From Flavobacteriaceae bacterium YJPT1-3 (GTDB lineage: Bacteria > Bacteroidota > Bacteroidia > Flavobacteriales > Flavobacteriaceae): a stretch of DNA of 64,000 nucleotides. Position 1 is the stretch's first letter; each line of letters opens with the position of its first letter. Under the pieces are notes generated by a model, which was not told where the DNA came from, ran no database searches, and was given only the letters and a program-made list of their open reading frames with translations. Below, in pieces: positions 1-64,000 of this stretch. The position numbers and the translations under genes are program-made. The stretch spans positions 434,001-498,000 of the forward strand of contig CP123444.1 of the NCBI GenBank assembly GCA_029866965.1, given 5' to 3'.

Positions 1-54
1 AGCGAACCCGGCAATGATCATCAGAATACTAGCGAGCTTATGCAGCTTCATCAT
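1..54 (-). CDS. N-terminus of an exported protein (runs off window)
   Basis: Eighteen codons run off the left edge. The start ATG lies inside the last codons of the RND permease gene, with a 17-base overlap in another frame. The residues read MMKLHKLASILMIIAGFA, a basic N-terminus followed by a hydrophobic core, as in a signal peptide. Seen: open frame and signal-like start directly coupled to the efflux genes. Inferred: it could be the outer-membrane factor (TolC type) that completes the tripartite pump, but nothing in these residues shows this. Confidence 0.5.
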   Translation of the reverse strand, partial: MMKLHKLASILMIIAGFA

Positions 55-3000
55 CTTGTTCTTCAATATTCTTTTCTTTAATAGCGCGTTCTACCTCTTC
101 TTTGGTCACTTCGTTACCCGTGATCAGCCACTTGATCTTGGTCTTGGCCGAATTGGTCACCGAGATCAATAAGGGCAATAACAATAGGGTAAGCACGGTA
201 GCAATTCCGATACCGTAGGCAATAGAAATGGCCATGGGTTTTAAGAATTGGGCCTGTCGGCTCTTCTCAAAAAGGAGCGGTGCCAATCCGGCAATGGTGG
301 TCAGAGAGGTTAAAAATATCGCTCTAAAACGAGACTTACCGGCTTCATAAAGGGCCTCATCAAATTTAAGCCCTTCGGTCAGGAAGCTGTTGAATTTACC
401 GATGAGCACCAGGCCATCATTCACCATAATTCCGATCAAGGCAATGATCCCCAGAGCGGAGAGCACATTGATGGGGAACCCATGTATGGCATGCCCCCAG
501 GCCACACCAATGATGCTGAACGGAATAAGCGATAACAATAGAAACGGTTGACTGTAGGAGCGAAAGGTAAAGGCGATGGTAGCAAAAATGAGGAAAATGA
601 CCACCGGAAAAACCTTACCGGCAGAGTTAGACAGCTTTTCAGCCTCTCGATTCTGACCCTCGTAGGAGACAGAAACCGTGGGGTACTTAGACTGGATCTC
701 CGGAATTTTATTGGTCTGTATGTCCAGTAAGATGTCTGTCGCACTGTCGTTGGGATTCTCTAGATCAGCCTCCACCCGGATCTCCCTTTTTCCGTCTAAG
801 TGACTAATGGATTCTTCTCCACGAGCAATGGTGTAGGTCGCGATTTCAGAAAATGGAACACGCGCTCCGCTTGGCGTTTGTATGCGCATATTATCCAAAT
901 TCTTAATGGAGGAACGGTTGGCTTCGTCATAGCGCACCCAGACGCGAATCTCATCCTGACCCCGCTGAAAACGCTGGGCTTGAGCCCCAAAGAATCCGGC
1001 ACGCACCTGACCCATGACCTGCTGTAGGTTAAGTCCTAAGGCATAGGCACTTTCTTTTAGGGTAACGTCCAGCTCTTTCTTTCCTTCCGGATCGGTATCC
1101 ACCACATCTCTCAACTGCGGATTTTCGTCCAGGTAGGCTCTAAGTTCCTCTTTGGCACCTTCCAATTCTTCTTTGTTGTTACTGAGCAGAGCTACGGAGA
1201 TGGGTTTCCCGCCAAAATTCCCTCCGGAACCAAAGGTCAATCGCTCTACTCCGTACACCTCGCCTACTTCATCGCGTATGGCGTTAGTGATCTCCGGGGA
1301 GCCCATATCCCGCTCTTCACCGGGTAATAAATTCACCGTAAGGGAGGCCTTATTATTCCCTGGACCTACCCGTTTAATGATATTTTCTACAACCTGTTTG
1401 TTTTCAGTTTGCTTTTCGGTAAGCTCTTCATTGACCCTCCAGGCCGCCTGTTCGACCATGGTGATGATGGAATCGGTGATTTTTGGATTGGTTCCCTCGG
1501 GCATCAGCAGATCAATACTTACCCGGTCACTGGCGATACTGGGGAAAATGGTCAATCGAACGACTCCGCTGGCAATGGAAGCGATGGTAACGACCATCAA
1601 CGCCACATAAATCGAAAAGATGATGAAGCGATTATTTAAGGTAAAGCGTAAGGCAGGCGCATAGATCTTATCCCGACAAAAACTCATGAACTGATCTCCA
1701 TATTCATTGAACTTCCTGAGCTTCATAAAGATCTTGGAAATCCCCTTCTGCTCCTTCTTATCCAATTCTTCCTGACGGACCAAAGCTTTGGAATGCGCAA
1801 TATGCGCTGGCAGGATGATCAAAGCTTCTACCAAAGACACCACCAGTGTTAAAATAACCACCGTAGAGACCTCAGCAAAGAACTCACCAATACGACTGTC
1901 CAAAAACAAAAAGGTGGAAAAGGCGAGCACCGTTGTGATGATGGCCGATAAGATGGGCGGCAATACCTCGATAGTGCCGTCTACTGCTGCCTGTATAGGT
2001 GATTTTCCTTTTTCATAATGCTGATAGATATTCTCGGAAATCACTATCCCGTCATCCACCAGGATCCCGATCACGATGATCATCCCGAACAGAGAGAGCA
2101 CATTGATGGTGACATCAAAAAACCCGGCAAAAACGAACATCCCCAAGAAGGCAACAGGCAATCCAAAGGCCACCCAGAATGCCAGTCGGGTATTGAGAAA
2201 AAAGGACAGGAAAAAGAGCACCAGAAAGATCCCCGCGGCGCCATTCTCGATCAATAGCTGCGTCCGTTGTTTAAGGGTAATGGAAGAGTCAGAGACCACA
2301 TCCAATTGCACGTTGTTGTGGGTAGCATTGAATGTCTCCACATATTCATTGATCTTGTCTGCGGTGGGAATCAGGTCTTCGTTATTGGTATTGCTTACTT
2401 CAACATTGACCGCAATGTTCCCATTAAAATAAGAGGCGTTGGGCGTCTCTGAAAAACGATCGCGCACATCGGCTACATCACTTAAGGTAATGACATTTCC
2501 GTTGGACTCCGACTTGACCACAATGTCGTTGAGTCCCACACCGTAGTAGGAGCGATTGCTGGCGCGGATCAGATAATCTTCTTCTTCGGTTTTGATATCA
2601 CCTCCGGTGGTCAAAATATTGGCCTGGCCAACGGCTTGAGCTACTTCCTGAAAAGTGACATTGTAAGCGAGAAGGTCCTGTTCTCGAACAGCGATCTCAA
2701 TTTCTTCTTGCGGGAATCCGGTGATTTCGATCTGACTAATGCCTTTCATACCCCGCAGATCGTACTCGATCTCTCGGGCCATTTGTTTTAAGGCCTTAAG
2801 ACTTATTCCTTTACCACTCACCGCAAAACTAATGGTAGGGCGAATGGCTTCTTGCTTAGCCACGACCAAGGGCTCCATACCGCCGGGGAAATTGGGCACC
2901 CGGTCCACCGCATTCTTTACCTCGGTCAGCATGATATCGATATCCTCATCCTGATCGATCTCTACCGTAATACTACCCCCATTTTCCCGGGAGGTGGAGG

Positions 3001-3244
3001 TCACTCGATCAATCCCAACCAGTCCTTTGAGATTGTCTTCGATTTTTAGGATCACCCCTTCTTCGATCTCCTGAGGGGCAGCACCCGGATAATTGACACT
3101 GATGTTGATGATAGTCGAGTCAACCAAGGGGAAGAACGATGACTTTAATCGCAGCGCACCTACAATCCCGAAGGCAATAAAGGCCAAAATGATCACATTG
3201 ACCGCGACATCGTATTTGATGAAATAATGGAGGAGTTTGCGCAT
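38..3244 (-). CDS. RND efflux permease (AcrB/HAE1-type)
   Basis: Inner-membrane proton-driven pump subunit of 1068 residues, the usual length for the AcrB superfamily. A first membrane helix near residues 13-33 is followed by a periplasmic porter loop beginning with the family-typical PGAAPQEIEE stretch. The central membrane helices carry the proton-relay pair in ILVDDGIVISEN (Asp near 396-397), and the second half carries GIMVNDGLVLIGKFN with a Lys near 950. These correspond to the Asp-Asp and Lys residues of AcrB. The start ATG lies one base after the stop of the adaptor gene, so the two are surely co-translated. The substrate (drug, dye, lipid or metal) cannot be read from the sequence. 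The acidic tail is unusual but not informative. Confidence 0.93.
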   Translation of the reverse strand: MRKLLHYFIKYDVAVNVIILAFIAFGIVGALRLKSSFFPLVDSTIINISVNYPGAAPQEIEEGVILKIEDNLKGLVGIDRVTSTSRENGGSITVEIDQDEDIDIMLTEVKNAVDRVPNFPGGMEPLVVAKQEAIRPTISFAVSGKGISLKALKQMAREIEYDLRGMKGISQIEITGFPQEEIEIAVREQDLLAYNVTFQEVAQAVGQANILTTGGDIKTEEEDYLIRASNRSYYGVGLNDIVVKSESNGNVITLSDVADVRDRFSETPNASYFNGNIAVNVEVSNTNNEDLIPTADKINEYVETFNATHNNVQLDVVSDSSITLKQRTQLLIENGAAGIFLVLFFLSFFLNTRLAFWVAFGLPVAFLGMFVFAGFFDVTINVLSLFGMIIVIGILVDDGIVISENIYQHYEKGKSPIQAAVDGTIEVLPPILSAIITTVLAFSTFLFLDSRIGEFFAEVSTVVILTLVVSLVEALIILPAHIAHSKALVRQEELDKKEQKGISKIFMKLRKFNEYGDQFMSFCRDKIYAPALRFTLNNRFIIFSIYVALMVVTIASIASGVVRLTIFPSIASDRVSIDLLMPEGTNPKITDSIITMVEQAAWRVNEELTEKQTENKQVVENIIKRVGPGNNKASLTVNLLPGEERDMGSPEITNAIRDEVGEVYGVERLTFGSGGNFGGKPISVALLSNNKEELEGAKEELRAYLDENPQLRDVVDTDPEGKKELDVTLKESAYALGLNLQQVMGQVRAGFFGAQAQRFQRGQDEIRVWVRYDEANRSSIKNLDNMRIQTPSGARVPFSEIATYTIARGEESISHLDGKREIRVEADLENPNDSATDILLDIQTNKIPEIQSKYPTVSVSYEGQNREAEKLSNSAGKVFPVVIFLIFATIAFTFRSYSQPFLLLSLIPFSIIGVAWGHAIHGFPINVLSALGIIALIGIMVNDGLVLIGKFNSFLTEGLKFDEALYEAGKSRFRAIFLTSLTTIAGLAPLLFEKSRQAQFLKPMAISIAYGIGIATVLTLLLLPLLISVTNSAKTKIKWLITGNEVTKEEVERAIKEKNIEEQDDEAA

Positions 3245-3245
3245 C

Positions 3246-4406
3246 TTACTGAGCTACTTTAGTGGCTTGACCGCCTGAAGAATCGACTGCTTCACGCACT
3301 TCCTGATAGGGTTTCACCTGCATTCCCGCATAAGCCCCGGGCACGGGTCTGGCCAGGTAGGTGGTACCGTCTTTCAATCCTTTGATGACCGCTGTTTTAT
3401 CGGTAAAATAGATGGGGTCGACCGTGATGACATCCAAAATGGAGTCGCGAACGATAAATAATTCTTTTTGATCACTGAGCAGCTTTCGCGGAATTTCAAT
3501 AGCGTTTTCTTCATCTCTGGCATCAATTCTGGCCTCCAGGTACATGCCTTCTTTAAGATCGGGATGACTCACGTCAATGAATAAGGTCACGGTCTGGGAG
3601 GCCTGATTTACGGCAGCATTGATACGGGCGACCTTACCGGTATAGGATTGATTCCCTTCCAGGGGAAACAAGTTCACGGTCTCTCCCACCTTGATAAATT
3701 GACTGTACGATTTATTGACGGCCACCTCGAGTTCATAAATAGAGGGATCGATAAATGATCCTAATTGTTGTCCGGGACGGACTAAAGTTCCTTCGGTCAC
3801 TAGAGCTTCAGTAAGCACTCCGGTAAATGGAGCGATGATATAATATTTGTTGAGGCGTTGCTCGAGATTTTTAACGTTGTAGTAGGAAGTGATGATATTT
3901 CTTCCGTTGATAAAATACCGCTCCTTATCACTGCTCATTTCGGGCAGTTCCGGCACCCGTCCTTCCAGGTCAAAGCGATCCAAATACGCTTTCCATTTGG
4001 GGTAGACTTCCGGGTAATCCAATTGTAAATCAGGCATCACTGCCGTGATCAGATTGTACAAATTTCCTTTGGCGCTTTGCACCGAAGCCCGGTATTCTTC
4101 CGCATTGATGCGGATCAAGGTCTGACCTTTAGTATATTGTTGCCCGGTCTTAAAGGGATGCGCACTGCCGCTGAATACCCCTTGCACCTCTGCAAATAAG
4201 GCGACCCGATTCTTAGCCAATAAATTTCCATTGGCAGGAACCACTATAGGTACCGTGGTATTTTTTACGGTATCAATAAAAACGGTTTTGATGTCCTGAC
4301 GCGCTGATGGCCGTTTTGGCTTTTCCTGGGTGAGAAGTAAATAGGTTATTAATGCAGCCAGTCCGAGTATAATCACCCCGGCTATGTAGAGTATCGTTTT
4401 GCGCAT
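3246..4406 (-). CDS. RND efflux periplasmic adaptor (HlyD/AcrA family)
   Basis: Membrane-fusion protein of 386 residues that links the RND permease to an outer-membrane channel. An N-terminal hydrophobic anchor (residues about 5-27) is followed by a lipoyl/barrel-sandwich half (FAEVQGVFSG), a short helical hairpin region, the second lipoyl half (YYIIAPFTGVLTEALVTEGT) and a beta-barrel domain. The anchor has no lipobox Cys, so it is probably a membrane-anchored rather than lipidated adaptor. It is the first gene of a unit with the permease one base downstream. The 93-base upstream gap to the ABC-F gene should contain the promoter, but I see no clear consensus there. Confidence 0.92.
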   Translation of the reverse strand: MRKTILYIAGVIILGLAALITYLLLTQEKPKRPSARQDIKTVFIDTVKNTTVPIVVPANGNLLAKNRVALFAEVQGVFSGSAHPFKTGQQYTKGQTLIRINAEEYRASVQSAKGNLYNLITAVMPDLQLDYPEVYPKWKAYLDRFDLEGRVPELPEMSSDKERYFINGRNIITSYYNVKNLEQRLNKYYIIAPFTGVLTEALVTEGTLVRPGQQLGSFIDPSIYELEVAVNKSYSQFIKVGETVNLFPLEGNQSYTGKVARINAAVNQASQTVTLFIDVSHPDLKEGMYLEARIDARDEENAIEIPRKLLSDQKELFIVRDSILDVITVDPIYFTDKTAVIKGLKDGTTYLARPVPGAYAGMQVKPYQEVREAVDSSGGQATKVAQ

Positions 4407-4499
4407 AGTCTTTATTTACTTTGACAACGATCAAAGAATGTTCACAAAACTAGCGAGCAAGGCTATCGAGCCCAGTTAAAGAAGTCATAAAAGAAAAGA

Positions 4500-6419
4500 T
4501 CAGCTGAGGCTTTCCAGTTCACCGGTTACTGATTCCCAAGTATTCATCGCCTCTTCCAGTGCTTTTTTCTTTTTGTTATAGTTTTCAAAAAAATCCCCCT
4601 CAGCCATGACCCGTTCGTAATCTACGGCCAATTCCACATCCAATTCTTTAATCTCCTTTTCCAATTGAGCGATCTCGGCCTCCAGATTGCTTACTTTATT
4701 GTTGAGGCTTTTGACCCGCTTTTGGTCTTGATAAGATTTTTTCGATTCTGATTTGGAGGTCAAAGCTGTCTTTGATTCAGATTGCGTCTTACGTTCGATT
4801 TCGCGTAAGCTGGCCACCTCCCGTTGCTCTAAATAATAGTCAATATCGCCCAGATACTCCTTGATCCGATGATTTTTAAACTCATAGACCCGATCGGTCA
4901 ATCCCTGTAGAAAGTCCCGGTCGTGACTCACCAAAATTAAGGTGCCTTCAAAACGATCCAGAGCATCCTTCAGTACATTCTTCGATTTGATGTCCAAGTG
5001 GTTGGTGGGCTCATCCATGACCAACACATTAAACGGCTGAAGCATCAGCTTGGCCAACGCCAGGCGATTGCGCTCGCCTCCGGAGAGCACACGTACGTAT
5101 TTGTCGACCTCATCTCCTCGAAACAGAAAGGCCCCCAAAATGTCGCGCACTTTGATGCGGTTTTTTTCATTGGCTGCATCGATCATGGTGTCGAGCACCG
5201 TTTTACTGCCGTCCAGGTATTCCGCCTGGTTCTGGGCAAAATAACCCAGTTGCACATTGTGGCCCAACTTTAACTGGCCCTGATGCTCGATCTCATCAAC
5301 AATGATCTTGGCCAGGGTCGATTTGCCCTGACCGTTCTGACCCACAAAAGCCGATTTACTCCCCCGTTCTACGAGGAGGTTTACGTTCTGCAGTACTTCT
5401 TTTTCTCCGTAGGACTTAGCCACCTGTTTGGCCTCGATAACCACTTTACCCGGATTGACCGATACTGGAAAGTCTAAGGTCATGACGCTATTATCGTCCT
5501 CATCCACTTCAATACGGTCCAGCTTGTCCAACTTTTTGATGAGCGATTGTGCCATGGTCGCCTTGGAGGCCTTGGCCCGGAACTTTTCGATCAGCTTTTC
5601 GGTTTGTTCGATCTGTTTTTGTTGGTTCTTCTGAGAGGCCAACTGTTGCTCCCGCAATTCTTCGCGTAAGACCAGGTAGTCTGAATAGGGTTTTGGGTAA
5701 TCGTAAATGCGACCCAGAGAGATCTCGATGGTTCGGTTGGTCACGTGATCTAGAAACATTTTATCGTGTGATACGATCACTACGGCACCGGAATAACTCT
5801 TAAGAAAGCCTTCCAGCCAGATAATCGACTCGATATCGAGGTGATTGGTAGGCTCATCCAGTAAGAGGATGTCATGGTTTTGTAAGAGGAGTTTCGCCAA
5901 TTCGATCCGCATCCGCCAACCGCCCGAAAACGTATCGGTCAGTCGATGAAAGTCTTCGCGCTCAAAGCCTAAGCCCTGCAGAATACGTTCGGTCTCCCCC
6001 TGGTAATTGTATCCCCCGTGCATTTCATACTGCGTCTGCACCTCGTTGACGTCGATCATCAGTTGATGGTAGCCTTCGCTTTCATAATCAGTACGGGTGG
6101 CCAGTTGTTCATTGATCTCCTCCAATTGCTTTTCCAGCTTCTTGATCTTTTCAAAAGCCTGGTAAGACTCTTCCAATACGGTTCGACCCTCAGTAAAATC
6201 AATATCCTGCTTTAGAAAGCCGATACTTACCTCTTTTTCGGTAGCGATCTGACCCTGATCGTACTCCTGATCACCATTAATGATCTTGAGCAAGGTAGAC
6301 TTTCCGGCACCATTTTTACCGACCAGTCCAACCCGGTCCCCCGCACCCAATCGGAAGGTGATCTCGTCAAAAAGATATTCGCCCTGGAAAGACACAGAAA
6401 GTTTGGAAACATTTAGCAT
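4500..6419 (-). CDS. ABC-F family ATPase (ribosome-associated type)
   Basis: Soluble tandem ATPase with two nucleotide-binding domains and no membrane part. Walker A motifs are GKNGAGKST (near residue 35) and GQNGQGKST (near 360). Signature motifs are FSGGWRMRIELAK and LSGGERNRLALAK. Walker B motifs are LLLDEPTNHLD and LVMDEPTNHLD. An arm/linker rich in Lys and Gln lies between the domains, and a Lys/Glu coiled coil forms the last 90 residues, as in Uup/YheS-type proteins. Family members act on the ribosome. I chose the ATG at 6419 (MLNVSKLSVSF), which matches the usual N-terminus; the frame is open eight codons further, to 6443. Divergent from the DUF983 gene. Confidence 0.9.
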   Translation of the reverse strand: MLNVSKLSVSFQGEYLFDEITFRLGAGDRVGLVGKNGAGKSTLLKIINGDQEYDQGQIATEKEVSIGFLKQDIDFTEGRTVLEESYQAFEKIKKLEKQLEEINEQLATRTDYESEGYHQLMIDVNEVQTQYEMHGGYNYQGETERILQGLGFEREDFHRLTDTFSGGWRMRIELAKLLLQNHDILLLDEPTNHLDIESIIWLEGFLKSYSGAVVIVSHDKMFLDHVTNRTIEISLGRIYDYPKPYSDYLVLREELREQQLASQKNQQKQIEQTEKLIEKFRAKASKATMAQSLIKKLDKLDRIEVDEDDNSVMTLDFPVSVNPGKVVIEAKQVAKSYGEKEVLQNVNLLVERGSKSAFVGQNGQGKSTLAKIIVDEIEHQGQLKLGHNVQLGYFAQNQAEYLDGSKTVLDTMIDAANEKNRIKVRDILGAFLFRGDEVDKYVRVLSGGERNRLALAKLMLQPFNVLVMDEPTNHLDIKSKNVLKDALDRFEGTLILVSHDRDFLQGLTDRVYEFKNHRIKEYLGDIDYYLEQREVASLREIERKTQSESKTALTSKSESKKSYQDQKRVKSLNNKVSNLEAEIAQLEKEIKELDVELAVDYERVMAEGDFFENYNKKKKALEEAMNTWESVTGELESLS

Positions 6420-6477
6420 GAGTGGCCCTGATAATTTTTGCAAAGATGCCTATTTTTAAGGTCTTAAGAAAACAGTA

Positions 6478-6864
6478 TTGAAATTCCTGAAAGGACACAA
6501 ATTGTATAGTATTTTGACCGGAACCTGTCCGGTCTGCCAGGAAGAATCCATGTTCATTGACCCCAATCCCTACCACATCTCCAACACTTTAAAAATGCAC
6601 GAACGTTGTGGTCATTGTGGGACTAAATACAAGATCGAGCCCTCCTTTTTCTACGGGGCTATGTATGTAAGCTATGGTGTAGGCATCGCCTTTGCCGTTA
6701 CGACCTTTGTCCTGGTCTATTACCTCCTTCAGATGTCGTTGATGAACTCTTTTTACGCCATCATGGCGGTTATCATTTTGACCGTACCCATTAATCTAAG
6801 ACTTTCGCGAACTATTTGGATCAACTTATTCATGAGCTACGATTCGAAGAAGACGAACTCCTAA
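6478..6864 (+). CDS. DUF983 membrane protein with zinc-ribbon-like cysteines
   Basis: A protein of 128 residues. The N-terminal part has two CxxC pairs (CPVC near residue 18 and CGHC near 44) that look like a zinc ribbon. Two hydrophobic helices follow (about 60-82 and 88-106). This arrangement is typical of the DUF983 family, whose function is unknown to me. The start must be TTG at 6478, because the next Met lies after the first CxxC. The 3' end overlaps the convergent oxidoreductase gene by 35 bases. Confidence 0.82.
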   Translation: MKFLKGHKLYSILTGTCPVCQEESMFIDPNPYHISNTLKMHERCGHCGTKYKIEPSFFYGAMYVSYGVGIAFAVTTFVLVYYLLQMSLMNSFYAIMAVIILTVPINLRLSRTIWINLFMSYDSKKTNS

Positions 6865-7900
6865 ATCGTTCGATATCCACTTCTTCCAGGAGCGGTTCTT
6901 GCTGCTCCAGATGGGTATAGAGCATTTGCGCAAGATAAACCGAAGCCATGATCCCCCGGGTTCCCAATCCATTCAATACAGCCAGACGTTCGTGCTCCGG
7001 ATGTTTCCCGAGTAAAGGTCTGCGATCTCCCGTGGTTGGCCGTATCCCGGCCTCCTGATCCACAATCTCATACGGACAATCGATCGTCTTTGCCAGCCAT
7101 TCCTTAAGCTCGTTTTGAGCACCTTCAGAGGGGATGCTGTCTTTATCCTTCCAATTGAAGGTCGCCCCCACTTTATAGCGATCATTTCCTAGCGGAATCA
7201 GGAAATATCGCGATTTTACCGCTGCATCAAGCTGTAATTCCGGGGCGTGAATCGTCAGGTATTCCCCTTTATTGCCAATCAAGGGTAACTGGTGGAAATA
7301 CGGGTTGTGCTTGATACCAAAACCTTCTGCAAATACGATGCGTTTTACTTCCAGGTCCTGATAGCGGAGTCCGGAAGGATGGATTTCCAGTTCTTCGTGC
7401 TGGAAGTTCGCTTTCGCGAAAGCGTGCTCCTCCTGCAGTTTTTGCTCATAGGCAGCCAGTAGCGCTCCAATGTTGATCTGCCCGGTACCAGCAACCGTTC
7501 CCAAACCAAAGGGGCTGTACAAGCGTTTATTGGTGCTTTTTTGGACCTGTCCCTCCAGAAAGTCTCCCAGAGCCGGGCTGTCAGAAGCGTAGATCCAGTT
7601 GTTCTGATCTTCGATGGAAGAAAACAATTTTTGAACCGGCAGCTGACGAACCACATCGACCTGCAATCGTTGGGCCAGCTCGCGATAAAATGGTAAGGCC
7701 AGCGCCCATTGTTCCCGCGCTTTCCAAGGAAGCGTATATCGCTTAAGAATGACCGGATTATAGAGTCCGGCAGCCACTTTAGAGGCGCCCGGACGCCCGT
7801 TATCAATCACCCGGAAGCTGTGTCCTTTAGCGCGCAGGGTTTCGGCGAAAGCCATTCCGGCCAAGCCTAATCCTACAATAAGGTAATCGCATTGTTTCAT
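6830..7900 (-). CDS. FAD-dependent oxidoreductase (DAO family)
   Basis: A 356-residue flavoprotein of the D-amino-acid oxidase/glycine oxidase type. The N-terminal dinucleotide fold shows the fingerprint GLGLAGMAF (residues 10-18) ending in an acidic residue after the second strand (RVID). The C-terminal part has AGIRPTTGDRRPLLG and NGLGTRGIM, matching the second FAD-contact region of DAO proteins. The substrate is unknown. One exact copy of the GCTTTCGCGAAAGC palindrome sits in the middle of the gene and encodes AFAKA. The start ATG lies just after the terminator of the gldN transcript. Confidence 0.85.
   Translation of the reverse strand: MKQCDYLIVGLGLAGMAFAETLRAKGHSFRVIDNGRPGASKVAAGLYNPVILKRYTLPWKAREQWALALPFYRELAQRLQVDVVRQLPVQKLFSSIEDQNNWIYASDSPALGDFLEGQVQKSTNKRLYSPFGLGTVAGTGQINIGALLAAYEQKLQEEHAFAKANFQHEELEIHPSGLRYQDLEVKRIVFAEGFGIKHNPYFHQLPLIGNKGEYLTIHAPELQLDAAVKSRYFLIPLGNDRYKVGATFNWKDKDSIPSEGAQNELKEWLAKTIDCPYEIVDQEAGIRPTTGDRRPLLGKHPEHERLAVLNGLGTRGIMASVYLAQMLYTHLEQQEPLLEEVDIERFRSSSSSNRSS
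7410..7423. repeat. GCTTTCGCGAAAGC palindrome, exact copy 1
   Basis: Perfect 14-base palindrome inside the FAD oxidoreductase gene, extended to 16 bases by flanking C and G. It is read as AFAKA in the gene. See the repeat-family finding. Confidence 0.9.
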
Positions 7901-7905
7901 GCGGT

Positions 7906-7938
7906 AAAAATAGAAAACGCCCTCACAAGGAGGGCGTT
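7906..7938 (-). terminator. Rho-independent terminator after gldN
   Basis: A nine-base-pair stem AACGCCCTC/GAGGGCGTT with a five-base loop is followed on the minus strand by a T-rich tract (TTCTATTTTT). It closes the gldKLMN transcript just before the FAD oxidoreductase start. Confidence 0.8.
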
Positions 7939-7961
7939 ATACAATCTATATTCTGGCAAAC

Positions 7962-8852
7962 TTAATAATTCCACATATCGCTTTCGAGGTTGCGAATTTC
8001 TTCTTTCAGGCGTTGTGCCTCCAGAAGTTGCATCATCGAGTTTTCTGCGATATACTCTTTCACCTGACGATCTCCCTGAACATTGTCTACCCGGTAGATC
8101 ATGCCGTTAAATCGTCTGGAATTGAGCAGATGATCATAGGAGATGGGCTTGGACGAATTCGCATTATTAAATGCTTTAGCTTCATGCAAGACCTCTCGCG
8201 CTCCCGGGAACCAAACCCAGAAGAGGGGGATCATTTGAACATTTTCATCATCAATAAAGTTTACGTCAGGTGCGACCGGTGCGATCGCGATCATACGGTA
8301 CTTCAATTCGCCTTGACGTTTGTCGAAATACCACATTCCGCGAATCCAATACTGCTCAATATCTGCAGCCGTGATGTCACGACGGGTGATGAATTGAGGA
8401 TCGATAGGAATACCGGCATTGTACTGTTCGATACCCAGATCAGTAGTGTCAATTTTCGACATCGCTGCTCCAAGATCATCCAGGGTCACCTTTTGAGTAA
8501 AGTACGAATCGGAATAGATAGCGTCTATTTTACCTTGACGAATACCCTTCACCAGTACATCGTACAAAGACCGACGGTCTTGTCCGATATTGATGGTATC
8601 TAAAGGATAGTACAAGGGGAAATTGACACGCTCATCCAAATCAACGACTTCCCAGACATTCTTAGACCACAGGACGTCGCGTGAGTCGACATACCCGTAG
8701 GGTAAGGGCTCATCGTTGTCATTGGCAACCTGCTCCTCCGTTTTATCAAACATTTCTTCAGGAGTGGTGGCATTGAGGATATTTACCTGACCAAAAGCCA
8801 GTGCACCCATCAATAGCATGCTGCATCCTAAAAATATACGCTTCAAATTCAT
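7962..8852 (-). CDS. gldN: Gliding motility/T9SS protein GldN (PorN)
   Basis: Periplasmic component of the type IX secretion core, 296 residues, with an N-terminal signal peptide ending near ALAFGQ. In characterised systems GldN/PorN forms the outer-membrane-associated ring with the lipoprotein GldK/PorK. The sequence has the family-typical run of Trp/Tyr-rich beta segments (QYWIRGMWYFDKRQGELKYR, and IPLFWVWFPGAR). It is the last gene of gldK-gldL-gldM-gldN, 10 bases after gldM, and is followed by a strong terminator. Confidence 0.93.
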   Translation of the reverse strand: MNLKRIFLGCSMLLMGALAFGQVNILNATTPEEMFDKTEEQVANDNDEPLPYGYVDSRDVLWSKNVWEVVDLDERVNFPLYYPLDTINIGQDRRSLYDVLVKGIRQGKIDAIYSDSYFTQKVTLDDLGAAMSKIDTTDLGIEQYNAGIPIDPQFITRRDITAADIEQYWIRGMWYFDKRQGELKYRMIAIAPVAPDVNFIDDENVQMIPLFWVWFPGAREVLHEAKAFNNANSSKPISYDHLLNSRRFNGMIYRVDNVQGDRQVKEYIAENSMMQLLEAQRLKEEIRNLESDMWNY

Positions 8853-8862
8853 AATTGTTTTA

Positions 8863-10392
8863 TTAGTTGGTCAATTCAACAAATACAGGCGATACTTTCT
8901 TAAGCTTGTAGCCCGAGTTGCCGGCAATTTTGGCTTCGATATCAAAAATCTGCACCGTAGAACCGCGCTTAGCACGCTGCAATACCGACTTCGCTCGTGA
9001 GTCTAAACGGTTTCCGTTTACCTCAACGGTAGCCTGACCGTCTACCTTCATCTTAAATCCGGTAACGTTCAATTTTAAGTCAAAATCAAAATCAGGTAAG
9101 GCTGCAGAGATCGTAGAGATCTCGAGTCCGTTACGTTGCATTTTTACAATATCCATCTCACCACGTACAGCACCCACCGGTCTTGGAATATCCTTGATAC
9201 GGAAGGTTTTGTTATCGCTTACGGTTTCTCCACCGGGCAGCTTACCGCTTACCTTGATGGTCACCTCACGACCTTTGACGCTAGTCACGTTCATCAGGTA
9301 GTTACCGGCACCACCGGTAGCTTTAAGACCGGGAGCATTGGCGCTCACATTACCCACACCTGGAATGGAGATGGTCATCGGGTTATCCACCCCACGATAT
9401 ACTACATTCATCTTATCCGCAGAGATAACTGCAGAATTCGGTTTTGGGATTACCGCATAAGAGCTCTTAATAGGAATGCTCTTTTGCTCTTCGCCTTCGG
9501 TATACTTCAATTCTCCAAGAATCTCTTTCTCTCCTACACTACCTGCGGGGAAATCAAGTACGACCTGACCGGCTTCTAGTTTATCTACTTTTTTACCGTT
9601 GATCACTACTTCGTCAAAGGTTAATGAAGAATCAAAACGACCCAGTACAACTTTCCCTTTAAAGTTCTCTCCATTAAAGAAAGCCGTCTTTTCAGGAACA
9701 ACGATCGCCTGGTAGTTACTTAAGGAAACTTCACTTTCCAGCTGGCCTTGCAATAATCCGGAGAATACTGCTGACTGAGCCGCACGGATATCGTTCTGCA
9801 TTTGTGTAAAACGCGTGATCGACGCTGCCATGGGGTAGCCTTCAAAGTTGTAGTTTAACCAGTCTTGAGTAGCCCCTTCATTGGTTTTTACCGGACTTAA
9901 ATCAAAGTTCGATTGAACGGATTGATTCAGCTCGCTGTCACCAAGAATAGCGGCCATTTTGGTCTTGTACTCTTCAATCTTGCTTAAGAACTCCTGACCT
10001 TCTTTGGTTGGGCGGTCACCGGTAAACCAGTACTCGTCCAATACATCAGAACGGTTCATTTGCGCATAACGCGATTGATCTACATCAGCTGTAACCGTAG
10101 CTCGTACTTCACCAATGTAGTTGAATAGTTCATCAGAAACTTCCTTCACCTGCTTCGCTTGTTCAAGCAGCGGGGTATATTTCTCACTCTGCTCTACCGC
10201 TTTTTGCTCTAGACCTTCCAGTGAGATTTCGTTTCCATCTTCCAAGCGCTCGTTGGAGGCTTGAAATTTTTTGTCAAATATTCCAAATGCATTCAACACT
10301 TCCGTATCGACGGTCATTGCGATCATTGCAATGAACACCAGATACATCAGGTTGATCATTTTCTGTCTTGCGGATGTTTTTCCTCCTGCCAT
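8863..10392 (-). CDS. gldM: Gliding motility/T9SS motor protein GldM (PorM)
   Basis: A 509-residue inner-membrane protein with one N-terminal helix (MINLMYLVFIAMIAMTVD, about residues 12-29) and a long periplasmic part. GldM spans the periplasm as a dimer, couples to GldL in the membrane and contacts the GldK/GldN ring. The N-terminus MAGGKTSARQKMINLMYL is characteristic. The beta-rich C-terminal domains (VVYRGVDNPMTISIPGVGN and the final FDIEAKIAGNSGYKLKK) match the D-domain architecture. Spacing of about 50 bases to gldL and 10 bases to gldN fits one operon. Confidence 0.95.
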   Translation of the reverse strand: MAGGKTSARQKMINLMYLVFIAMIAMTVDTEVLNAFGIFDKKFQASNERLEDGNEISLEGLEQKAVEQSEKYTPLLEQAKQVKEVSDELFNYIGEVRATVTADVDQSRYAQMNRSDVLDEYWFTGDRPTKEGQEFLSKIEEYKTKMAAILGDSELNQSVQSNFDLSPVKTNEGATQDWLNYNFEGYPMAASITRFTQMQNDIRAAQSAVFSGLLQGQLESEVSLSNYQAIVVPEKTAFFNGENFKGKVVLGRFDSSLTFDEVVINGKKVDKLEAGQVVLDFPAGSVGEKEILGELKYTEGEEQKSIPIKSSYAVIPKPNSAVISADKMNVVYRGVDNPMTISIPGVGNVSANAPGLKATGGAGNYLMNVTSVKGREVTIKVSGKLPGGETVSDNKTFRIKDIPRPVGAVRGEMDIVKMQRNGLEISTISAALPDFDFDLKLNVTGFKMKVDGQATVEVNGNRLDSRAKSVLQRAKRGSTVQIFDIEAKIAGNSGYKLKKVSPVFVELTN

Positions 10393-10439
10393 TGTAATTA
10401 GTTTTTAGATTAAAATTGGGGTTTTGTTTGAAAAACTAA

Positions 10440-11102
10440 TTATACAGTAGCTCCATTCAAGGTTTGACGGGTACCCATAGCAGAAAGCATTCCGCCATAT
10501 ACGCCGTTCAAAGAAGAAAGGTTAGTCGCCAGGCTTTCCATTTGCTTGGTCAATTGAGAAGCATGAGCAACTACTTGCTCGTTCACCTCCGCCTGACGGC
10601 TAGTAGATTCTACCTGTACTTTATAAAGGCTGTTCAATGATTCCATCTGAGCCGCAGCTAGGGCTAATTCTTCGCTGTACTTCTTCGTAGAGTTCATTGC
10701 TTCTGCAGTTGGAGACATACTCTTGGCTGCACCTTCAAAATTCTTGATGCTTTCGCTCAAGCTGCTCATCAATTCAGAATCGATGCGCGCTTCTTTCAAC
10801 ATATCGTCTAATTTCTTAGAAAGAATACCTTCTGCATCCTGATCTGCTTCAATAAGACCCTGACGAACATTAGACTCTCCTCCTGCTAATTCAGGATACA
10901 CTAAAGTCCAATCCAGTTCGTCTCCTTGCTTTTCGAAAGCAGAATACATAAATACGAGGGCCTCAACGATCATACCTGCAGTAAGAATTGCAGAACCTCC
11001 CGGCCAGTGTTGAATTTTAAATAGGGCACCAACGATTACGATTGCTGCACCCATTCCATAAACGAAATTTGTAGTCGAAATTTTTCCTTTTTGTTTTGCC
11101 AT
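10440..11102 (-). CDS. gldL: Gliding motility/T9SS motor protein GldL (PorL)
   Basis: A 220-residue cytoplasmic-membrane subunit of the proton-driven rotary motor. Two helices fill residues about 12-28 and 37-56, joined by the conserved turn LFKIQHWPGG. Glu47 lies in the second helix (GMIVEALVFMYSAF) and corresponds by position to the proton-path glutamate described for GldL. A long helical cytoplasmic domain follows (residues 80-215). The gene lies 75 bases after gldK; I see no clear separate promoter in that gap. Confidence 0.95.
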   Translation of the reverse strand: MAKQKGKISTTNFVYGMGAAIVIVGALFKIQHWPGGSAILTAGMIVEALVFMYSAFEKQGDELDWTLVYPELAGGESNVRQGLIEADQDAEGILSKKLDDMLKEARIDSELMSSLSESIKNFEGAAKSMSPTAEAMNSTKKYSEELALAAAQMESLNSLYKVQVESTSRQAEVNEQVVAHASQLTKQMESLATNLSSLNGVYGGMLSAMGTRQTLNGATV

Positions 11103-11177
11103 GATAATAGATTTTTGGTTAATGACTTTGCAGTCTTACAATTTGGGGTTTAGTTAAATTTAAAATTGAGTTATTAA

Positions 11178-12548
11178 TTAATTAGGATTTCGGTTTAGGT
11201 TGATCTTTTTGTCAACACCCATATAGTCTTGCACGGTTCGGAAGCCAATGTAGCTACGTGCACTATCTGCGTATTCATAATCTCGTGTACTCACTTGTAA
11301 GAAATAAGCTACATCCTTCCAGGATCCTCCTCGCACTACTTTACGTTGGTTAGACGCGTCGTTTACGTTCGGATTCATGGTCGAAAGGTACTCGTATGAA
11401 TTAGGGTCATAAGAAGAGGCTACCCACTCAGAGACGTTACCGGCCATGTTATACAGGTTGTAGTCGTTGGGTTCGTAGGCATCTGCTTCTACGGTATATA
11501 AGGCCTGATCTGCGGCATAGTCACCACGGAGCGGCTTAAAGTTAGCCATAAAGCATCCCCGGTCATTCTTTGCATAAGGACCTCCCCATGGGAATGTCGC
11601 ACCTTGCAGTCCGCCACGGGCGGCATATTCCCACTCGGCCTCAGAAGGCAGACGGAAACGGTTGACAAAATCGCGGTTACGCTCTTTTTGATAGGCATTT
11701 TTATATAAGGTTCTCCACTCACAGAAAGCCTTGGCTTGCTGCCAGGACACTCCTACCACAGGATACTCGTCGTAGGCGTTGTGCCAGAAGTAATCGTTGT
11801 GCATGGGTTCGTTATACGAATAAGCGAAATCTCTGATCCAGGTGGTCGTATCCGGATAGATCTTAACCACTTCGGTCTTGATGTGATCCGAACGACGGGC
11901 TCCGCGTTCTGCTTTCGCAGCAGCTTCCATATCCAGGTAGCGGTAACGGAATTCCAGCTTGTCTACGTCAATGGTACGCTGACCGTTGTACGACTCTTCA
12001 ATAGGAATGTACATGGTGTCCATCACCTCAACGTAGTACTCATCAGGAAACTCAGCGGTATCCCAGATTAAGTCTACCTCTTTATTGAGACGACGACCTT
12101 CAAAGCCTTCGCTAAAGCTGTAATAATTCTCATACATGTACTTGTCGTAGGGAGTCATGTTCTCCGGATCGGTGTCCATAAAGGCAAACTCGCCAATGGT
12201 ACCGTTTCCTGGAGTTTCTCCCAGCTCTTCGGCGAAAATTGCCAAGCGCATACGTACAATAGAATCTTTAACCCAATCTACAAACTGTCGGTACTCGGCA
12301 TTTGTAATTTCCGTCTCATCCATATAAAAAGATCGAACGGTAACTGTTTTTGTTGGGGCGTCATTCACTTTGGCAATATCTTCATCACTTTTACCCATGA
12401 TGAAAGACCCGCCTGAAATTAAGGACATCCCGAAAGGCTTTTCAGGATTCCATTTCTTTCCTTTTGCGCCCACGAGTTCTCCGCGGTCGCTACGGCCACA
12501 AGAGGCCAGAAGAAAAGCAATTGCAACAATTGGGATTAGCTGCTTCAT
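11178..12548 (-). CDS. gldK: Gliding motility/T9SS lipoprotein GldK (PorK)
   Basis: Outer-membrane lipoprotein of the T9SS ring, 456 residues. The signal peptide ends in a lipobox (FLLASC, Cys17). The rest is a formylglycine-generating-enzyme/sulfatase-modifying fold, seen in SFYMDETEITNAEYRQFV, GVSWQQAKAFCEWR, RLPSEAEWEYAARGG and VVRGGSWKD. In GldK/PorK the fold is structural. It is the first gene of gldKLMN, with its own promoter about 32 bases upstream. No porP-like gene is present next to it, unlike in Porphyromonas. Confidence 0.95.
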   Translation of the reverse strand: MKQLIPIVAIAFLLASCGRSDRGELVGAKGKKWNPEKPFGMSLISGGSFIMGKSDEDIAKVNDAPTKTVTVRSFYMDETEITNAEYRQFVDWVKDSIVRMRLAIFAEELGETPGNGTIGEFAFMDTDPENMTPYDKYMYENYYSFSEGFEGRRLNKEVDLIWDTAEFPDEYYVEVMDTMYIPIEESYNGQRTIDVDKLEFRYRYLDMEAAAKAERGARRSDHIKTEVVKIYPDTTTWIRDFAYSYNEPMHNDYFWHNAYDEYPVVGVSWQQAKAFCEWRTLYKNAYQKERNRDFVNRFRLPSEAEWEYAARGGLQGATFPWGGPYAKNDRGCFMANFKPLRGDYAADQALYTVEADAYEPNDYNLYNMAGNVSEWVASSYDPNSYEYLSTMNPNVNDASNQRKVVRGGSWKDVAYFLQVSTRDYEYADSARSYIGFRTVQDYMGVDKKINLNRNPN

Positions 12549-12579
12549 AGTTTTTAGGTTAAATCTGGTTTTAGGGCGG

Positions 12580-12610
12580 TAAACGTATTCATTTATTCGA
12601 TAAAAAACAA
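12580..12610 (-). promoter_or_regulatory. Promoter of gldKLMN
   Basis: On the minus strand TTG (12610-12608), a 20-base spacer and TACGTTTA (12587-12580) match the Bacteroidota -33/-7 consensus TTTG-N19-TAnnTTTG with one mismatch in the -7 box. Transcription would begin about 25 bases before the gldK ATG. Confidence 0.55.
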
Positions 12611-12651
12611 CTTTTTATCGATAAAATGCCCTTTTTCTTTAAGTTAAACTG

Positions 12652-13818
12652 TTAAATTTCGTTTTTGAGTCTTGCATTTAACCATCTTTCAGGATACTCT
12701 TGGTCAATGGCTTTTAAGTAATCCTGGTAGGTGCATGGTAATAACGTGTGTCTTTTTAATTTATTATTAACAGACGAAATAAATGGCAACTCGATCCACC
12801 AGCGTTCGGTCTTGTTGCTCTTGTAGAATATGAGTACCTCATCTTCTATAGGTACCTGATAGGTGAAGAAATTATTTTTTACGTCGCTTAGGTTTTCATT
12901 GGCGCGATAATTCACCCCTTCAATGAAGTACCAAAGCATCTGAGCGATCAGCATGGCCGAGCGGTCTTCCTGGTCGCCATTCTTGAATTCAAACAAACCA
13001 AAGATGGACACGCGGTCGCTTATTCCGGCATAGCGCGCTATGGCGCAGGCCTCCTTTCCATCGAAGCCATTTGGCACCACATGATCTTTCATGGGCAGTG
13101 CTCCCGAATGGATTGCGCCCAGGTCAAAAGAAACAATATCCGCGTCCCGCATGGCCGGTTCGACCAAACTGAGATCTGCCGCCACATTACCTAGTCGATA
13201 GGCATCAAAATGAAGCCGTTCGACCAGATCGATCTCTTCCTGCGGATTAAAATAGGTCTGAAAGCCGACATTGGAGTAATTAAAGAGATTATAGGGTTTG
13301 TCGACAATCATCTTTCCCACGTAGGATTGATTGGTAATGGGTTCGCTGGAGTCTCCCATATCGAAACGGGAATCTACATTGACCAGATTGACCATCTGAT
13401 CCAGTTCATCAAAGGCGCGATAAAGGGCGTAGGTAAGGTCCTGGCTACCGCCTAGAACGATCAGAACACAATTCTTTTTAAAGAGGTCGATGGCAATAGA
13501 CTTAAGCGCATAATAGGTATCCTCTACTGTCTCCCCTTTCTCGATATCTCCAAGGTCCACGCAGGGCTCGGTCCAATTCCCGGGAAATAGGCTGTAAAAA
13601 TTTTTTCGGATGCTATTAAAGTCGACGGACTCCTGCAAGTGGTTAACATCCTTTCGATTTTCGCGTACTCCTACCAAAGCGATTCTCGCCTTGTTGAGTT
13701 CAGGCAGTCCGTGCTGCTGACTGTGGATGTTGATCTTGGAACCTAAGGCTCCGGGGTGTAGTAATTGAATATGTGCTAAAGCTGCTCCGTCAACCGGAAC
13801 CAAAACTTCGTAGGCCAT
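12652..13818 (-). CDS. Arginase-fold protein with degenerate metal site (annotated as formimidoylglutamase)
   Basis: A 388-residue ureohydrolase-superfamily protein, longer than a typical arginase or formimidoylglutamase (about 300-330). The three signature regions are recognisable but altered. The GGDHS motif reads GGSQD (123-127), so the His ligand is Gln. The DAHxD motif reads DSRFD (149-153), so the His is Arg. The SxDxD motif reads SFDLG (230-234), so the second Asp is Gly. Three of the six manganese ligands are therefore missing, and ordinary guanidine hydrolysis is unlikely. The ATG follows the topA stop directly (TAAATG), and gldK lies 103 bases downstream. I recall this gene beside gldK in other flavobacteria, which suggests a conserved but non-canonical role. 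Confidence 0.8.
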   Translation of the reverse strand: MAYEVLVPVDGAALAHIQLLHPGALGSKINIHSQQHGLPELNKARIALVGVRENRKDVNHLQESVDFNSIRKNFYSLFPGNWTEPCVDLGDIEKGETVEDTYYALKSIAIDLFKKNCVLIVLGGSQDLTYALYRAFDELDQMVNLVNVDSRFDMGDSSEPITNQSYVGKMIVDKPYNLFNYSNVGFQTYFNPQEEIDLVERLHFDAYRLGNVAADLSLVEPAMRDADIVSFDLGAIHSGALPMKDHVVPNGFDGKEACAIARYAGISDRVSIFGLFEFKNGDQEDRSAMLIAQMLWYFIEGVNYRANENLSDVKNNFFTYQVPIEDEVLIFYKSNKTERWWIELPFISSVNNKLKRHTLLPCTYQDYLKAIDQEYPERWLNARLKNEI

Positions 13819-16326
13819 TTACTTCTTTTTTGCTTTGGTGGCTTTTTTCCTGGTCGTCTTTTTCTTTGTTGCTTTTTTCTTGGGTGCTTTCTTAGCGAGT
13901 ATGTCTTTGATCTCCTCTAAAGTGAGTTTGGCAGCCTCTACCGTTTTGGGCAGTTCGATCTTGGTTTTTCCCTTGATGATATTGGAACGACCCCAGCGGG
14001 CTTTCTCCACCCGAATTCCCTCTTCTTCAAAGTTAAGTAGGATCTTGTCTTTGTCCTTCTGTTTTTTCTCCTCGATCAACTGTTCGATATCTTCCTGGCT
14101 CAGATTATCAAAATCATATTTTTTATTGACATTGATGAAAGTACCGTCCCATTTGATAAAAGGACCAAAACGCCCCACGCCCTTTTGAACGGGTTTGTCT
14201 TCATAGTGGGCAATAGGCGCATCCGCTTTTTGCTTCTCCTTAATATACTCAATGGCTTCGTCAAGATCAACCTCCAGAGGATCCCGTCCCTTGGGGAGGG
14301 ATATGAATTTTTTACCGTGACGCACATAAGGTCCGTAACGTCCGTTATTCACCTGCACTTCGTCGCCTTCAAAGGTCCCGAGATCGCGAGGCAACTTGAA
14401 CAGGTCCATCGCCTCTTCATAGGTAATGGTGTTCAATTGCTGATCCGGACCCAGACTTGCAAATTGCGGTTTTTCATCGTCCTCTACAGAACCAATCTGA
14501 ACCATGGGTCCGTATTTACCCAAACGTACACTCACCGGTTTACCGGTTTTAGGATCTTCGCCCAGGATACGCTCGCCGACCTCTCGGTCTGCATTTTCAG
14601 CAACGTCCTTCACGTGGGGATGAAAATCTTTGTAGAAGGACTTCATCATTTTGGTCCACTCTTCATTCCCTTCGGCGATTTCATCAAAGTCTTCTTCTAC
14701 CTTAGCGGTGAAGTTGTAATCCAGTATGTTCTCGAAATGAGTAACCAGGAATTCATTGACGATGACCCCAGTATCGGTAGGAACTAATTTTCCTTTATCC
14801 GAGCCCACTGTTTCAGTCAGCTTTTCCTGCTTGACCGATCCGTTTTTAAGGGTCAGGACATCATATTTACGCTCGGTGCCTTCTACGCTTCCTTTTTCTA
14901 CGTATTTCCTGTTTTGAATCGTGGTGATGGTGGGTGCGTAAGTGGACGGCCGACCGATACCCAGCTCTTCTAATTTCTTGACCAAAGACGCTTCCGTATA
15001 GCGATACGGAGGTCGGGTAAATCGTTGGGTAGCGGTAATCCATTCATTATCCAGAGCCTCCCCTTTTTTCAAGTCGGGTAATAAGCCTTGCTCTTCCTGA
15101 TCTTCATCATCACTTCCTTCCAGATAAACGGTCAAGAATCCTTCAAAGGTCAAGATCTCTCCATTGGCTGTGAAGTGTTGTTCCACCTGATCGGATTCGA
15201 TCTCCACATGAGTACGCTCTAATTTAGCATCGCTCATCTGCGAGGCGATGGCTCGTTTCCAGATCAAATCGTACAACCGGGCCTGATCGCGATCAATATT
15301 GACCTGATGCCTTGAAAAGTCGGTCGGCCGGATGGCCTCATGCGCTTCCTGCGCTCCCTTGGTCTTTCCTTTATAATTACGTTCCTTATGGAATTCGCTA
15401 CCGTAGGCTTCTTCAATCTCTTTTTTGGCCGCCTTCTTGGCATCCACCGAAAGGTTGACGCTATCGGTTCTCATGTAAGTGATCAGTCCGGCTTCATACA
15501 GCCGCTGGGCCATGGTCATGGTCTTACTTACCGAGAAATAAAGCTTTCGCGAAGCTTCCTGTTGTAAGGTAGAGGTGGTGAATGGAGGCGCAGGCGATTT
15601 CTTTGCCGGCTTCTTGGTGAGCTTGCCCACTTTAAATTTCGCGGAAGCGTTGGCCTTCAAGAATTCTTGAGCCTCTGGTAACGTATCAATATTCTTAGGC
15701 AGCTTGGCCTTAAACGATTTTCCTTCCTGTCCATTGAATTGCGCATCCACGCGATAGGATGCGGTAGGGGTAAAATTCTGGATTTCCTTTTCACGCTCAA
15801 CGATTAATCGTACGGAAACCGATTGCACCCGACCGGCGGAAAGTCCGCCTTTTACTTTTCTCCAAAGTACCGGAGAAAGTTCGTAGCCTACCAGGCGGTC
15901 AAGCACCCGACGTGCTTGTTGCGCATTGACCAGATTGTAATCGATCTTTCTAGGGTTTTCAATGGCCTTGAGTATGGCATTTTTAGTGATCTCATGAAAA
16001 ACGATACGCTTGGTATTTTCTTCTTTGAGATCCAATTCTTCTGCGAGGTGCCAGGCGATGGCTTCTCCTTCCCGGTCCTCATCACTGGCCAGCCAAACCA
16101 TTTCCGCTTTAGCTGCCAAATCTTTCAATTTCTTGACTACGGCCTTTTTGTCTTTAGAAACGACATACTTAGGGGTAAAATCTCCGTCCACATCAACACC
16201 CAACTCTTTAGAGGGCAAATCGGCGATATGACCAAAACTGCTTTCCACTTTAAAATCCTTTCCCAGAAATTTCTCTATGGTTTTTGCCTTTGCCGGTGAC
16301 TCTACAATTACTAAGTTTTTTGCCAT
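13819..16326 (-). CDS. topA: DNA topoisomerase I
   Basis: Type IA topoisomerase of 835 residues that relaxes negative supercoils. The TOPRIM domain opens the protein (LVIVESPAKAKTIEKFLG, then the acidic motif SDEDREGEAIAWHLAEE). The catalytic Tyr lies in AGLITYMRTDSVNL near residue 300. After the core there are several repeat modules of the topoisomerase C-terminal type (KYGPMVQIGS, RYGPYVRHGKKF, RFGPFIKWDGTF) instead of four-Cys zinc fingers. The last 30 residues are a Lys/Ala/Thr-rich tail likely to bind DNA non-specifically. First gene of topA-arginase fold, adjacent stop/start. Confidence 0.97.
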   Translation of the reverse strand: MAKNLVIVESPAKAKTIEKFLGKDFKVESSFGHIADLPSKELGVDVDGDFTPKYVVSKDKKAVVKKLKDLAAKAEMVWLASDEDREGEAIAWHLAEELDLKEENTKRIVFHEITKNAILKAIENPRKIDYNLVNAQQARRVLDRLVGYELSPVLWRKVKGGLSAGRVQSVSVRLIVEREKEIQNFTPTASYRVDAQFNGQEGKSFKAKLPKNIDTLPEAQEFLKANASAKFKVGKLTKKPAKKSPAPPFTTSTLQQEASRKLYFSVSKTMTMAQRLYEAGLITYMRTDSVNLSVDAKKAAKKEIEEAYGSEFHKERNYKGKTKGAQEAHEAIRPTDFSRHQVNIDRDQARLYDLIWKRAIASQMSDAKLERTHVEIESDQVEQHFTANGEILTFEGFLTVYLEGSDDEDQEEQGLLPDLKKGEALDNEWITATQRFTRPPYRYTEASLVKKLEELGIGRPSTYAPTITTIQNRKYVEKGSVEGTERKYDVLTLKNGSVKQEKLTETVGSDKGKLVPTDTGVIVNEFLVTHFENILDYNFTAKVEEDFDEIAEGNEEWTKMMKSFYKDFHPHVKDVAENADREVGERILGEDPKTGKPVSVRLGKYGPMVQIGSVEDDEKPQFASLGPDQQLNTITYEEAMDLFKLPRDLGTFEGDEVQVNNGRYGPYVRHGKKFISLPKGRDPLEVDLDEAIEYIKEKQKADAPIAHYEDKPVQKGVGRFGPFIKWDGTFINVNKKYDFDNLSQEDIEQLIEEKKQKDKDKILLNFEEEGIRVEKARWGRSNIIKGKTKIELPKTVEAAKLTLEEIKDILAKKAPKKKATKKKTTRKKATKAKKK

Positions 16327-16345
16327 GTTGTGTGATTTGCGCCTA

Positions 16346-16353
16346 CAAAAGTA
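16346..16353 (-). promoter_or_regulatory. -7 box of topA promoter
   Basis: TACTTTTG on the minus strand fits TAnnTTTG exactly and lies 20 bases before the topA ATG. The best upstream TTG is 24 bases away, longer than the usual spacer, so only the -7 element is called. Confidence 0.4.
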
Positions 16354-16488
16354 TGCGAAAAATAACTATATCTCGACCAAGTGCATAAAATGACCATAAT
16401 TTGCACTCCTTAATAGGAAGGCATTCCAGTCCATACAATCAGCCTCCAGCCGATCACTTAGAGTTTCAATCAGAAAGTAGTTTAACGA

Positions 16489-17409
16489 TTAAAAATTTAA
16501 GGCGTAGGCCACTTGCAGATAGGCATGTCCGTCTTGAATAGCCGTTTCCTGGGTCAGTAAATGAAGGACGACCCGGTAATGATTGCGCTTGTGCCGGTGA
16601 TTGATGCCCGCCGTAAAATGTAACAGACTTTCATTGGGAGTGACCGTGAATACCTCTGGATCTTGAAACCAATCACCCTCAAGCAAGGCATTGTGAATGA
16701 CGTAGCGATAGGAGGCGCCAAAAACACCAAAGAGTTCATTTACCCCATTCCCGATACGGCCGTAACGCATGGAGTGAGCGGTATTCTGACGCTCCCCTAC
16801 AAAGAGCTGTAAGCCTTGTTCCACATAAAGATCCTTATTACCGAGACTCAACTCCGTTAATAAACCCAAAAAGGGACGATCCGGCTGGCTTCTCGTGCTG
16901 AACTCCTTAATATAACGGGTCTTTAGATTGAATAATACTGCATTTTCGATCTGGGTGATCCAGGTAGGGTCTCTTGAGCCGATCAGATCGTGGTACCATT
17001 GCTGGAGCACCCGGGCTCCTGACCACTCCCCGGTTACTCCTAATTCGGTTTGAAATTGCCATAGATGTAAGGCTGACGGTTTGCTGAGACGAGCGGAAAC
17101 AAAGGTCCAACCGGCGTAGGGCCGATCAATATCATCAATATCTTCTTCTTTGATTTCGGAAGGGGTGTGGGTTTCATGTCCCAAGACATAGGTCAGCTCC
17201 AACGGAAAATCCTCATCATGGGTAAAGATGAAATTCTTCTTCAGCTGATGCGTAAAATGGAAAAAGGTGCCCTGTGAATAGTATTGGTCACTTAAAAAAT
17301 AGAGGTCATTGTCGTGCTGGAAACCGAGTTGTTTATCCACTACGGAAGCCTGCTGAGCCCCGGCTGTAATGCCTATCCAGAAGAAAATAATGAGGTATCG
17401 CAATCGCAT
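16489..17409 (-). CDS. LpxR-family lipid A deacylase-like outer-membrane protein (DUF2219)
   Basis: About 306 residues with a signal peptide (MRLRYLIIFFWIGITAGAQ) and a beta-barrel pattern ending in a terminal aromatic residue (YALNF), typical for outer-membrane porin-like proteins. The N-terminal signature FQHDNDLYFLSDQYYSQGTF resembles the calcium-site and active-site region of LpxR, which removes the 3'-linked acyl chains of lipid A. I chose the ATG at 17409 because it starts directly with the signal peptide; the frame is open to 17466. It is divergent from miaB. Enzyme activity is inferred from the family only. Confidence 0.75.
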   Translation of the reverse strand: MRLRYLIIFFWIGITAGAQQASVVDKQLGFQHDNDLYFLSDQYYSQGTFFHFTHQLKKNFIFTHDEDFPLELTYVLGHETHTPSEIKEEDIDDIDRPYAGWTFVSARLSKPSALHLWQFQTELGVTGEWSGARVLQQWYHDLIGSRDPTWITQIENAVLFNLKTRYIKEFSTRSQPDRPFLGLLTELSLGNKDLYVEQGLQLFVGERQNTAHSMRYGRIGNGVNELFGVFGASYRYVIHNALLEGDWFQDPEVFTVTPNESLLHFTAGINHRHKRNHYRVVLHLLTQETAIQDGHAYLQVAYALNF

Positions 17410-17474
17410 GAGCGACGAAAATAAAATAATTGACTTTCTAAGCAGTGAAAAAGAACGAAAAGGCACGCTGACAC

Positions 17475-17506
17475 TTTGTCACATCTGTAGAATAATCCTA
17501 TCTTTG
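17475..17506 (+). promoter_or_regulatory. Promoter of miaB
   Basis: TTTG (17475-17478), a 20-base spacer and TATCTTTG (17499-17506) match the Bacteroidota consensus TTTG-N19-TAnnTTTG nearly perfectly. A transcript starting near 17513 leaves about 29 bases before ATG 17542 and almost none before ATG 17515, which supports the later start. Confidence 0.7.
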
Positions 17507-17541
17507 CGCGTTCAATGATCAAGAGGATTCTTGAAAGCGGT

Positions 17542-18990
17542 ATGGAAAAGATTATAGACGAAAAATTACAGGGAAGCGCACTGGTACGCGAAGGTCAGGC
17601 TACCAACACCAAAAAACTTTTTATCGAAAGTTATGGTTGTCAGATGAACTTTAGCGACAGTGAGATCGTCGCTTCCATTTTGCAAAAGGAGGGCTACAAC
17701 ACCACTTCCAGCCTGGAAGATGCTGATCTGGTCTTGGTGAATACCTGCTCCATCCGAGAAAAAGCAGAACAAACCGTACGTCGTCGCCTGGAAAAATACA
17801 ATGTAGCCAAGCGGTCCAACCCCAACATGAAAGTGGGAGTTTTAGGTTGCATGGCCGAGCGACTGAAGAGTAAATTTCTGGAAGAAGAGAAGATCGTTGA
17901 CCTGGTAGTAGGCCCCGATGCCTATAAAGACCTGCCCAATCTCCTCAACGAGGTAGAAGAAGGGCGTAATGCAGTGAATGTCATTCTCTCCAAAGAAGAA
18001 ACCTATGGTGACATCGCACCGGTACGTTTGCAAACCAATGGTGTATCCGCCTTTGTTTCTATTACCCGGGGCTGCGATAACATGTGTACTTTTTGTGTGG
18101 TCCCCTTCACCCGAGGCCGGGAACGTAGCCGCGACCCGCAAAGCATCCTGGAAGAAGTCAATGACCTGGCCAGCCGGGGCTACAAGGAAGTGACCCTGCT
18201 GGGTCAGAATGTTGACAGCTATTTGTGGTACGGAGGGGGATTGAAGAAAGATTTCGCGAAAGCGAGTCCCATGCAGCAAGCTACGGCCACCAATTTTGCA
18301 CAGTTACTCCGACTTGTGGCTGAAGCCCAGCCCAAAATGCGTATTCGATTCTCGACTTCCAATCCGCAAGACATGACCCTGGATGTGATCGAGGCCATGG
18401 CCGCTTATGAGAATATTTGCAATTACATTCACTTGCCGGTACAGAGTGGAAGCAACAGAATTTTAGAGGCCATGAATCGTCAGCATACGCGGGAAGAGTA
18501 TATGGAGCTGATCGACAACATTCGCAAACTCATTCCTGACTGCGGGATTAGCCAGGACATGATCACCGGATTTCCCGGAGAAACGGAAGAAGACCATCAG
18601 CAAACCCTCGAGCTTATGGAGTATGTCAAATACGACTATGGCTTTATGTTTGCCTATTCCGAACGGCCCGGCACCATGGCTGCTCGCAAACTGGAGGATG
18701 ACGTGCCCTTGGAAGTCAAAAAACGCCGACTCGCAGAGGTCATCGCTTTGCAGCAAGAACATTCCCATTACCACACCAAACAACAAGTTGGGAAAACCAT
18801 CGAGATTCTCATCGAAAAAGAATCCAAGAAGAACCCTAACGAGTGGAGTGGTCGAAATACCCAGAATACCGTAGCCGTATTCCCCAAAGAGCACTATAAA
18901 GTGGGCGATTATGTGATGGTCAAGATCAATGCTTGTACCTCAGCGACCTTACTGGGAGAAGCCGTTGGCTACAGTCCGAATAACGAATAA
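17542..18990 (+). CDS. miaB: tRNA-2-methylthio-N6-dimethylallyladenosine synthase
   Basis: Radical-SAM methylthiotransferase acting on i6A37 of tRNAs that read UNN codons. In order: an N-terminal MTTase domain with three cluster Cys ([26 protein letters not shown]), the radical-SAM motif [12 protein letters not shown] with CxxxCxxC, and a C-terminal TRAM domain (IEILIEKES to GEAVGYS). I chose MEKIIDEK at 17542 from the promoter position and the usual flavobacterial N-terminus; an upstream in-frame ATG is at 17515. A partial palindrome copy (TTTCGCGAAAGC at 18252) lies inside. The sigma-54 regulator gene follows 45 bases after the stop. Confidence 0.95.
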
Positions 18991-19017
18991 AATTGAAGTC
19001 GGCGCTGCCTTGGTCAC

Positions 19018-19031
19018 GCCTTCGCGAAAGC
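19018..19031. repeat. Palindrome, one-mismatch copy, before sigma-54 regulator
   Basis: GCCTTCGCGAAAGC differs from the 14-base palindrome at one base. It lies in the short gap between miaB and the next gene and ends four bases before the ATG at 19036. Confidence 0.75.
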
Positions 19032-19035
19032 AACT

Positions 19036-20295
19036 ATGGAATCCATACAAGCCATTAAACAACGATTTGGAATTATAGGAGATGATCCTAAACTCAATCG
19101 CGCGATCGAAAAAGCGATTCAGGTAGCTCCTACCGATATCTCTGTACTCGTTACCGGTGAAAGCGGCGTAGGAAAAGAAAGTATCCCGCGCATTATTCAC
19201 GCCCTCTCCCACCGTAAACACAATAAATACATCGCGGTCAACTGCGGGGCCATCCCTGAAGGCACTATTGACAGTGAACTGTTTGGTCATGAAAAAGGGG
19301 CCTTTACCGGAGCCACCTCCACCCGAAGCGGTTACTTTGAAGAGGCTGACGGCGGGACCATCTTTTTGGACGAAGTGGGTGAACTCCCCTTGCCCACTCA
19401 GGTGCGACTCTTACGGGTTTTGGAGAACGGAGAATTCTTAAAAGTAGGTTCTTCCAAAACCCAAAAAACCAACGTACGCATAGTGGCGGCCACTAACGTC
19501 AATATGTTTGAGGCCATCAAAAAAGAAAAATTCAGAGAAGATCTGTACTACCGTTTGAGTACGGTGGAGATCAACTTGCCCCCTTTACGGGAACGTAAAG
19601 ACGACATTCATTTGTTGTTTCGGAAATTTGCAGCCGACTTTGCCAATAAATACAAAATGCCGACCATCCGGCTGAGTGATCAAGCCGTAGACTTACTGCT
19701 GAAGTACCGCTGGCGCGGAAATATTCGTCAATTGCGAAATGTGGCCGAGCAAGTCTCGGTACTGGAGGAAAACCGCACCATTGACTATCAGACCCTAAGG
19801 CATTATTTACCGGATGCCGGTGATAATCTGCCTGCCGTGGTGGGTAAAAAACAGGAAAGTGACTTTAGCTCTGAGCGTGAGATCCTGTACAAGGTGCTCT
19901 TTGACATGAAGAGCGATCTCAATGACCTGAAAAAACTCACCATGGAGCTGATGAAAAAGGGGAATACCCAGGATGTTCAGGAAGAGCATGAATCGCTGAT
20001 CAAAAAGATCTACAAAAAAGACGAAGACGATTACGAGACTGCTGAGGAGGTGATGGAAGTACTGCACATTCCGGAGCAGACTACTCCCAAAGCGGTTCCT
20101 CCTGCGCCCGTCAATGACAAATATGATTTTGCAGAGGAGATCGAAGAGGAAGAAACCCTTTCTTTACAAGACAAAGAATTGGAGTTGATCAAAAAATCTC
20201 TTGAACGTCACAGCGGTAAGCGTAAAGCAGCGGCAGCCGAATTAGGAATTAGTGAGCGCACCCTGTACCGAAAAATCAAACAATACGATCTCTAA
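19036..20295 (+). CDS. Sigma-54-dependent activator lacking a receiver domain
   Basis: A 419-residue AAA+ bacterial enhancer-binding protein. It begins almost directly with the AAA+ module: Walker A GESGVGKES (residues 41-49), the sigma-54 contact loop GAFTGA (88-93), Walker B GGTIFLDEVGE (106-116), and an arginine-finger region (FREDLYYRLS). A charged linker of about 120 residues follows. A Fis-type helix-turn-helix closes the protein (SGKRKAAAAELGISERTLYR). There is no N-terminal response-regulator, GAF or PAS domain, so activity is probably controlled by level or by a partner protein. LptE follows 15 bases downstream, so it is in the same transcription unit as envelope genes. Its targets are unknown. 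Confidence 0.9.
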   Translation: MESIQAIKQRFGIIGDDPKLNRAIEKAIQVAPTDISVLVTGESGVGKESIPRIIHALSHRKHNKYIAVNCGAIPEGTIDSELFGHEKGAFTGATSTRSGYFEEADGGTIFLDEVGELPLPTQVRLLRVLENGEFLKVGSSKTQKTNVRIVAATNVNMFEAIKKEKFREDLYYRLSTVEINLPPLRERKDDIHLLFRKFAADFANKYKMPTIRLSDQAVDLLLKYRWRGNIRQLRNVAEQVSVLEENRTIDYQTLRHYLPDAGDNLPAVVGKKQESDFSSEREILYKVLFDMKSDLNDLKKLTMELMKKGNTQDVQEEHESLIKKIYKKDEDDYETAEEVMEVLHIPEQTTPKAVPPAPVNDKYDFAEEIEEEETLSLQDKELELIKKSLERHSGKRKAAAAELGISERTLYRKIKQYDL

Positions 20296-20310
20296 GTAGA
20301 GCCGAAAGAT

Positions 20311-20829
20311 ATGAGTCGATCGAAACCCATTAGCATCGTTTTAGGCATACTGTTACTGGCGTGTGTCCCCACTGCCTGCGGGATCTATTCCTTTAGTGGG
20401 GCTTCCATTCCGGAAGGAGCCAGTACCTTTCAAGTCAATTATTTTCAAAACAACGCGCCATTGGTCGAGCCCGGTCTGGAGCGGGATTTCACCTTTGCCC
20501 TACAGGACCTCATTCAGGATCAGACCAGCCTCACATTGACCACCAGTGGCGGAGACCTCATCTACGAAGGAGAGATCGTTGAATATTTTGTGGCTCCGCA
20601 AACCGCCACTTCACAGAATACAGCCGCCCAAAGTCGGTTGACCATAACGATTAATGTACGCTACATCAATACCTTGAATCCGGACGATGATTTTGAACGC
20701 CGCTTTTCCTTTTTTTCCGATTACCCGGGCACCAATCAATTGACCGGGGCCCAACTGGATGCTGCGGTTGAGGAAATTTTTGAACGGATCACTCAGGATA
20801 TATTTAACGCGTCACTCGCCAACTGGTAG
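20311..20829 (+). CDS. lptE: LPS assembly lipoprotein LptE
   Basis: A 172-residue outer-membrane lipoprotein: signal peptide with lipobox near residue 23 (VPTACG), then the Bacteroidota LptE pattern GIYSFSGASIPEG and a mixed alpha/beta domain (LTLTTSGGDLIYEGEIVEY, ITINVRYINTLNPDDDF). LptE plugs the LptD barrel that inserts LPS into the outer leaflet. It follows the sigma-54 regulator by 15 bases and precedes the TPR gene by two. The assignment rests on pattern and context, since LptE sequences are weakly conserved. Confidence 0.8.
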   Translation: MSRSKPISIVLGILLLACVPTACGIYSFSGASIPEGASTFQVNYFQNNAPLVEPGLERDFTFALQDLIQDQTSLTLTTSGGDLIYEGEIVEYFVAPQTATSQNTAAQSRLTITINVRYINTLNPDDDFERRFSFFSDYPGTNQLTGAQLDAAVEEIFERITQDIFNASLANW

Positions 20830-20831
20830 TC

Positions 20832-21734
20832 ATGAAAAAGGAAACCTTCATTCGCTTACTGGAGCATCCTCAAAACATCAACGAGGAACAGACCAAAGCG
20901 TTGGTGACGGTCATCGATCAGTTTCCTTACTTTCAACCCGCGCGCTCCTTATACCTCAAGGGCTTAAAGAATCAGGACAGCTTTATCTATAACGCCCAGC
21001 TCAAAACGACAGCCGCCTACACGGTAGATCGGTCCATCCTCTTTGAATACATCACTTCGGATGAGTTCATGCAGAATGAGATCAGCGATCAGATCAAAAG
21101 GCAGGAAGCACGCTTAAGAGCCATTGAAGTGCACGAAGCCCAGGATGTCTCCGGTCAGGTAGAACGCGAAGAATTGGCCAAGGCCAATCAGGTCTTAGAC
21201 CCGCAGCTGTTTGTTAAAAAACCCAATTCAGACACCACCCCGGAACCCAAACCCAAAAGTCCGGAGGAGCAGTTAAATATGGGAAAGCCCATTCCCTTCA
21301 ATAAAAAAGAAACCCATTCTTTTTTTGAATGGTTGTCCATTACCCGACCTAAACCCATAGATCGTTCTTCCCAAAAGCAGGAGACCTCAAGTACAGAAGA
21401 AGTTTCAGAAGCAGAACAGGAGGAGGCTAGTGCTGCAGAGGAGAGCAAGGCACGCAGACAACAATTGATCGATCAATTCATCAGCAATACGCCTAAAATC
21501 GTTCCTGCGGCCGACCGTTCTGCTCCTCCCAAGAAGCCCCTGGAATTTCCGGAGCCCCCCGCTGAAAGCCTAATGACAGAGACCCTGGCACGGGTGTATT
21601 TAGAACAAAAAAACTATAAAAAAGCCAAGCAGGCGTATCGAATTTTAAGTTTGAAATATCCGGAAAAAAGTGGTTTCTTTGCAGACCAAATTCGCGCCGT
21701 AGAGCAAATTCAAGAAAAGCATAAGAACACATGA
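20832..21734 (+). CDS. TPR-containing protein between lptE and secG
   Basis: A 300-residue protein without a signal peptide. The N-terminal half is helical and conserved-looking (LLEHPQNINEEQTKALVTVI, FPYFQPARSLYLKGLKNQDS). The middle is a low-complexity Pro/Glu/Ser-rich linker (about 130-230). One tetratricopeptide-like helical pair lies at the end (ETLARVYLEQKNYKKAKQAY). The function is not known to me. Its stop overlaps the secG start (ATGA), so the two are translationally coupled. Confidence 0.75.
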   Translation: MKKETFIRLLEHPQNINEEQTKALVTVIDQFPYFQPARSLYLKGLKNQDSFIYNAQLKTTAAYTVDRSILFEYITSDEFMQNEISDQIKRQEARLRAIEVHEAQDVSGQVEREELAKANQVLDPQLFVKKPNSDTTPEPKPKSPEEQLNMGKPIPFNKKETHSFFEWLSITRPKPIDRSSQKQETSSTEEVSEAEQEEASAAEESKARRQQLIDQFISNTPKIVPAADRSAPPKKPLEFPEPPAESLMTETLARVYLEQKNYKKAKQAYRILSLKYPEKSGFFADQIRAVEQIQEKHKNT

Positions 21735-22093
21735 GTACTTTTTTAATATTTCTGATTCTAATCATCATCGTGGCCTTTCTATTGGTCGTCGTGATCATGG
21801 TACAAAATCCTAAAGGTGGCGGACTGTCTTCTTCTTTTGGAGGAGGAGGTACGCAGCAACTGGGCGGCGTTCAAAAGACCACCGACTTTCTCGACAAAAG
21901 TACCTGGACTTTAGCCACGCTATTGTTGGTACTGGTTTTATTGAGCAACGTGACCATCTTTGGTGGCGGACCGCAAAGCGAGTCCAAGGTGATCGATGAG
22001 AATGCCGTGGAAGATGCCACTCCGGTACAAATCCCGGCCACCACTGAGGAGACCACAGCTCCTGCAACAACTAGCGACAGTCTGTCAAATTAA
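21731..22093 (+). CDS. secG: Preprotein translocase subunit SecG
   Basis: A 120-residue auxiliary subunit of SecYEG. Two membrane helices (residues 2-23 and about 58-78) are joined by the signature VVIMVQNPKGGGLSSSFGG. The C-terminal tail is longer than in E. coli SecG and rich in Thr/Ala/Glu, common in Bacteroidota. The start overlaps the preceding stop by four bases, and a terminator follows 23 bases after the stop. Confidence 0.93.
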   Translation: MSTFLIFLILIIIVAFLLVVVIMVQNPKGGGLSSSFGGGGTQQLGGVQKTTDFLDKSTWTLATLLLVLVLLSNVTIFGGGPQSESKVIDENAVEDATPVQIPATTEETTAPATTSDSLSN

Positions 22094-22115
22094 CGCTGTC
22101 AAACGAAGAGCTTTA

Positions 22116-22146
22116 GGCCGATTCTCACGAATCGGTCTTTTTTTGT
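22116..22146 (+). terminator. Rho-independent terminator after secG
   Basis: Stem AGGCCGATT/AATCGGTCT with a six-base loop and a run of T, ending the transcript that contains the sigma-54 regulator, lptE, the TPR gene and secG. Confidence 0.8.
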
Positions 22147-22237
22147 GCAATTTTGTCAGACCCTTTGCCATGGCACACTTTTCGTCACTATGCACCCGTA
22201 ACTTTTATTACTAATAACTAAAAAATAAAACTAGACA

Positions 22238-22513
22238 ATGGCATTGAACATTAAACCACTAGCAGACCGTGTCTTGATCGAGCCCGTGCCGGCTGAAACC
22301 AAGACCGCATCAGGACTCTACATTCCCGATTCCGCTAAAGAAAAGCAGCAAAAAGGCAAAGTAGTAGCGGTAGGATCTGGCACAAAAGACCATAAAATGA
22401 CCGTCAAAGAAGGTGATATGGTACTCTATGGTAAGTATGCCGGGACTGAAATAAAATTAGACGGAACCGACTATATGATCATGCGCGAAGATGACATCCT
22501 AGCGATCGTATAA
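22238..22513 (+). CDS. groES: Co-chaperonin GroES
   Basis: A 91-residue 10-kDa chaperonin cap. It has the family start [20 protein letters not shown], the mobile loop ([16 protein letters not shown]), and the C-terminal [12 protein letters not shown] strand. It lies 103 bases before groEL in the usual order. I see no CIRCE operator (TTAGCACTC-N9-GAGTGCTAA) upstream, so heat-shock control by HrcA is not indicated. Confidence 0.97.
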
Positions 22514-22571
22514 GGTTCTTCATTCACTCGCGCTGATCTTCTTCAGCGCAACTCAAAACAACATTTTTTAA

Positions 22572-24254
<1,683 letters not shown>

Positions 24255-24275
24255 TAGACCGTTTAGGTAAATTAG

Positions 24276-24310
24276 AAAATCCGCTCCTCAGGGAGCGGAT
24301 TTTTTGTTTT
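24276..24310 (+). terminator. Rho-independent terminator after groEL
   Basis: Twelve-base-pair stem AAAATCCGCTCC/GGGAGCGGATTT with a three-base loop and a T run. Confidence 0.88.
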
Positions 24311-24328
24311 ATTCAAAATGTCCACAAT

Positions 24329-24362
24329 AAAAAAGCCATCAGTACTGATGGCTTTCTTTTTT
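24329..24362. terminator. Bidirectional terminator between groEL and the mini-protein gene
   Basis: A perfect 22-base palindrome (AAGCCATCAGT and its complement) has an A run on one side and a T run on the other, so it can stop transcription both ways. It mainly serves the minus-strand 27-residue gene that ends at 24398. Confidence 0.8.
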
Positions 24363-24397
24363 ATAGTGCGATCTCCGCGAAGGAGACCAGAAGCAAA

Positions 24398-24481
24398 TTA
24401 CTTCTTCTTAGCAGTAGCTTGCGGAGCTTTTTTAGCCATAGTTTTGGCTTTAGGCTTGCTGATTTGCTTTTGTGTTCCCAT
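24398..24481 (-). CDS. 27-residue Lys/Ala-rich basic mini-protein
   Basis: A short frame ATG to TAA of 28 codons. It starts MGTQKQISKPKAKTMAKKAP and ends QATAKKK. Ten of 27 residues are Lys and there are no acidic residues. The composition resembles histone-H1-like or ribosome-associated tails and the C-terminal tail of TopA in this window. It sits alone between groEL and the membrane-protein gene at 24571, about 90 bases after that gene's stop, and is followed 36 bases later by a strong hairpin terminator. This supports a real transcription unit. The gene is too short for normal gene calling. Function unknown; nucleic-acid binding is inferred from charge only. Confidence 0.6.
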   Translation of the reverse strand: MGTQKQISKPKAKTMAKKAPQATAKKK

Positions 24482-24570
24482 GTTGATACAGGATTTAAAT
24501 TCCTAGTAAATGTAGTTTAGATTGGAATCGGTCGTAGCTACTTTGGCTATGATTTAACTAAAATTTTCTT

Positions 24571-24780
24571 CTATTTTTTTCTACGAATATACTGCAAGGC
24601 AGAAAGGATAATCAGGAGGATTAAAATGGGCAGAATGATCATCAGGTCGATGCGTAAGGTGGCCTGCCCCGGGTGCTCCCCGGCAAACTGCTGAACGTTC
24701 TTCTCCCAGACCATGTACAAGACCAACACCACTACCGTGGCGATCTGCGTCATGGTCCAACCTCCCTTCTTCTCCTTCAA
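24571..24780 (-). CDS. Small membrane protein in the xrtF gene group
   Basis: A 69-residue protein if the TTG at 24780 is used (MKEKKGGWTMTQ), or 60 residues from the ATG at 24753. The latter is preceded by a GGGAGG ribosome-binding-like stretch. An N-terminal hydrophobic segment (IATVVVLVLYMVW) is followed by a short polar loop (EHPGQATLRID), a second hydrophobic helix (LMIILPILILLIILSAL) and a basic end YIRRKK. A C-terminal helix followed by a basic cluster is also the layout of exosortase sorting signals. The gene is three bases after the DUF3347 lipoprotein gene. Function unknown. Confidence 0.7.
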   Translation of the reverse strand: MKEKKGGWTMTQIATVVVLVLYMVWEKNVQQFAGEHPGQATLRIDLMIILPILILLIILSALQYIRRKK

Positions 24781-24783
24781 AAC

Positions 24784-25323
24784 TTAAGGTTTGATTTTGC
24801 GATCTACGGCTCCGCAGCTGAGCATCTGATCTCCAAAATAGGGATTGCGGATCTCCGAAGCATTAGACAACCAGTATCCGCCCTGCCCGGAAAAGGCCAT
24901 GGGACAAAACTGATAATACAAGGTACCCTCTGTAATATTTGCCTCGACCAACGTCAGCATCGCTGCCGTCAGATCGCTAAAGGCCTCCCGCTGGGTGTTC
25001 ACATCGGTCGTTTGCGCGATCGCCTGAGCCGGACTCATCAACGATTCATTGGCTGGCTGCCCTTCCACTTGTTCCAATAGCGCAGCCGCGTAGGTCTGGG
25101 CCTCCTTGCCGTTGGTATTGACCAAAGCCGTCTTAATCAAATTGTATTGGTTGTAGAGACGGGCCACCGTACTGTCAGAAAAAGTAGCCTTTAAAGGTGC
25201 CGATTGTTCATTCAGGGCTGCTTGCTTTTTGGATTGCGGAGCCTCCTTGGTTTCCGGAGCTTGTTCATTCTTACAACTCATGACCACTACAGCCAAAAGC
25301 AGGATATATCCGAGTTTTTTCAT
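24784..25323 (-). CDS. DUF3347-type lipoprotein
   Basis: About 179 residues. Start chosen at MKKLGYILLLAVVVMSCKN, which gives a clean lipoprotein signal with Cys17; the frame is open to 25356. A charged linker is followed by a helical domain. The C-terminal region YYQFCPMAFSGQGGYWLSNA with NPYFGDQMLSCG matches the DUF3347 pattern, found alone or fused to metal-efflux adaptors and thought to bind metal through its Cys/Met/His residues. It is the third gene of the xrtF group. Confidence 0.75.
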   Translation of the reverse strand: MKKLGYILLLAVVVMSCKNEQAPETKEAPQSKKQAALNEQSAPLKATFSDSTVARLYNQYNLIKTALVNTNGKEAQTYAAALLEQVEGQPANESLMSPAQAIAQTTDVNTQREAFSDLTAAMLTLVEANITEGTLYYQFCPMAFSGQGGYWLSNASEIRNPYFGDQMLSCGAVDRKIKP

Positions 25324-25356
25324 GAATCTTATTTTGGACAAAGGTACAATACCCAC

Positions 25357-25785
25357 TTATTTCGACTGGCGTTTGTAATAATAAAAGGCAGGCAGCAATA
25401 AGAGAATGAAAAGGGGATGTATCAAAAACCGCCGCACATAGAACAGGCTCATAAATTCCTGTTCGGAAGTCTGGAGCAAGACCACAAAAACGGAAAAGAG
25501 CAGTACAAAAAGGATTCCGTACAATAGTGCAGCGAAAGTGATGATGCCCCGTTCTTCAAAGGCCACCCACAGGATGAGTAAGGAGATCAGGCTATTGATC
25601 GTAAATCGAAAAAAGAGATGCAGCAAGAATTTGGGATAATTTATTTCGGGAAGGGCCTGATTCAGAAAATTGCCCTTAAAGAATTCGGTGAGGGGGTCGT
25701 AGAAGAGTACGCTTTCGCGAAAGCGTATAAACGCCAAAAGTATAAACAGCAAAACGATCACCAGAATGCGAAAGGATGTTTTCAT
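25357..25785 (-). CDS. Exosortase F system-associated membrane protein
   Basis: A 142-residue integral membrane protein with four hydrophobic segments (about 5-22, 55-77, 83-103 and 122-137). The small protein encoded next to xrtF in flavobacteria has this size and layout (start FRILVIVLLFILLAFIRF, later INSLISLLILWVAFEERGII). Its ATG overlaps the xrtF stop by four bases, so translation is coupled. Its role in exosortase action is unknown. One exact palindrome copy lies in the N-terminal part and encodes RFRES. Confidence 0.85.
   Translation of the reverse strand: MKTSFRILVIVLLFILLAFIRFRESVLFYDPLTEFFKGNFLNQALPEINYPKFLLHLFFRFTINSLISLLILWVAFEERGIITFAALLYGILFVLLFSVFVVLLQTSEQEFMSLFYVRRFLIHPLFILLLLPAFYYYKRQSK
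25711..25724. repeat. GCTTTCGCGAAAGC palindrome, exact copy 3
   Basis: Perfect 14-base palindrome inside the XrtF-associated gene, read in the frame that gives RFRES, a different phase from the AFAKA copies. Confidence 0.9.
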
Positions 25786-26327
25786 GGGGATTCGTTTTTA
25801 GTGAATCGACGCACCCAATACACCCACAGTAAAAACACGAAGCCATAGATGATGGCCGGAAATAGGGTGCCGTGTAAAAACTCGGTGTGGTCCGGATAGC
25901 GGTACAAGGCCACGCTGAGCAGGGCGATCCTCCCAATATTGACTACAAAGATGGCCAGGGCGCCCAGCCCTATAAACACCAAGGTGCTTTTCCAGCCGTT
26001 CCAAAAAGCAAGCACAAAGGCGCTAAACAATACAATTATGCTCAGGGCATTGCACCCTTCAATGATGATGGCCAGGTATTTCCCCTCCAGATACAGGTCC
26101 ATGGCCGCTACCGTGGTGCTCGGGATTACCCTTGCGGTATATCCAAAAAACTGCAGCAGGGCTTCACTGGACTGGGCCACAACATAGGTGACCGGATCGG
26201 GCGGATACAGGTCAGAACGGAAGAAATGGAGATAGGCACGATAAAGTACAGTAAGGACTAAATAACTGCCCAAAAACGTAAGGATAAATTGAAGGACCGA
26301 CTTATATTTGCCGAAGCTTGAAAACAA
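25782..26327 (-). CDS. xrtF: Exosortase family protein XrtF
   Basis: A 181-residue multi-pass membrane protease/transpeptidase. The three family catalytic residues are visible: Cys92 in IIEGCNALS, Arg133 in VNIGRIALL and His152 in EFLHGTLFP. Exosortases cut proteins at a C-terminal motif-helix-basic tripartite signal in the cytoplasmic membrane. The gene is the first of a four-gene minus-strand group (xrtF, associated protein, DUF3347 lipoprotein, small membrane protein) and is divergent from the GAF gene, with 38 bases between starts. The XrtF substrate is, to my knowledge, not established. Confidence 0.9.
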   Translation of the reverse strand: MFSSFGKYKSVLQFILTFLGSYLVLTVLYRAYLHFFRSDLYPPDPVTYVVAQSSEALLQFFGYTARVIPSTTVAAMDLYLEGKYLAIIIEGCNALSIIVLFSAFVLAFWNGWKSTLVFIGLGALAIFVVNIGRIALLSVALYRYPDHTEFLHGTLFPAIIYGFVFLLWVYWVRRFTKNESP

Positions 26328-26365
26328 AAAAATCGCTTTAGTTAGCCCCTAAAATACACCAATTA

Positions 26366-26830
26366 ATGGCATTTGATCAATTAAAAAATAAAGTAAGTGA
26401 AGTGCTGGACAATTCAGCGCTAAGCGTAGACCACCGTATGAACTTAGTCTGTGAGTTGTTACGCAAAAACGTGGACTATTACGATTGGGTGGGGTTTTAC
26501 TTCAGAAATGGGGACAAAGAAGAACTCAAATTGCGCGCCTTTTCCGGAGCTCCCACAGAACACACCATCATTCCTTTTGGCAAAGGGATCTGTGGTCAGG
26601 TGGCGATCAGCAATGAGAACTTCGTGGTTCCCGATGTAGAAGCGCAGGACAACTATATTTCCTGCAACATCAATGTCAAATCAGAGATCGTGATCCCACT
26701 CTTTGTCGATGGTAAAAATATTGGGCAGATCGATATTGATTCAGACACTCCAGATCCCTTTACAGAAGCTGACGAGCAGTTTTTAGAGTGGGTAAACCAG
26801 GAAGTAGCTGAGATTTTGGAGCAGGCATAA
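26366..26830 (+). CDS. GAF-domain protein, free methionine-(R)-sulfoxide reductase-like
   Basis: A 154-residue single GAF domain. The pattern GKGICGQVAI and YISCNINVKSEIVIPLF matches fRMsr enzymes, which reduce free Met-R-sulfoxide with thioredoxin. Cys76 and Cys100 are 24 residues apart, the same spacing as the last two of three conserved Cys in E. coli MsrC (94 and 118 as I recall). The first Cys position, ten residues earlier, is His66 here. The enzyme could therefore use a different resolving thiol. Divergent from xrtF. Confidence 0.78.
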   Translation: MAFDQLKNKVSEVLDNSALSVDHRMNLVCELLRKNVDYYDWVGFYFRNGDKEELKLRAFSGAPTEHTIIPFGKGICGQVAISNENFVVPDVEAQDNYISCNINVKSEIVIPLFVDGKNIGQIDIDSDTPDPFTEADEQFLEWVNQEVAEILEQA

Positions 26831-26894
26831 TGACTCAGAGTAAACGTCAGCTCCTTGATCATTAAGTCATTCATTCAATAACCCCTTAATTGCC

Positions 26895-28148
26895 TTACAT
26901 TCCCTGACGGATGGCTTCCACCGGATCCAATCGGCTGGCCATGAATGCCGGTATGATTCCGGCAATCAATCCAATAAATACACTGGAGAACATGCCCCAG
27001 AAAATATTGGCGGCTGAAAGCACGAACTCAAAGTCGCCGGTAAACTGACTGGCTACCAAAGTGATGATCCACACCAGGAACAGACCGATCAAGCCTCCAA
27101 ACAAGGCGAGTATCACCGCTTCAAAGAGGAATTGAAGCAGGATAAAACGGTTTTTAGCCCCCAGCGCTTTCTGAATCCCGATGAGATTGGTGCGCTCCTT
27201 CACGCTTACAAACATGATGTTGGCAATACCAAAGCCGCCCACCAGGAGTGAAAAGGCTCCAATAAAGCCTCCAATGGTACTCATGGTTCCGGTGATATTG
27301 TCGATGAAATCCGTGAATCCCTGCAATTGATTAACAAAGAAATTATCCACGTCCCCGGGCTTCAATCCCCTGAACTGCCGCATTTTTTGTTTTAGCATCG
27401 CACTGAATTCACCCAAATCCGCACCGGACTCGGGCTTGATCACAATGGCCGGAAAGGCAAATTTGTTGCTTTTGCCGTAGATGCGCCGGGCTACGTTCAC
27501 AGGGATGATGGCTACGGTATCCTTACTATCCCCGAAAAGGCCTTTACCTTCTTTTTTTAACACTCCAATGACCGTAAAGCGCTGGCCGTAGAGGCGTACT
27601 TCTTTTCCAATGGGATCTGAGCTCCCGAATAGCCCCTTAGCAATCTCATCACCCAAGACCAATACATTCGATCCGCTAACCGACTCCGACTCGTTAAAGA
27701 ACCGACCGGCCTGCAATTCTAAGGCTTCGATATTGTAATACCCATCCGTTACCGGAGCGATGTTGACGCTCTCCATAAGCTTATCCTGGTACTTGATGTT
27801 CTCTGCCCCTACGTTTAAACTGTAAGAGATCGCCTCGAGTTCCGGAAGGTTACGTTCCAAAAACTGAAACTCCTCATAGGTCACATCCGGGAATTGCTCG
27901 CGCTTCCACCGCGGGATGTCTGTAGGCCCAAAAGAGAAACGAGCCAGATAAATGGTGCTGTTGTCCAGAGAGGAGATGCTGCCTGTAATTTCCTTTTTCA
28001 GACTGTCGACCGCAGCCAATACCCCAATGATGGAAAAAATACCAATGGTCACCCCCAATAAAGACAGGAAAGTTCGCAGTTTATTATTGCGTAAAGCATT
28101 GATGGCAAAATTGAAACTTTCCAGTAAAACCCTAAGGTAAATCAGCAT
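26895..28148 (-). CDS. ABC transporter permease (MacB/FtsX type)
   Basis: A 417-residue type VII ABC permease: N-terminal helix (LRTFLSLLGVTIGIFSIIGV), a large periplasmic MacB_PCD domain (about 45-250), then three C-terminal helices of the FtsX domain (GFIGAFSLLVGGFGIANIMF through GMFSSVFIGLIAGIIPAFMA). Such proteins work by mechanotransmission with a separate ATPase and often an adaptor or lipoprotein. No ATPase gene lies next to it, so its partner is elsewhere. It is divergent from purH. Confidence 0.88.
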   Translation of the reverse strand: MLIYLRVLLESFNFAINALRNNKLRTFLSLLGVTIGIFSIIGVLAAVDSLKKEITGSISSLDNSTIYLARFSFGPTDIPRWKREQFPDVTYEEFQFLERNLPELEAISYSLNVGAENIKYQDKLMESVNIAPVTDGYYNIEALELQAGRFFNESESVSGSNVLVLGDEIAKGLFGSSDPIGKEVRLYGQRFTVIGVLKKEGKGLFGDSKDTVAIIPVNVARRIYGKSNKFAFPAIVIKPESGADLGEFSAMLKQKMRQFRGLKPGDVDNFFVNQLQGFTDFIDNITGTMSTIGGFIGAFSLLVGGFGIANIMFVSVKERTNLIGIQKALGAKNRFILLQFLFEAVILALFGGLIGLFLVWIITLVASQFTGDFEFVLSAANIFWGMFSSVFIGLIAGIIPAFMASRLDPVEAIRQGM

Positions 28149-28295
28149 AGCCTGAGTTCTGTATTGCGTATATCTCCTGCCTTTCGCGCAGGCTCATTCT
28201 TGAAAAATCTAAGATAGGACGTAATTGTCGATTTTTTGTTACAAAAAGCAGGGAATAAGCCTCAAGGATACTCATTTATTTCCTAGTGAAATCGT

Positions 28296-28303
28296 TACTT
28301 TTG
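28296..28303 (+). promoter_or_regulatory. -7 box of purH promoter
   Basis: TACTTTTG fits TAnnTTTG exactly and lies 20 bases before the chosen purH ATG. A weak TTTA at 28275-28278 could serve as the -33 element with a 17-base spacer. This supports ATG 28324 over upstream codons. Confidence 0.45.
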
Positions 28304-28323
28304 ACACTTCATTTCAATTGTCC

Positions 28324-29850
28324 ATGAGCACACTAAAAAAAGCAAAAGCAGCCCTCGTTTCCGTATTCAATAAAGAGGGTTTAGCCCCTTTGGTTCAAAA
28401 AATGCATGACTTGGGGATCACCCTCTATTCTACCGGTGGTACCGAAAAATTCATCAAAGAACTGGGCATTCCGGTGATCGCAGTTGAAGAGGTCACCTCC
28501 TACCCCTCTATTCTGGGCGGTCGGGTCAAGACCCTTCATCCCAAGGTTTTTGGTGGTATTCTCAACCGTCAAGAGCACGCAGGAGATGTTGCTGAAATGG
28601 AACAGTATGAGATTCCTCAATTGGATATCGTCGTGGTCGACCTCTACCCCTTTGAGAAGACGGTGGCCAGCGGAGCCTCTGAACAGGACATCGTCGAAAA
28701 GATCGATATTGGGGGTATCTCCCTGATTCGCGCTGCCGCGAAAAACTTTAAGGATACCCTGTGTGTGTCCTCTGTAGCCGATTATCAAGAAGTCCTGGAA
28801 TTACTCTCCTCAGGAGATGGTCAAACCAGCCTGGAAAATCGAAAGCGATTTGCAGCCAAAGCCTTTAACGTATCCAGCCATTACGACACCGCCATTTTCA
28901 ATTATTTCAATACCGAAGAACAGGTCTTCAAAGCCAGCGAGCAACAAGCCAAAACGCTACGCTACGGAGAGAATCCGCATCAGCAGGGTACTTTTTACGG
29001 TGATTTTGACGCCCTTTTTGACCAACTGCACGGTAAGGAACTATCGTACAATAATCTTCTGGACGTAGATGCAGCGGTCAATCTGATGATGGAGTTTCAG
29101 GGCGAAACGCCCACCTTTGCCATCCTCAAGCACAACAATGCCTGCGGCCTGGCTCAAAGTGATACCTTGTTGCAGGCCTACAAAGATGCCCTGGCCGGAG
29201 ATCCGGTTTCGGCTTTTGGAGGTATTCTTATCGCCAATACGACCATTGATGCTGCCACAGCAGAAGAAATTCATAAGTTGTTTTGTGAAGTGGTCATCGC
29301 CCCTGCCTTTAGCGATGAGGCCCAAGAGATTTTAAAGGGGAAAAAGAATAGAGTCCTCCTCGTTCAAAAAGAAGCGCCTTTAAGCAGCCAGATCGTTCGC
29401 ACCTGTCTCAATGGTCTGCTGATACAGGAAAAGGATACCAAAACCGATACAAAAGAGGACTTGGACTACGTCACTAACAATAAACCCTCCAAATCAGAGT
29501 TAGAAGACCTGTTGTTCGCCAGTAAAATCTGTAAACACACCAAGTCAAATACCATTGTCCTGGTGAAAAACAAGCAACTGTGTGCCAGCGGAACGGGCCA
29601 AACCTCTCGGGTGGATGCGCTCCGCCAGGCTATCGACAAAGCAAAATCTTTTGATTTCGACCTCAAAGGAGCGGTGATGGCGAGTGATGCCTTTTTCCCG
29701 TTTCCGGATTGTGTGGAAATCGCTGATCAGGCCGGGATCACGGCGGTTATTCAACCGGGAGGATCCATCAAAGATGCCTTGAGTATTGATTATTGTAATG
29801 AGCACGACATGGCCATGGTCATGACCGGAACCAGACATTTTAAACATTAA
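28324..29850 (+). CDS. purH: Bifunctional AICAR transformylase/IMP cyclohydrolase
   Basis: A 508-residue protein that performs the last two steps of purine synthesis, from AICAR via FAICAR to IMP. The MGS-like cyclohydrolase domain fills about residues 1-140 (start KAALVSVFNKEGLAPLVQ, motif GGRVKTLHPKVFGGIL). The transformylase domain follows (LRYGENPHQQGTF, LKHNNACGLAQ, FPFPDCVEIADQAGITAVIQ). I chose ATG 28324 because the 33 upstream codons are not part of the family and the promoter lies within them. The standalone gene points to no regulator. Confidence 0.96.
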   Translation: MSTLKKAKAALVSVFNKEGLAPLVQKMHDLGITLYSTGGTEKFIKELGIPVIAVEEVTSYPSILGGRVKTLHPKVFGGILNRQEHAGDVAEMEQYEIPQLDIVVVDLYPFEKTVASGASEQDIVEKIDIGGISLIRAAAKNFKDTLCVSSVADYQEVLELLSSGDGQTSLENRKRFAAKAFNVSSHYDTAIFNYFNTEEQVFKASEQQAKTLRYGENPHQQGTFYGDFDALFDQLHGKELSYNNLLDVDAAVNLMMEFQGETPTFAILKHNNACGLAQSDTLLQAYKDALAGDPVSAFGGILIANTTIDAATAEEIHKLFCEVVIAPAFSDEAQEILKGKKNRVLLVQKEAPLSSQIVRTCLNGLLIQEKDTKTDTKEDLDYVTNNKPSKSELEDLLFASKICKHTKSNTIVLVKNKQLCASGTGQTSRVDALRQAIDKAKSFDFDLKGAVMASDAFFPFPDCVEIADQAGITAVIQPGGSIKDALSIDYCNEHDMAMVMTGTRHFKH

Positions 29851-30017
29851 AGCAGAAGGGATCGTCTGAGCGCTATTCCGTCCCTAAGGTCGTCAGACTC
29901 GATTTTGCGACCGGCCCGACGAAGTCATTCTGGCGGGAAGCATGAACTTAAAAAAATAAAATTTAGTACATTACACGCCTTTTAAACCCAAATCGCCAAC
30001 TTTACCTCAACTAAACT

Positions 30018-31046
30018 ATGGGATTTTTTGATTTCCTCACCGAAGATATCGCCATTGACCTGGGAACAGCCAATACGCTGATCATTCACAACGACAAAGT
30101 CGTGGTAGACAGTCCGTCCATCGTAGCACGCGACCGCACCACCCGCAAAATCATCGCCGCCGGAAAAGAAGCGGCGCAGATGCAGGGGAAGACCCACGAA
30201 AATATTAAAACCATCCGCCCGCTAAAAGACGGGGTGATCGCCGATTTTGATGCCAGCGAACAAATGATCAGCATGTTCATCAAAGAAATCCCTGCTTTAA
30301 AGAAAAAATGGTTTCCTCCCTCCCTGCGTATGGTGATCTGTATCCCATCGGGAATAACCGAGGTGGAAATGCGCGCGGTAAAGGAAAGTGCGGAACGGGT
30401 AAACGGTAAGGAAGTATACCTCATTCACGAACCAATGGCTGCGGCTATTGGAATTGGCGTAGACATCATGCAGCCCAAAGGGAATATGATCGTAGATATT
30501 GGAGGAGGTACCACTGAGATCGCCGTGATCGCCCTGGGAGGTATCGTTTGTGACAAATCCGTTAAAATTGCGGGTGACGTTTTTACCAATGACATCATCT
30601 ACTACATGCGGACCCAACACAACCTCTATGTAGGAGAGCGCAGTGCCGAAAAGATCAAAATTCAAATTGGTGCGGCAACTGAAGATCTGGAGCTGCCACC
30701 GGAAGAGATGAGCGTTCAGGGTCGTGACCTGCTTACCGGAAAGCCAAAACAGGTGCAAATTAGCTTTCGCGAAATTGCCAAGGCCCTGGATAAATCCATC
30801 CTGCGTATCGAAGATGCAGTAATGGAAACCTTATCTCAGACACCTCCAGAACTTGCAGCAGACATCTACAATACCGGGATCTATTTAGCCGGTGGAGGTT
30901 CTATGCTCCGCGGCCTGGATAAACGCCTGTCCCAAAAAACAGACTTGCCCGTATACATTGCTGAAGATCCGTTAAGAGCAGTAGTACGAGGCACCGGAAT
31001 CACCTTAAAGAACCTGGCTAAATACAAGAGCGTTCTGATCAAGTAG
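30018..31046 (+). CDS. mreB: Rod shape-determining protein MreB
   Basis: A 342-residue bacterial actin that forms membrane-bound filaments and steers lateral wall synthesis. Actin-fold nucleotide motifs are visible: IDLGTANTLI (phosphate 1), IVDIGGGTTEIAV (phosphate 2) and LAGGGSMLRGLDKRL (adenosine). It is the first gene of mreB-mreC-mreD-pbp2-rodA. The 167-base space before it shows no recognisable gene and no convincing promoter match. A 12-base half copy of the repeat (30763-30774) encodes SFREIA, a region conserved in MreB. Confidence 0.97.
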   Translation: MGFFDFLTEDIAIDLGTANTLIIHNDKVVVDSPSIVARDRTTRKIIAAGKEAAQMQGKTHENIKTIRPLKDGVIADFDASEQMISMFIKEIPALKKKWFPPSLRMVICIPSGITEVEMRAVKESAERVNGKEVYLIHEPMAAAIGIGVDIMQPKGNMIVDIGGGTTEIAVIALGGIVCDKSVKIAGDVFTNDIIYYMRTQHNLYVGERSAEKIKIQIGAATEDLELPPEEMSVQGRDLLTGKPKQVQISFREIAKALDKSILRIEDAVMETLSQTPPELAADIYNTGIYLAGGGSMLRGLDKRLSQKTDLPVYIAEDPLRAVVRGTGITLKNLAKYKSVLIK

Positions 31047-31061
31047 GGAAATCCATAAGCC

Positions 31062-31886
31062 ATGCAGCGAATAATCAATTTCTTGATCAACAACAGAAAT
31101 TTTCTTCTGTTCGTTGTCCTGCTTAGTATATCCTTCATTTTCACCATTCAATCGCACTCCTATCACCGCAGTCGTTTTGTCAATTCGGCCAATTTCCTGT
31201 CGGGTGGCATCTATGAACGGGTAAATAACATCAGCAGCTACTTTGAGCTCAAGGAGATCAATGAACAACTGGTTGAAGAAAATGTCTATCTCCGCAGCCT
31301 CATTCACAATCCCAATGATTCTATACAAGCTCGCACCGACACTACTACTTTTGGCGGGAAGTTTCGCTTTGTCCCGGCTCGAGTGATCAATAACAACTAC
31401 GCTCGAAGCAGTAATTACCTCACCCTTCGAGGTGGCGAGCAAGACAGCATCAAGCCCGACCTGGGCGTGATCACTCCGCAGGGTATCGTTGGTATTGTCG
31501 ACAAGGTATCTGATCGTTACAGTACGGTGATCTCCATCCTCAATAGCAGTTCGCGAATCAATGCTAAACTCAAAAAATCGGAACATTTCGGCACCTTGGT
31601 TTGGGATGGTGTAGACCCTAACATCGTTCAACTGATCGATGTGCAACAACAGGCACCCGTACAGCAAGGCGATACGATCGTCACCGGCGGGAAGTCGACG
31701 ATCTTTCCTAAAGACATTGGCATTGGTATCGTGCAAGGATTTATGTTGGACCAGAGCGAGAATTTTTATACCATCTCTATCCGACTCTTTAATGACATGA
31801 CCAACCTGGGGCCAGTGTACGTCATTGAGAATCTAGACGCCTCTGAAATACTCCAACTGGAACAAGAGACTGAGGATGAACAATAA
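31062..31886 (+). CDS. mreC: Rod shape-determining protein MreC
   Basis: A 274-residue bitopic protein: N-terminal helix (about 13-28), a coiled coil (about 55-90, YFELKEINEQLVEENVYLRS) and the periplasmic double-barrel domain (GVITPQGIVGIVDKVSDRYS, ending in ENFYTISIRLFNDMTNLG). It links MreB to the PBP2-RodA synthase. It follows mreB by 15 bases and overlaps mreD by 11. Confidence 0.94.
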   Translation: MQRIINFLINNRNFLLFVVLLSISFIFTIQSHSYHRSRFVNSANFLSGGIYERVNNISSYFELKEINEQLVEENVYLRSLIHNPNDSIQARTDTTTFGGKFRFVPARVINNNYARSSNYLTLRGGEQDSIKPDLGVITPQGIVGIVDKVSDRYSTVISILNSSSRINAKLKKSEHFGTLVWDGVDPNIVQLIDVQQQAPVQQGDTIVTGGKSTIFPKDIGIGIVQGFMLDQSENFYTISIRLFNDMTNLGPVYVIENLDASEILQLEQETEDEQ

Positions 31887-32382
31887 TATTACTCGTAATC
31901 TCTTGCGCTTTGTGCTTTTGGTCCTGCTTCAGGTCACTTTGTTCAATCACATCAATTTTTCGGGCTTTATCAATCCTTATCCTTATCTGCTATACGTTGC
32001 CCTCTTCCCCATTTCGGGAAACCGCTCCCTCCTACTTTTTAGCAGCTTTTTATTAGGCTTGAGCGTTGATATGTTTGCCAATAGCGGAGGCGTGCATGCA
32101 GCGGCTTGTCTCATCATCGCCTTTTTGCGTCCGGTGGTTCTGCGCTTTTCATTTGGCGTAAGCTATGAATACAATACGGTAAAGCTTTCCAAGGTCACTT
32201 TAGCTGAACGTTTTGTTTACCTGAGCATTTTGACATTGATCCATCATTTCGTCCTCTTTAGCCTGGAGATATTTAACGTTTCCGATATACTTTTGATTCT
32301 GAAAAATGCGTTGTCCTCTAGTATCTTTACCATCATCTTAAGCTTAATATTTGTCACTCTCTTCAGCGTAAAACGTTCATGA
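31876..32382 (+). CDS. mreD: Rod shape-determining protein MreD
   Basis: A 168-residue integral membrane protein with about five hydrophobic segments (for example LLRFVLLVLLQVTLF and LLLFSSFLLGLSVDMFANSG). The segment GLSVDMFANSGGVHAAA is typical of Bacteroidota MreD. It overlaps mreC upstream by 11 bases and the PBP2 gene downstream by four (ATGA). Confidence 0.9.
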   Translation: MNNNITRNLLRFVLLVLLQVTLFNHINFSGFINPYPYLLYVALFPISGNRSLLLFSSFLLGLSVDMFANSGGVHAAACLIIAFLRPVVLRFSFGVSYEYNTVKLSKVTLAERFVYLSILTLIHHFVLFSLEIFNVSDILLILKNALSSSIFTIILSLIFVTLFSVKRS

Positions 32383-34250
32383 GGAAACTGCTACTTTTCA
32401 GTGTTATTCTATTCACCGGCGTCGTTTTTATTGGACGGCTCTTCTATCTTCAGGTGATAGACACCTCTGCAGTACTTCTTTCTGAAAACAATGCTATTAA
32501 AACAATTTACGACTATCCGCAGCGCGGTCATATTTACGATCGAAACGGAGAGCTTTTAGTTTCCAATCAGCCTTCCTACGATGTCATGGTGATCCCGCGT
32601 GAGGTAGAGCCATTCGATACCTTAGAATTTTGCGGCTTATTACAAATGAGCAAGGAGCAACTAAAGAATCGATTAGATAGGGCCAGAACGTACTCTCCCC
32701 GACTGCCTTCGGTGGTCATCCCCCAATTGACTAAAGAGGAGTATGCGTATCTGCAGGAAAAGATGCGGAAGTTTAATGGCTTTTACATTCAAAAACGAGC
32801 CTTACGGGACTACCAGATCGATTATGGAGCCAACATCCTTGGGTACATAGCCGAAGTTACGCGCCGTGACATCAAGAACAATCCCTATTACCAAATGGGA
32901 GACCTCATTGGCCGACAGGGAGTTGAAGAGCAGTACGAAGAACTATTACGGGGGGTCAAAGGAGTAAAATACCTGCAAAAAGATCGATTTAACCGTACTA
33001 TAGGAGCCTACAAGAACGGGGCTTTAGATACGCTTCCGGTCAAAGGGAAGAATATCACGCTGACCATTGACGGGGTATTACAACAGTACGGGGAACGCCT
33101 CATGGAAAACAAGCGAGGCGGGATTGTCGCCATAGAGCCAGCCACGGGGGAGATTCTTGCCCTGGTCGCAGCACCCAATTACGATCCTGCCTTACTGGTG
33201 GGCAGAGAACGTTCTAAGAATTTTACAAAACTTTGGAACGATACGCTGGCCAAACCACTGTTCGATCGGGTATTGCAAGGAGAATATCCTCCGGGCTCTC
33301 CATTTAAAACCTTAAATGCATTGATTGCACTGCAAGAAGGCGTGGTGAATACGCAGGAACGCTTTTCCTGCCGAATGGGCTATTACTATGGGAGTCGGGG
33401 TCGCAAGCTTGGGTGTCACTCACACCCGAGCCCGTTGAATATGGTGCCCGGAATCGCTTATTCCTGTAATGCTTATTTTGCCAATGTATACCGCAGGACC
33501 ATCGAAAAATACCCGACGGCCCAGGAGGGTGTTGACCATTGGAAAGCACATTTAGAGAGTTTCGGCTTGGGGGACTATCTGGGCTATGACCTCCCCAGCG
33601 GTCGCCCGGGACGAATTCCAAGTGCCGACTATTACAATCGTGCCTATCAGTATCCCAAATACAACTGGTTTGCTACGGCGACCATCTCCAACGCGATCGG
33701 CCAGGGGGAAGTGAGCCTAACGCCCATGCAAATGGCTAATTTTACTGCAGCTATTGCCAATCGTGGTTGGTTTAAGACCCCACATATCCTTAAAGATGTG
33801 GAGGGGCAAGACAGCATTCCTAAGGATTATACCCTAAAACGACAGACCACTATTGATGCAGAGCACTTTGAACCGGTGGTTCAAGGCATGAACGACGTTT
33901 ATAACTACGGTACCGCCAATTTTTTGAAAGTCCCAGGTATCGAGATCTGTGGAAAAACAGGAACCGCCGAGAATTTCACCAAGATCGATGGAGAACGGGT
34001 TCAATTGACGGATCATTCGGTATTTGTGGCCTTTGCTCCTAAAGACGATCCTAAGATCGCTATTGCTGTTTTTGTTGAAAATGGCTACTATGGGGCTCGC
34101 CATGGTGGACGTATTGCCAGTCTGATGATCGAAAAATACATCAAGGGAGAAATCACCCGAACCGATCTGGAACAGTGGATTTTGACCCATAGTCTGGAGG
34201 AAGAGTACGCCAAGCCCTATAGCGGAGAGCCTTTCAAAATCAATATTTAA
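32379..34250 (+). CDS. mrdA: Penicillin-binding protein 2 (transpeptidase)
   Basis: A 623-residue class B PBP that crosslinks peptidoglycan during elongation. It has one N-terminal membrane helix, the pedestal domain opening with RGHIYDRNGELLVSNQPSYD, and the transpeptidase domain with the SxxK motif SPFK near residue 307, the SxN motif SCN near 361 and KTG near 524 (CGKTGTAENF). The start overlaps mreD by four bases, and the stop shares a base with the rodA start (TAATG), a tight coupling that favours equal amounts of PBP2 and RodA. Confidence 0.95.
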   Translation: MRKLLLFSVILFTGVVFIGRLFYLQVIDTSAVLLSENNAIKTIYDYPQRGHIYDRNGELLVSNQPSYDVMVIPREVEPFDTLEFCGLLQMSKEQLKNRLDRARTYSPRLPSVVIPQLTKEEYAYLQEKMRKFNGFYIQKRALRDYQIDYGANILGYIAEVTRRDIKNNPYYQMGDLIGRQGVEEQYEELLRGVKGVKYLQKDRFNRTIGAYKNGALDTLPVKGKNITLTIDGVLQQYGERLMENKRGGIVAIEPATGEILALVAAPNYDPALLVGRERSKNFTKLWNDTLAKPLFDRVLQGEYPPGSPFKTLNALIALQEGVVNTQERFSCRMGYYYGSRGRKLGCHSHPSPLNMVPGIAYSCNAYFANVYRRTIEKYPTAQEGVDHWKAHLESFGLGDYLGYDLPSGRPGRIPSADYYNRAYQYPKYNWFATATISNAIGQGEVSLTPMQMANFTAAIANRGWFKTPHILKDVEGQDSIPKDYTLKRQTTIDAEHFEPVVQGMNDVYNYGTANFLKVPGIEICGKTGTAENFTKIDGERVQLTDHSVFVAFAPKDDPKIAIAVFVENGYYGARHGGRIASLMIEKYIKGEITRTDLEQWILTHSLEEEYAKPYSGEPFKINI

Positions 34251-35512
34251 TGAATCGATTTTCCAGACAGGTAGGAAATTTTGACTGGCTTTTAATTGTT
34301 CTTTACTTCATGCTGGTAGCCATGGGCTGGATCAACATCTACTCTGCTTCTATGGATGTGGAGGCCAATGCCGATTTTTTCAGCTGGAGCAATTTGTACG
34401 CCAAGCAACTGATCTATTTTTTGCTGAGTCTGGTTCTTATTGTGATCATTCTCTTCCTGGACAGTAAGTTCTTTGAACGGTTCTCCAGCATTATCTACGT
34501 AGTTTCCTTACTCAGCCTGCTGGGTCTTTTCGTTTTTGGGAAAAATATTAATGGAGCCACCAGTTGGTATGCTTTTGGCGGAGTCAGCCTGCAACCCAGT
34601 GAATTTGCAAAAGCCGCAACCGCCCTTGCCCTGGCGAAATACCTCAGCGACCTACAAACCAACATCAAAAGTTTTAAAGATCAACTCCGAGCCTTTCTAA
34701 TTATCGCTCTCCCCGCTTTGATCATCATCCCTCAACCGGACCCCGGCAGTGCCTTGGTCTACGCCGCATTTTTCTTTCCTTTATATCGGGAAGGCTTGGC
34801 GGGGGTGTATCTTTTTGTTGGAGTTGGCGCCGCTGTGCTGTTCGTCTTGACCTTGATCTTTGGACCCTTGGCCATAGCGGCGGGAGTTGCCTTATTATCA
34901 CTCCTATTGTTTGTAAAGAATAGAAAACGGCGTCCGTCGAAACTGGCTCATCTTGCCATTCCTATGGTTTGTGCGCTATTTGCCTTTTCGGTCAACTTTG
35001 TATTTGAAAATGTCTTTGAGCAAAGGCATCGCGACCGTTTTAATATAGTTCTAGGAAAGGAAGTCGATACCAAGAGCATTGGCTACAATACCTATCAATC
35101 AGAAATTGCCATTGGTAACGGCGGCTGGACCGGAAAAGGATTTCTAAATGGTACACAGACCAAGGGAAACTTTGTACCGGAACAACCTACGGACTATATT
35201 TTTAGCACCGTGGGTGAGGAATGGGGCTTTCTGGGAAGTGCTCTAGTCATAGTCCTCTTTGTCATCCTGCTACTGCGCATCATACAATTGGCTGAAAAGC
35301 AGAAAAAAACGTTCAACCGGGTCTATGGTTACAGTGTTGCGGGTATTCTTTTTATCCATTTCCTGATTAATGTGGGTATGGTGACCGGAATCTTTCCCAC
35401 CATTGGCATCCCCCTGCCTTTCTTTAGCTACGGAGGCTCCTCCCTTTGGGGCTTTACCGTACTACTGTTTATTTTCATCAAATTGGATGGCAATCGCCTA
35501 AATGAGTGGTAG
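34250..35512 (+). CDS. rodA: Peptidoglycan polymerase RodA (SEDS family)
   Basis: A 420-residue polytopic glycosyltransferase that works with PBP2. Typical SEDS segments are visible: PDPGSALVYAA in the middle, then GWTGKGFLNGTQTKGNFVPE, PTDYIFSTVGEEWGFLG and IGIPLPFFSYGGSSLWGF at the C-terminus. The gene ends with FIFIKLDGNRLNEW. The same 14 residues plus a stop are encoded again at 37449-37493 with mostly different codons, which indicates that the 3' end now attached to rodA was brought in together with the following segment, or that the downstream copy was. Confidence 0.95.
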   Translation: MNRFSRQVGNFDWLLIVLYFMLVAMGWINIYSASMDVEANADFFSWSNLYAKQLIYFLLSLVLIVIILFLDSKFFERFSSIIYVVSLLSLLGLFVFGKNINGATSWYAFGGVSLQPSEFAKAATALALAKYLSDLQTNIKSFKDQLRAFLIIALPALIIIPQPDPGSALVYAAFFFPLYREGLAGVYLFVGVGAAVLFVLTLIFGPLAIAAGVALLSLLLFVKNRKRRPSKLAHLAIPMVCALFAFSVNFVFENVFEQRHRDRFNIVLGKEVDTKSIGYNTYQSEIAIGNGGWTGKGFLNGTQTKGNFVPEQPTDYIFSTVGEEWGFLGSALVIVLFVILLLRIIQLAEKQKKTFNRVYGYSVAGILFIHFLINVGMVTGIFPTIGIPLPFFSYGGSSLWGFTVLLFIFIKLDGNRLNEW

Positions 35513-35612
35513 AATTCATCTTCTATTTTTTACGCTTTCGCGAAATTGAGCAACGCCAGACCTGCCTGCCTATTAGCACACAGACAGGTTTACGATTAGC
35601 GGCAAATCCTAA

Positions 35613-35644
35613 TTTGCATCGCGTTTGTATAAAAACTATATTCG
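35613..35644 (+). promoter_or_regulatory. Promoter of the inserted secreted-protein gene
   Basis: TTTG (35613-35616), a 20-base spacer and TATATTCG (35637-35644) fit the Bacteroidota consensus with one mismatch. It gives the inserted gene a 5' untranslated region of about 50 bases and makes it independent of rodA. The inverted repeat GCAAAT-CCTA-ATTTGC (35602-35617) overlaps the -33 element. Confidence 0.5.
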
Positions 35645-35699
35645 CAATCTTTAACGTCTTATTAACAAAAGAAGGCGAAGAACCTCAAATCATCAACTT

Positions 35700-37394
35700 A
35701 TGAAAATGACTCGATTCCTACTACTTCTGGCAGTAGCGCTCACACCAACTGCGCATGGCCTGGCGCAAAAGTCAAAAGGCACTAGTGTAACCATCCCAAA
35801 AATCAGTTATCCGGAGTACCCAACACCTGACAATGTAGAAACCTATATGGTTGCCATTGTCAACAAGGAAGGTCAAGCCCTGCCGTTTTCGGAGCAGGAA
35901 TTGCAAGATGAAGTACAATTTGAAAACTTTAAAGCGGTCGCTGAAGAGGAAAGTCCTGACCTATTTATCGCCTTACAAGGCCTCCAGATTGAAGATATTG
36001 ACGTTACCGTAAAACGAAGCAAGGCCAAGGAGCGCTTTTACCTGAGTATGTTGCCTAAGGAAGGCGCCGTGATTGGTATTCTCACGATGGCTCATGGTGA
36101 AAGTGTTCACTACAACACCTTAGCCATAACCCCAAGAACTACAGCCGATCAGCAAGTGATTCCTGAGACCTTGGAGTTTGACTTTGACGAAGCAGAACAG
36201 TATTTAGAAATTAGTGCTGATGAAAGTCAATTCAAAGGCACTCCTGCCCTGGTTGAGGCCTACACTAAACAAGTCTTGGGCCCTGACTTTGTAAACACAA
36301 GATTGGCTCCCTACCTCTATGAACTTTACGACACACGCGCGGAGACTTATGCAGAGCGATTGTATTACATTAAGGACAAGAAGAATGACGAGCTTAGCGA
36401 AGAGACGGAACAACAGCTCGAAGCCCTGGAAGCCCTGTCACAGTCTCTATCTAAAGAAGACATTACCAATGGCGCTTCAGTCTTAGATGCACAGGTTATT
36501 TATTGGAAAGGACTACTCAGCAGCTACCCAGAGGATAGCAAATCACACCGCGACGTTCGCTGGGGAATTTTGAAAAATCTCTATTATCTCGCTTTGGCCC
36601 AAGGTAAACTCAACGATGCCGTAAACTATCATAACCAAATCGACGAATTGGATATCAATGGGCTGTCTACTGGTTTATTCAAGGCAGAACACAATAGTAA
36701 GGTGGCCGTTCTAGAGAAAAATTTTGATCTCAACACTGGAACTAAGATTGTTCCCGAAAGTTTTGAAAAGGACGAAATGATGAAAAGCTTGGAGGCACGG
36801 GAAGAGGCCTTTGCGAACAATATCGAAAAGAAAGAAGGACTCATCATCACTACGGAAGGTGAAAAATTGGAAGGACTAATTACGCTGTCATTTATTCTTC
36901 CGCCTTCTGATGAGCCCGGTACGATGATCAATCTGGATGGTGATCAAACCGCTAAGATTGTTTATTTAACTTATGAAAATGACAAGGGCAAAACGAAAAC
37001 CAAAGGATATAAGGCAAGAAAAGTGCAACGCGTCGAAGTTGACGGAAAAGTATTTGCACCAGTCAACCCGGCCGCAGACGAATTGGATACCGCAGTCAAC
37101 ATTGCTAATTTGAGCTTTAATAATACTGTCTTTATGCAGGAAGTACATACTACCGATGCTGTCATCCTATATAAAGATTTGACCAAGCCAGACGCTTATT
37201 TCTTTAAGTTTCCCGAAGACAAAAAGGCTGCTCAACTGGAGGAGAACTTCGGTGGTAATTTCAATGAGGTGACCGCAGAAACCTTTAGTGCTTGTCCAGA
37301 ACTTTCTGAGCGTATCGCAAATGGTGAATTTCAATCGAACGAAGCCGATCTAATTAAAATCGTAGACGCCTTTAATACTTGTCAATCCAACTAA
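35700..37394 (+). CDS. Secreted protein of unknown function in the rodA insertion
   Basis: A 564-residue protein with a signal peptide (FLLLLAVALTPTAHGLAQ). The N-terminal third is acidic and beta-rich. The middle (about 255-340) is helical and TPR-like (IYWKGLLSSYPEDSK, LKNLYYLALAQGKLNDAVNY). A domain starting near 375 (GLIITTEGEKLEGLITLSF) resembles the gel-like stress/cell-surface modules common in flavobacterial exported proteins. Two Cys occur near the end (SACPEL and NTCQSN). There is no T9SS C-terminal domain that I recognise. I do not know the family. It is the sole gene of a segment that appears to have been imported; it has its own promoter and terminator. Confidence 0.7.
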   Translation: MKMTRFLLLLAVALTPTAHGLAQKSKGTSVTIPKISYPEYPTPDNVETYMVAIVNKEGQALPFSEQELQDEVQFENFKAVAEEESPDLFIALQGLQIEDIDVTVKRSKAKERFYLSMLPKEGAVIGILTMAHGESVHYNTLAITPRTTADQQVIPETLEFDFDEAEQYLEISADESQFKGTPALVEAYTKQVLGPDFVNTRLAPYLYELYDTRAETYAERLYYIKDKKNDELSEETEQQLEALEALSQSLSKEDITNGASVLDAQVIYWKGLLSSYPEDSKSHRDVRWGILKNLYYLALAQGKLNDAVNYHNQIDELDINGLSTGLFKAEHNSKVAVLEKNFDLNTGTKIVPESFEKDEMMKSLEAREEAFANNIEKKEGLIITTEGEKLEGLITLSFILPPSDEPGTMINLDGDQTAKIVYLTYENDKGKTKTKGYKARKVQRVEVDGKVFAPVNPAADELDTAVNIANLSFNNTVFMQEVHTTDAVILYKDLTKPDAYFFKFPEDKKAAQLEENFGGNFNEVTAETFSACPELSERIANGEFQSNEADLIKIVDAFNTCQSN

Positions 37395-37419
37395 TCGTCA
37401 ACTAGACGAAGATTATTCT

Positions 37420-37451
37420 AAAAGCCATGAATTTCATTTTTCATGGCTTTT
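37420..37451 (+). terminator. Terminator of the inserted gene, fused to the rodA remnant
   Basis: Stem AAAAGCCATGA/TCATGGCTTTT with a ten-base loop. Its last T residues are also the first codon (TTT) of the displaced RodA end, so the junction of imported and resident DNA probably lies in this T tract. Confidence 0.7.
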
Positions 37452-37493
37452 ATCTTTATCAAACTTGACGGAAACCGATTGAATGAATGGTAA
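37449..37493 (+). pseudogene. Displaced 3' end of rodA (14 codons plus stop)
   Basis: Reads FIFIKLDGNRLNEW-stop, identical in protein to the end of RodA at 35468-35512. Nine of 14 sense codons and the stop differ, all without amino-acid change (12 of 45 bases). The frame is preceded by terminator sequence, not by rodA. It ends seven bases before the convergent nuclease gene. This is the expected scar if rodA and the nuclease gene were once adjacent and the segment between them arrived later. Confidence 0.8.
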
Positions 37494-37499
37494 GTCGAT

Positions 37500-38297
37500 C
37501 TACTTCCAATAAGTAGATGACCGTTCCAGTTGTTGCTCCAAATCATCATCCATCTGTGCGAAAAAGTCAATACCGGTAAGTTCCTCTATTTCATCAACCG
37601 AGACTACAAAGGCTGATAACGGCTGATTACTTTCCTGATGATCGATCAAAAATGCCACCATCCGGGGATTGGACTCCTGCGGATTCAATATGATTTTATA
37701 ATACTGTTCAGGCACATCTACACCCTCTTCCCCTATTTCTTCTAGTCCGCCGGTCAATACGCCCCCGGTAACCACAAAGAGCTTCTTGTACTTTCTAGCC
37801 CATCTTCTGGTCTGAATTTCCAGCCGGTTCCAGATCCCTGCATTAAAGTCGTTACGCTGCGGACTGATATTGCTCGTCAGGAAGGTCTCATCATAAGCTT
37901 CCTTTGAAAAACGTCTGTCTCCCGCCGGACATAAATGGCCTCGGTCATAGCCGGAATTTTTGTAATTCCGCCAATGCGCGGCACCACTTGGGACGGCCAA
38001 GTCAACCTCAAAATAGGGCCGCTTGCGATCCTCATCAGAAAGGTGCTCCCGGCGTAACTCATAAGCCACCCACTCTGCCTGCTCATGAGGCTCACTATAA
38101 GACAACGAATAGTACTCGTGATGAACAATCTGCCCTGTTGTGGAGCTTGGCAACCAGGTCGTATGGGTCGTAGATTTGAGGATTTTCCCTTCTTCGATTA
38201 AGGGCTGGCGCTCACGTTGATCCAGATAACGCTCTGCCCAATAAATCAAGAGCACTGCGATGAGCATAAAGAGAGGGTATAGATATTTACGAGACAT
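37500..38297 (-). CDS. DNA/RNA non-specific endonuclease
   Basis: A 265-residue beta-beta-alpha-metal nuclease. It has an N-terminal membrane anchor or uncleaved signal (YLYPLFMLIAVLLIYWAE) and then the catalytic motif YDRGHLCPAGDR near residue 117 with the metal-binding Asn in SNISPQRNDFN. The nuclease thus acts in the periplasm or outside, for nutrient DNA use or removal. It is the third gene of the unit with the peptide permease and the tail-specific protease (2 bases after the permease). Confidence 0.9.
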   Translation of the reverse strand: MSRKYLYPLFMLIAVLLIYWAERYLDQRERQPLIEEGKILKSTTHTTWLPSSTTGQIVHHEYYSLSYSEPHEQAEWVAYELRREHLSDEDRKRPYFEVDLAVPSGAAHWRNYKNSGYDRGHLCPAGDRRFSKEAYDETFLTSNISPQRNDFNAGIWNRLEIQTRRWARKYKKLFVVTGGVLTGGLEEIGEEGVDVPEQYYKIILNPQESNPRMVAFLIDHQESNQPLSAFVVSVDEIEELTGIDFFAQMDDDLEQQLERSSTYWK

Positions 38298-38299
38298 GA

Positions 38300-39397
38300 C
38301 TAGTTTTTTACATCCAAAGCATCGCGTAACGCATTACCGATCAGCATAAAGGCCATTACCAGGATCATGATCGCCAGGCCGGGAATGATGGCTAGATACG
38401 GCTTCCCCAGGATGATATAGGAGTAATGATCTTTGATCATGGCTCCCCAACTGGGCGTTGGTGGCTGGGCTCCGATACCCAAAAAACTAAGGCCGCTTTC
38501 AATAAGAATGGCCGAGGCAAAATTGGCAGCCGCGATCACAATAACCGGTGCCATGACATTGGGGAGTATGTGTCGTTTGATAATCCTAAAGTCGGTAAAC
38601 CCCAAAGCTCGTGCCGCGGTAACGTATTGAAGCTGTTTGACCCCCATCACCTGCCCGCGTACTACCCGTGCTACTTCTACCCACATGGTTAGACCCACCG
38701 CGATAAATACCTGCCAAAAGCCCTTCCCAAGGGCTAGAGTAATGGCAATGACGAGTAGTAAGGTGGGAATCGACCAGGTCACATTGATGATCCACATAAT
38801 CAGGGCATCAACTTTTCCACCAAAGTAACCGGCAGCCGCTCCAAGCGTAATTCCAATAAGCAAGGAGATCAATACGGCAACAAACCCGATGCTGAATGAT
38901 ATACGTGCCCCGATCAGCATTCTACTCAGGAGATCACGACCGTACTTGTCTGTTCCTAATATAAAATGACGTTGCTGTACCTGTGCTTTCGCGAAAGCGA
39001 TATCCCCACCATAAACTGATAATGGGACGCTTTTTTGAACTTCCTCATCGACAGCATTGAAGGGAATATAATTCAGCTGATCACCATCGATGGTGTACGA
39101 TTCGATCGGTATCTCTGTGGCACTATCCCTATCGCCAAAAAAGAAAGACTGCAAAAAAGATTCTTCTGTTTCAACAGCACCGGGAACCCGCAACATCAGT
39201 ACTTCAAAACCGGGCGGCTTCGAATGGATAGACAAGTGCATTTGATTAGCATTTTGAGAGTCATCCGGAGCCAGAGCGTAGGCAAATAAGGCTAGAAATC
39301 CACACAATACGATGACGCTCAAACTCAAAACGCCCCAAAAATTTCGTTTGAACTTTTGGAGCGCTTGTCCGGTGAGTGAACGCGGCGTCTGAGCCAT
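38300..39397 (-). CDS. Peptide/nickel-type ABC transporter permease (DppC/OppC)
   Basis: A 365-residue permease with an OppC-type N-terminal helix (LSLSVIVLCGFLALFAYA), a long periplasmic insert of about 85 residues, and the BPD-transport domain (about 150-360) with the coupling-loop motif ALGFTDFRIIKRHILPNV. It lies alone here, without its DppB partner, ATPases or binding protein, which must be elsewhere. One exact palindrome copy encodes AFAKA in the insert. It is five bases after the protease gene. Confidence 0.9.
   Translation of the reverse strand: MAQTPRSLTGQALQKFKRNFWGVLSLSVIVLCGFLALFAYALAPDDSQNANQMHLSIHSKPPGFEVLMLRVPGAVETEESFLQSFFFGDRDSATEIPIESYTIDGDQLNYIPFNAVDEEVQKSVPLSVYGGDIAFAKAQVQQRHFILGTDKYGRDLLSRMLIGARISFSIGFVAVLISLLIGITLGAAAGYFGGKVDALIMWIINVTWSIPTLLLVIAITLALGKGFWQVFIAVGLTMWVEVARVVRGQVMGVKQLQYVTAARALGFTDFRIIKRHILPNVMAPVIVIAAANFASAILIESGLSFLGIGAQPPTPSWGAMIKDHYSYIILGKPYLAIIPGLAIMILVMAFMLIGNALRDALDVKN
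38985..38998. repeat. GCTTTCGCGAAAGC palindrome, exact copy 4
   Basis: Perfect 14-base palindrome within the periplasmic insert of the DppC-like permease gene, read as AFAKA. Confidence 0.9.
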
Positions 39398-39402
39398 AAA
39401 GA

Positions 39403-41562
39403 TTAATCCTTAACAGCGGCTAGCTCGCGTCTACGAATATTATTCAACTTCATATCTTCCAATACATTGATCGCTTCTTCAATGTACACATCTTGAGCCA
39501 GGTCTTCGTGCCAACGCTCGCGCTTTTCTTTTAAAATGGTATCATTGGCAAACAACGCTTCTTCGTGGCTTAATGATTTAAAGGTTAAGCTGGAATTATA
39601 ATCTTCCAGGGCTTTAAAGCGTTCGGCTTCAGCGTCGTTCTTTTCCAGTCTGGCTTTATACCCTGACCAACTTAGCGGCCATATCGATTCGTCACGCTTT
39701 TTTCTTATCCATTGAGCGTACTCATCGATCAATTGCAATTGACTGTTCTGAGCCATACGGGCTTTACTGTTGGCAATATTTTCTTTAAAGTCAATGTATC
39801 CGTCCCATTTTTTATAGTCGGCTTTCGCGATCTTATCCCAGGGAAGCGGATCATTGAGATCACGCTCGCCAACGTCTACATAGCTATAACGATCTGGAAC
39901 CACCACATCGCTCTTCACTCCTTCCAATTGGGTGGATCCTCCGTTGATACGATAAAACTTCTGGGTCGTGATCTTCAAGGCTCCCATATCCCCAAAATCA
40001 GTATTACGGGCGGCCATATTGAGATCGACCACATTTTGAACAGTTCCTTTACCGTAAGTTTGTTTGCTTCCTATGATGATGGCACGCTCGTAATCCTGCA
40101 TGGCTGCTGCCAGAATTTCACTGGCGGAGGCAGATATTTCGTTAACTAAAATCACCAGAGGACCATCCCATAAAATAGAATCATCACGGTCGCTCAACAC
40201 TTGCCCGTCTTCCCCATTGGAGCGTACCTGTACCACTGGACCTTCTTTGATGAATAAGCCGGCGATATCAACCACGGTCTTCAACGAACCCCCTCCATTA
40301 TTTCTTAAGTCAAGCACCAGACCTTCTACACCTTGCTCTTTTAAACGAATGATCTCATCACGTACGTCTGAAGCGGCATTACGCTCCTTGTAATCCTGCA
40401 TATCGAAATAAAACTTAGGCAGATTAATCACTCCGAATTTGCGATCTTCTTTATCAAGTACAGCTGTTTTAGCATAGGTCTCTTCCAATTCCACCACATC
40501 ACGAGTGATGACGATATTCTCTACAGAGCCATCAATTTTCTTCTTTACATTCAAGGTGACCTTAGTTCCTTTCGGACCTTTGATCAATTTGATAGCGTCC
40601 TCCAGACGCATCCCTACGATAGGCGTCGCCATGGTCTCATCTTCTTGAGCGACTTTAAGGATAATATCGCCTTCTTCCAGCTCTTCCCCTCTCCAGGCCG
40701 GACCACCGGAAATGATCTCAGTCACATGGATTTCTCCGCTCTTTTTCTGAAGTCGGGCGCCAATCCCCTCAAATTGACCACTGATCTGAAGATCAAAACG
40801 GTCTTTATCGAGTGGTGCCAGGTAATAAGAATGAGGATCAAACTCCATGACAATGGCGTTGATGTAGACTGAAAAATAGTCCTTGCGCTGAAGATCCTCA
40901 GTAAACTCGAAGTATTCTTCCATGGCATCTTTGGTAATCTCTCGAGCCTCTTCTTCTAATTCAGCTAAGGATTTCTCTTCGACCTCTTCTCCTTCTTCTA
41001 ATTTTTTATTCTGCTCTTCGACCTTGTCGTATAGCGTGGCCAGCGTACTTAATTTCAACTGCTTTCTCCAACGCTCCTTGAGTTCGCGTTTATTCTTTAC
41101 AAAATCAAGCTCTTCATAATCGGTATTCAATTCTTCCTCTTGATCCAGATCAAAGGGTTCACGCAGTACTTCCTGATAGATTTCCTGGGCATCAGCGATA
41201 CGCTGCAGCATACGCTCGTGGGCCATATCAAAAAAGGTAATCTCTTTATTAGCGATCTGTTCGTCGATCTGATCCTTGTACTTTGCGAATTCTTTAATGT
41301 CACTTTCTAAAAAGTACCGTTTAGCAGGATCTAAAGCCGCTATAAATTCTTCGAATACTTGTTCCGAAAAATCATCATTAACTTCTTTGGCATCGTAGTG
41401 GTAACGGTCGAGTACGTAGGTAATTAAATCGACCAGTAGCTTGTCTTTATCAGGATTGTCAAAGCTTTTGGTGGTAAAGCTGCAGGAGGCAGCCGCAAAC
41501 AAAGCGATGAGCACAAGTACTTTCAAATTTCTTTTCATAGTCATTACAATAGTGTTCTTCAT
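39403..41562 (-). CDS. Carboxy-terminal (tail-specific) processing protease, S41 family
   Basis: A 719-residue periplasmic lipoprotein protease of the Prc type. The lipobox is AAASC near residue 27; the exact start among Met1, Met7 and Met9 is unsure. The N-terminal helical domain (about 30-230) is followed by a PDZ domain (about 240-330), the S41 core with the Ser-Lys dyad (SASASEILAAA near 480 and YGKGTVQ near 503) and a C-terminal DUF3340-like part. Prc removes or trims envelope proteins, including cell-wall enzymes in E. coli. First gene of the unit with the permease and nuclease. Confidence 0.93.
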   Translation of the reverse strand: MKNTIVMTMKRNLKVLVLIALFAAASCSFTTKSFDNPDKDKLLVDLITYVLDRYHYDAKEVNDDFSEQVFEEFIAALDPAKRYFLESDIKEFAKYKDQIDEQIANKEITFFDMAHERMLQRIADAQEIYQEVLREPFDLDQEEELNTDYEELDFVKNKRELKERWRKQLKLSTLATLYDKVEEQNKKLEEGEEVEEKSLAELEEEAREITKDAMEEYFEFTEDLQRKDYFSVYINAIVMEFDPHSYYLAPLDKDRFDLQISGQFEGIGARLQKKSGEIHVTEIISGGPAWRGEELEEGDIILKVAQEDETMATPIVGMRLEDAIKLIKGPKGTKVTLNVKKKIDGSVENIVITRDVVELEETYAKTAVLDKEDRKFGVINLPKFYFDMQDYKERNAASDVRDEIIRLKEQGVEGLVLDLRNNGGGSLKTVVDIAGLFIKEGPVVQVRSNGEDGQVLSDRDDSILWDGPLVILVNEISASASEILAAAMQDYERAIIIGSKQTYGKGTVQNVVDLNMAARNTDFGDMGALKITTQKFYRINGGSTQLEGVKSDVVVPDRYSYVDVGERDLNDPLPWDKIAKADYKKWDGYIDFKENIANSKARMAQNSQLQLIDEYAQWIRKKRDESIWPLSWSGYKARLEKNDAEAERFKALEDYNSSLTFKSLSHEEALFANDTILKEKRERWHEDLAQDVYIEEAINVLEDMKLNNIRRRELAAVKD

Positions 41563-41686
41563 CTAACGTACAAACTACATAAAAAACTGTGCCAGCTTTA
41601 AAAATTGTAGCTAATAATTTGTTAAACCAGAAAAACGGGCTAAGGCGTCTAATTTACGTAATTTTAGCTGGAATCAAATTACTGCT

Positions 41687-42463
41687 ATGACAAACAAAAA
41701 ACCATTGATTCTGGTCACCAATGATGACGGAATTACCGCTCCTGGAATACGCGCCTTGATTGAGGTCATGAAAACCCTGGGAGATGTGGTGGTCGTGGCT
41801 CCGGACAGTCCGCAAAGCGGAATGGGTCACGCTATTACGATCAATGACACTATATACTGCGACCCGGTCACCTTGCACAAGGATCAGGATCATAAAGAAT
41901 ACAGCTGCTCAGGCACTCCTGCCGACTGCGTCAAACTAGGTACTCAGGAGATCATTCATCGCAAACCAGATCTCTGTGTTAGCGGCATCAACCACGGTTC
42001 CAACTCATCGATCAACGTGATTTATAGCGGAACCATGAGTGCTGCGGTTGAAGCGGGTGTGGAGGGGATTCCGGCTATTGGATTCTCCTTACTGGATTAT
42101 TCGCTGGACGCCGACTTTGAGCCGACTAAAAAATTTGTAAAACAAATTACTCAGAGCGTGTTGGAACACGGCCTACCCAAGGGTGTGGTGCTCAATGTCA
42201 ACATCCCTAAATTGAAGGAAAAAGAGATTAAAGGTATCAAGATTTGTCGACAGGCCAGAGCGCATTGGTCAGAAGATTTTGACAAAAGGCAAAATCCTCA
42301 GGGAAGAAATTACTACTGGCTGACGGGAAAATTCATCAATGAAGATCGCGGGGAAGATACCGATGAATGGGCCTTGAGTAATGGCTATGTTTCGGTGGTT
42401 CCAATACAGTTCGATCTGACCGCACATCATGCCATCCAGGACCTCAACAGCAGAGACTGGTAA
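41687..42463 (+). CDS. surE: 5'/3'-nucleotidase SurE
   Basis: A 258-residue metal-dependent survival protein. Its active-site residues are visible: ILVTNDDGITAPGI near the start with the Asp pair, the Ser in SPQSGMGHA, and the Asn in SGINHGSNSS. It removes phosphate from nucleoside monophosphates. It precedes lpxB by 58 bases on the same strand. Confidence 0.96.
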   Translation: MTNKKPLILVTNDDGITAPGIRALIEVMKTLGDVVVVAPDSPQSGMGHAITINDTIYCDPVTLHKDQDHKEYSCSGTPADCVKLGTQEIIHRKPDLCVSGINHGSNSSINVIYSGTMSAAVEAGVEGIPAIGFSLLDYSLDADFEPTKKFVKQITQSVLEHGLPKGVVLNVNIPKLKEKEIKGIKICRQARAHWSEDFDKRQNPQGRNYYWLTGKFINEDRGEDTDEWALSNGYVSVVPIQFDLTAHHAIQDLNSRDW

Positions 42464-42521
42464 ACGGACTTTAAACGAATGGATTACGCAACCTTTTTAA
42501 GAAAACTGTATCTTATACATT

Positions 42522-43655
42522 ATGAAGTACTACATCATCGCAGGAGAAGCAAGTGGTGATCTGCATGGCGCCAATTTGATGAAGGCCTTAGGCGAGGAAG
42601 ATCCGGAGGCTGAATTTCGCGTTTGGGGTGGAGACCTTATGGAAAAGGCAGGAGGCCAGATAGTCAAGCACTATCGGGATTTAGCTTTTATGGGCTTTAC
42701 CGAGGTGATCATGAATTTGAGGACCATTATTAAGAACATCTCCTTTTGTAAGGAAGACATCGAAAAATTCAATCCCGACGCGCTTATCCTTCTTGATTAT
42801 CCCGGCTTCAATCTGCGTATAGCCAAATGGGCAAAGAAGCAAGGAATCCCAGTGCATTACTACATCTCTCCGCAAATCTGGGCCTGGAAAGAAAGTCGGA
42901 TCAAGGCCATCAAGCGCGATGTTGATCATATGTACGTTATTTTACCTTTTGAGAAGGATTTCTACGAAAAGAAACACAACTTCCCGGTCCATTTTGTGGG
43001 TCACCCCTTGATCGATGCCATCAATGATCGCGAGCAGATCCTTCCGGAAGACTTCCGGGCTGAATTTGATCTGAATGATCAACCCCTCATTGCACTGCTT
43101 CCCGGCAGCCGAAAGCAAGAGATTGAAAAAATGCTCAGTGTCATGCTGACCGTGGTGGATGAATTTCCGGAGCATCAATTCGTAGTCGCCGGAGCCCCGA
43201 GTCAGGATCCCGCTTTTTACGAAAACATCATGAAAGACAGTAAGGCTAAGCTGGTCATGAATCGCACTTACGATCTACTGAGTCTTTCAAGCGCAGCTTT
43301 AGTAACCTCAGGAACCGCTACTCTAGAAACAGCCTTGTTTAAAGTACCCGAAGTGGTGTGCTATAAAGGCGGTAAAATATCTTACCACATTGCCAAGCGG
43401 CTTATTAATCTCGACTTTATTAGTCTGGTCAACCTCATCATGGAGAAAGAGGTGGTTCGCGAACTTATTCAAGATGATTTTAATACTTTTAATCTCAAGA
43501 AGAGTTTAGAACACATTATGGATGGATATCAACGTGCAGTGCTATTTTTGGCCTATTACGACCTGGAGAAACGTCTAGGCGGGCCGGGCGCTAGCCAGAA
43601 AACGGCACAATTGATCGCCTCCGCTACCGCTCAGCAAAAACGCATGCATGGCTAG
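42522..43655 (+). CDS. lpxB: Lipid-A-disaccharide synthase
   Basis: A 377-residue peripheral membrane glycosyltransferase that joins lipid X and UDP-diacylglucosamine. Typical blocks: YIIAGEASGDLHGANLMKAL at the start, HYYISPQIWAWKESRIKAI, LLPGSRKQEIEKMLS, and TSGTATLETAL. The last eight bases overlap the following NlpC/P60 gene, indicating translational coupling. Confidence 0.96.
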   Translation: MKYYIIAGEASGDLHGANLMKALGEEDPEAEFRVWGGDLMEKAGGQIVKHYRDLAFMGFTEVIMNLRTIIKNISFCKEDIEKFNPDALILLDYPGFNLRIAKWAKKQGIPVHYYISPQIWAWKESRIKAIKRDVDHMYVILPFEKDFYEKKHNFPVHFVGHPLIDAINDREQILPEDFRAEFDLNDQPLIALLPGSRKQEIEKMLSVMLTVVDEFPEHQFVVAGAPSQDPAFYENIMKDSKAKLVMNRTYDLLSLSSAALVTSGTATLETALFKVPEVVCYKGGKISYHIAKRLINLDFISLVNLIMEKEVVRELIQDDFNTFNLKKSLEHIMDGYQRAVLFLAYYDLEKRLGGPGASQKTAQLIASATAQQKRMHG

Positions 43656-44121
43656 AATTGCCTTCCTATTCTTACTGGCCTTGGCGCTGACAAGCTGCGG
43701 ATCCTCCCGCAAGGTGATGGATTCAACAAATGACACAGCTTCTCAGGTAGTCGAACAAGCACGATCTTTTGCCGGTACGCCTTATCAGTACGGAGGCACG
43801 ACAAACCGCGGTATGGACTGTTCCGGACTGATCCACACGGCTTTCGCCAAAGAGAATATCATACTTCCCCGGGTCTCTCGAGATATGGCTCGTTATGGGA
43901 AGCCCGTAAAACTGAAGCAGGTTGAAAAAGGAGATCTGCTCTTTTTTGGCACTGGAAAAAATCGAAGGCGGATCAATCATGTAGGCCTGGTTACCGATGT
44001 CACCACTGACGACATTTATTTTATCCATGCGACCACTTCGCGAGGTGTTCTGGAGTCCAGTCTTAGTGAACGCTACTGGAATCGAGCTTTCGTAGAGGCC
44101 AAAACCGTCATCAATCCCTAA
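43648..44121 (+). CDS. NlpC/P60 cell-wall peptidase lipoprotein
   Basis: A 157-residue C40 peptidase. The signal peptide ends in lipobox LALTSC (Cys16 or 17). The catalytic Cys lies in GMDCSGLIHTAF near residue 58, the His in INHVGLVTDV near 111, and a third polar residue His in FIHATTS. It would cut the gamma-D-Glu-diaminopimelate or related bond in the peptidoglycan stem peptide. It overlaps lpxB by eight bases. Confidence 0.93.
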   Translation: MARIAFLFLLALALTSCGSSRKVMDSTNDTASQVVEQARSFAGTPYQYGGTTNRGMDCSGLIHTAFAKENIILPRVSRDMARYGKPVKLKQVEKGDLLFFGTGKNRRRINHVGLVTDVTTDDIYFIHATTSRGVLESSLSERYWNRAFVEAKTVINP

Positions 44122-44178
44122 CTTTTTGCACTAATCGTTTTCAAACGATAAAGAAAATAGCATCCCCTAAATTAGGGT

Positions 44179-46221
44179 ATGAAAGGCATCAACATACCTC
44201 TGCTTTGGTGCACGCTTATGCTCGCTTTGGGCATAATCGCTGCGCACTATTTCCCCATGCCTTTCTCAAGATTCTGGATGCTGGGTCTAGGCTCTTTCGT
44301 GATTTTTGGTGTGGTGTACATTTTGGTCCGTAAATTGAAGTCCTTACGAATCTATTTCACCCTTAGTTGTGCCCTACTCCTGGCATTTTTGGGTTATGGT
44401 AGAAGCCTAAGTACCCAGCCTAAAAATCAGGATAATCATTATTGGCATCATCTGGAGCCTGGGAAAATTCAACAAGTTCAATTCCGCATTCTGGAAGAAC
44501 GCAACTCCACTTCTTACGCACAACAATTCACTGCTTCCCTGCTTTCGATCAATGGCCAATCGACCCTAGGGCGGGTGTTGCTTCAGCTAAGGACAGGCGA
44601 TAATTCCATAAAAAAACTAGTCCCTGACCAAGGCTACCTCGCCTTGGGGACCTTCCAACCTATCCCTGCCTCGAAAAATCCTTATCAATTTGATTATGGT
44701 AATTTTCTTGCGAATCAGAAAATTTACGGTCAAATCATTCTGGAAGAACAGGATTTAGTAGCTCTTGGATCGCTTTCTCCCAGTTGGCGTGGCTGGGCGT
44801 TTCGCTTTCGCGAAAGCGTTAAAAAAGAATTACTAGCATTGCACTACGAGCCGCTTGAGTATGCCGTAATTAATGCCCTCCTATTGGGAGAGCGGCAGCA
44901 TTTGCCTAAGGTGCTCAGAGAGGACTATGCGGCTGCGGGTCTGATTCACATCCTGGCCTTGTCCGGCTTGCACATCGGTATCCTTCTATTAATCACTTCC
45001 GGTATTTTGAAGGTTATTTTATCAGCGAAACGCTATAGCCTTCTTCGATTACTGCTGACCCTCTTGATCATCTCGAGCTTCGCTTGCATCGCCGGCCTTA
45101 GTGCGTCCCTATTAAGGGCTGCTACCATGTTTTCTTTTGTGGCCATTGGAATGAGCAAAGGGAGACAGCAGGCCGGCTATAATGCCCTGATCATTTCGGC
45201 TTTAATTCTTTTGTGGATCAACCCAAAAATGCTCTTTGAAGTGGGATTTCAGCTGAGCTATGCGGCCGTTTTCTCTATTCTATGGATTTATCCGCTCATT
45301 CAGCGTTGCTATACGGCTCGATTTAAGCTGGACCGGCTCCTTTGGAATACCTTTTCCGTTAGTCTGAGTGCACAATTAGGCGTTTTACCCCTCAGCTTGT
45401 TCTATTTCCATCAATTTCCCGGACTTTTTTGGTTGGCCAATCTAGTGGTCGTGCCCTTTCTGGGGATTATTCTCGGCACCGGAATACTACTGATCGGCTT
45501 AGCACTACTCAATGCTTTACCGGCATTCTATGCAGACGCCTACGGCAATCTGATCGGGTTACTCAATGCCTTTACGCAATGGATCGCTGAACAGGAAATG
45601 TTCTTAGTTGAGCACATCTATTTCACTTTCTTTTTACTGCTGACCAGTTATGGTGTGTTGATCACCGGGGTTCGCTTTTTCAAAAAACCAGGCATTGATC
45701 GATTTCTTATTCTCACTTTTGGACTACTGATCTTCTTAGGCATCCTACTTATAGAAATTCAACCCAAACCGGACGCTCTGGTCATTCTCCATCAAAACCG
45801 AAAATCCTTGATCCTAATGAATCGAAAAAATAGCCTGAATATCTATACCTCAGACTCGATAACCCATCCCATGAAGCTAGGACCAATTTCCGATTGGGTG
45901 GAGAATCGATTTACATCGCAGGTCACCTTGCAGAACTGGTGCAATTATTTTGAAATCGATGATCGTAAGATACTTCTCATTGATCGGTCAGGGGTGTACG
46001 ACCTCAATCTTCCAAAAATGGATTATGTCGTGATTACTCAGGCGCCACGCATACATTTCGATCGCCTGGTAAACACCTTCCCCGATGCCGTCTTTATCGC
46101 TGATGGCAGCAATTACAAAAGGGATGTACTTCGTTGGCAACAGACTTGCCGCAAAAAAGAAATCCCTTTTCATAATACCTACGAAAAGGGAGCCTATATC
46201 ATTGAATCAGCAGCCGACTAA
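44179..46221 (+). CDS. comEC: ComEC/Rec2 family DNA-uptake channel protein
   Basis: A 680-residue polytopic protein: N-terminal DUF4131-like domain (to about 210), then the competence channel (about 220-490) with HILALSGLHIGILL, AGLSASLLRAATMF and QLGVLPLSLFYFHQ. A C-terminal part (about 530-675) sits where a beta-lactamase-like nuclease domain normally is, but no HxHxDH motif is visible; only folds such as YVVITQAPRIHFDRL remain. Inferred: it transports single-stranded DNA across the inner membrane, with no nuclease of its own. It contains one exact palindrome copy (RFRES). The stop overlaps the convergent thioredoxin gene by four bases. Confidence 0.88.
   Translation: MKGINIPLLWCTLMLALGIIAAHYFPMPFSRFWMLGLGSFVIFGVVYILVRKLKSLRIYFTLSCALLLAFLGYGRSLSTQPKNQDNHYWHHLEPGKIQQVQFRILEERNSTSYAQQFTASLLSINGQSTLGRVLLQLRTGDNSIKKLVPDQGYLALGTFQPIPASKNPYQFDYGNFLANQKIYGQIILEEQDLVALGSLSPSWRGWAFRFRESVKKELLALHYEPLEYAVINALLLGERQHLPKVLREDYAAAGLIHILALSGLHIGILLLITSGILKVILSAKRYSLLRLLLTLLIISSFACIAGLSASLLRAATMFSFVAIGMSKGRQQAGYNALIISALILLWINPKMLFEVGFQLSYAAVFSILWIYPLIQRCYTARFKLDRLLWNTFSVSLSAQLGVLPLSLFYFHQFPGLFWLANLVVVPFLGIILGTGILLIGLALLNALPAFYADAYGNLIGLLNAFTQWIAEQEMFLVEHIYFTFFLLLTSYGVLITGVRFFKKPGIDRFLILTFGLLIFLGILLIEIQPKPDALVILHQNRKSLILMNRKNSLNIYTSDSITHPMKLGPISDWVENRFTSQVTLQNWCNYFEIDDRKILLIDRSGVYDLNLPKMDYVVITQAPRIHFDRLVNTFPDAVFIADGSNYKRDVLRWQQTCRKKEIPFHNTYEKGAYIIESAAD
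44804..44817. repeat. GCTTTCGCGAAAGC palindrome, exact copy 5
   Basis: Perfect 14-base palindrome within comEC, extended to 16 bases by flanking C and G, read as RFRES. Confidence 0.9.
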
Positions 46222-46769
46222 GAATCGTTAAAGGTACCTTTAAAATTAGCCTGATACTCCTGCCAGGCTTGCTGAGTGGTCAATTGCTTGTAATCATCGT
46301 TGGCAAGCATCCTCAAGAAAATCTCCAATTGTTTGGGTGTTTTATATCCGGGAATGGGTTGAATAAAATCTCCCGTTTCCGAAAAGAAAGCCAGCGAAGG
46401 GTAGGCATTGATCTTCATGGCATGAGCGAAGAAATGCTGACTATTTCGCTTTCCTTTACGCGCCGGGTCATAATTGGGATTGGTATAGGTAAAGTTCTTA
46501 TAGGTCACTTTTTCCGTACCCTCCGCATCGAACTTTACCGGATAGAAATTCTTATTGATAAAGTTGGCTACATCTTTATTGGTAAAGGTGTTGCGATCCA
46601 TGAGTTTACAGGGGCCACACCAGGTGGTGTAGACATCCACCAGTATTTTCTTTGGATTCTTTTTTTGGGCGGCCAGGGCTTCATCCATGGTCATCCAATT
46701 AATTTTCTGCGCCTGCATTGTCATGCCAAAAGCCATGACGACCAGTGCCACTGTCATCAATCTTTTCAT
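46218..46769 (-). CDS. Thioredoxin-family periplasmic protein
   Basis: About 183 residues with a signal peptide (MKRLMTVALVVMAFGMTMQA) and a thioredoxin fold with active-site YTTWCGPCKLMDRNTF. The start is taken at 46769, giving a clean signal; the frame is open to 46811. The sequence KINWMTMDEALAAQKKNPKK before the active site is typical for flavobacterial thioredoxin/DUF255-like reductants. It likely handles disulfides in exported proteins. Confidence 0.88.
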   Translation of the reverse strand: MKRLMTVALVVMAFGMTMQAQKINWMTMDEALAAQKKNPKKILVDVYTTWCGPCKLMDRNTFTNKDVANFINKNFYPVKFDAEGTEKVTYKNFTYTNPNYDPARKGKRNSQHFFAHAMKINAYPSLAFFSETGDFIQPIPGYKTPKQLEIFLRMLANDDYKQLTTQQAWQEYQANFKGTFNDS

Positions 46770-46827
46770 GCTATTGTTCTGTTTAGATCGTGGGGACGAT
46801 AATAATTTCAAATATAAGTATTTGATT

Positions 46828-48363
46828 TTAATGCACTTTTCCCATCAATCGGGTCAAGATAGGAGCCATAATCAATACGATCACGGCAGCACCCAGAGAA
46901 TACATGGCAATGGTTTCGAATCCATTGGTGTAGGTCTCTAGTGTTTCTAAACCGCCCACATTCTTATCGGTGCTCTCAATTGCAAGATTCTTGCCAATAA
47001 ATCCTACGATCTGAAAGGCAAAAGCAGAAGATAAAAACCATACGCCCATCATAAAGGCTACGATACGCTTGGGAGACAGATCGGTAATCTTAGACAGCCC
47101 AACAGGAGACATGAATAATTCTCCTACAGAGATCAGAAAGTACATAATCAATAAGTAAGAAAATGGCACCATACCGTTGGCATCAGCGCTTCCACCGCTC
47201 ATAGCTAAAATATAGAAACTAATCCCGGCAAAGGCCAATCCTGCAGCAAACTTGTAGGGAGTACGTGGATTCATTTTGCGCTTACTCAAATAGGTCCACA
47301 TCAAAGAAATGGGGATGGAAAGAATAATAATATACATGGAGTTCAACGCATTGGTTTGAGCGGCATCAACCAGGAACAGGTTGACATTTCGCGCTGCGAA
47401 AAGCGTAATCACACTCCCCGACAACTCGTGAAAGCCCCAGAAAATCGTCATAAACAAGGTGATCATCACCGCTACGAAGAGTTTTTTTCGTTCGTCTGCC
47501 GTAGCCTGAAACATAATATAAGCCAGGTATAGCAATACGGTTACTCCAATTCCTTTAAAAATTACATTGACAATGTTCTGATCACCCAAAATACCGTCTC
47601 CTCCACCAATGGCCTGGTAAGAAGAAAGTAACCAGGCTACCACAGGCACACAGAGTACGGAAAGCAAATACACCAGGTTTTTCCCTCCAAACGAGGTTTT
47701 TTCAAGACCAGTTTCCTGATTGACAGGCGCCAACCCGCGATTTCCGAAGACATTGCGCTTGATCCCACTCCAAAAAACGATCAGCCCGGTTAACATTCCT
47801 ATCCCGGCTAGGCCGAAACCATAATGCCATCCGTAGGTGCTACCCAACCAGCCGCACAAAAGCGGAGCGACAAAACCTCCAATATTGATTCCCATGTAAA
47901 AAATGGTAAAGCCAGAATCCTTTTTAGGATCACCATCCTTGTAGAGCGTACCCACGAAGGTGGAAATATTTGGCTTAAAAAATCCATTTCCAACCACGAT
48001 AAAAGCCAGCGCTAAAAAGAAGGCAATATTGTTTTCGATGGCCAGCACAAAATGCCCAATAGCCATCAGAATACCACCCAGGAAAATGGAATTCCGCATG
48101 CCTAGTATGGAGTCGGACAAGCGTCCACCAATAACGGTAGAGGCATAGACCAAGGACCCGTAGGAAGAATATACCGCAGCGGCTGCAAAATCCCTGGCTA
48201 CCAGAGCCTCAAAGACCACATTGACCATGTAGAGCGTAAGCAAAGCACGCATTCCGTAAAAACTGAAGCGTTCCCAGAGCTCAGCGAAAAAGAGATAGAA
48301 CAATCCTTGCGGATGCCCCAGTAATTGCTTTTGTTCTGCAGTATTGTCGATCGTATCGGCCAT
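46828..48363 (-). CDS. Proton-dependent oligopeptide transporter (POT/PTR2)
   Basis: A 511-residue major-facilitator protein with about 14 helices. The POT signature appears at the start (ELWERFSFYGMRALLTLYMV, corresponding to ExxERFxYYG), with GGRLSDSILGMRN as the loop 2-3 motif and FTIFYMGINIGGFVAPLLCG as the second PTR2 signature. It imports di- and tripeptides with protons. It lies 12 bases after the DPP-IV gene on the same strand. Confidence 0.94.
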   Translation of the reverse strand: MADTIDNTAEQKQLLGHPQGLFYLFFAELWERFSFYGMRALLTLYMVNVVFEALVARDFAAAAVYSSYGSLVYASTVIGGRLSDSILGMRNSIFLGGILMAIGHFVLAIENNIAFFLALAFIVVGNGFFKPNISTFVGTLYKDGDPKKDSGFTIFYMGINIGGFVAPLLCGWLGSTYGWHYGFGLAGIGMLTGLIVFWSGIKRNVFGNRGLAPVNQETGLEKTSFGGKNLVYLLSVLCVPVVAWLLSSYQAIGGGDGILGDQNIVNVIFKGIGVTVLLYLAYIMFQATADERKKLFVAVMITLFMTIFWGFHELSGSVITLFAARNVNLFLVDAAQTNALNSMYIIILSIPISLMWTYLSKRKMNPRTPYKFAAGLAFAGISFYILAMSGGSADANGMVPFSYLLIMYFLISVGELFMSPVGLSKITDLSPKRIVAFMMGVWFLSSAFAFQIVGFIGKNLAIESTDKNVGGLETLETYTNGFETIAMYSLGAAVIVLIMAPILTRLMGKVH

Positions 48364-48375
48364 TTTGGTAAGGAT

Positions 48376-50550
48376 TTACAGGTTGTTTTTTATAAAATTG
48401 GTCATCTTGGTGTAAAGGTGCAGGCGGGTATTCCCACCGTAGATACCGTGATTTTTGTCCGGGTAGATCGCCCAGTCAAATTGTTTGTTGGCCTGAACCA
48501 AGGCTTCGATCAGACTCATGGTGTTCTGCACATGTACGTTATCATCAGCACTACCGTGCACCAATAGGTATTTACCTTTCAACTTATCGACATGAGTCAC
48601 CGGTGAATTTTGGTCGTATCCAGACGGATTTTCCTGAGGCGTGGCCATGTAGCGCTCAGTATAGATGGTATCGTAATACCTCCAGCTGGAAACCGGGGCC
48701 ACTGCAATAGCCATACTGAAGGTGTCGTTACCCTGAAAAAGGCAGTTGGAAGACATAAAGCCTCCATAACTCCAACCCCAGATACCAATCCGTTCCCCAT
48801 CAATATAAGGCCGTTTGGCTAACTGCTGAGCCGCTGCGATTTGATCCTCCACTTCGTATTTACCCAATTCTTTTTGCGTGATCTTTTTAAAATCTCGCCC
48901 TTTGAGACCAGTACCTCGTGGATCTACACAAACCACGATCGTACCCTCCTGCACCAACATCTGATGCCAGAAATCATTGGCTCCACCCCAACTGTTTTTA
49001 ACGCTTTGGGATCCCGGTCCGGAATACTGCGTCATAAACAATGGGTATACTTTGTTCGCGTCAAAATCGGCAGGCTTGATGATGTACGCATTGAGGTCGG
49101 CTCCGTTCACGGATAGCGTAAAGAACTCCTTGGGCGAGGTCTTGTACTGGGAATAGCGCTCTGCGAGAGCTTCATTAGCAACGATCATCCGTAGTTGTTT
49201 ACCCTCTTTTGCGCGATGCAAAGCATAGCGCCAGGGAGTCGTAGCGGTCGAGAAGGAATTGATGTAGTAGGTAAAATCAGCACTAAAATCGGCGCTGTTC
49301 GTTCCAGGTTCAGCCGATAGCACTTGCTTCTTTTTTCCATTCAACCCCACAGCATATACTCCGCGGTTGATGGAACCATTCTCCGTACTTTGATAAAAAA
49401 TACGCTTGGTTTTGGCATCATAGCCATAGTAATCGGTGACCTCCCAGGAACCCTGAGTAATCTGATTTTTCAACCGTCCATTCTTATCGTAGTGGTAGAT
49501 GTGGTTCCAACCGTCCATTTCACTGGTCCAGATAAAACTATTGTCCTCCAGAAAGGTCAGATAATCGGTCACATCTACATAAGCTTTATCGGTTTCTCGA
49601 AGCACTCGTTTGGAACGGTCTTCGGAAGCATCATAAAAAATAAGATCCAGATTGTTTTGATAGCGATTCAGAGTTTGAACGGATAAGACATCAGGGTCCT
49701 GAGTCCAGTCAAGCCTCGGGATGTAATAATTCTCAAAGGCCGATAAATCGATTTGTTTCGCTTTCGCGGAAGCCAGATCATACACATGTAAGCTCACCGT
49801 AGCATTGATCTCTCCGGCTTTAGGATACTTAAAGACCTGTTGCGTCTGATAGAGTTCACTGCCATAAATATCCATAGAGAATTCCGGTACTAAACGTTCA
49901 TCAAATCGAATAAAAGCAATTTTGTCTCCAGTGGCATTCCAGTCAAAAGCACGCACGAATGCAAACTCTTCCTCATACACCCAGTCGGTGATCCCGTTGA
50001 TGATCTCATTCTTAACCCCATCGAAGGTCACCTGAGTAGTGGTTCCATCCGTCAGGTTTTTGATGTAAATATTGTTGTTCAGGCCATAGGCGACCTGACT
50101 TCCATCCGGAGAGAAGGTCGGTTCCTGTATGGGTTCCTCAGCAACAGTTGTCAATGTTTTGCTCTGAAGATCATACACCAGATAAGTACCCAGGGTGGAT
50201 CTTCTGTAAATCGACTTCAAATTAGTGGCTAGTAATACCTTTTGCTCATCCGGACTGAATTCATAGCTGATGAAATAATCCAGGCCATCAATTGTGCTGG
50301 CGTCTATTGCCGTTCGCACCTGTACACCACTGGCATAATCAAAAATATCAACAGTGCTGTTTCTGGTATTTCGGTCAAAATTCATGACCGCATACTCCTT
50401 TCCGTTATTGAGTGAATGCAGGCGATCCAAATATTCACTTCTGAAGGTATTATCTTTCCAAATGTCTTCGAGGGTAATTTCTTGTAGTTGCGCGGTGGCA
50501 GTAGCTGTTGCTGAAAGTAGAAAAGCAACGATTAGGTGTTTTAAGCCCAT
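48376..50550 (-). CDS. Dipeptidyl-peptidase IV-like protease (S9 family)
   Basis: A 724-residue exported serine peptidase with a signal peptide (HLIVAFLLSATATATAQ). An N-terminal beta-propeller (about 40-480) contains the DPP-IV Glu pair region DWVYEEEFAFVRAFDW. The C-terminal alpha/beta-hydrolase carries Ser in GWSYGGFMSS near 593, Asp in GSADDNVHVQN and His in KNHGIYGG. It removes Xaa-Pro dipeptides from peptide N-termini. The POT transporter gene follows, a sensible pair: dipeptides released outside are imported. One palindrome copy with one mismatch lies inside. Confidence 0.93.
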   Translation of the reverse strand: MGLKHLIVAFLLSATATATAQLQEITLEDIWKDNTFRSEYLDRLHSLNNGKEYAVMNFDRNTRNSTVDIFDYASGVQVRTAIDASTIDGLDYFISYEFSPDEQKVLLATNLKSIYRRSTLGTYLVYDLQSKTLTTVAEEPIQEPTFSPDGSQVAYGLNNNIYIKNLTDGTTTQVTFDGVKNEIINGITDWVYEEEFAFVRAFDWNATGDKIAFIRFDERLVPEFSMDIYGSELYQTQQVFKYPKAGEINATVSLHVYDLASAKAKQIDLSAFENYYIPRLDWTQDPDVLSVQTLNRYQNNLDLIFYDASEDRSKRVLRETDKAYVDVTDYLTFLEDNSFIWTSEMDGWNHIYHYDKNGRLKNQITQGSWEVTDYYGYDAKTKRIFYQSTENGSINRGVYAVGLNGKKKQVLSAEPGTNSADFSADFTYYINSFSTATTPWRYALHRAKEGKQLRMIVANEALAERYSQYKTSPKEFFTLSVNGADLNAYIIKPADFDANKVYPLFMTQYSGPGSQSVKNSWGGANDFWHQMLVQEGTIVVCVDPRGTGLKGRDFKKITQKELGKYEVEDQIAAAQQLAKRPYIDGERIGIWGWSYGGFMSSNCLFQGNDTFSMAIAVAPVSSWRYYDTIYTERYMATPQENPSGYDQNSPVTHVDKLKGKYLLVHGSADDNVHVQNTMSLIEALVQANKQFDWAIYPDKNHGIYGGNTRLHLYTKMTNFIKNNL
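49760..49773. repeat. Palindrome, one-mismatch copy in the DPP-IV gene
   Basis: GCTTTCGCGGAAGC differs from the consensus at one base. Confidence 0.7.
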
Positions 50551-50662
50551 AAATGAAAGATCGTTTTAAAATTTGTCAAGTTTACTAAAAATCCCACAAA
50601 AAGGGGGGCGATTCCTGTTAAATACGCAAATAGAATGCCGAACAGTCAACAGAAGCAGCCCT

Positions 50663-50692
50663 TTTGGGAACGCTTATTTGTCGTTATCTTTA
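50663..50692 (+). promoter_or_regulatory. Promoter of the HMG-CoA reductase gene
   Basis: TTTG (50663-50666), an 18-base spacer and TATCTTTA (50685-50692) fit the Bacteroidota consensus with one mismatch. Transcription would begin about 13 bases before ATG 50713. Confidence 0.55.
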
Positions 50693-50712
50693 CGGCACCT
50701 TAGTATTTGAAT

Positions 50713-52029
50713 ATGACCCAACCCATCAGCGGTTTTTCCAAGCTTTCCAAATCAGAGAAAATCGATTGGCTTATCAACACCTATTTCACGGAAGCTATTG
50801 AAGCCCGTAATGTACTTGAACGCTACTGGAACAGTGATGAACAACTGCAACAATTGCATGATGAGTTCATTGAAAATACCATCACTAATTTCTATTTACC
50901 GCTGGGGGTGGCTCCCAATTTCAAAATCAATGACCGGCTGTATGCCATACCTATGGCGGTGGAAGAAAGCTCGGTAGTAGCCGCCGCAAGCAAAGCAGCC
51001 AAGTATTGGTATGAGCGCGGAGGTTTTAAAACGCGCGTGATTGACACCGTCAAAATAGGCCATGTGCATTTTATGTTTGATGGTGATCCGGACCACTTAA
51101 AACGCTTTGTCGAGCGGCATCTCAATGCCTTAAAAGATTCAGCTGCAGGGCTTACCGCAAAAATGGAAAAACGAGGCGGCGGACTGTTATCTATGAAGCT
51201 GGTTGATCAAACCCAGAAGCTCTCCAACTACTATCAATTGGAGTGTCGCTTTGAAACCAAAGACGCCATGGGTGCCAATTTCATCAACTCCTGCCTGGAG
51301 CAATATGCCGCTGAATTGGAACGACTGGCGCAAGAGGAGCTAAGAACTTCAACTAAGGAGAATACGGTGGAAGTGGTCATGAGTATCCTTTCCAATTATG
51401 TACCGGAATGCCTGGTTTACGCAGAGGTATCCTGCCCGGTAGAGCAACTGGCCGAGCCCGGTATCGAACCTGAACATTTTGCAGAAAAATTTGTTCAGGC
51501 TGTACAAATTGCAGAAGTAGAGCCTTATCGCGCGGTGACTCATAATAAAGGGATCATGAATGGCATTGATGCTGTGGTGATCGCCACAGGGAATGATTTT
51601 AGAGCGATTGAAGCGGGCATTCATGCGTATGCCGCTCGTTCCGGAAACTACCGAAGTTTGACTCAGGCGCGTATAGAGGATGGGAACTTCCGTTTTTCAA
51701 TCGAGATCCCTCTCGCACTTGGAACCGTGGGAGGATTGACTAAATTACATCCACTGGTGCGCTGGTGCCTTGAACTCTTGCAGCAACCCAGCGCTCGCGA
51801 ACTTATGCAAATAGTGGCAGTTGCTGGTCTGGCTCAAAATTTTGGAGCTTTGAAGTCACTCGTGACCACAGGAATCCAACAAGGACATATGAAAATGCAT
51901 TTATTGAATATTCTCAATCAACTGAATGCAACCCCCGATGAAAAAGAGAAAGCGGTGACCCATTTTAAAGATGTCCCCGTTTCTCACAGCGCTGCGGAAG
52001 CCTTGCTTGAAAAACTGCGTAACTCTTGA
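50713..52029 (+). CDS. Hydroxymethylglutaryl-CoA reductase, class II type
   Basis: A 438-residue enzyme converting HMG-CoA to mevalonate. Family blocks: IPMAVEESSVVAAASKAAKYW, the segment ETKDAMGANFINSCLE, HNKGIMNGIDAVVIATGNDF and the late His region. The ATG at 50713 (MTQPISGF) is preferred over a TTG six bases earlier. Short and without membrane domain, thus class II. It overlaps the GHMP kinase gene by four bases. Mevalonate-route genes are common in Flavobacteriaceae; only these two are here. Confidence 0.92.
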   Translation: MTQPISGFSKLSKSEKIDWLINTYFTEAIEARNVLERYWNSDEQLQQLHDEFIENTITNFYLPLGVAPNFKINDRLYAIPMAVEESSVVAAASKAAKYWYERGGFKTRVIDTVKIGHVHFMFDGDPDHLKRFVERHLNALKDSAAGLTAKMEKRGGGLLSMKLVDQTQKLSNYYQLECRFETKDAMGANFINSCLEQYAAELERLAQEELRTSTKENTVEVVMSILSNYVPECLVYAEVSCPVEQLAEPGIEPEHFAEKFVQAVQIAEVEPYRAVTHNKGIMNGIDAVVIATGNDFRAIEAGIHAYAARSGNYRSLTQARIEDGNFRFSIEIPLALGTVGGLTKLHPLVRWCLELLQQPSARELMQIVAVAGLAQNFGALKSLVTTGIQQGHMKMHLLNILNQLNATPDEKEKAVTHFKDVPVSHSAAEALLEKLRNS

Positions 52030-52934
52030 GCCGCTACTACGGCCACGGTAAATTATTGCTAACGGCAGAATATGCTGTTCTTGATGGTGCCAAAGCCCTG
52101 GCCATACCCACTCAAAAAGGGCAATCCTTAGAAATCCAAGAATACGATCGAGAAGAACTTTTCTGGAAAAGCTATGACCATAAGGGACAGCTGTGGTTTA
52201 AGGATCAATTACTCTGGAAAGATGAAGCATTTCGATCGCAATCTCAAACTGCTACCGGGAAGCGACTTGAACAATTGCTGAATGCCATCATTACCCTCAA
52301 ACCTGGATTTCATGATAAAGCCCTTGGTCAACAGGCCATTACCCATTTAGAATTTCCAGCCAATTGGGGACTGGGCAGTTCTTCTACCCTGGTCGTGAAC
52401 CTGGCCTCCTGGGCTCAGGTAAATCCTTATGAATTACTGGAAGCGAGTTTTGGAGGGAGTGGGTATGATCTCGCTTGCGCGAAAGCAGAATCGCCCATAC
52501 TCTATACCCGCAATAGATTTGAACCTCAGGTGGAGTCAGTATCCCTAAATTGGAATTTTACGGACCGGCTTTGGTTCGTGCATTTGAACGAGAAAAAGAA
52601 CAGTCGGGAGGCGATCAGTCATTATCGCAGTCAGTCCGTATCACAGAAAGAACAATTGATTCTAGAGGTCAATGATTTAACCCAGCAATTTTTAGAGGCT
52701 AAAACCCTTGAACAGTTGGAAACCGCAATCGACAGGCATGAGGTCCTCTTATCTCGAGTACTTGGACTGCCTCCCATCAAAGAAAAACGATTTAAAGATT
52801 TTCGCGGAAGCATAAAAAGCCTGGGAGGCTGGGGTGGCGACTTTGTCCTGGCTACTGATCCGGGTGATGCAGAAGCCTATTTTCGGGATAAGGGGTATCC
52901 CACCATATGCGCCTTTTCAGACATGATTTTATAA
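52026..52934 (+). CDS. GHMP kinase, GYDIA type (mevalonate-pathway associated)
   Basis: A 302-residue small-molecule kinase. Blocks: HGKLLLTAEYAVLDGAKALA at the N-terminus, the phosphate loop FPANWGLGSSSTLVVNLAS, and GGSGYDLACAK, the family's GYDIA-type motif. The third motif is near KSLGGWGGDF. The start codon is TTG, overlapping the TGA of the HMG-CoA reductase gene. The substrate is not established for this subfamily; position suggests mevalonate metabolism. A palindrome copy with one mismatch lies at 52473. Confidence 0.85.
   Translation: MSRYYGHGKLLLTAEYAVLDGAKALAIPTQKGQSLEIQEYDREELFWKSYDHKGQLWFKDQLLWKDEAFRSQSQTATGKRLEQLLNAIITLKPGFHDKALGQQAITHLEFPANWGLGSSSTLVVNLASWAQVNPYELLEASFGGSGYDLACAKAESPILYTRNRFEPQVESVSLNWNFTDRLWFVHLNEKKNSREAISHYRSQSVSQKEQLILEVNDLTQQFLEAKTLEQLETAIDRHEVLLSRVLGLPPIKEKRFKDFRGSIKSLGGWGGDFVLATDPGDAEAYFRDKGYPTICAFSDMIL
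52473..52486. repeat. Palindrome, one-mismatch copy in the GHMP kinase gene
   Basis: GCTTGCGCGAAAGC differs from the consensus at one base. Confidence 0.7.
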
Positions 52935-52965
52935 AAAAAGCCGTCCCCAGAGGACGGCTTTTTCA
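52934..52965. terminator. Bidirectional terminator between convergent genes
   Basis: Stem AAAAAGCCGTCC/GGACGGCTTTTT with a five-base loop, with A/T runs on both sides, serving the GHMP kinase (plus) and the chaperone gene (minus). Confidence 0.85.
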
Positions 52966-52984
52966 TGCTATAGAGAACAGAAAC

Positions 52985-55102
52985 CTAGTAAAAAGTACTT
53001 CTATTGTCTTCAATTTCTGCAGCTTCTTTTAGCGCCTGAAGTACCTGAGTATTGACTCCGGCTCGATCTGCTGCCGTAAGTTGCCCGGCAAAAGAGGCGT
53101 AATTCTCTAGAGCAGGAGCATCAGCGATACGGGTCACTTTTACCCAGTATACACCACGATCTCCCTGTATGGGCTCTGAAACCTGACCTTCCTCAAGTCC
53201 GAAGGCTCTTCCTACCACGCGAGGCTCTGTACCTGCTCCCGAAATGGTGGGATTCTTCATATTGATGGCTCCGGCAGTTTTGACCGATTGATCCACGCTG
53301 GACGCGATGGCATCCAAGGTCGATCCGTTGGCTTTAGCTTTAATTAATTCGGCTTTCTTCTTATTTTTCAATAAAGGCATTAAGGCTACCGAAGCATCTT
53401 CTACGCTCATCAATCCTTTATCGGTCTTCGCTGTCAATTGAGCCACCACATAGCCTTCTGCTGTCTGGAATCGTTTAATATCTCCCACTTTAGCTTCTTC
53501 TCCAAACGCCCATTGTACAATGCTGCGTTGTGGACCCAATCCAGGAATGTTCTCTTCGAGCTCTTTCATTCGATTGACTGGTCTCACGGTATAGTTGTTC
53601 TCCTTAGCCACCTCTACAAAATCACCTTCGGTAGCCGCTATTTCAAATTTGGTGGTTTTATTGAATACTTCATTGATCGTTTCATCTGATGGAAGGATTT
53701 CTTTAGCTACCGTAGCCACTTTGATCGCCTCTTTCTTGGCCTTCTGATCTTCAATTCGGATCACGTGGTAACCAAAGCGGGTTTCCACCACACCGATCTC
53801 ACCAACAGCGCCCTCCGAAACAAAGTCATTGAAAGGCTTAACCATGATATTCTTACGGAACCATCCAAGATCGCCACCCTGGTCGCGGTTGCTACCATCT
53901 GCGGAAAACTCAGCAGCTAAGTCTGCAAATTGAGATCCGTCTCTTCGAACTACCTCAGCAATGCTATCTGCTTTGGCTTTAGCTTGTCCTTTAGTCAAGG
54001 TCGTGGATCCAGCATTGGCCAAACCGATGTAAGGGATCAAAATATGAGAAGCTTTGATCGAATCCGGTACCATTTTACGCTCCTGGACCAAGGAAATCTT
54101 ATAAAATCCATTTTGTTTGTATGGCCCAAAGACTTCACCAGTTGGTGTTGCAAATAAACCTTCTCTGATGTCTTGAGCCAACTCAGACTTAAAGAATAAA
54201 CGATCGTCATGGGGCTGATCTGAGTATTCATTGACAAATGCAGAAACATCGGCTGTAGTCGTCAGTCCGGGTACCGTATCGCTAATTTTCGCGGAAGCAT
54301 TGTACTCAGCACGATCAGCAATAAGGGTCTTGATCTCTTCACGCGTCGCATTCTCGTCTTCCAGCGAAGGATCTTCAGCGAAACTCACATAACGAATACT
54401 ACGGGTAGCATCTGTAGTAAATTCTTTTTGATGATCTTTTAAATACGCTTGAATATCTCCTTTGGTCACCTCTATTTCTTCATCTGGAATGGTCGTGTAT
54501 GGCACCTGTACGTATTGAATATCGCGAACATTATTCTCCAGTTTGTAGGCTGCTTCTCCTTCGCTCAAAGTACTTGTAGTTGCTGCTTTGATCAGGTTGT
54601 AATAGATGCGTTCCTGCTCACTACGCGCCAATTGATTCTCAAAATCTACCCACTGCTGATAGGCGGCTTCATTAGTCGCTTTAAGATTTGCCACGTACTC
54701 CTGCATTTTCACCTCACTATAAAAACCGCTTGCATCTTGAAAATTAGGATTGTTTTGTAACGTTTCTTTGAGTAATTGATTGAGCTTATCACGCTCAACG
54801 GTGATGCCCAATTCTTCGAATTGCTCTTCCAAAACAATGCGATTGACCTCACGCTCCCAAACACTGTTGACGGCTCTAAGGGTGGTGGTCTGCGGGCCTA
54901 ATCTACGGGTCTCATTCTCTACCCCAAGAGCAAAATCTTGTTGGGTGATCTCCTCTCCATTGACGATCCCTACGGTTTGAGGATTTTGTGCGCTAAAACC
55001 GCCATTCTTGATGATATCGGAAAGCACGAAAGAAAAGAGTGCAAGCGCGATGATCAGGATAAGAAATAAGGAACGTTGTCTAATTTTATTAAGTACTGCC
55101 AT
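52985..55102 (-). CDS. SurA/PpiD-type periplasmic peptidyl-prolyl isomerase
   Basis: A 705-residue membrane-anchored folding factor. N-terminal helix (RSLFLILIIALALFSFVLSD), then SurA_N-type chaperone segments (about 40-240), a parvulin domain near 345-460 (MVPDSIKASHILIPY, FSADGSNRDQGGDLGWF, VVETRFGYHVIRIED) and a C-terminal domain. It would assist outer-membrane proteins. It is the last gene of the minus-strand cluster from coaX. A partial palindrome (TTTCGCGGAAGC at 54287) lies within. Confidence 0.92.
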   Translation of the reverse strand: MAVLNKIRQRSLFLILIIALALFSFVLSDIIKNGGFSAQNPQTVGIVNGEEITQQDFALGVENETRRLGPQTTTLRAVNSVWEREVNRIVLEEQFEELGITVERDKLNQLLKETLQNNPNFQDASGFYSEVKMQEYVANLKATNEAAYQQWVDFENQLARSEQERIYYNLIKAATTSTLSEGEAAYKLENNVRDIQYVQVPYTTIPDEEIEVTKGDIQAYLKDHQKEFTTDATRSIRYVSFAEDPSLEDENATREEIKTLIADRAEYNASAKISDTVPGLTTTADVSAFVNEYSDQPHDDRLFFKSELAQDIREGLFATPTGEVFGPYKQNGFYKISLVQERKMVPDSIKASHILIPYIGLANAGSTTLTKGQAKAKADSIAEVVRRDGSQFADLAAEFSADGSNRDQGGDLGWFRKNIMVKPFNDFVSEGAVGEIGVVETRFGYHVIRIEDQKAKKEAIKVATVAKEILPSDETINEVFNKTTKFEIAATEGDFVEVAKENNYTVRPVNRMKELEENIPGLGPQRSIVQWAFGEEAKVGDIKRFQTAEGYVVAQLTAKTDKGLMSVEDASVALMPLLKNKKKAELIKAKANGSTLDAIASSVDQSVKTAGAINMKNPTISGAGTEPRVVGRAFGLEEGQVSEPIQGDRGVYWVKVTRIADAPALENYASFAGQLTAADRAGVNTQVLQALKEAAEIEDNRSTFY

Positions 55103-55199
55103 CAGTATTGGATTTTATCAAATAGGGGGCGAAAATACCATTTTTACCCTTAAAAAAGAAACGGAAAAGACTTAAAATAAATCGAAGAGAACAGGAAGG

Positions 55200-56486
55200 T
55201 TATTCGGTATCAATCTGTTTGAGTTTGACTAACTCAATCCGCGTGTTTGAGGTTTCCAAGATGTGGAATAAGAAGTTATCAATCTCTACTAGTTCTCCCT
55301 CTTCTGGGATACCCTCGGTGTGATTAACAATCATTCCACCCAGGGTTTCGTAGTTCTCCCCCTCAGGTAAATTCAACTTATAGGTTTCATTCAAATAATC
55401 TACTTCCAAACGCGCTGAAAAGCGAAACTGTCCGTCACCGAGTTCCTCTTCATCCAATGCAACCGTATCGTGTTCATCCTCAATTTCACCAAAGAGCTCC
55501 TCTACAATATCTTCAACAGTCATCATGCCGCTGGTCCCTCCATACTCATCAATCACCACGGCTATGCTCTTTCGTTTTTTGATCAAAATGTTCAAGACAT
55601 CCTTGACCAACATCGTCTCAGGAACAAAGACTACGGGCATGAGTACTTCCTCCAGACGCTCCGGCTGATTGAACATTGCAAATGAATGCACGTACCCAAT
55701 GATATCATCGGTAGTATCTTGGTAGACCAGAATTTTTGACAAGCCGGTCTCGATAAAGAGCTGGGTGACTTTCTCCGGGTCTTCTCCCTGCTCTACGGCC
55801 GTGATCTCATTTCGAGGAATCATTACTTCCCGCGACTTCACTTCCGAAAATTCCAAAGCATTCTGAAAAATCTGAATTTCGGTGTCTACTTCTTCCTGAT
55901 CATCTACCGATTCCATTTGTTCAGAAATGTAATTCCCCAGTTCCACTTTCGTGAAAGCGAGCTGCACCTCATCACCTGCTGTTTTGAACAAGTACTTTAA
56001 AACAAGGTCTGAAATCCAGATAATGAAGGTAGATATGAAACCGAAGAGCAAATAAAAAATGTAAGCCGGCACCGCAAATATCTTGAGCAGGGAATTGGCA
56101 TAGATCTGAAAGAAAACCTTTGGCAAAAACTCTGCGGTGATCAGGATCACCAAGGTGGAAATGAGCGTTTGTGACAACAGGGAAAATTCAGTAACCAGGG
56201 CCCCCAGCCAATTCTCGCCAAAAGGCATGGTCTCTAGCCAGCCTTGCAGCAAAGCACCCATAAAATATCCATAAATCACTAAGGCAAGATTGTTTCCCAC
56301 CAACATGGTGGCAATAAAACGAGAGGGCTTGCGCGTCAGGCGAGTCAACACCTTAGCGAGCAGGTCATTCTGTTTCTTTTCAATCTCAATGTGGATCTTA
56401 TTGGAAGATACATAGGCGATCTCCATTCCAGAAAAGAATGCAGAAAGAATCAGACTCAAAATGATGATCAGAACTTCTGTTCCCAT
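55200..56486 (-). CDS. CNNM/CorC (hemolysin-family) membrane protein
   Basis: A 428-residue protein: DUF21 domain with about four membrane helices (to about 170), a CBS pair (MIPRNEITAVEQGEDPEKVT to VDEYGGTSGMMTVEDIVEEL, about 220-335) and a C-terminal CorC_HlyC domain (FSARLEVDYLNETYKL). Family members are linked to magnesium or cobalt export. The motility protein GldE has the same architecture, but I see nothing that makes this one GldE. It follows the small membrane gene directly. Confidence 0.9.
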   Translation of the reverse strand: MGTEVLIIILSLILSAFFSGMEIAYVSSNKIHIEIEKKQNDLLAKVLTRLTRKPSRFIATMLVGNNLALVIYGYFMGALLQGWLETMPFGENWLGALVTEFSLLSQTLISTLVILITAEFLPKVFFQIYANSLLKIFAVPAYIFYLLFGFISTFIIWISDLVLKYLFKTAGDEVQLAFTKVELGNYISEQMESVDDQEEVDTEIQIFQNALEFSEVKSREVMIPRNEITAVEQGEDPEKVTQLFIETGLSKILVYQDTTDDIIGYVHSFAMFNQPERLEEVLMPVVFVPETMLVKDVLNILIKKRKSIAVVIDEYGGTSGMMTVEDIVEELFGEIEDEHDTVALDEEELGDGQFRFSARLEVDYLNETYKLNLPEGENYETLGGMIVNHTEGIPEEGELVEIDNFLFHILETSNTRIELVKLKQIDTE

Positions 56487-56684
56487 TTAGCGATTATCGT
56501 TACGATCCTGCATACGCTTTCGAAAGCGTCTTCTGAAGAAGAACATGAATAAGGCTGCAGCCACAAAGAGCAAATAAAAATAGGCTTTATTGGTATCAAC
56601 ACCCCAAATGGAATAGGCCTCATAGGCGAAGAGGCCGGCAACGATCAGATATACATATTCGAAGTATTTAAAAATGCCACTCAT
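56487..56684 (-). CDS. Small membrane protein between lptC and the CorC gene
   Basis: A 65-residue protein with two hydrophobic segments (YVYLIVAGLFAYEAYSIWG and AYFYLLFVAAALFMFFF) and an Arg/Lys-rich tail (RRRFRKRMQDRNDNR). It lies four bases after lptC and its stop abuts the next start. No known function. The tight packing supports a real gene. A 12-base palindrome GCTTTCGAAAGC lies in its tail region. Confidence 0.8.
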   Translation of the reverse strand: MSGIFKYFEYVYLIVAGLFAYEAYSIWGVDTNKAYFYLLFVAAALFMFFFRRRFRKRMQDRNDNR

Positions 56685-56687
56685 AGA

Positions 56688-57257
56688 TTATGGGGTATTA
56701 TCGTCTTTTACGTATTGTTTACTGACGTTGTTTAAAGATATGAAATTTTCAAAGTCCTGACTGGAATCGAAGAGGTCTCCTTTATTGTAGGAGCCATCCG
56801 GAAACTGGATCGTATAAGGCTGATCAGTAAAGACCCAATTGCGAGCCTCATCCCAGTAGAGTTGCTGAGCGTAGAGCTCTACTGAATCACTGGTGATCAA
56901 CACTACATCCTTTTGGAGATCGATCAAATTGGTCCGGCGATAGCGTATGGCGTACTTGGAGGTGACATAATTTTCTTCCCCATCTTCATCAATAAAAGTA
57001 ACCTGAATCCCTTCAGGGAACTCTTCATAGGGAAAAAAGGCGGTACTAAAGTCTTTGTAGTAAGGCGTTTTGAGGGTAGCCACTACCCGACCGGAATCGG
57101 TATACTTGGTCGTGATATTAAACCCCTCGGAAACGGGCAGATCAGATTTGATCTGATACTGTTGTAACTGCTGCGTATTGTTTTGACAACCAAAAAATAA
57201 GGTCACGGCAATTGCCGTGACCCCATAGTTTATTAAGTGTTTAAAAGGTTGCCTCAT
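56688..57257 (-). CDS. lptC: LPS export protein LptC
   Basis: A 189-residue lipoprotein-like component of the Lpt bridge. The N-terminus carries a lipobox (TLFFGC near residue 24), usual for Bacteroidota LptC, and the beta-jellyroll pattern with DEDGEENYVTSKYAIRYRRT and WVFTDQPYTIQFPDG. Its start overlaps the stop of the TPR gene, and it precedes the small membrane gene by three bases. With lptE and lpxB elsewhere in this window it shows a complete LPS pathway. Confidence 0.85.
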   Translation of the reverse strand: MRQPFKHLINYGVTAIAVTLFFGCQNNTQQLQQYQIKSDLPVSEGFNITTKYTDSGRVVATLKTPYYKDFSTAFFPYEEFPEGIQVTFIDEDGEENYVTSKYAIRYRRTNLIDLQKDVVLITSDSVELYAQQLYWDEARNWVFTDQPYTIQFPDGSYNKGDLFDSSQDFENFISLNNVSKQYVKDDNTP

Positions 57258-58630
57258 TACAGGTTAGGCACCCGAACAGAGCGTCCAATCCAACATCCGA
57301 TGCTGATGGTTTGCCCACCTTTACTCTCGTTAAAGATCATGGTGTTGTCTGGAGCTTTGGCTCGATAGCTCGCTGCGGTCTGGCTGGCTGCAGAAGATAA
57401 AGACGGATCTACACGTCCTGCTCTTGCAGCAACATCAGCTGCTAACCAGTAAACGGCACGCTTTTCAAAGACAGAAGATCCACAGTTATTCGCACTCGCC
57501 GCATACATATTTGCAATACGAAGGTAGTTGATCCCCATGGAAGGATTCTGCTCTAACGCTTTTTGGTAGTATGATCTCGCCTGACCATAGCTTCCTTTAC
57601 CTCTAAGCTTCTCACCTATTCGGAAATAGACTTTAGACTTCGCCAGGTTATCGGTTTGACGCTCCGCTGATTCGTTATAATAGTCTAAGGCCTTATTTAA
57701 GTCTCCTTTTTCTTCAGCAAGCTGACCTAAATACAAGGCCGTATTTGCAGAAGGCTCCAGTTTATCCAATTGCTCTACCAACTTGACAAATAATGGATCA
57801 CTGGTACAATCTTTTCCAGAGAGACGACCGGCTGCCTTACGCACCCAGCTTACGTCATTCATCTTTTCGTTAAAGTCTTTACTGTATAATGGTATTAAGT
57901 TATCACAGTCGGCCAACTGACCTAATTTACTATCGATACTTCCGGAAACCGTAGCATAAGCTTTTAAATTGATCTCAGCATTCTTAAGCAGCTTCGCCTC
58001 TTTGGAAGTCAAATTCTCATTATTCTCCTGCTTCTCCAATAAGGGCTCAATCCGCTTAGCCAGGTCATTCTGTTCCTTACTGATCTGCTCAGTAACGGCA
58101 TCGTATAAATCGAATACGTCCTGAAGATCTTTTTTTCCTTCATCCTGCAGATCAACTACAAGAGAGAAATAGGTGTATAGGCTTTTTGCACTAGTAAACG
58201 TTTCTTTGTCCTCATCCCACGCTTTTTGAAACATATTGAACTGCTTCTCCTTAGTACCCATCTTGTTATCATACATCACCTGCGCCAGGTCAGCATACTT
58301 ATCACCAACTTTAGTTTTGTTGGGATAGTATTTCATGCGTTGCTCAATCACGTCAGCCATAAGTCCGGCATATTCTTCCTTCTTGGCACCGGTCGATCCT
58401 TCGATCTTCTCGCGTACCAAGATCTCACCGTATTGATATAAAGCAGGTGACCAGGTAGGACAGTTCTTCATCAAAAATTGGAAGGGTTCCCAAGCCGCAT
58501 CGTAGTTCTTCACTTTCATGTTTTCAGAAAATATAGAACCCTGGGTCAAACATTCCTCAGAAGCCTGACCAAACATAGTGGCAGAAGATGCAACTATCGC
58601 TAGGAGTAGAAGTGTTATTTTCGTTTTCAT
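57257..58630 (-). CDS. Exported TPR protein
   Basis: A 457-residue protein with a signal peptide (LLLLAIVASSATMFGQ). Helical repeats run through it, with typical TPR units at about 300-370 (NTALYLGQLAEEKGDLNKALDY, ARSYYQKALEQNPSMGIN). A long coiled region in the middle is Lys/Glu/Leu-rich. The gene lies between the outer-membrane protein gene and lptC, so it probably acts at the envelope. The family is not named by me. Confidence 0.78.
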   Translation of the reverse strand: MKTKITLLLLAIVASSATMFGQASEECLTQGSIFSENMKVKNYDAAWEPFQFLMKNCPTWSPALYQYGEILVREKIEGSTGAKKEEYAGLMADVIEQRMKYYPNKTKVGDKYADLAQVMYDNKMGTKEKQFNMFQKAWDEDKETFTSAKSLYTYFSLVVDLQDEGKKDLQDVFDLYDAVTEQISKEQNDLAKRIEPLLEKQENNENLTSKEAKLLKNAEINLKAYATVSGSIDSKLGQLADCDNLIPLYSKDFNEKMNDVSWVRKAAGRLSGKDCTSDPLFVKLVEQLDKLEPSANTALYLGQLAEEKGDLNKALDYYNESAERQTDNLAKSKVYFRIGEKLRGKGSYGQARSYYQKALEQNPSMGINYLRIANMYAASANNCGSSVFEKRAVYWLAADVAARAGRVDPSLSSAASQTAASYRAKAPDNTMIFNESKGGQTISIGCWIGRSVRVPNL

Positions 58631-58649
58631 CTTTAAATTATTTATTCGG

Positions 58650-59900
58650 TTAATTGAATTTTAGCTTTTGGAACCACTTCCCGTTAAAGGATAGGCTCAA
58701 AAATACATTAAAAAAGTTTTCTTTTATGAGACCGGCTTCCGTGGTACCGCGTTGTCCGTACTCAAAACCAAGGTTTACATTGCTCAATGATCGCCCGGCG
58801 GGTAGTCCTACTCCAAAAGACATGCCAAACTCTGAAATGTCCTGTCCACGGATGTTTAGACCCAGTTCTTCATAGCGCACCCCGGCTCTGTAAGTCATTC
58901 GTTTCCAATAGCTGTTCACTGAAAGATATTCAGGCGTGTAAAATCCTCCCAAACGGTATTTTGCAGCATTTTTATAGGTCACGTCAGGGATGGAAAACGA
59001 TCGATTGGAAAAATTACTGGTTTCTTCTAAAGACACCTCGGTTCCCGCAAACCATTTATTCTTTTCTCCCAGTCCAAATCCGAACACTACGCTGGAAGGC
59101 AAGGTAAGATCGGTGTCTGCAATGATTACATTGCGCGTTTCTACGGGCACCACATCACCGGTACTGATGAATAGTACAGAAGCCAGTTCACGGCTATTTT
59201 CTGAATTCAAGTTGCTCTCCATGGTATATGCGGCATTGGCATAAAATCGGAGGTCTTTGCTAAAGTCGGCTTCAAATTGAGCTCCAAAATTTAATGATAA
59301 GCCACTTAGATCAGACCGATTAATTTCTTGAGTTCCTAATTCGAGCCCTTCAAACCCAATGATACTTAGATTGCGAATACTTCCAAAATTATAGCTGACC
59401 GTACCTCCCAACCGCAAATCCGGCAAGATTTCGTAGCCCGCAGACAGATAGGCCTTATTGAGGCCTCCTGAGCCCGAAAAACGAGCAGAAGTCCCAATCT
59501 CTTCGTCAATATTCTGAATGTTGTAACCCACAGAAGAATAGGGAAGAATTCCGAAACCAACACCCCATTTCTTACCTATGGGTATACCAATGGCAACGTA
59601 ATCAATGGTCGTATTGGAGTTGTCCTCGTCAATCTCATTAGTGGTGAATTGTACTTCTTTATGACTGGCACCCACCGCAAAATTGGTGAATCGCAGCGCC
59701 CCATACCCGGCTGGATTTCGAAGATTGACGTGAAGACTGTCTGAGTAGGTAGTCATCCCACCCATGGTTCTGTTCTCAACTGTTCCCTGAAACTGCAAGG
59801 TTCCTAATCCATAGAAGGAATATGGGGAAGAGGCTCCATCCTGAGCGTAGGTAATCATGGACACTAAAGCCACTAAGGCCAATACAATCTTTCTAATCAT
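58650..59900 (-). CDS. Outer-membrane protein (FadL-like barrel)
   Basis: A 416-residue protein with signal peptide (IVLALVALVSMITYAQ) and a beta-barrel pattern of alternating residues ending in Phe-Asn (WFQKLKFN). The opening SSPYSFYGLGTLQFQGTVEN with RTMGGMTTYSDS is common in Bacteroidota putative OmpP1/FadL/TodX-type proteins. It overlaps coaX by four bases. Possibly an uptake channel for hydrophobic compounds, inferred from shape only. Confidence 0.8.
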   Translation of the reverse strand: MIRKIVLALVALVSMITYAQDGASSPYSFYGLGTLQFQGTVENRTMGGMTTYSDSLHVNLRNPAGYGALRFTNFAVGASHKEVQFTTNEIDEDNSNTTIDYVAIGIPIGKKWGVGFGILPYSSVGYNIQNIDEEIGTSARFSGSGGLNKAYLSAGYEILPDLRLGGTVSYNFGSIRNLSIIGFEGLELGTQEINRSDLSGLSLNFGAQFEADFSKDLRFYANAAYTMESNLNSENSRELASVLFISTGDVVPVETRNVIIADTDLTLPSSVVFGFGLGEKNKWFAGTEVSLEETSNFSNRSFSIPDVTYKNAAKYRLGGFYTPEYLSVNSYWKRMTYRAGVRYEELGLNIRGQDISEFGMSFGVGLPAGRSLSNVNLGFEYGQRGTTEAGLIKENFFNVFLSLSFNGKWFQKLKFN

Positions 59901-60625
59901 TCGTTCTTGTTAAATTCAAGTATGTAGTTCAAGCCCTGCAGCAGAAAATTTGAGTGCGCAAAGATGCCATTTTTTAATTGTTCTGACAAGAGTGCTGCAT
60001 CTCCACCGGTAAGCACTGTAATCAAATCGGGAAATTGCTCTTTATATGCAAGAACCGTACCCTCAATTTCTCGAAGAATCCCACCACTTACCCCTGCATG
60101 TATGGAATTTTCAGTGCTATTGCCAATCAGGGATGGAATCAGTCGTGGATTTAGTAATGGCAGGCGAGCGGTATGTTGATTTAACGCCTTATAACGCAAT
60201 TGAAGTCCGGGAGTGATGGCCCCTCCTTGATACTGACCTTCAGCATTAATAAAATCATAGGTGATGCACGTTCCGGCATCGATTATCAATCCATTTTTTT
60301 GCGGATAGGCTTTCGCGAAAGCGGCCACCAGACCGATACGATCCACACCCAGCGTCTGTGGCGTTTGATATTGATTCTCAAAAGGCAGCTTGGTGGTGTG
60401 ATCAAGTCTGATCGTTGCATACTGTTCATCGAGAAAAGAAAACCAATCTTTATTCTCTTTACCCACTGAGGCCAGCAACGCATCAGCGATTGGGAATTGG
60501 TTTTGCAGCTTATGCAGCTGATCAAGCAAGGTATTGGGTTTTACAATCTGGCTCCACATCAATTGGTCCTGATCAAAAACAGCCACTTTCGTATTTGTAT
60601 TCCCTACATCTACGATTAAATTCAT
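59897..60625 (-). CDS. coaX: Type III pantothenate kinase
   Basis: A 242-residue enzyme for the first step of CoA synthesis. Blocks: MNLIVDVGNTNTKVAVFDQD at the start (phosphate-binding strand), GVDRIGLVAAF, IDAGTCITYDFI and the dimer-site segment. I chose MNLIVD at 60625; the frame is open to 60667 but the family begins here. One exact palindrome copy lies inside (AFAKA). It is the first gene of the seven-gene cluster down to the chaperone. Confidence 0.94.
   Translation of the reverse strand: MNLIVDVGNTNTKVAVFDQDQLMWSQIVKPNTLLDQLHKLQNQFPIADALLASVGKENKDWFSFLDEQYATIRLDHTTKLPFENQYQTPQTLGVDRIGLVAAFAKAYPQKNGLIIDAGTCITYDFINAEGQYQGGAITPGLQLRYKALNQHTARLPLLNPRLIPSLIGNSTENSIHAGVSGGILREIEGTVLAYKEQFPDLITVLTGGDAALLSEQLKNGIFAHSNFLLQGLNYILEFNKNE
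60309..60322. repeat. GCTTTCGCGAAAGC palindrome, exact copy 6
   Basis: Perfect 14-base palindrome within coaX, read as AFAKA. Confidence 0.9.
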
Positions 60626-60725
60626 CTCCCTCGCTTTGCGCCAAAAATACGAATTGCTATTGGCCACGCTGTTAAGGTTATACTAAATGGAGTTAGAAAA
60701 ACTATTTCATTTTTAATCGTAGAAG

Positions 60726-60756
60726 TTGTGCATAAACAAATAAGCCCCTATATTTG
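60726..60756 (+). promoter_or_regulatory. Promoter of tRNA-Phe
   Basis: TTG (60726-60728), a 20-base spacer and TATATTTG (60749-60756) fit the Bacteroidota consensus fully. The tRNA begins 29 bases after the -7 box. Confidence 0.65.
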
Positions 60757-60784
60757 CACCCGCATTTATGAAATGTAAATGGGA

Positions 60785-60857
<73 letters not shown>

Positions 60858-60868
60858 CATCAAGCAGC

Positions 60869-60894
60869 AACCCGATCAAGTGATCGGGTTTTTT
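60869..60894 (+). terminator. Terminator after tRNA-Phe
   Basis: Ten-base-pair inverted repeat AACCCGATCA/TGATCGGGTT followed by T residues, two-base spacing at the tip. Confidence 0.82.
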
Positions 60895-61164
60895 GTGGTC
60901 GTAAGCCAGAGTGTTTATTTTCATTACGTCTCGACAAATTGTTGATAAACTACCCGCTACTCTCGAGTTCGTGCAATTGAATTTTTCAGAATTAAAGAAA
61001 TCCTTCTATCAACAAACGAAGTCGTGACCTTATTAATCATACATTCGCACGGATTTCCTAACGAGCTTTTTAAAATTAGCGGGCAATTCGATGGAAAACG
61101 ACCAATTAGCATTATTTCCTACTACATTATCTCCAGTTTTCATTTCTATAGTTAGTCAATTATA
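60895..61164. other. AT-rich space with no gene
   Basis: No supported gene, RNA or repeat was found between the tRNA-Phe terminator and the CPBP gene. Short open frames here are broken by stops and have no homology that I recognise. A repeat of the tRNA 3' end, as would mark an integrated element, was looked for and not seen. Confidence 0.6.
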
Positions 61165-61959
61165 TTACTCCTTTGGTAACAAATCTGAATTGGAGGCCTT
61201 TAAAGTATATTTCGAAAGAATTATAAGTAAAATAGTAATAAAAGCTACCATGAAATAAATTACAGCAGTGTTATTACCATAAATTGCGAAAATACTACTA
61301 ACAGTATATACATCTAAATAATCGTAAAATGAACTCAATAAAATTCTCGCAAATCCATAACTAATATGACTCATAATGCATAGTAATATACTTTTTGTTC
61401 TGCTATAGAGAAAACACAACAAAAACGCATAGATAAATAGGTTTAGAAAAGTATAAATATTGAGGTGAGATGCTGCAAAAACAAAACTTGTAATGGAAGC
61501 AGAATATATAAATGACTTTGATTTCATTAATCTTTTGAAGATAAAATCACGATAAATTAGTTCTTCAAAGAAAGGCGCTGTCAATAGCAAAGAACCCATT
61601 CCAAAATAGGTAAAGCTGAAATTGATTAGGTCGTTGTAGCGTTCAGTAGGCGCTAAAAAGTAATATGTTGGTATTGCTTGTGTAAAATACAGGCCAAGAG
61701 TCATTATTATCACAGGAAAAACTAATCGTTTAAAAAGATTTGTATTCCCGAACCAGATACCTATTTTATATCGAAAAATAAACATACTAACCACTATTAT
61801 AATCGTATAGCCCAATATTTCTGATAGGAATATGACCAAAGTAATTCTAGGTATGATAAGACCTAAACTTATTATTAGTAAGACACTAATGAAAATACAA
61901 AACAGTGCATAAATTAATGTTTGTATAATATTTTTTGGAAATATTGTTCTATCCTTCAT
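61165..61959 (-). CDS. CPBP-family intramembrane protease
   Basis: A 264-residue integral membrane protein. The ABI/CPBP motifs are visible: EELIYRDFIFKRLM (EExxxR) near residue 137, FVFAASHLNIYTF (FxxxH) near 168, and MSHISYGFARI (HxxxN/G-like) near 202. Members cleave within membranes or process prenylated peptides. The gene is much richer in A/T than its neighbours and sits alone after the tRNA, so it may be accessory DNA. Substrate unknown. Confidence 0.82.
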   Translation of the reverse strand: MKDRTIFPKNIIQTLIYALFCIFISVLLIISLGLIIPRITLVIFLSEILGYTIIIVVSMFIFRYKIGIWFGNTNLFKRLVFPVIIMTLGLYFTQAIPTYYFLAPTERYNDLINFSFTYFGMGSLLLTAPFFEELIYRDFIFKRLMKSKSFIYSASITSFVFAASHLNIYTFLNLFIYAFLLCFLYSRTKSILLCIMSHISYGFARILLSSFYDYLDVYTVSSIFAIYGNNTAVIYFMVAFITILLIILSKYTLKASNSDLLPKE

Positions 61960-62010
61960 TTTTTGATAAATAATGTTTATCTGATATCATAGAGCTGCGA
62001 AATACAAATT

Positions 62011-62229
62011 ATGCATTTGAAAAAATCATCATTTACCGAAGCATACTTCTATTCAGGACTTAATTATACCAAAACTCATAATGAGGATATTGCTTTGGAG
62101 TATTTTGAAAAAGCTTTAGAATTATACGAAAATGGATTTAAAGTTAGAAATCCATATAATGAGGTTGTTTTAGAGTTGTATCATTCATGTGTTATACGCG
62201 AAATTTTGCAAATAAAACAAGGGTCATAA
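62011..62229 (+). CDS. Small TPR-like protein or fragment
   Basis: A 72-residue frame. The middle, AYFYSGLNYTKTHNEDIALE with YFEKALELYENG, is a good TPR unit and the rest is helical. Such a short TPR protein could be a remnant of a longer gene. It shares the AT-rich composition of the CPBP gene. No promoter is clear. It may also be chance. Confidence 0.4.
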   Translation: MHLKKSSFTEAYFYSGLNYTKTHNEDIALEYFEKALELYENGFKVRNPYNEVVLELYHSCVIREILQIKQGS

Positions 62230-62347
62230 ATTCAATAAATTGTGATTTTGACTTCCTCAACATTTTTAATGTACTTATTCTAACTTAGAATCAAGATTTT
62301 ATGGAGCACATTGTTAAAAGAACTTAGGGAATGACAGGGACTACTGT

Positions 62348-63544
62348 TTACTTGGCCACCGTAAAGGTAAAAGTCGTCCCTTCTTCACTATCGGATCGCA
62401 ATTGAATTATCCCCTCCTGCTGATCCACTAGCTTTTTAACGAGCGCCAACCCGATTCCCGTTCCTTGATCCCCATGGCGATCCTTCGTATTTTGAGTTAC
62501 GAAAAGCCTAAAAATAGAGTCCTTGTTCTCCTCTGCAATTCCATCTCCATTATCACCTACCATAAATTGATAATGGGTATCCAATTCTTCAAATTGCAAA
62601 TTGATCTGTCGACGTGGTTTGGAATTGTATTTTAATGAATTTGTAATCAAATTGAGCAGAATTTGAATGACCACGCTGCGTCTTATTTGAATTTGAGGAT
62701 TCTCATCAGGCATGCGTACCTCTACATCGTCATCTATAACGACCAGATCGCAGACCTCTTCGAAAAGATCACGTATAAATACAGCTTCTTTTTTTGTCTC
62801 GGTATCGCCTACATCGTAATAATGCAAGAGTCCATCAATGTATTTAGCCAAGGTATTGGATGATTGTTGGATATAGCGAAGGTATTCCCCGGTGCTGTCA
62901 GACCAGGTTTCGTCGCGCTCTTCCTCCAACAATTCCACCAGCTGCCTGATATTGGACAAGGGGGACTTTAAATCGTGGGAGACCACCCGGGCAAATTTTC
63001 TCAGTGCCGTATTTTTTTCAGTCAGTCGCTCTTGCAATTTTTTCAGCCGATTATTTTGCACCTGCTGTTCGAACAATTGTACCACCTGTTTGGCCAGTGT
63101 TTTTAATGCTTCTTTTTGATTATCATCTAATTGGCGCGGCTGATGATCGTAAACACATAAAGTGCCTAGAGCGAAGCCCTGTGGATTAATCAAGGGTACA
63201 CCGGCATAAAAAATAGTTCGAAACACCTCAATGTTAGGATTTCCTTGAAATCGAGGGTCTTTACGAGCATCTTCAACAATGAAGATATCATCTTCAGTAT
63301 TTATAGCGTGACCACAAAACGAGGTTTCTCGAGGAGCTTCTTGAACGTCAACTCCGTGCCTTGATTTTAAATAATTTCGGTCTTGATCGACCAGGGTTAT
63401 TAGAGAGATCGGGGCCTCACAGATATAAGCCACCAGCGCTGTGATATTATCATAACTTTCTTCCGGAAGCGTGTCTAGTAACTGATAGCTGCGTAGCGCA
63501 ACCAAACGTTCCGATTCATTTTTGGGGATTTTTGGGGGTATCAT
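62348..63544 (-). CDS. GAF-sensor histidine kinase
   Basis: A 398-residue soluble sensor kinase: an N-terminal GAF domain (about 25-160, with SLITLVDQDRNYLKSRHG and FCGHAINTEDDIFIVEDARK), a short coiled coil, the HisKA box (FARVVSHDLKSPLSNIRQL, His near 190) and a HATPase domain (NLITNSLKYNS, GDNGDGIAEE, GTGIGLALVKKLV). There is no membrane helix. No response-regulator gene is adjacent, so its partner is elsewhere. The signal is unknown. Confidence 0.92.
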   Translation of the reverse strand: MIPPKIPKNESERLVALRSYQLLDTLPEESYDNITALVAYICEAPISLITLVDQDRNYLKSRHGVDVQEAPRETSFCGHAINTEDDIFIVEDARKDPRFQGNPNIEVFRTIFYAGVPLINPQGFALGTLCVYDHQPRQLDDNQKEALKTLAKQVVQLFEQQVQNNRLKKLQERLTEKNTALRKFARVVSHDLKSPLSNIRQLVELLEEERDETWSDSTGEYLRYIQQSSNTLAKYIDGLLHYYDVGDTETKKEAVFIRDLFEEVCDLVVIDDDVEVRMPDENPQIQIRRSVVIQILLNLITNSLKYNSKPRRQINLQFEELDTHYQFMVGDNGDGIAEENKDSIFRLFVTQNTKDRHGDQGTGIGLALVKKLVDQQEGIIQLRSDSEEGTTFTFTVAK

Positions 63545-63609
63545 AAAAAAGCACTTTCTACATTAACGGAAAAAAGTGGTTTTCGGTTTCCCAAGAAACT
63601 CCCAAAATT

Positions 63610-64000
63610 TCAATTCAGCTCCTTTTCGTAGAAATGAGTGGCGTCATATAAAAGTTCATTCATCTTACTGCGTTCAAAAGCAATTCGTTCATCATCCCAG
63701 TCCAGATATTTAACAAAGTCTTGTAAGACCACTTCTAGATAACGACTTACACTGTCGACATCAAAATACAAACGCCCGGTACGACGAATGAAAAAGTCGG
63801 CGAGACTATTGGCCATTTCTGAATGTACTGCGTACCATAATTCGGCACGGATCAATCGTTCCATCATATCCTCATTCAGGAAATAATTGATCTTCTTTAA
63901 AATGATCTCGCTTTGCTTACCATAGGTCGCGACCAGATACCAGGCCACATAATCATCAGCAATACCCAGATCCTGCAGGCGCTGAGCCAATTCCTTTCTA
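63610..64000 (-). CDS. C-terminal part of a glycerol-3-phosphate dehydrogenase (GlpD-like)
   Basis: The right window edge cuts this gene; the frame is open to 63999. The 130 residues seen match the C-terminal DAO_C domain of GlpD: helical, with RAELWYAVHSEMANSLADFF and IRRTGRLYFD. A TTG at 63990 is in frame but is not the real start. The enzyme would oxidise glycerol-3-phosphate at the membrane. Confidence 0.8.
   Translation of the reverse strand, partial: RKELAQRLQDLGIADDYVAWYLVATYGKQSEIILKKINYFLNEDMMERLIRAELWYAVHSEMANSLADFFIRRTGRLYFDVDSVSRYLEVVLQDFVKYLDWDDERIAFERSKMNELLYDATHFYEKELN

Follow-up and report, generated by a model that had tools for sequence, protein, structure and literature searches.

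What a protein with a ureohydrolase fold might do beside the genes of the T9SS motor was the question raised by one gene in the window (the whole stretch of 64,000 nucleotides that was analysed). A first-pass annotation of the sequence had described its product as an arginase-fold protein that had lost three metal ligands, and had proposed that it is a conserved pseudoenzyme near the secretion motor. The protein is referred to here as the pseudo-ureohydrolase, and the features that bear on the question are as follows.

12652..13818, minus strand: pseudo-ureohydrolase gene, 388 amino acids, predicted cytosolic (open reading frame, domain and model evidence)
13441..13443, minus strand: codon for Q126, where the canonical ligand is His (alignment)
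13360..13374, minus strand: codons for D149-S150-R151-F152-D153, canonically DxHxD (alignment)
13117..13125, minus strand: codons for D232-L233-G234, canonically DxD (alignment)
13147..13161, minus strand: codons for E220-P221-A222-M223-R224, of which E and R are class-invariant and never occur together in canonical enzymes (alignment)
12655..12942, minus strand: C-terminal part, residues 293-388, with W296, F331, R339-W340-W341, C362 and Y367 (alignment and model)
13819..16326, minus strand: topA, its TAA stop followed directly by the pseudo-ureohydrolase ATG (sequence and profile match)
12549..12651, minus strand: 103-base gap between the pseudo-ureohydrolase gene and gldK, containing a 9-bp hairpin (sequence)
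11178..12548, minus strand: gldK, T9SS ring lipoprotein (TIGR03525, 597.9 bits)
10440..11102, minus strand: gldL, T9SS motor (TIGR03513)
8863..10392, minus strand: gldM, T9SS motor (TIGR03517)
7962..8852, minus strand: gldN, T9SS ring (TIGR03523)

The TAAATG junction with topA described in the first-pass annotation was read directly from the sequence (AAG-TAA-ATG), and its placement of the gene directly before gldKLMN was borne out: gldK starts 103 bases downstream, and gldK, gldL, gldM and gldN each scored above the cut-off of the respective NCBIfam equivalog model. The gap before gldK contains a perfect, AT-rich 9-bp inverted repeat, CGATAAAAA-ACAAC-TTTTTATCG, at 12598-12620. A 106-base stretch that includes this hairpin folded better than shuffled versions (z -2.6), and the hairpin is possibly a transcript-level element.

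The only Pfam match of the 388-residue protein was PF00491 Arginase (39.7 bits; cut-off 22). It consists of a ureohydrolase domain (residues ~20-306) followed by some 80 further residues that form a C-terminal extension (~307-388). Inspection and hydropathy revealed neither a signal peptide nor a membrane stretch, and the protein is therefore predicted to be cytosolic. Its nearest named relatives, at 59-66% identity, come from Dokdonia, Aquimarina and Leeuwenhoekiella, which places the window within Flavobacteriaceae or close to that family. The AlphaFold2 model (pLDDT 85.6, pTM 0.89) had the three-layer ureohydrolase fold that the first-pass annotation had suggested looking for by modelling, and its best structural match was the formiminoglutamase of T. 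cruzi (4myn; Z 32.4, rmsd 2.4 over 275 residues, spanning 20-306). Beyond this match, residues 307-388 form further strands and helices, and canonical ureohydrolases have nothing equivalent to this part. Searches with residues 293-388 gave no match among solved structures by sequence and no useful match by Foldseek/VIA (best Z 3.3, with a weak model of this part: pLDDT 73, first 22 residues below 50); an unmatched extension does not, in any case, establish that the fold is new.

Loss of the metal site across class Bacteroidia

In the alignment, GGSQD, VDSRFD and SFDLGAI of the protein correspond to GGxH, DxHxD and SxDxD of the ureohydrolases. At the six positions that canonically hold H, D, H, D, D and D, the window protein has Q126, D149, R151, D153, D232 and G234; three of the six ligands of the two-metal site are thus lost, and the residues named in the first-pass annotation as changed (Q126, R151, G234) and kept (D149, D153, D232) were exact. 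To this we could add 216 Bacteroidia orthologues. None of them retained five or six canonical ligands; 31 retained four, 149 three, 17 two, 16 one and 3 none, so that no homologue with an intact site at this locus, which the first-pass annotation had named as a refutation, was found among them. The same alignment procedure was applied, for comparison, to 17 canonical relatives, among them the two paralogues from the window's own genome: 12 showed H-D-H-D-D-D, four had Asn at position 126 and one had Asn at 153. Asn in place of the first His also appears to be the wild-type state of T. cruzi formiminoglutamase, judging by an entry for its N114H variant.

Whether the three changes are themselves conserved, a point raised in the first-pass annotation, had a divided answer. 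The loss of ligands is conserved throughout the 216 orthologues, whereas the substituted residues for the most part vary: 160 of the 216 have Q in column 126, but columns 151 and 234 rank only 299th and 313th of 388 in conservation and are thus free to drift. In several lineages (loci L209-L211, L226, L227 and L242) the entire stretch that surrounds the metal site has been eroded or has disappeared, while the C-terminal signature and the invariant residues described below are retained. Since the whole site has been lost in some lineages and the C-terminal signature kept, the protein works without a metal cluster. Two of these loci (L209 and L210, in genomes G183 and G275 of family f5) encode copies of ~277 amino acids in which the metal-site region is gone; these genes are convergent with murF and have a GldJ-like gene alongside. 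That the two-metal hydrolase function has been lost is established about as firmly as sequence data allow, and the description of the protein as a conserved pseudoenzyme thus extends to the whole class.

The gene was present in 117 of the 120 genomes sampled from the window's own family (all 100 of the near-complete ones) and, across class Bacteroidia, 372 of 396 genomes matched the class-wide profile. In a FastTree phylogeny all 61 orthologues included clustered apart from canonical formimidoylglutamase-type relatives (support 0.87, stem 0.75). Close pairs gave dN/dS values of about 0.01-0.05, a sign of strong purifying selection; the values are similar to those of topA, with gldK lower in some pairs. 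Reduced genomes retain the gene along with the gldKLMN operon. Gene decay was ruled out by the dN/dS values, the intact frames and the invariant residues. The class-wide family of pseudo-ureohydrolases is real. A literature search, with subscription papers mostly outside its reach, found no publication on the gene and no reports of a deletion, a phenotype or an interaction.

Gene order and distribution relative to the T9SS

Nearly all loci read in the window's own family have the order topA-gene-gldKLMN; in one closed genome of this family (G023) the gene has moved and SprA is still present. Outside the family the order is topA-gene-porP-gldKLMN, the intervening gene before gldK being PorP in 5/5 tested. 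Among the matches listed, 66 class genomes had the gene and gldN on the same contig; in 64 of these the two were neighbours and ran the same way. The figure spans 22 families and derives from best-scoring matches, in which families with typical sequences are over-represented. In five families (f2, f3, f4, f8 and f9) the pseudo-ureohydrolase lies away from gldKLMN.

Within the locus, the tightest coupling is to topA. Over 67 loci of the family the median gap to topA was 3 bases, with the two genes touching or overlapping in 20, compared to about 120 bases to gldK.

In a phylum sample of 392 genomes, GldK above its cut-off and clear orthologues of the pseudo-ureohydrolase were both confined to class Bacteroidia. 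Within the class, the gene was absent from 7 of 12 GldN-negative genomes and from 17 of 384 GldN-positive ones (Fisher p 8e-7, uncorrected for phylogeny); this co-distribution partly reflects common ancestry. Exceptions were found in both directions. Four families (f10, f11, f12 and f111) have the T9SS without the pseudo-ureohydrolase, and in the loci read from f11, f12 and f111 topA is not beside porP-gldKLMN and the T9SS proteins are divergent. Conversely, genome G462 lacks GldK, GldM, GldN and SprA and has kept an intact pseudo-ureohydrolase. A second genome, G555, lacks the T9SS markers tested as well, but it is a draft that is 95% complete with its copy of the gene near a contig end, and so proves little. 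The exceptions rule out a strict core part of the T9SS and, with it, a universal core role. The secretion-motor link put forward in the first-pass annotation has partial support: it is favoured by the order of the genes and their distribution, and a core role is opposed by the coupling to topA, by families f10, f11 and f12, and by G462.

Some further loci may be recorded here. In G462 (L244; f3) the pseudo-ureohydrolase gene adjoins rmuC. Another genome of the same genus (G121; L178, one contig) has GldK, GldM and GldN and is missing SprA; this lineage is apparently losing the T9SS stepwise. In G488 (L275:5400-14066), gldL, gldM and gldN are present, the place expected for porP and gldK is taken by an opposite-strand open reading frame of 2698 amino acids, and the GldK match is restricted to a C-terminal piece, which looks like an inversion or an insertion into gldK. 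Four loci from T9SS-bearing families without the pseudo-ureohydrolase (L276, L280, L281 and L282) have a gene of ~185-187 amino acids upstream of porP, which may be the counterpart of PGN_1678 from P. gingivalis; that hypothetical gene shares its regulation with porPKLMN (PMC6994654). PGN_1678 is not claimed to be the pseudo-ureohydrolase: no copy of the latter was found in the T9SS-bearing families f11 and f12, where different small genes precede porP.

The same observations bear on the best-surviving alternative, that the pseudoenzyme has a general cytosolic role (connected, for example, with TopA or a metabolite signal) and that its adjacency to gldKLMN is an old neighbourhood, not a shared function. 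The nearly fused start and stop codons of the gene and topA in most family loci would suit such a role, as would the retention of the gene in G462 without a T9SS and its position away from gldKLMN in five families. However, topA is universal, yet the gene is confined, as far as sampled, to the class that bears the T9SS, and the order topA-gene-(porP)-gldKLMN has been retained over many families. On balance a general role is a serious but rather doubtful candidate.

Invariant residues and the enzyme name

Across the 216 orthologues E220, R224, G251, G265, W296, F331, W340 and C362 were conserved in all or nearly all sequences, and Q187 in 99%. The invariant set, written as motifs, comprises Q187, E220-P-x-x-R224, N250-G251, R262-Y-A-G265, W296, R339-W-W, C362 and Y367, and its new members cluster in the C-terminal half of the protein. 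The combination of E220, R224, W340 and C362 is missing from the canonical relatives, as is the C-terminal extension. It could be imagined that these residues (E220, R224, W296, W340, C362 and others) have replaced the metal site with new chemistry or a small-molecule site. Complete or almost complete conservation of polar and aromatic residues in 216 sequences is more than would be expected of a surface coevolving with one partner, and Q187, which comes directly after a strand ending at residue 186, was inherited from relatives of the formimidoylglutamase type. On the other hand, the residues form no known motif, the extension is unmatched by sequence or fold, and conserved W, F, G and P are compatible with a structural or interface role too; a new site is accordingly regarded as unlikely.

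The name formimidoylglutamase, which the first-pass annotation had warned against, is wrong for this protein. Against the hutG equivalog model TIGR01227 it scored 44.6 bits, with a cut-off of 229.15, and it lies between topA and gldK and not in a histidine-degradation operon. The window genome has a second copy that is a true HutG, scoring 258.8 bits, with all six ligands and overlapping the end of hutU. A canonical protein of the formimidoylglutamase type with six ligands was also seen alongside the pseudo-ureohydrolase in G538 (L263). Metabolic models of Bacteroidota that take over an annotation as formimidoylglutamase or agmatinase would be misled whichever role is true, and the undeserved enzyme name has caused the gene to be overlooked.

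Altogether, the window genome encodes two canonical ureohydrolases besides the pseudo-ureohydrolase, which would be compatible with the latter serving as a subunit without catalysis in a mixed ureohydrolase complex, in the way that MetCb accompanies MetCa, a precedent with the same fold (PMC11271267). This is very improbable, given that no linked ureohydrolase gene occurs in the loci read and that no other arginase-family protein was found in two genomes that carry the pseudo-ureohydrolase, G043 (99% complete) and G004 (93%); these genomes rule out an obligate canonical partner. Least credible of all is an active formimidoylglutamase or agmatinase that uses an altered or single metal: the fold, the weak hutG match, the 31 orthologues with four ligands and the Asn of the T. 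cruzi enzyme would favour it, but scores fall far under the equivalog cut-offs, five ligands occur in none of the orthologues, those with none to two carry the remaining marks of the family, a separate hutG follows hutU, and the family members missing the entire site rule out an active enzyme with altered ligands.

Proposed role and comparison with known systems

The explanation we favour is that the protein descends from an enzyme of the formimidoylglutamase type, from which it would have diverged no later than the origin of class Bacteroidia, and that the dead ureohydrolase fold was repurposed as a cytosolic, non-catalytic protein. Its invariant set would provide the working surface, binding a protein or a small ligand. 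The weakest step is that the partner would belong to the T9SS machinery, most plausibly as the cytoplasmic part of GldL, with the pseudo-ureohydrolase aiding assembly, coupling or regulation of the motor as an accessory and not as a core part. To this explanation as a whole, a dead and repurposed ureohydrolase acting as an accessory of the T9SS motor, we assign a probability of roughly 0.5.

Its components differ in strength. The protein probably has a non-enzymatic job, one that has seemingly gone unstudied. A repurposed fold that acts by binding is the most likely mode; MetCb and PorK/GldK are precedents, as is PorX, which is reported to bind PorL, for a cytosolic protein attached to the motor. 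The T9SS motor as partner is the simplest reading of the gene order and distribution and is plausible, at about even odds. We would advance more tentatively, at somewhat less than even chances, the specific version in which a dead formimidoylglutamase is an unrecognised, near class-wide cytosolic accessory of the T9SS/gliding motor that attaches to GldL/GldM on their cytoplasmic face (or to PorX) and relays a metabolic or assembly signal to the motor. The assembly and control of the inner side of the T9SS motor are poorly known; if the pseudo-ureohydrolase acts on the motor, cytoplasmic control of the T9SS becomes testable with one deletion. If it does not, it still shows, across a whole class, an enzyme whose metal site disappeared early and which then became near-universal.

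Among known systems, HutG (TIGR01227; PDB 3m1r, 4mxr/4myn and 1xfk) is the nearest by sequence profile and has the same fold (Z up to 32.4). HutG-type proteins also have Q187 and, in several relatives, an S-S-D-A-P segment in common with the pseudo-ureohydrolase. Unlike HutG, the latter lacks the His, His and Asp ligands, has the C-terminal extension and has no histidine-degradation neighbours. The arginase-like protein of Trypanosoma brucei (PDB 4rhm) has likewise lost the metal site from a ureohydrolase fold, and the title of a mutant entry (S149D/R151H/S153D/S226D) implies that it too has Arg at the His position of DxHxD. It is, however, not a close relative (Z 23.7), is eukaryotic, does not match the C-terminal extension and has no operon context.

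MetCb/MfmB (PDB 8x3g, 8snf and 8ryi) is a bacterial pseudo-ureohydrolase in which five of the six ligands are changed and which binds a protein (PMC11271267). Its active paralogue is encoded next door, whereas for the window protein a paralogue partner is neither linked nor always present in the same genome, none being found in G043 or G004. GldK/PorK, an FGE-like enzyme fold without activity that serves as a structural hub (PMC12421860), resembles the pseudo-ureohydrolase in being a dead enzyme fold encoded in the same T9SS gene cluster; it differs in its fold and in being an outer-membrane lipoprotein, the pseudo-ureohydrolase having no signal peptide or transmembrane stretch. PorX is cytosolic and is reported to bind PorL (PMC5005315). 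Pseudo-ureohydrolases are thus already known, in MetCb and in the T. brucei arginase-like protein, and the Bacteroidia family adds another.
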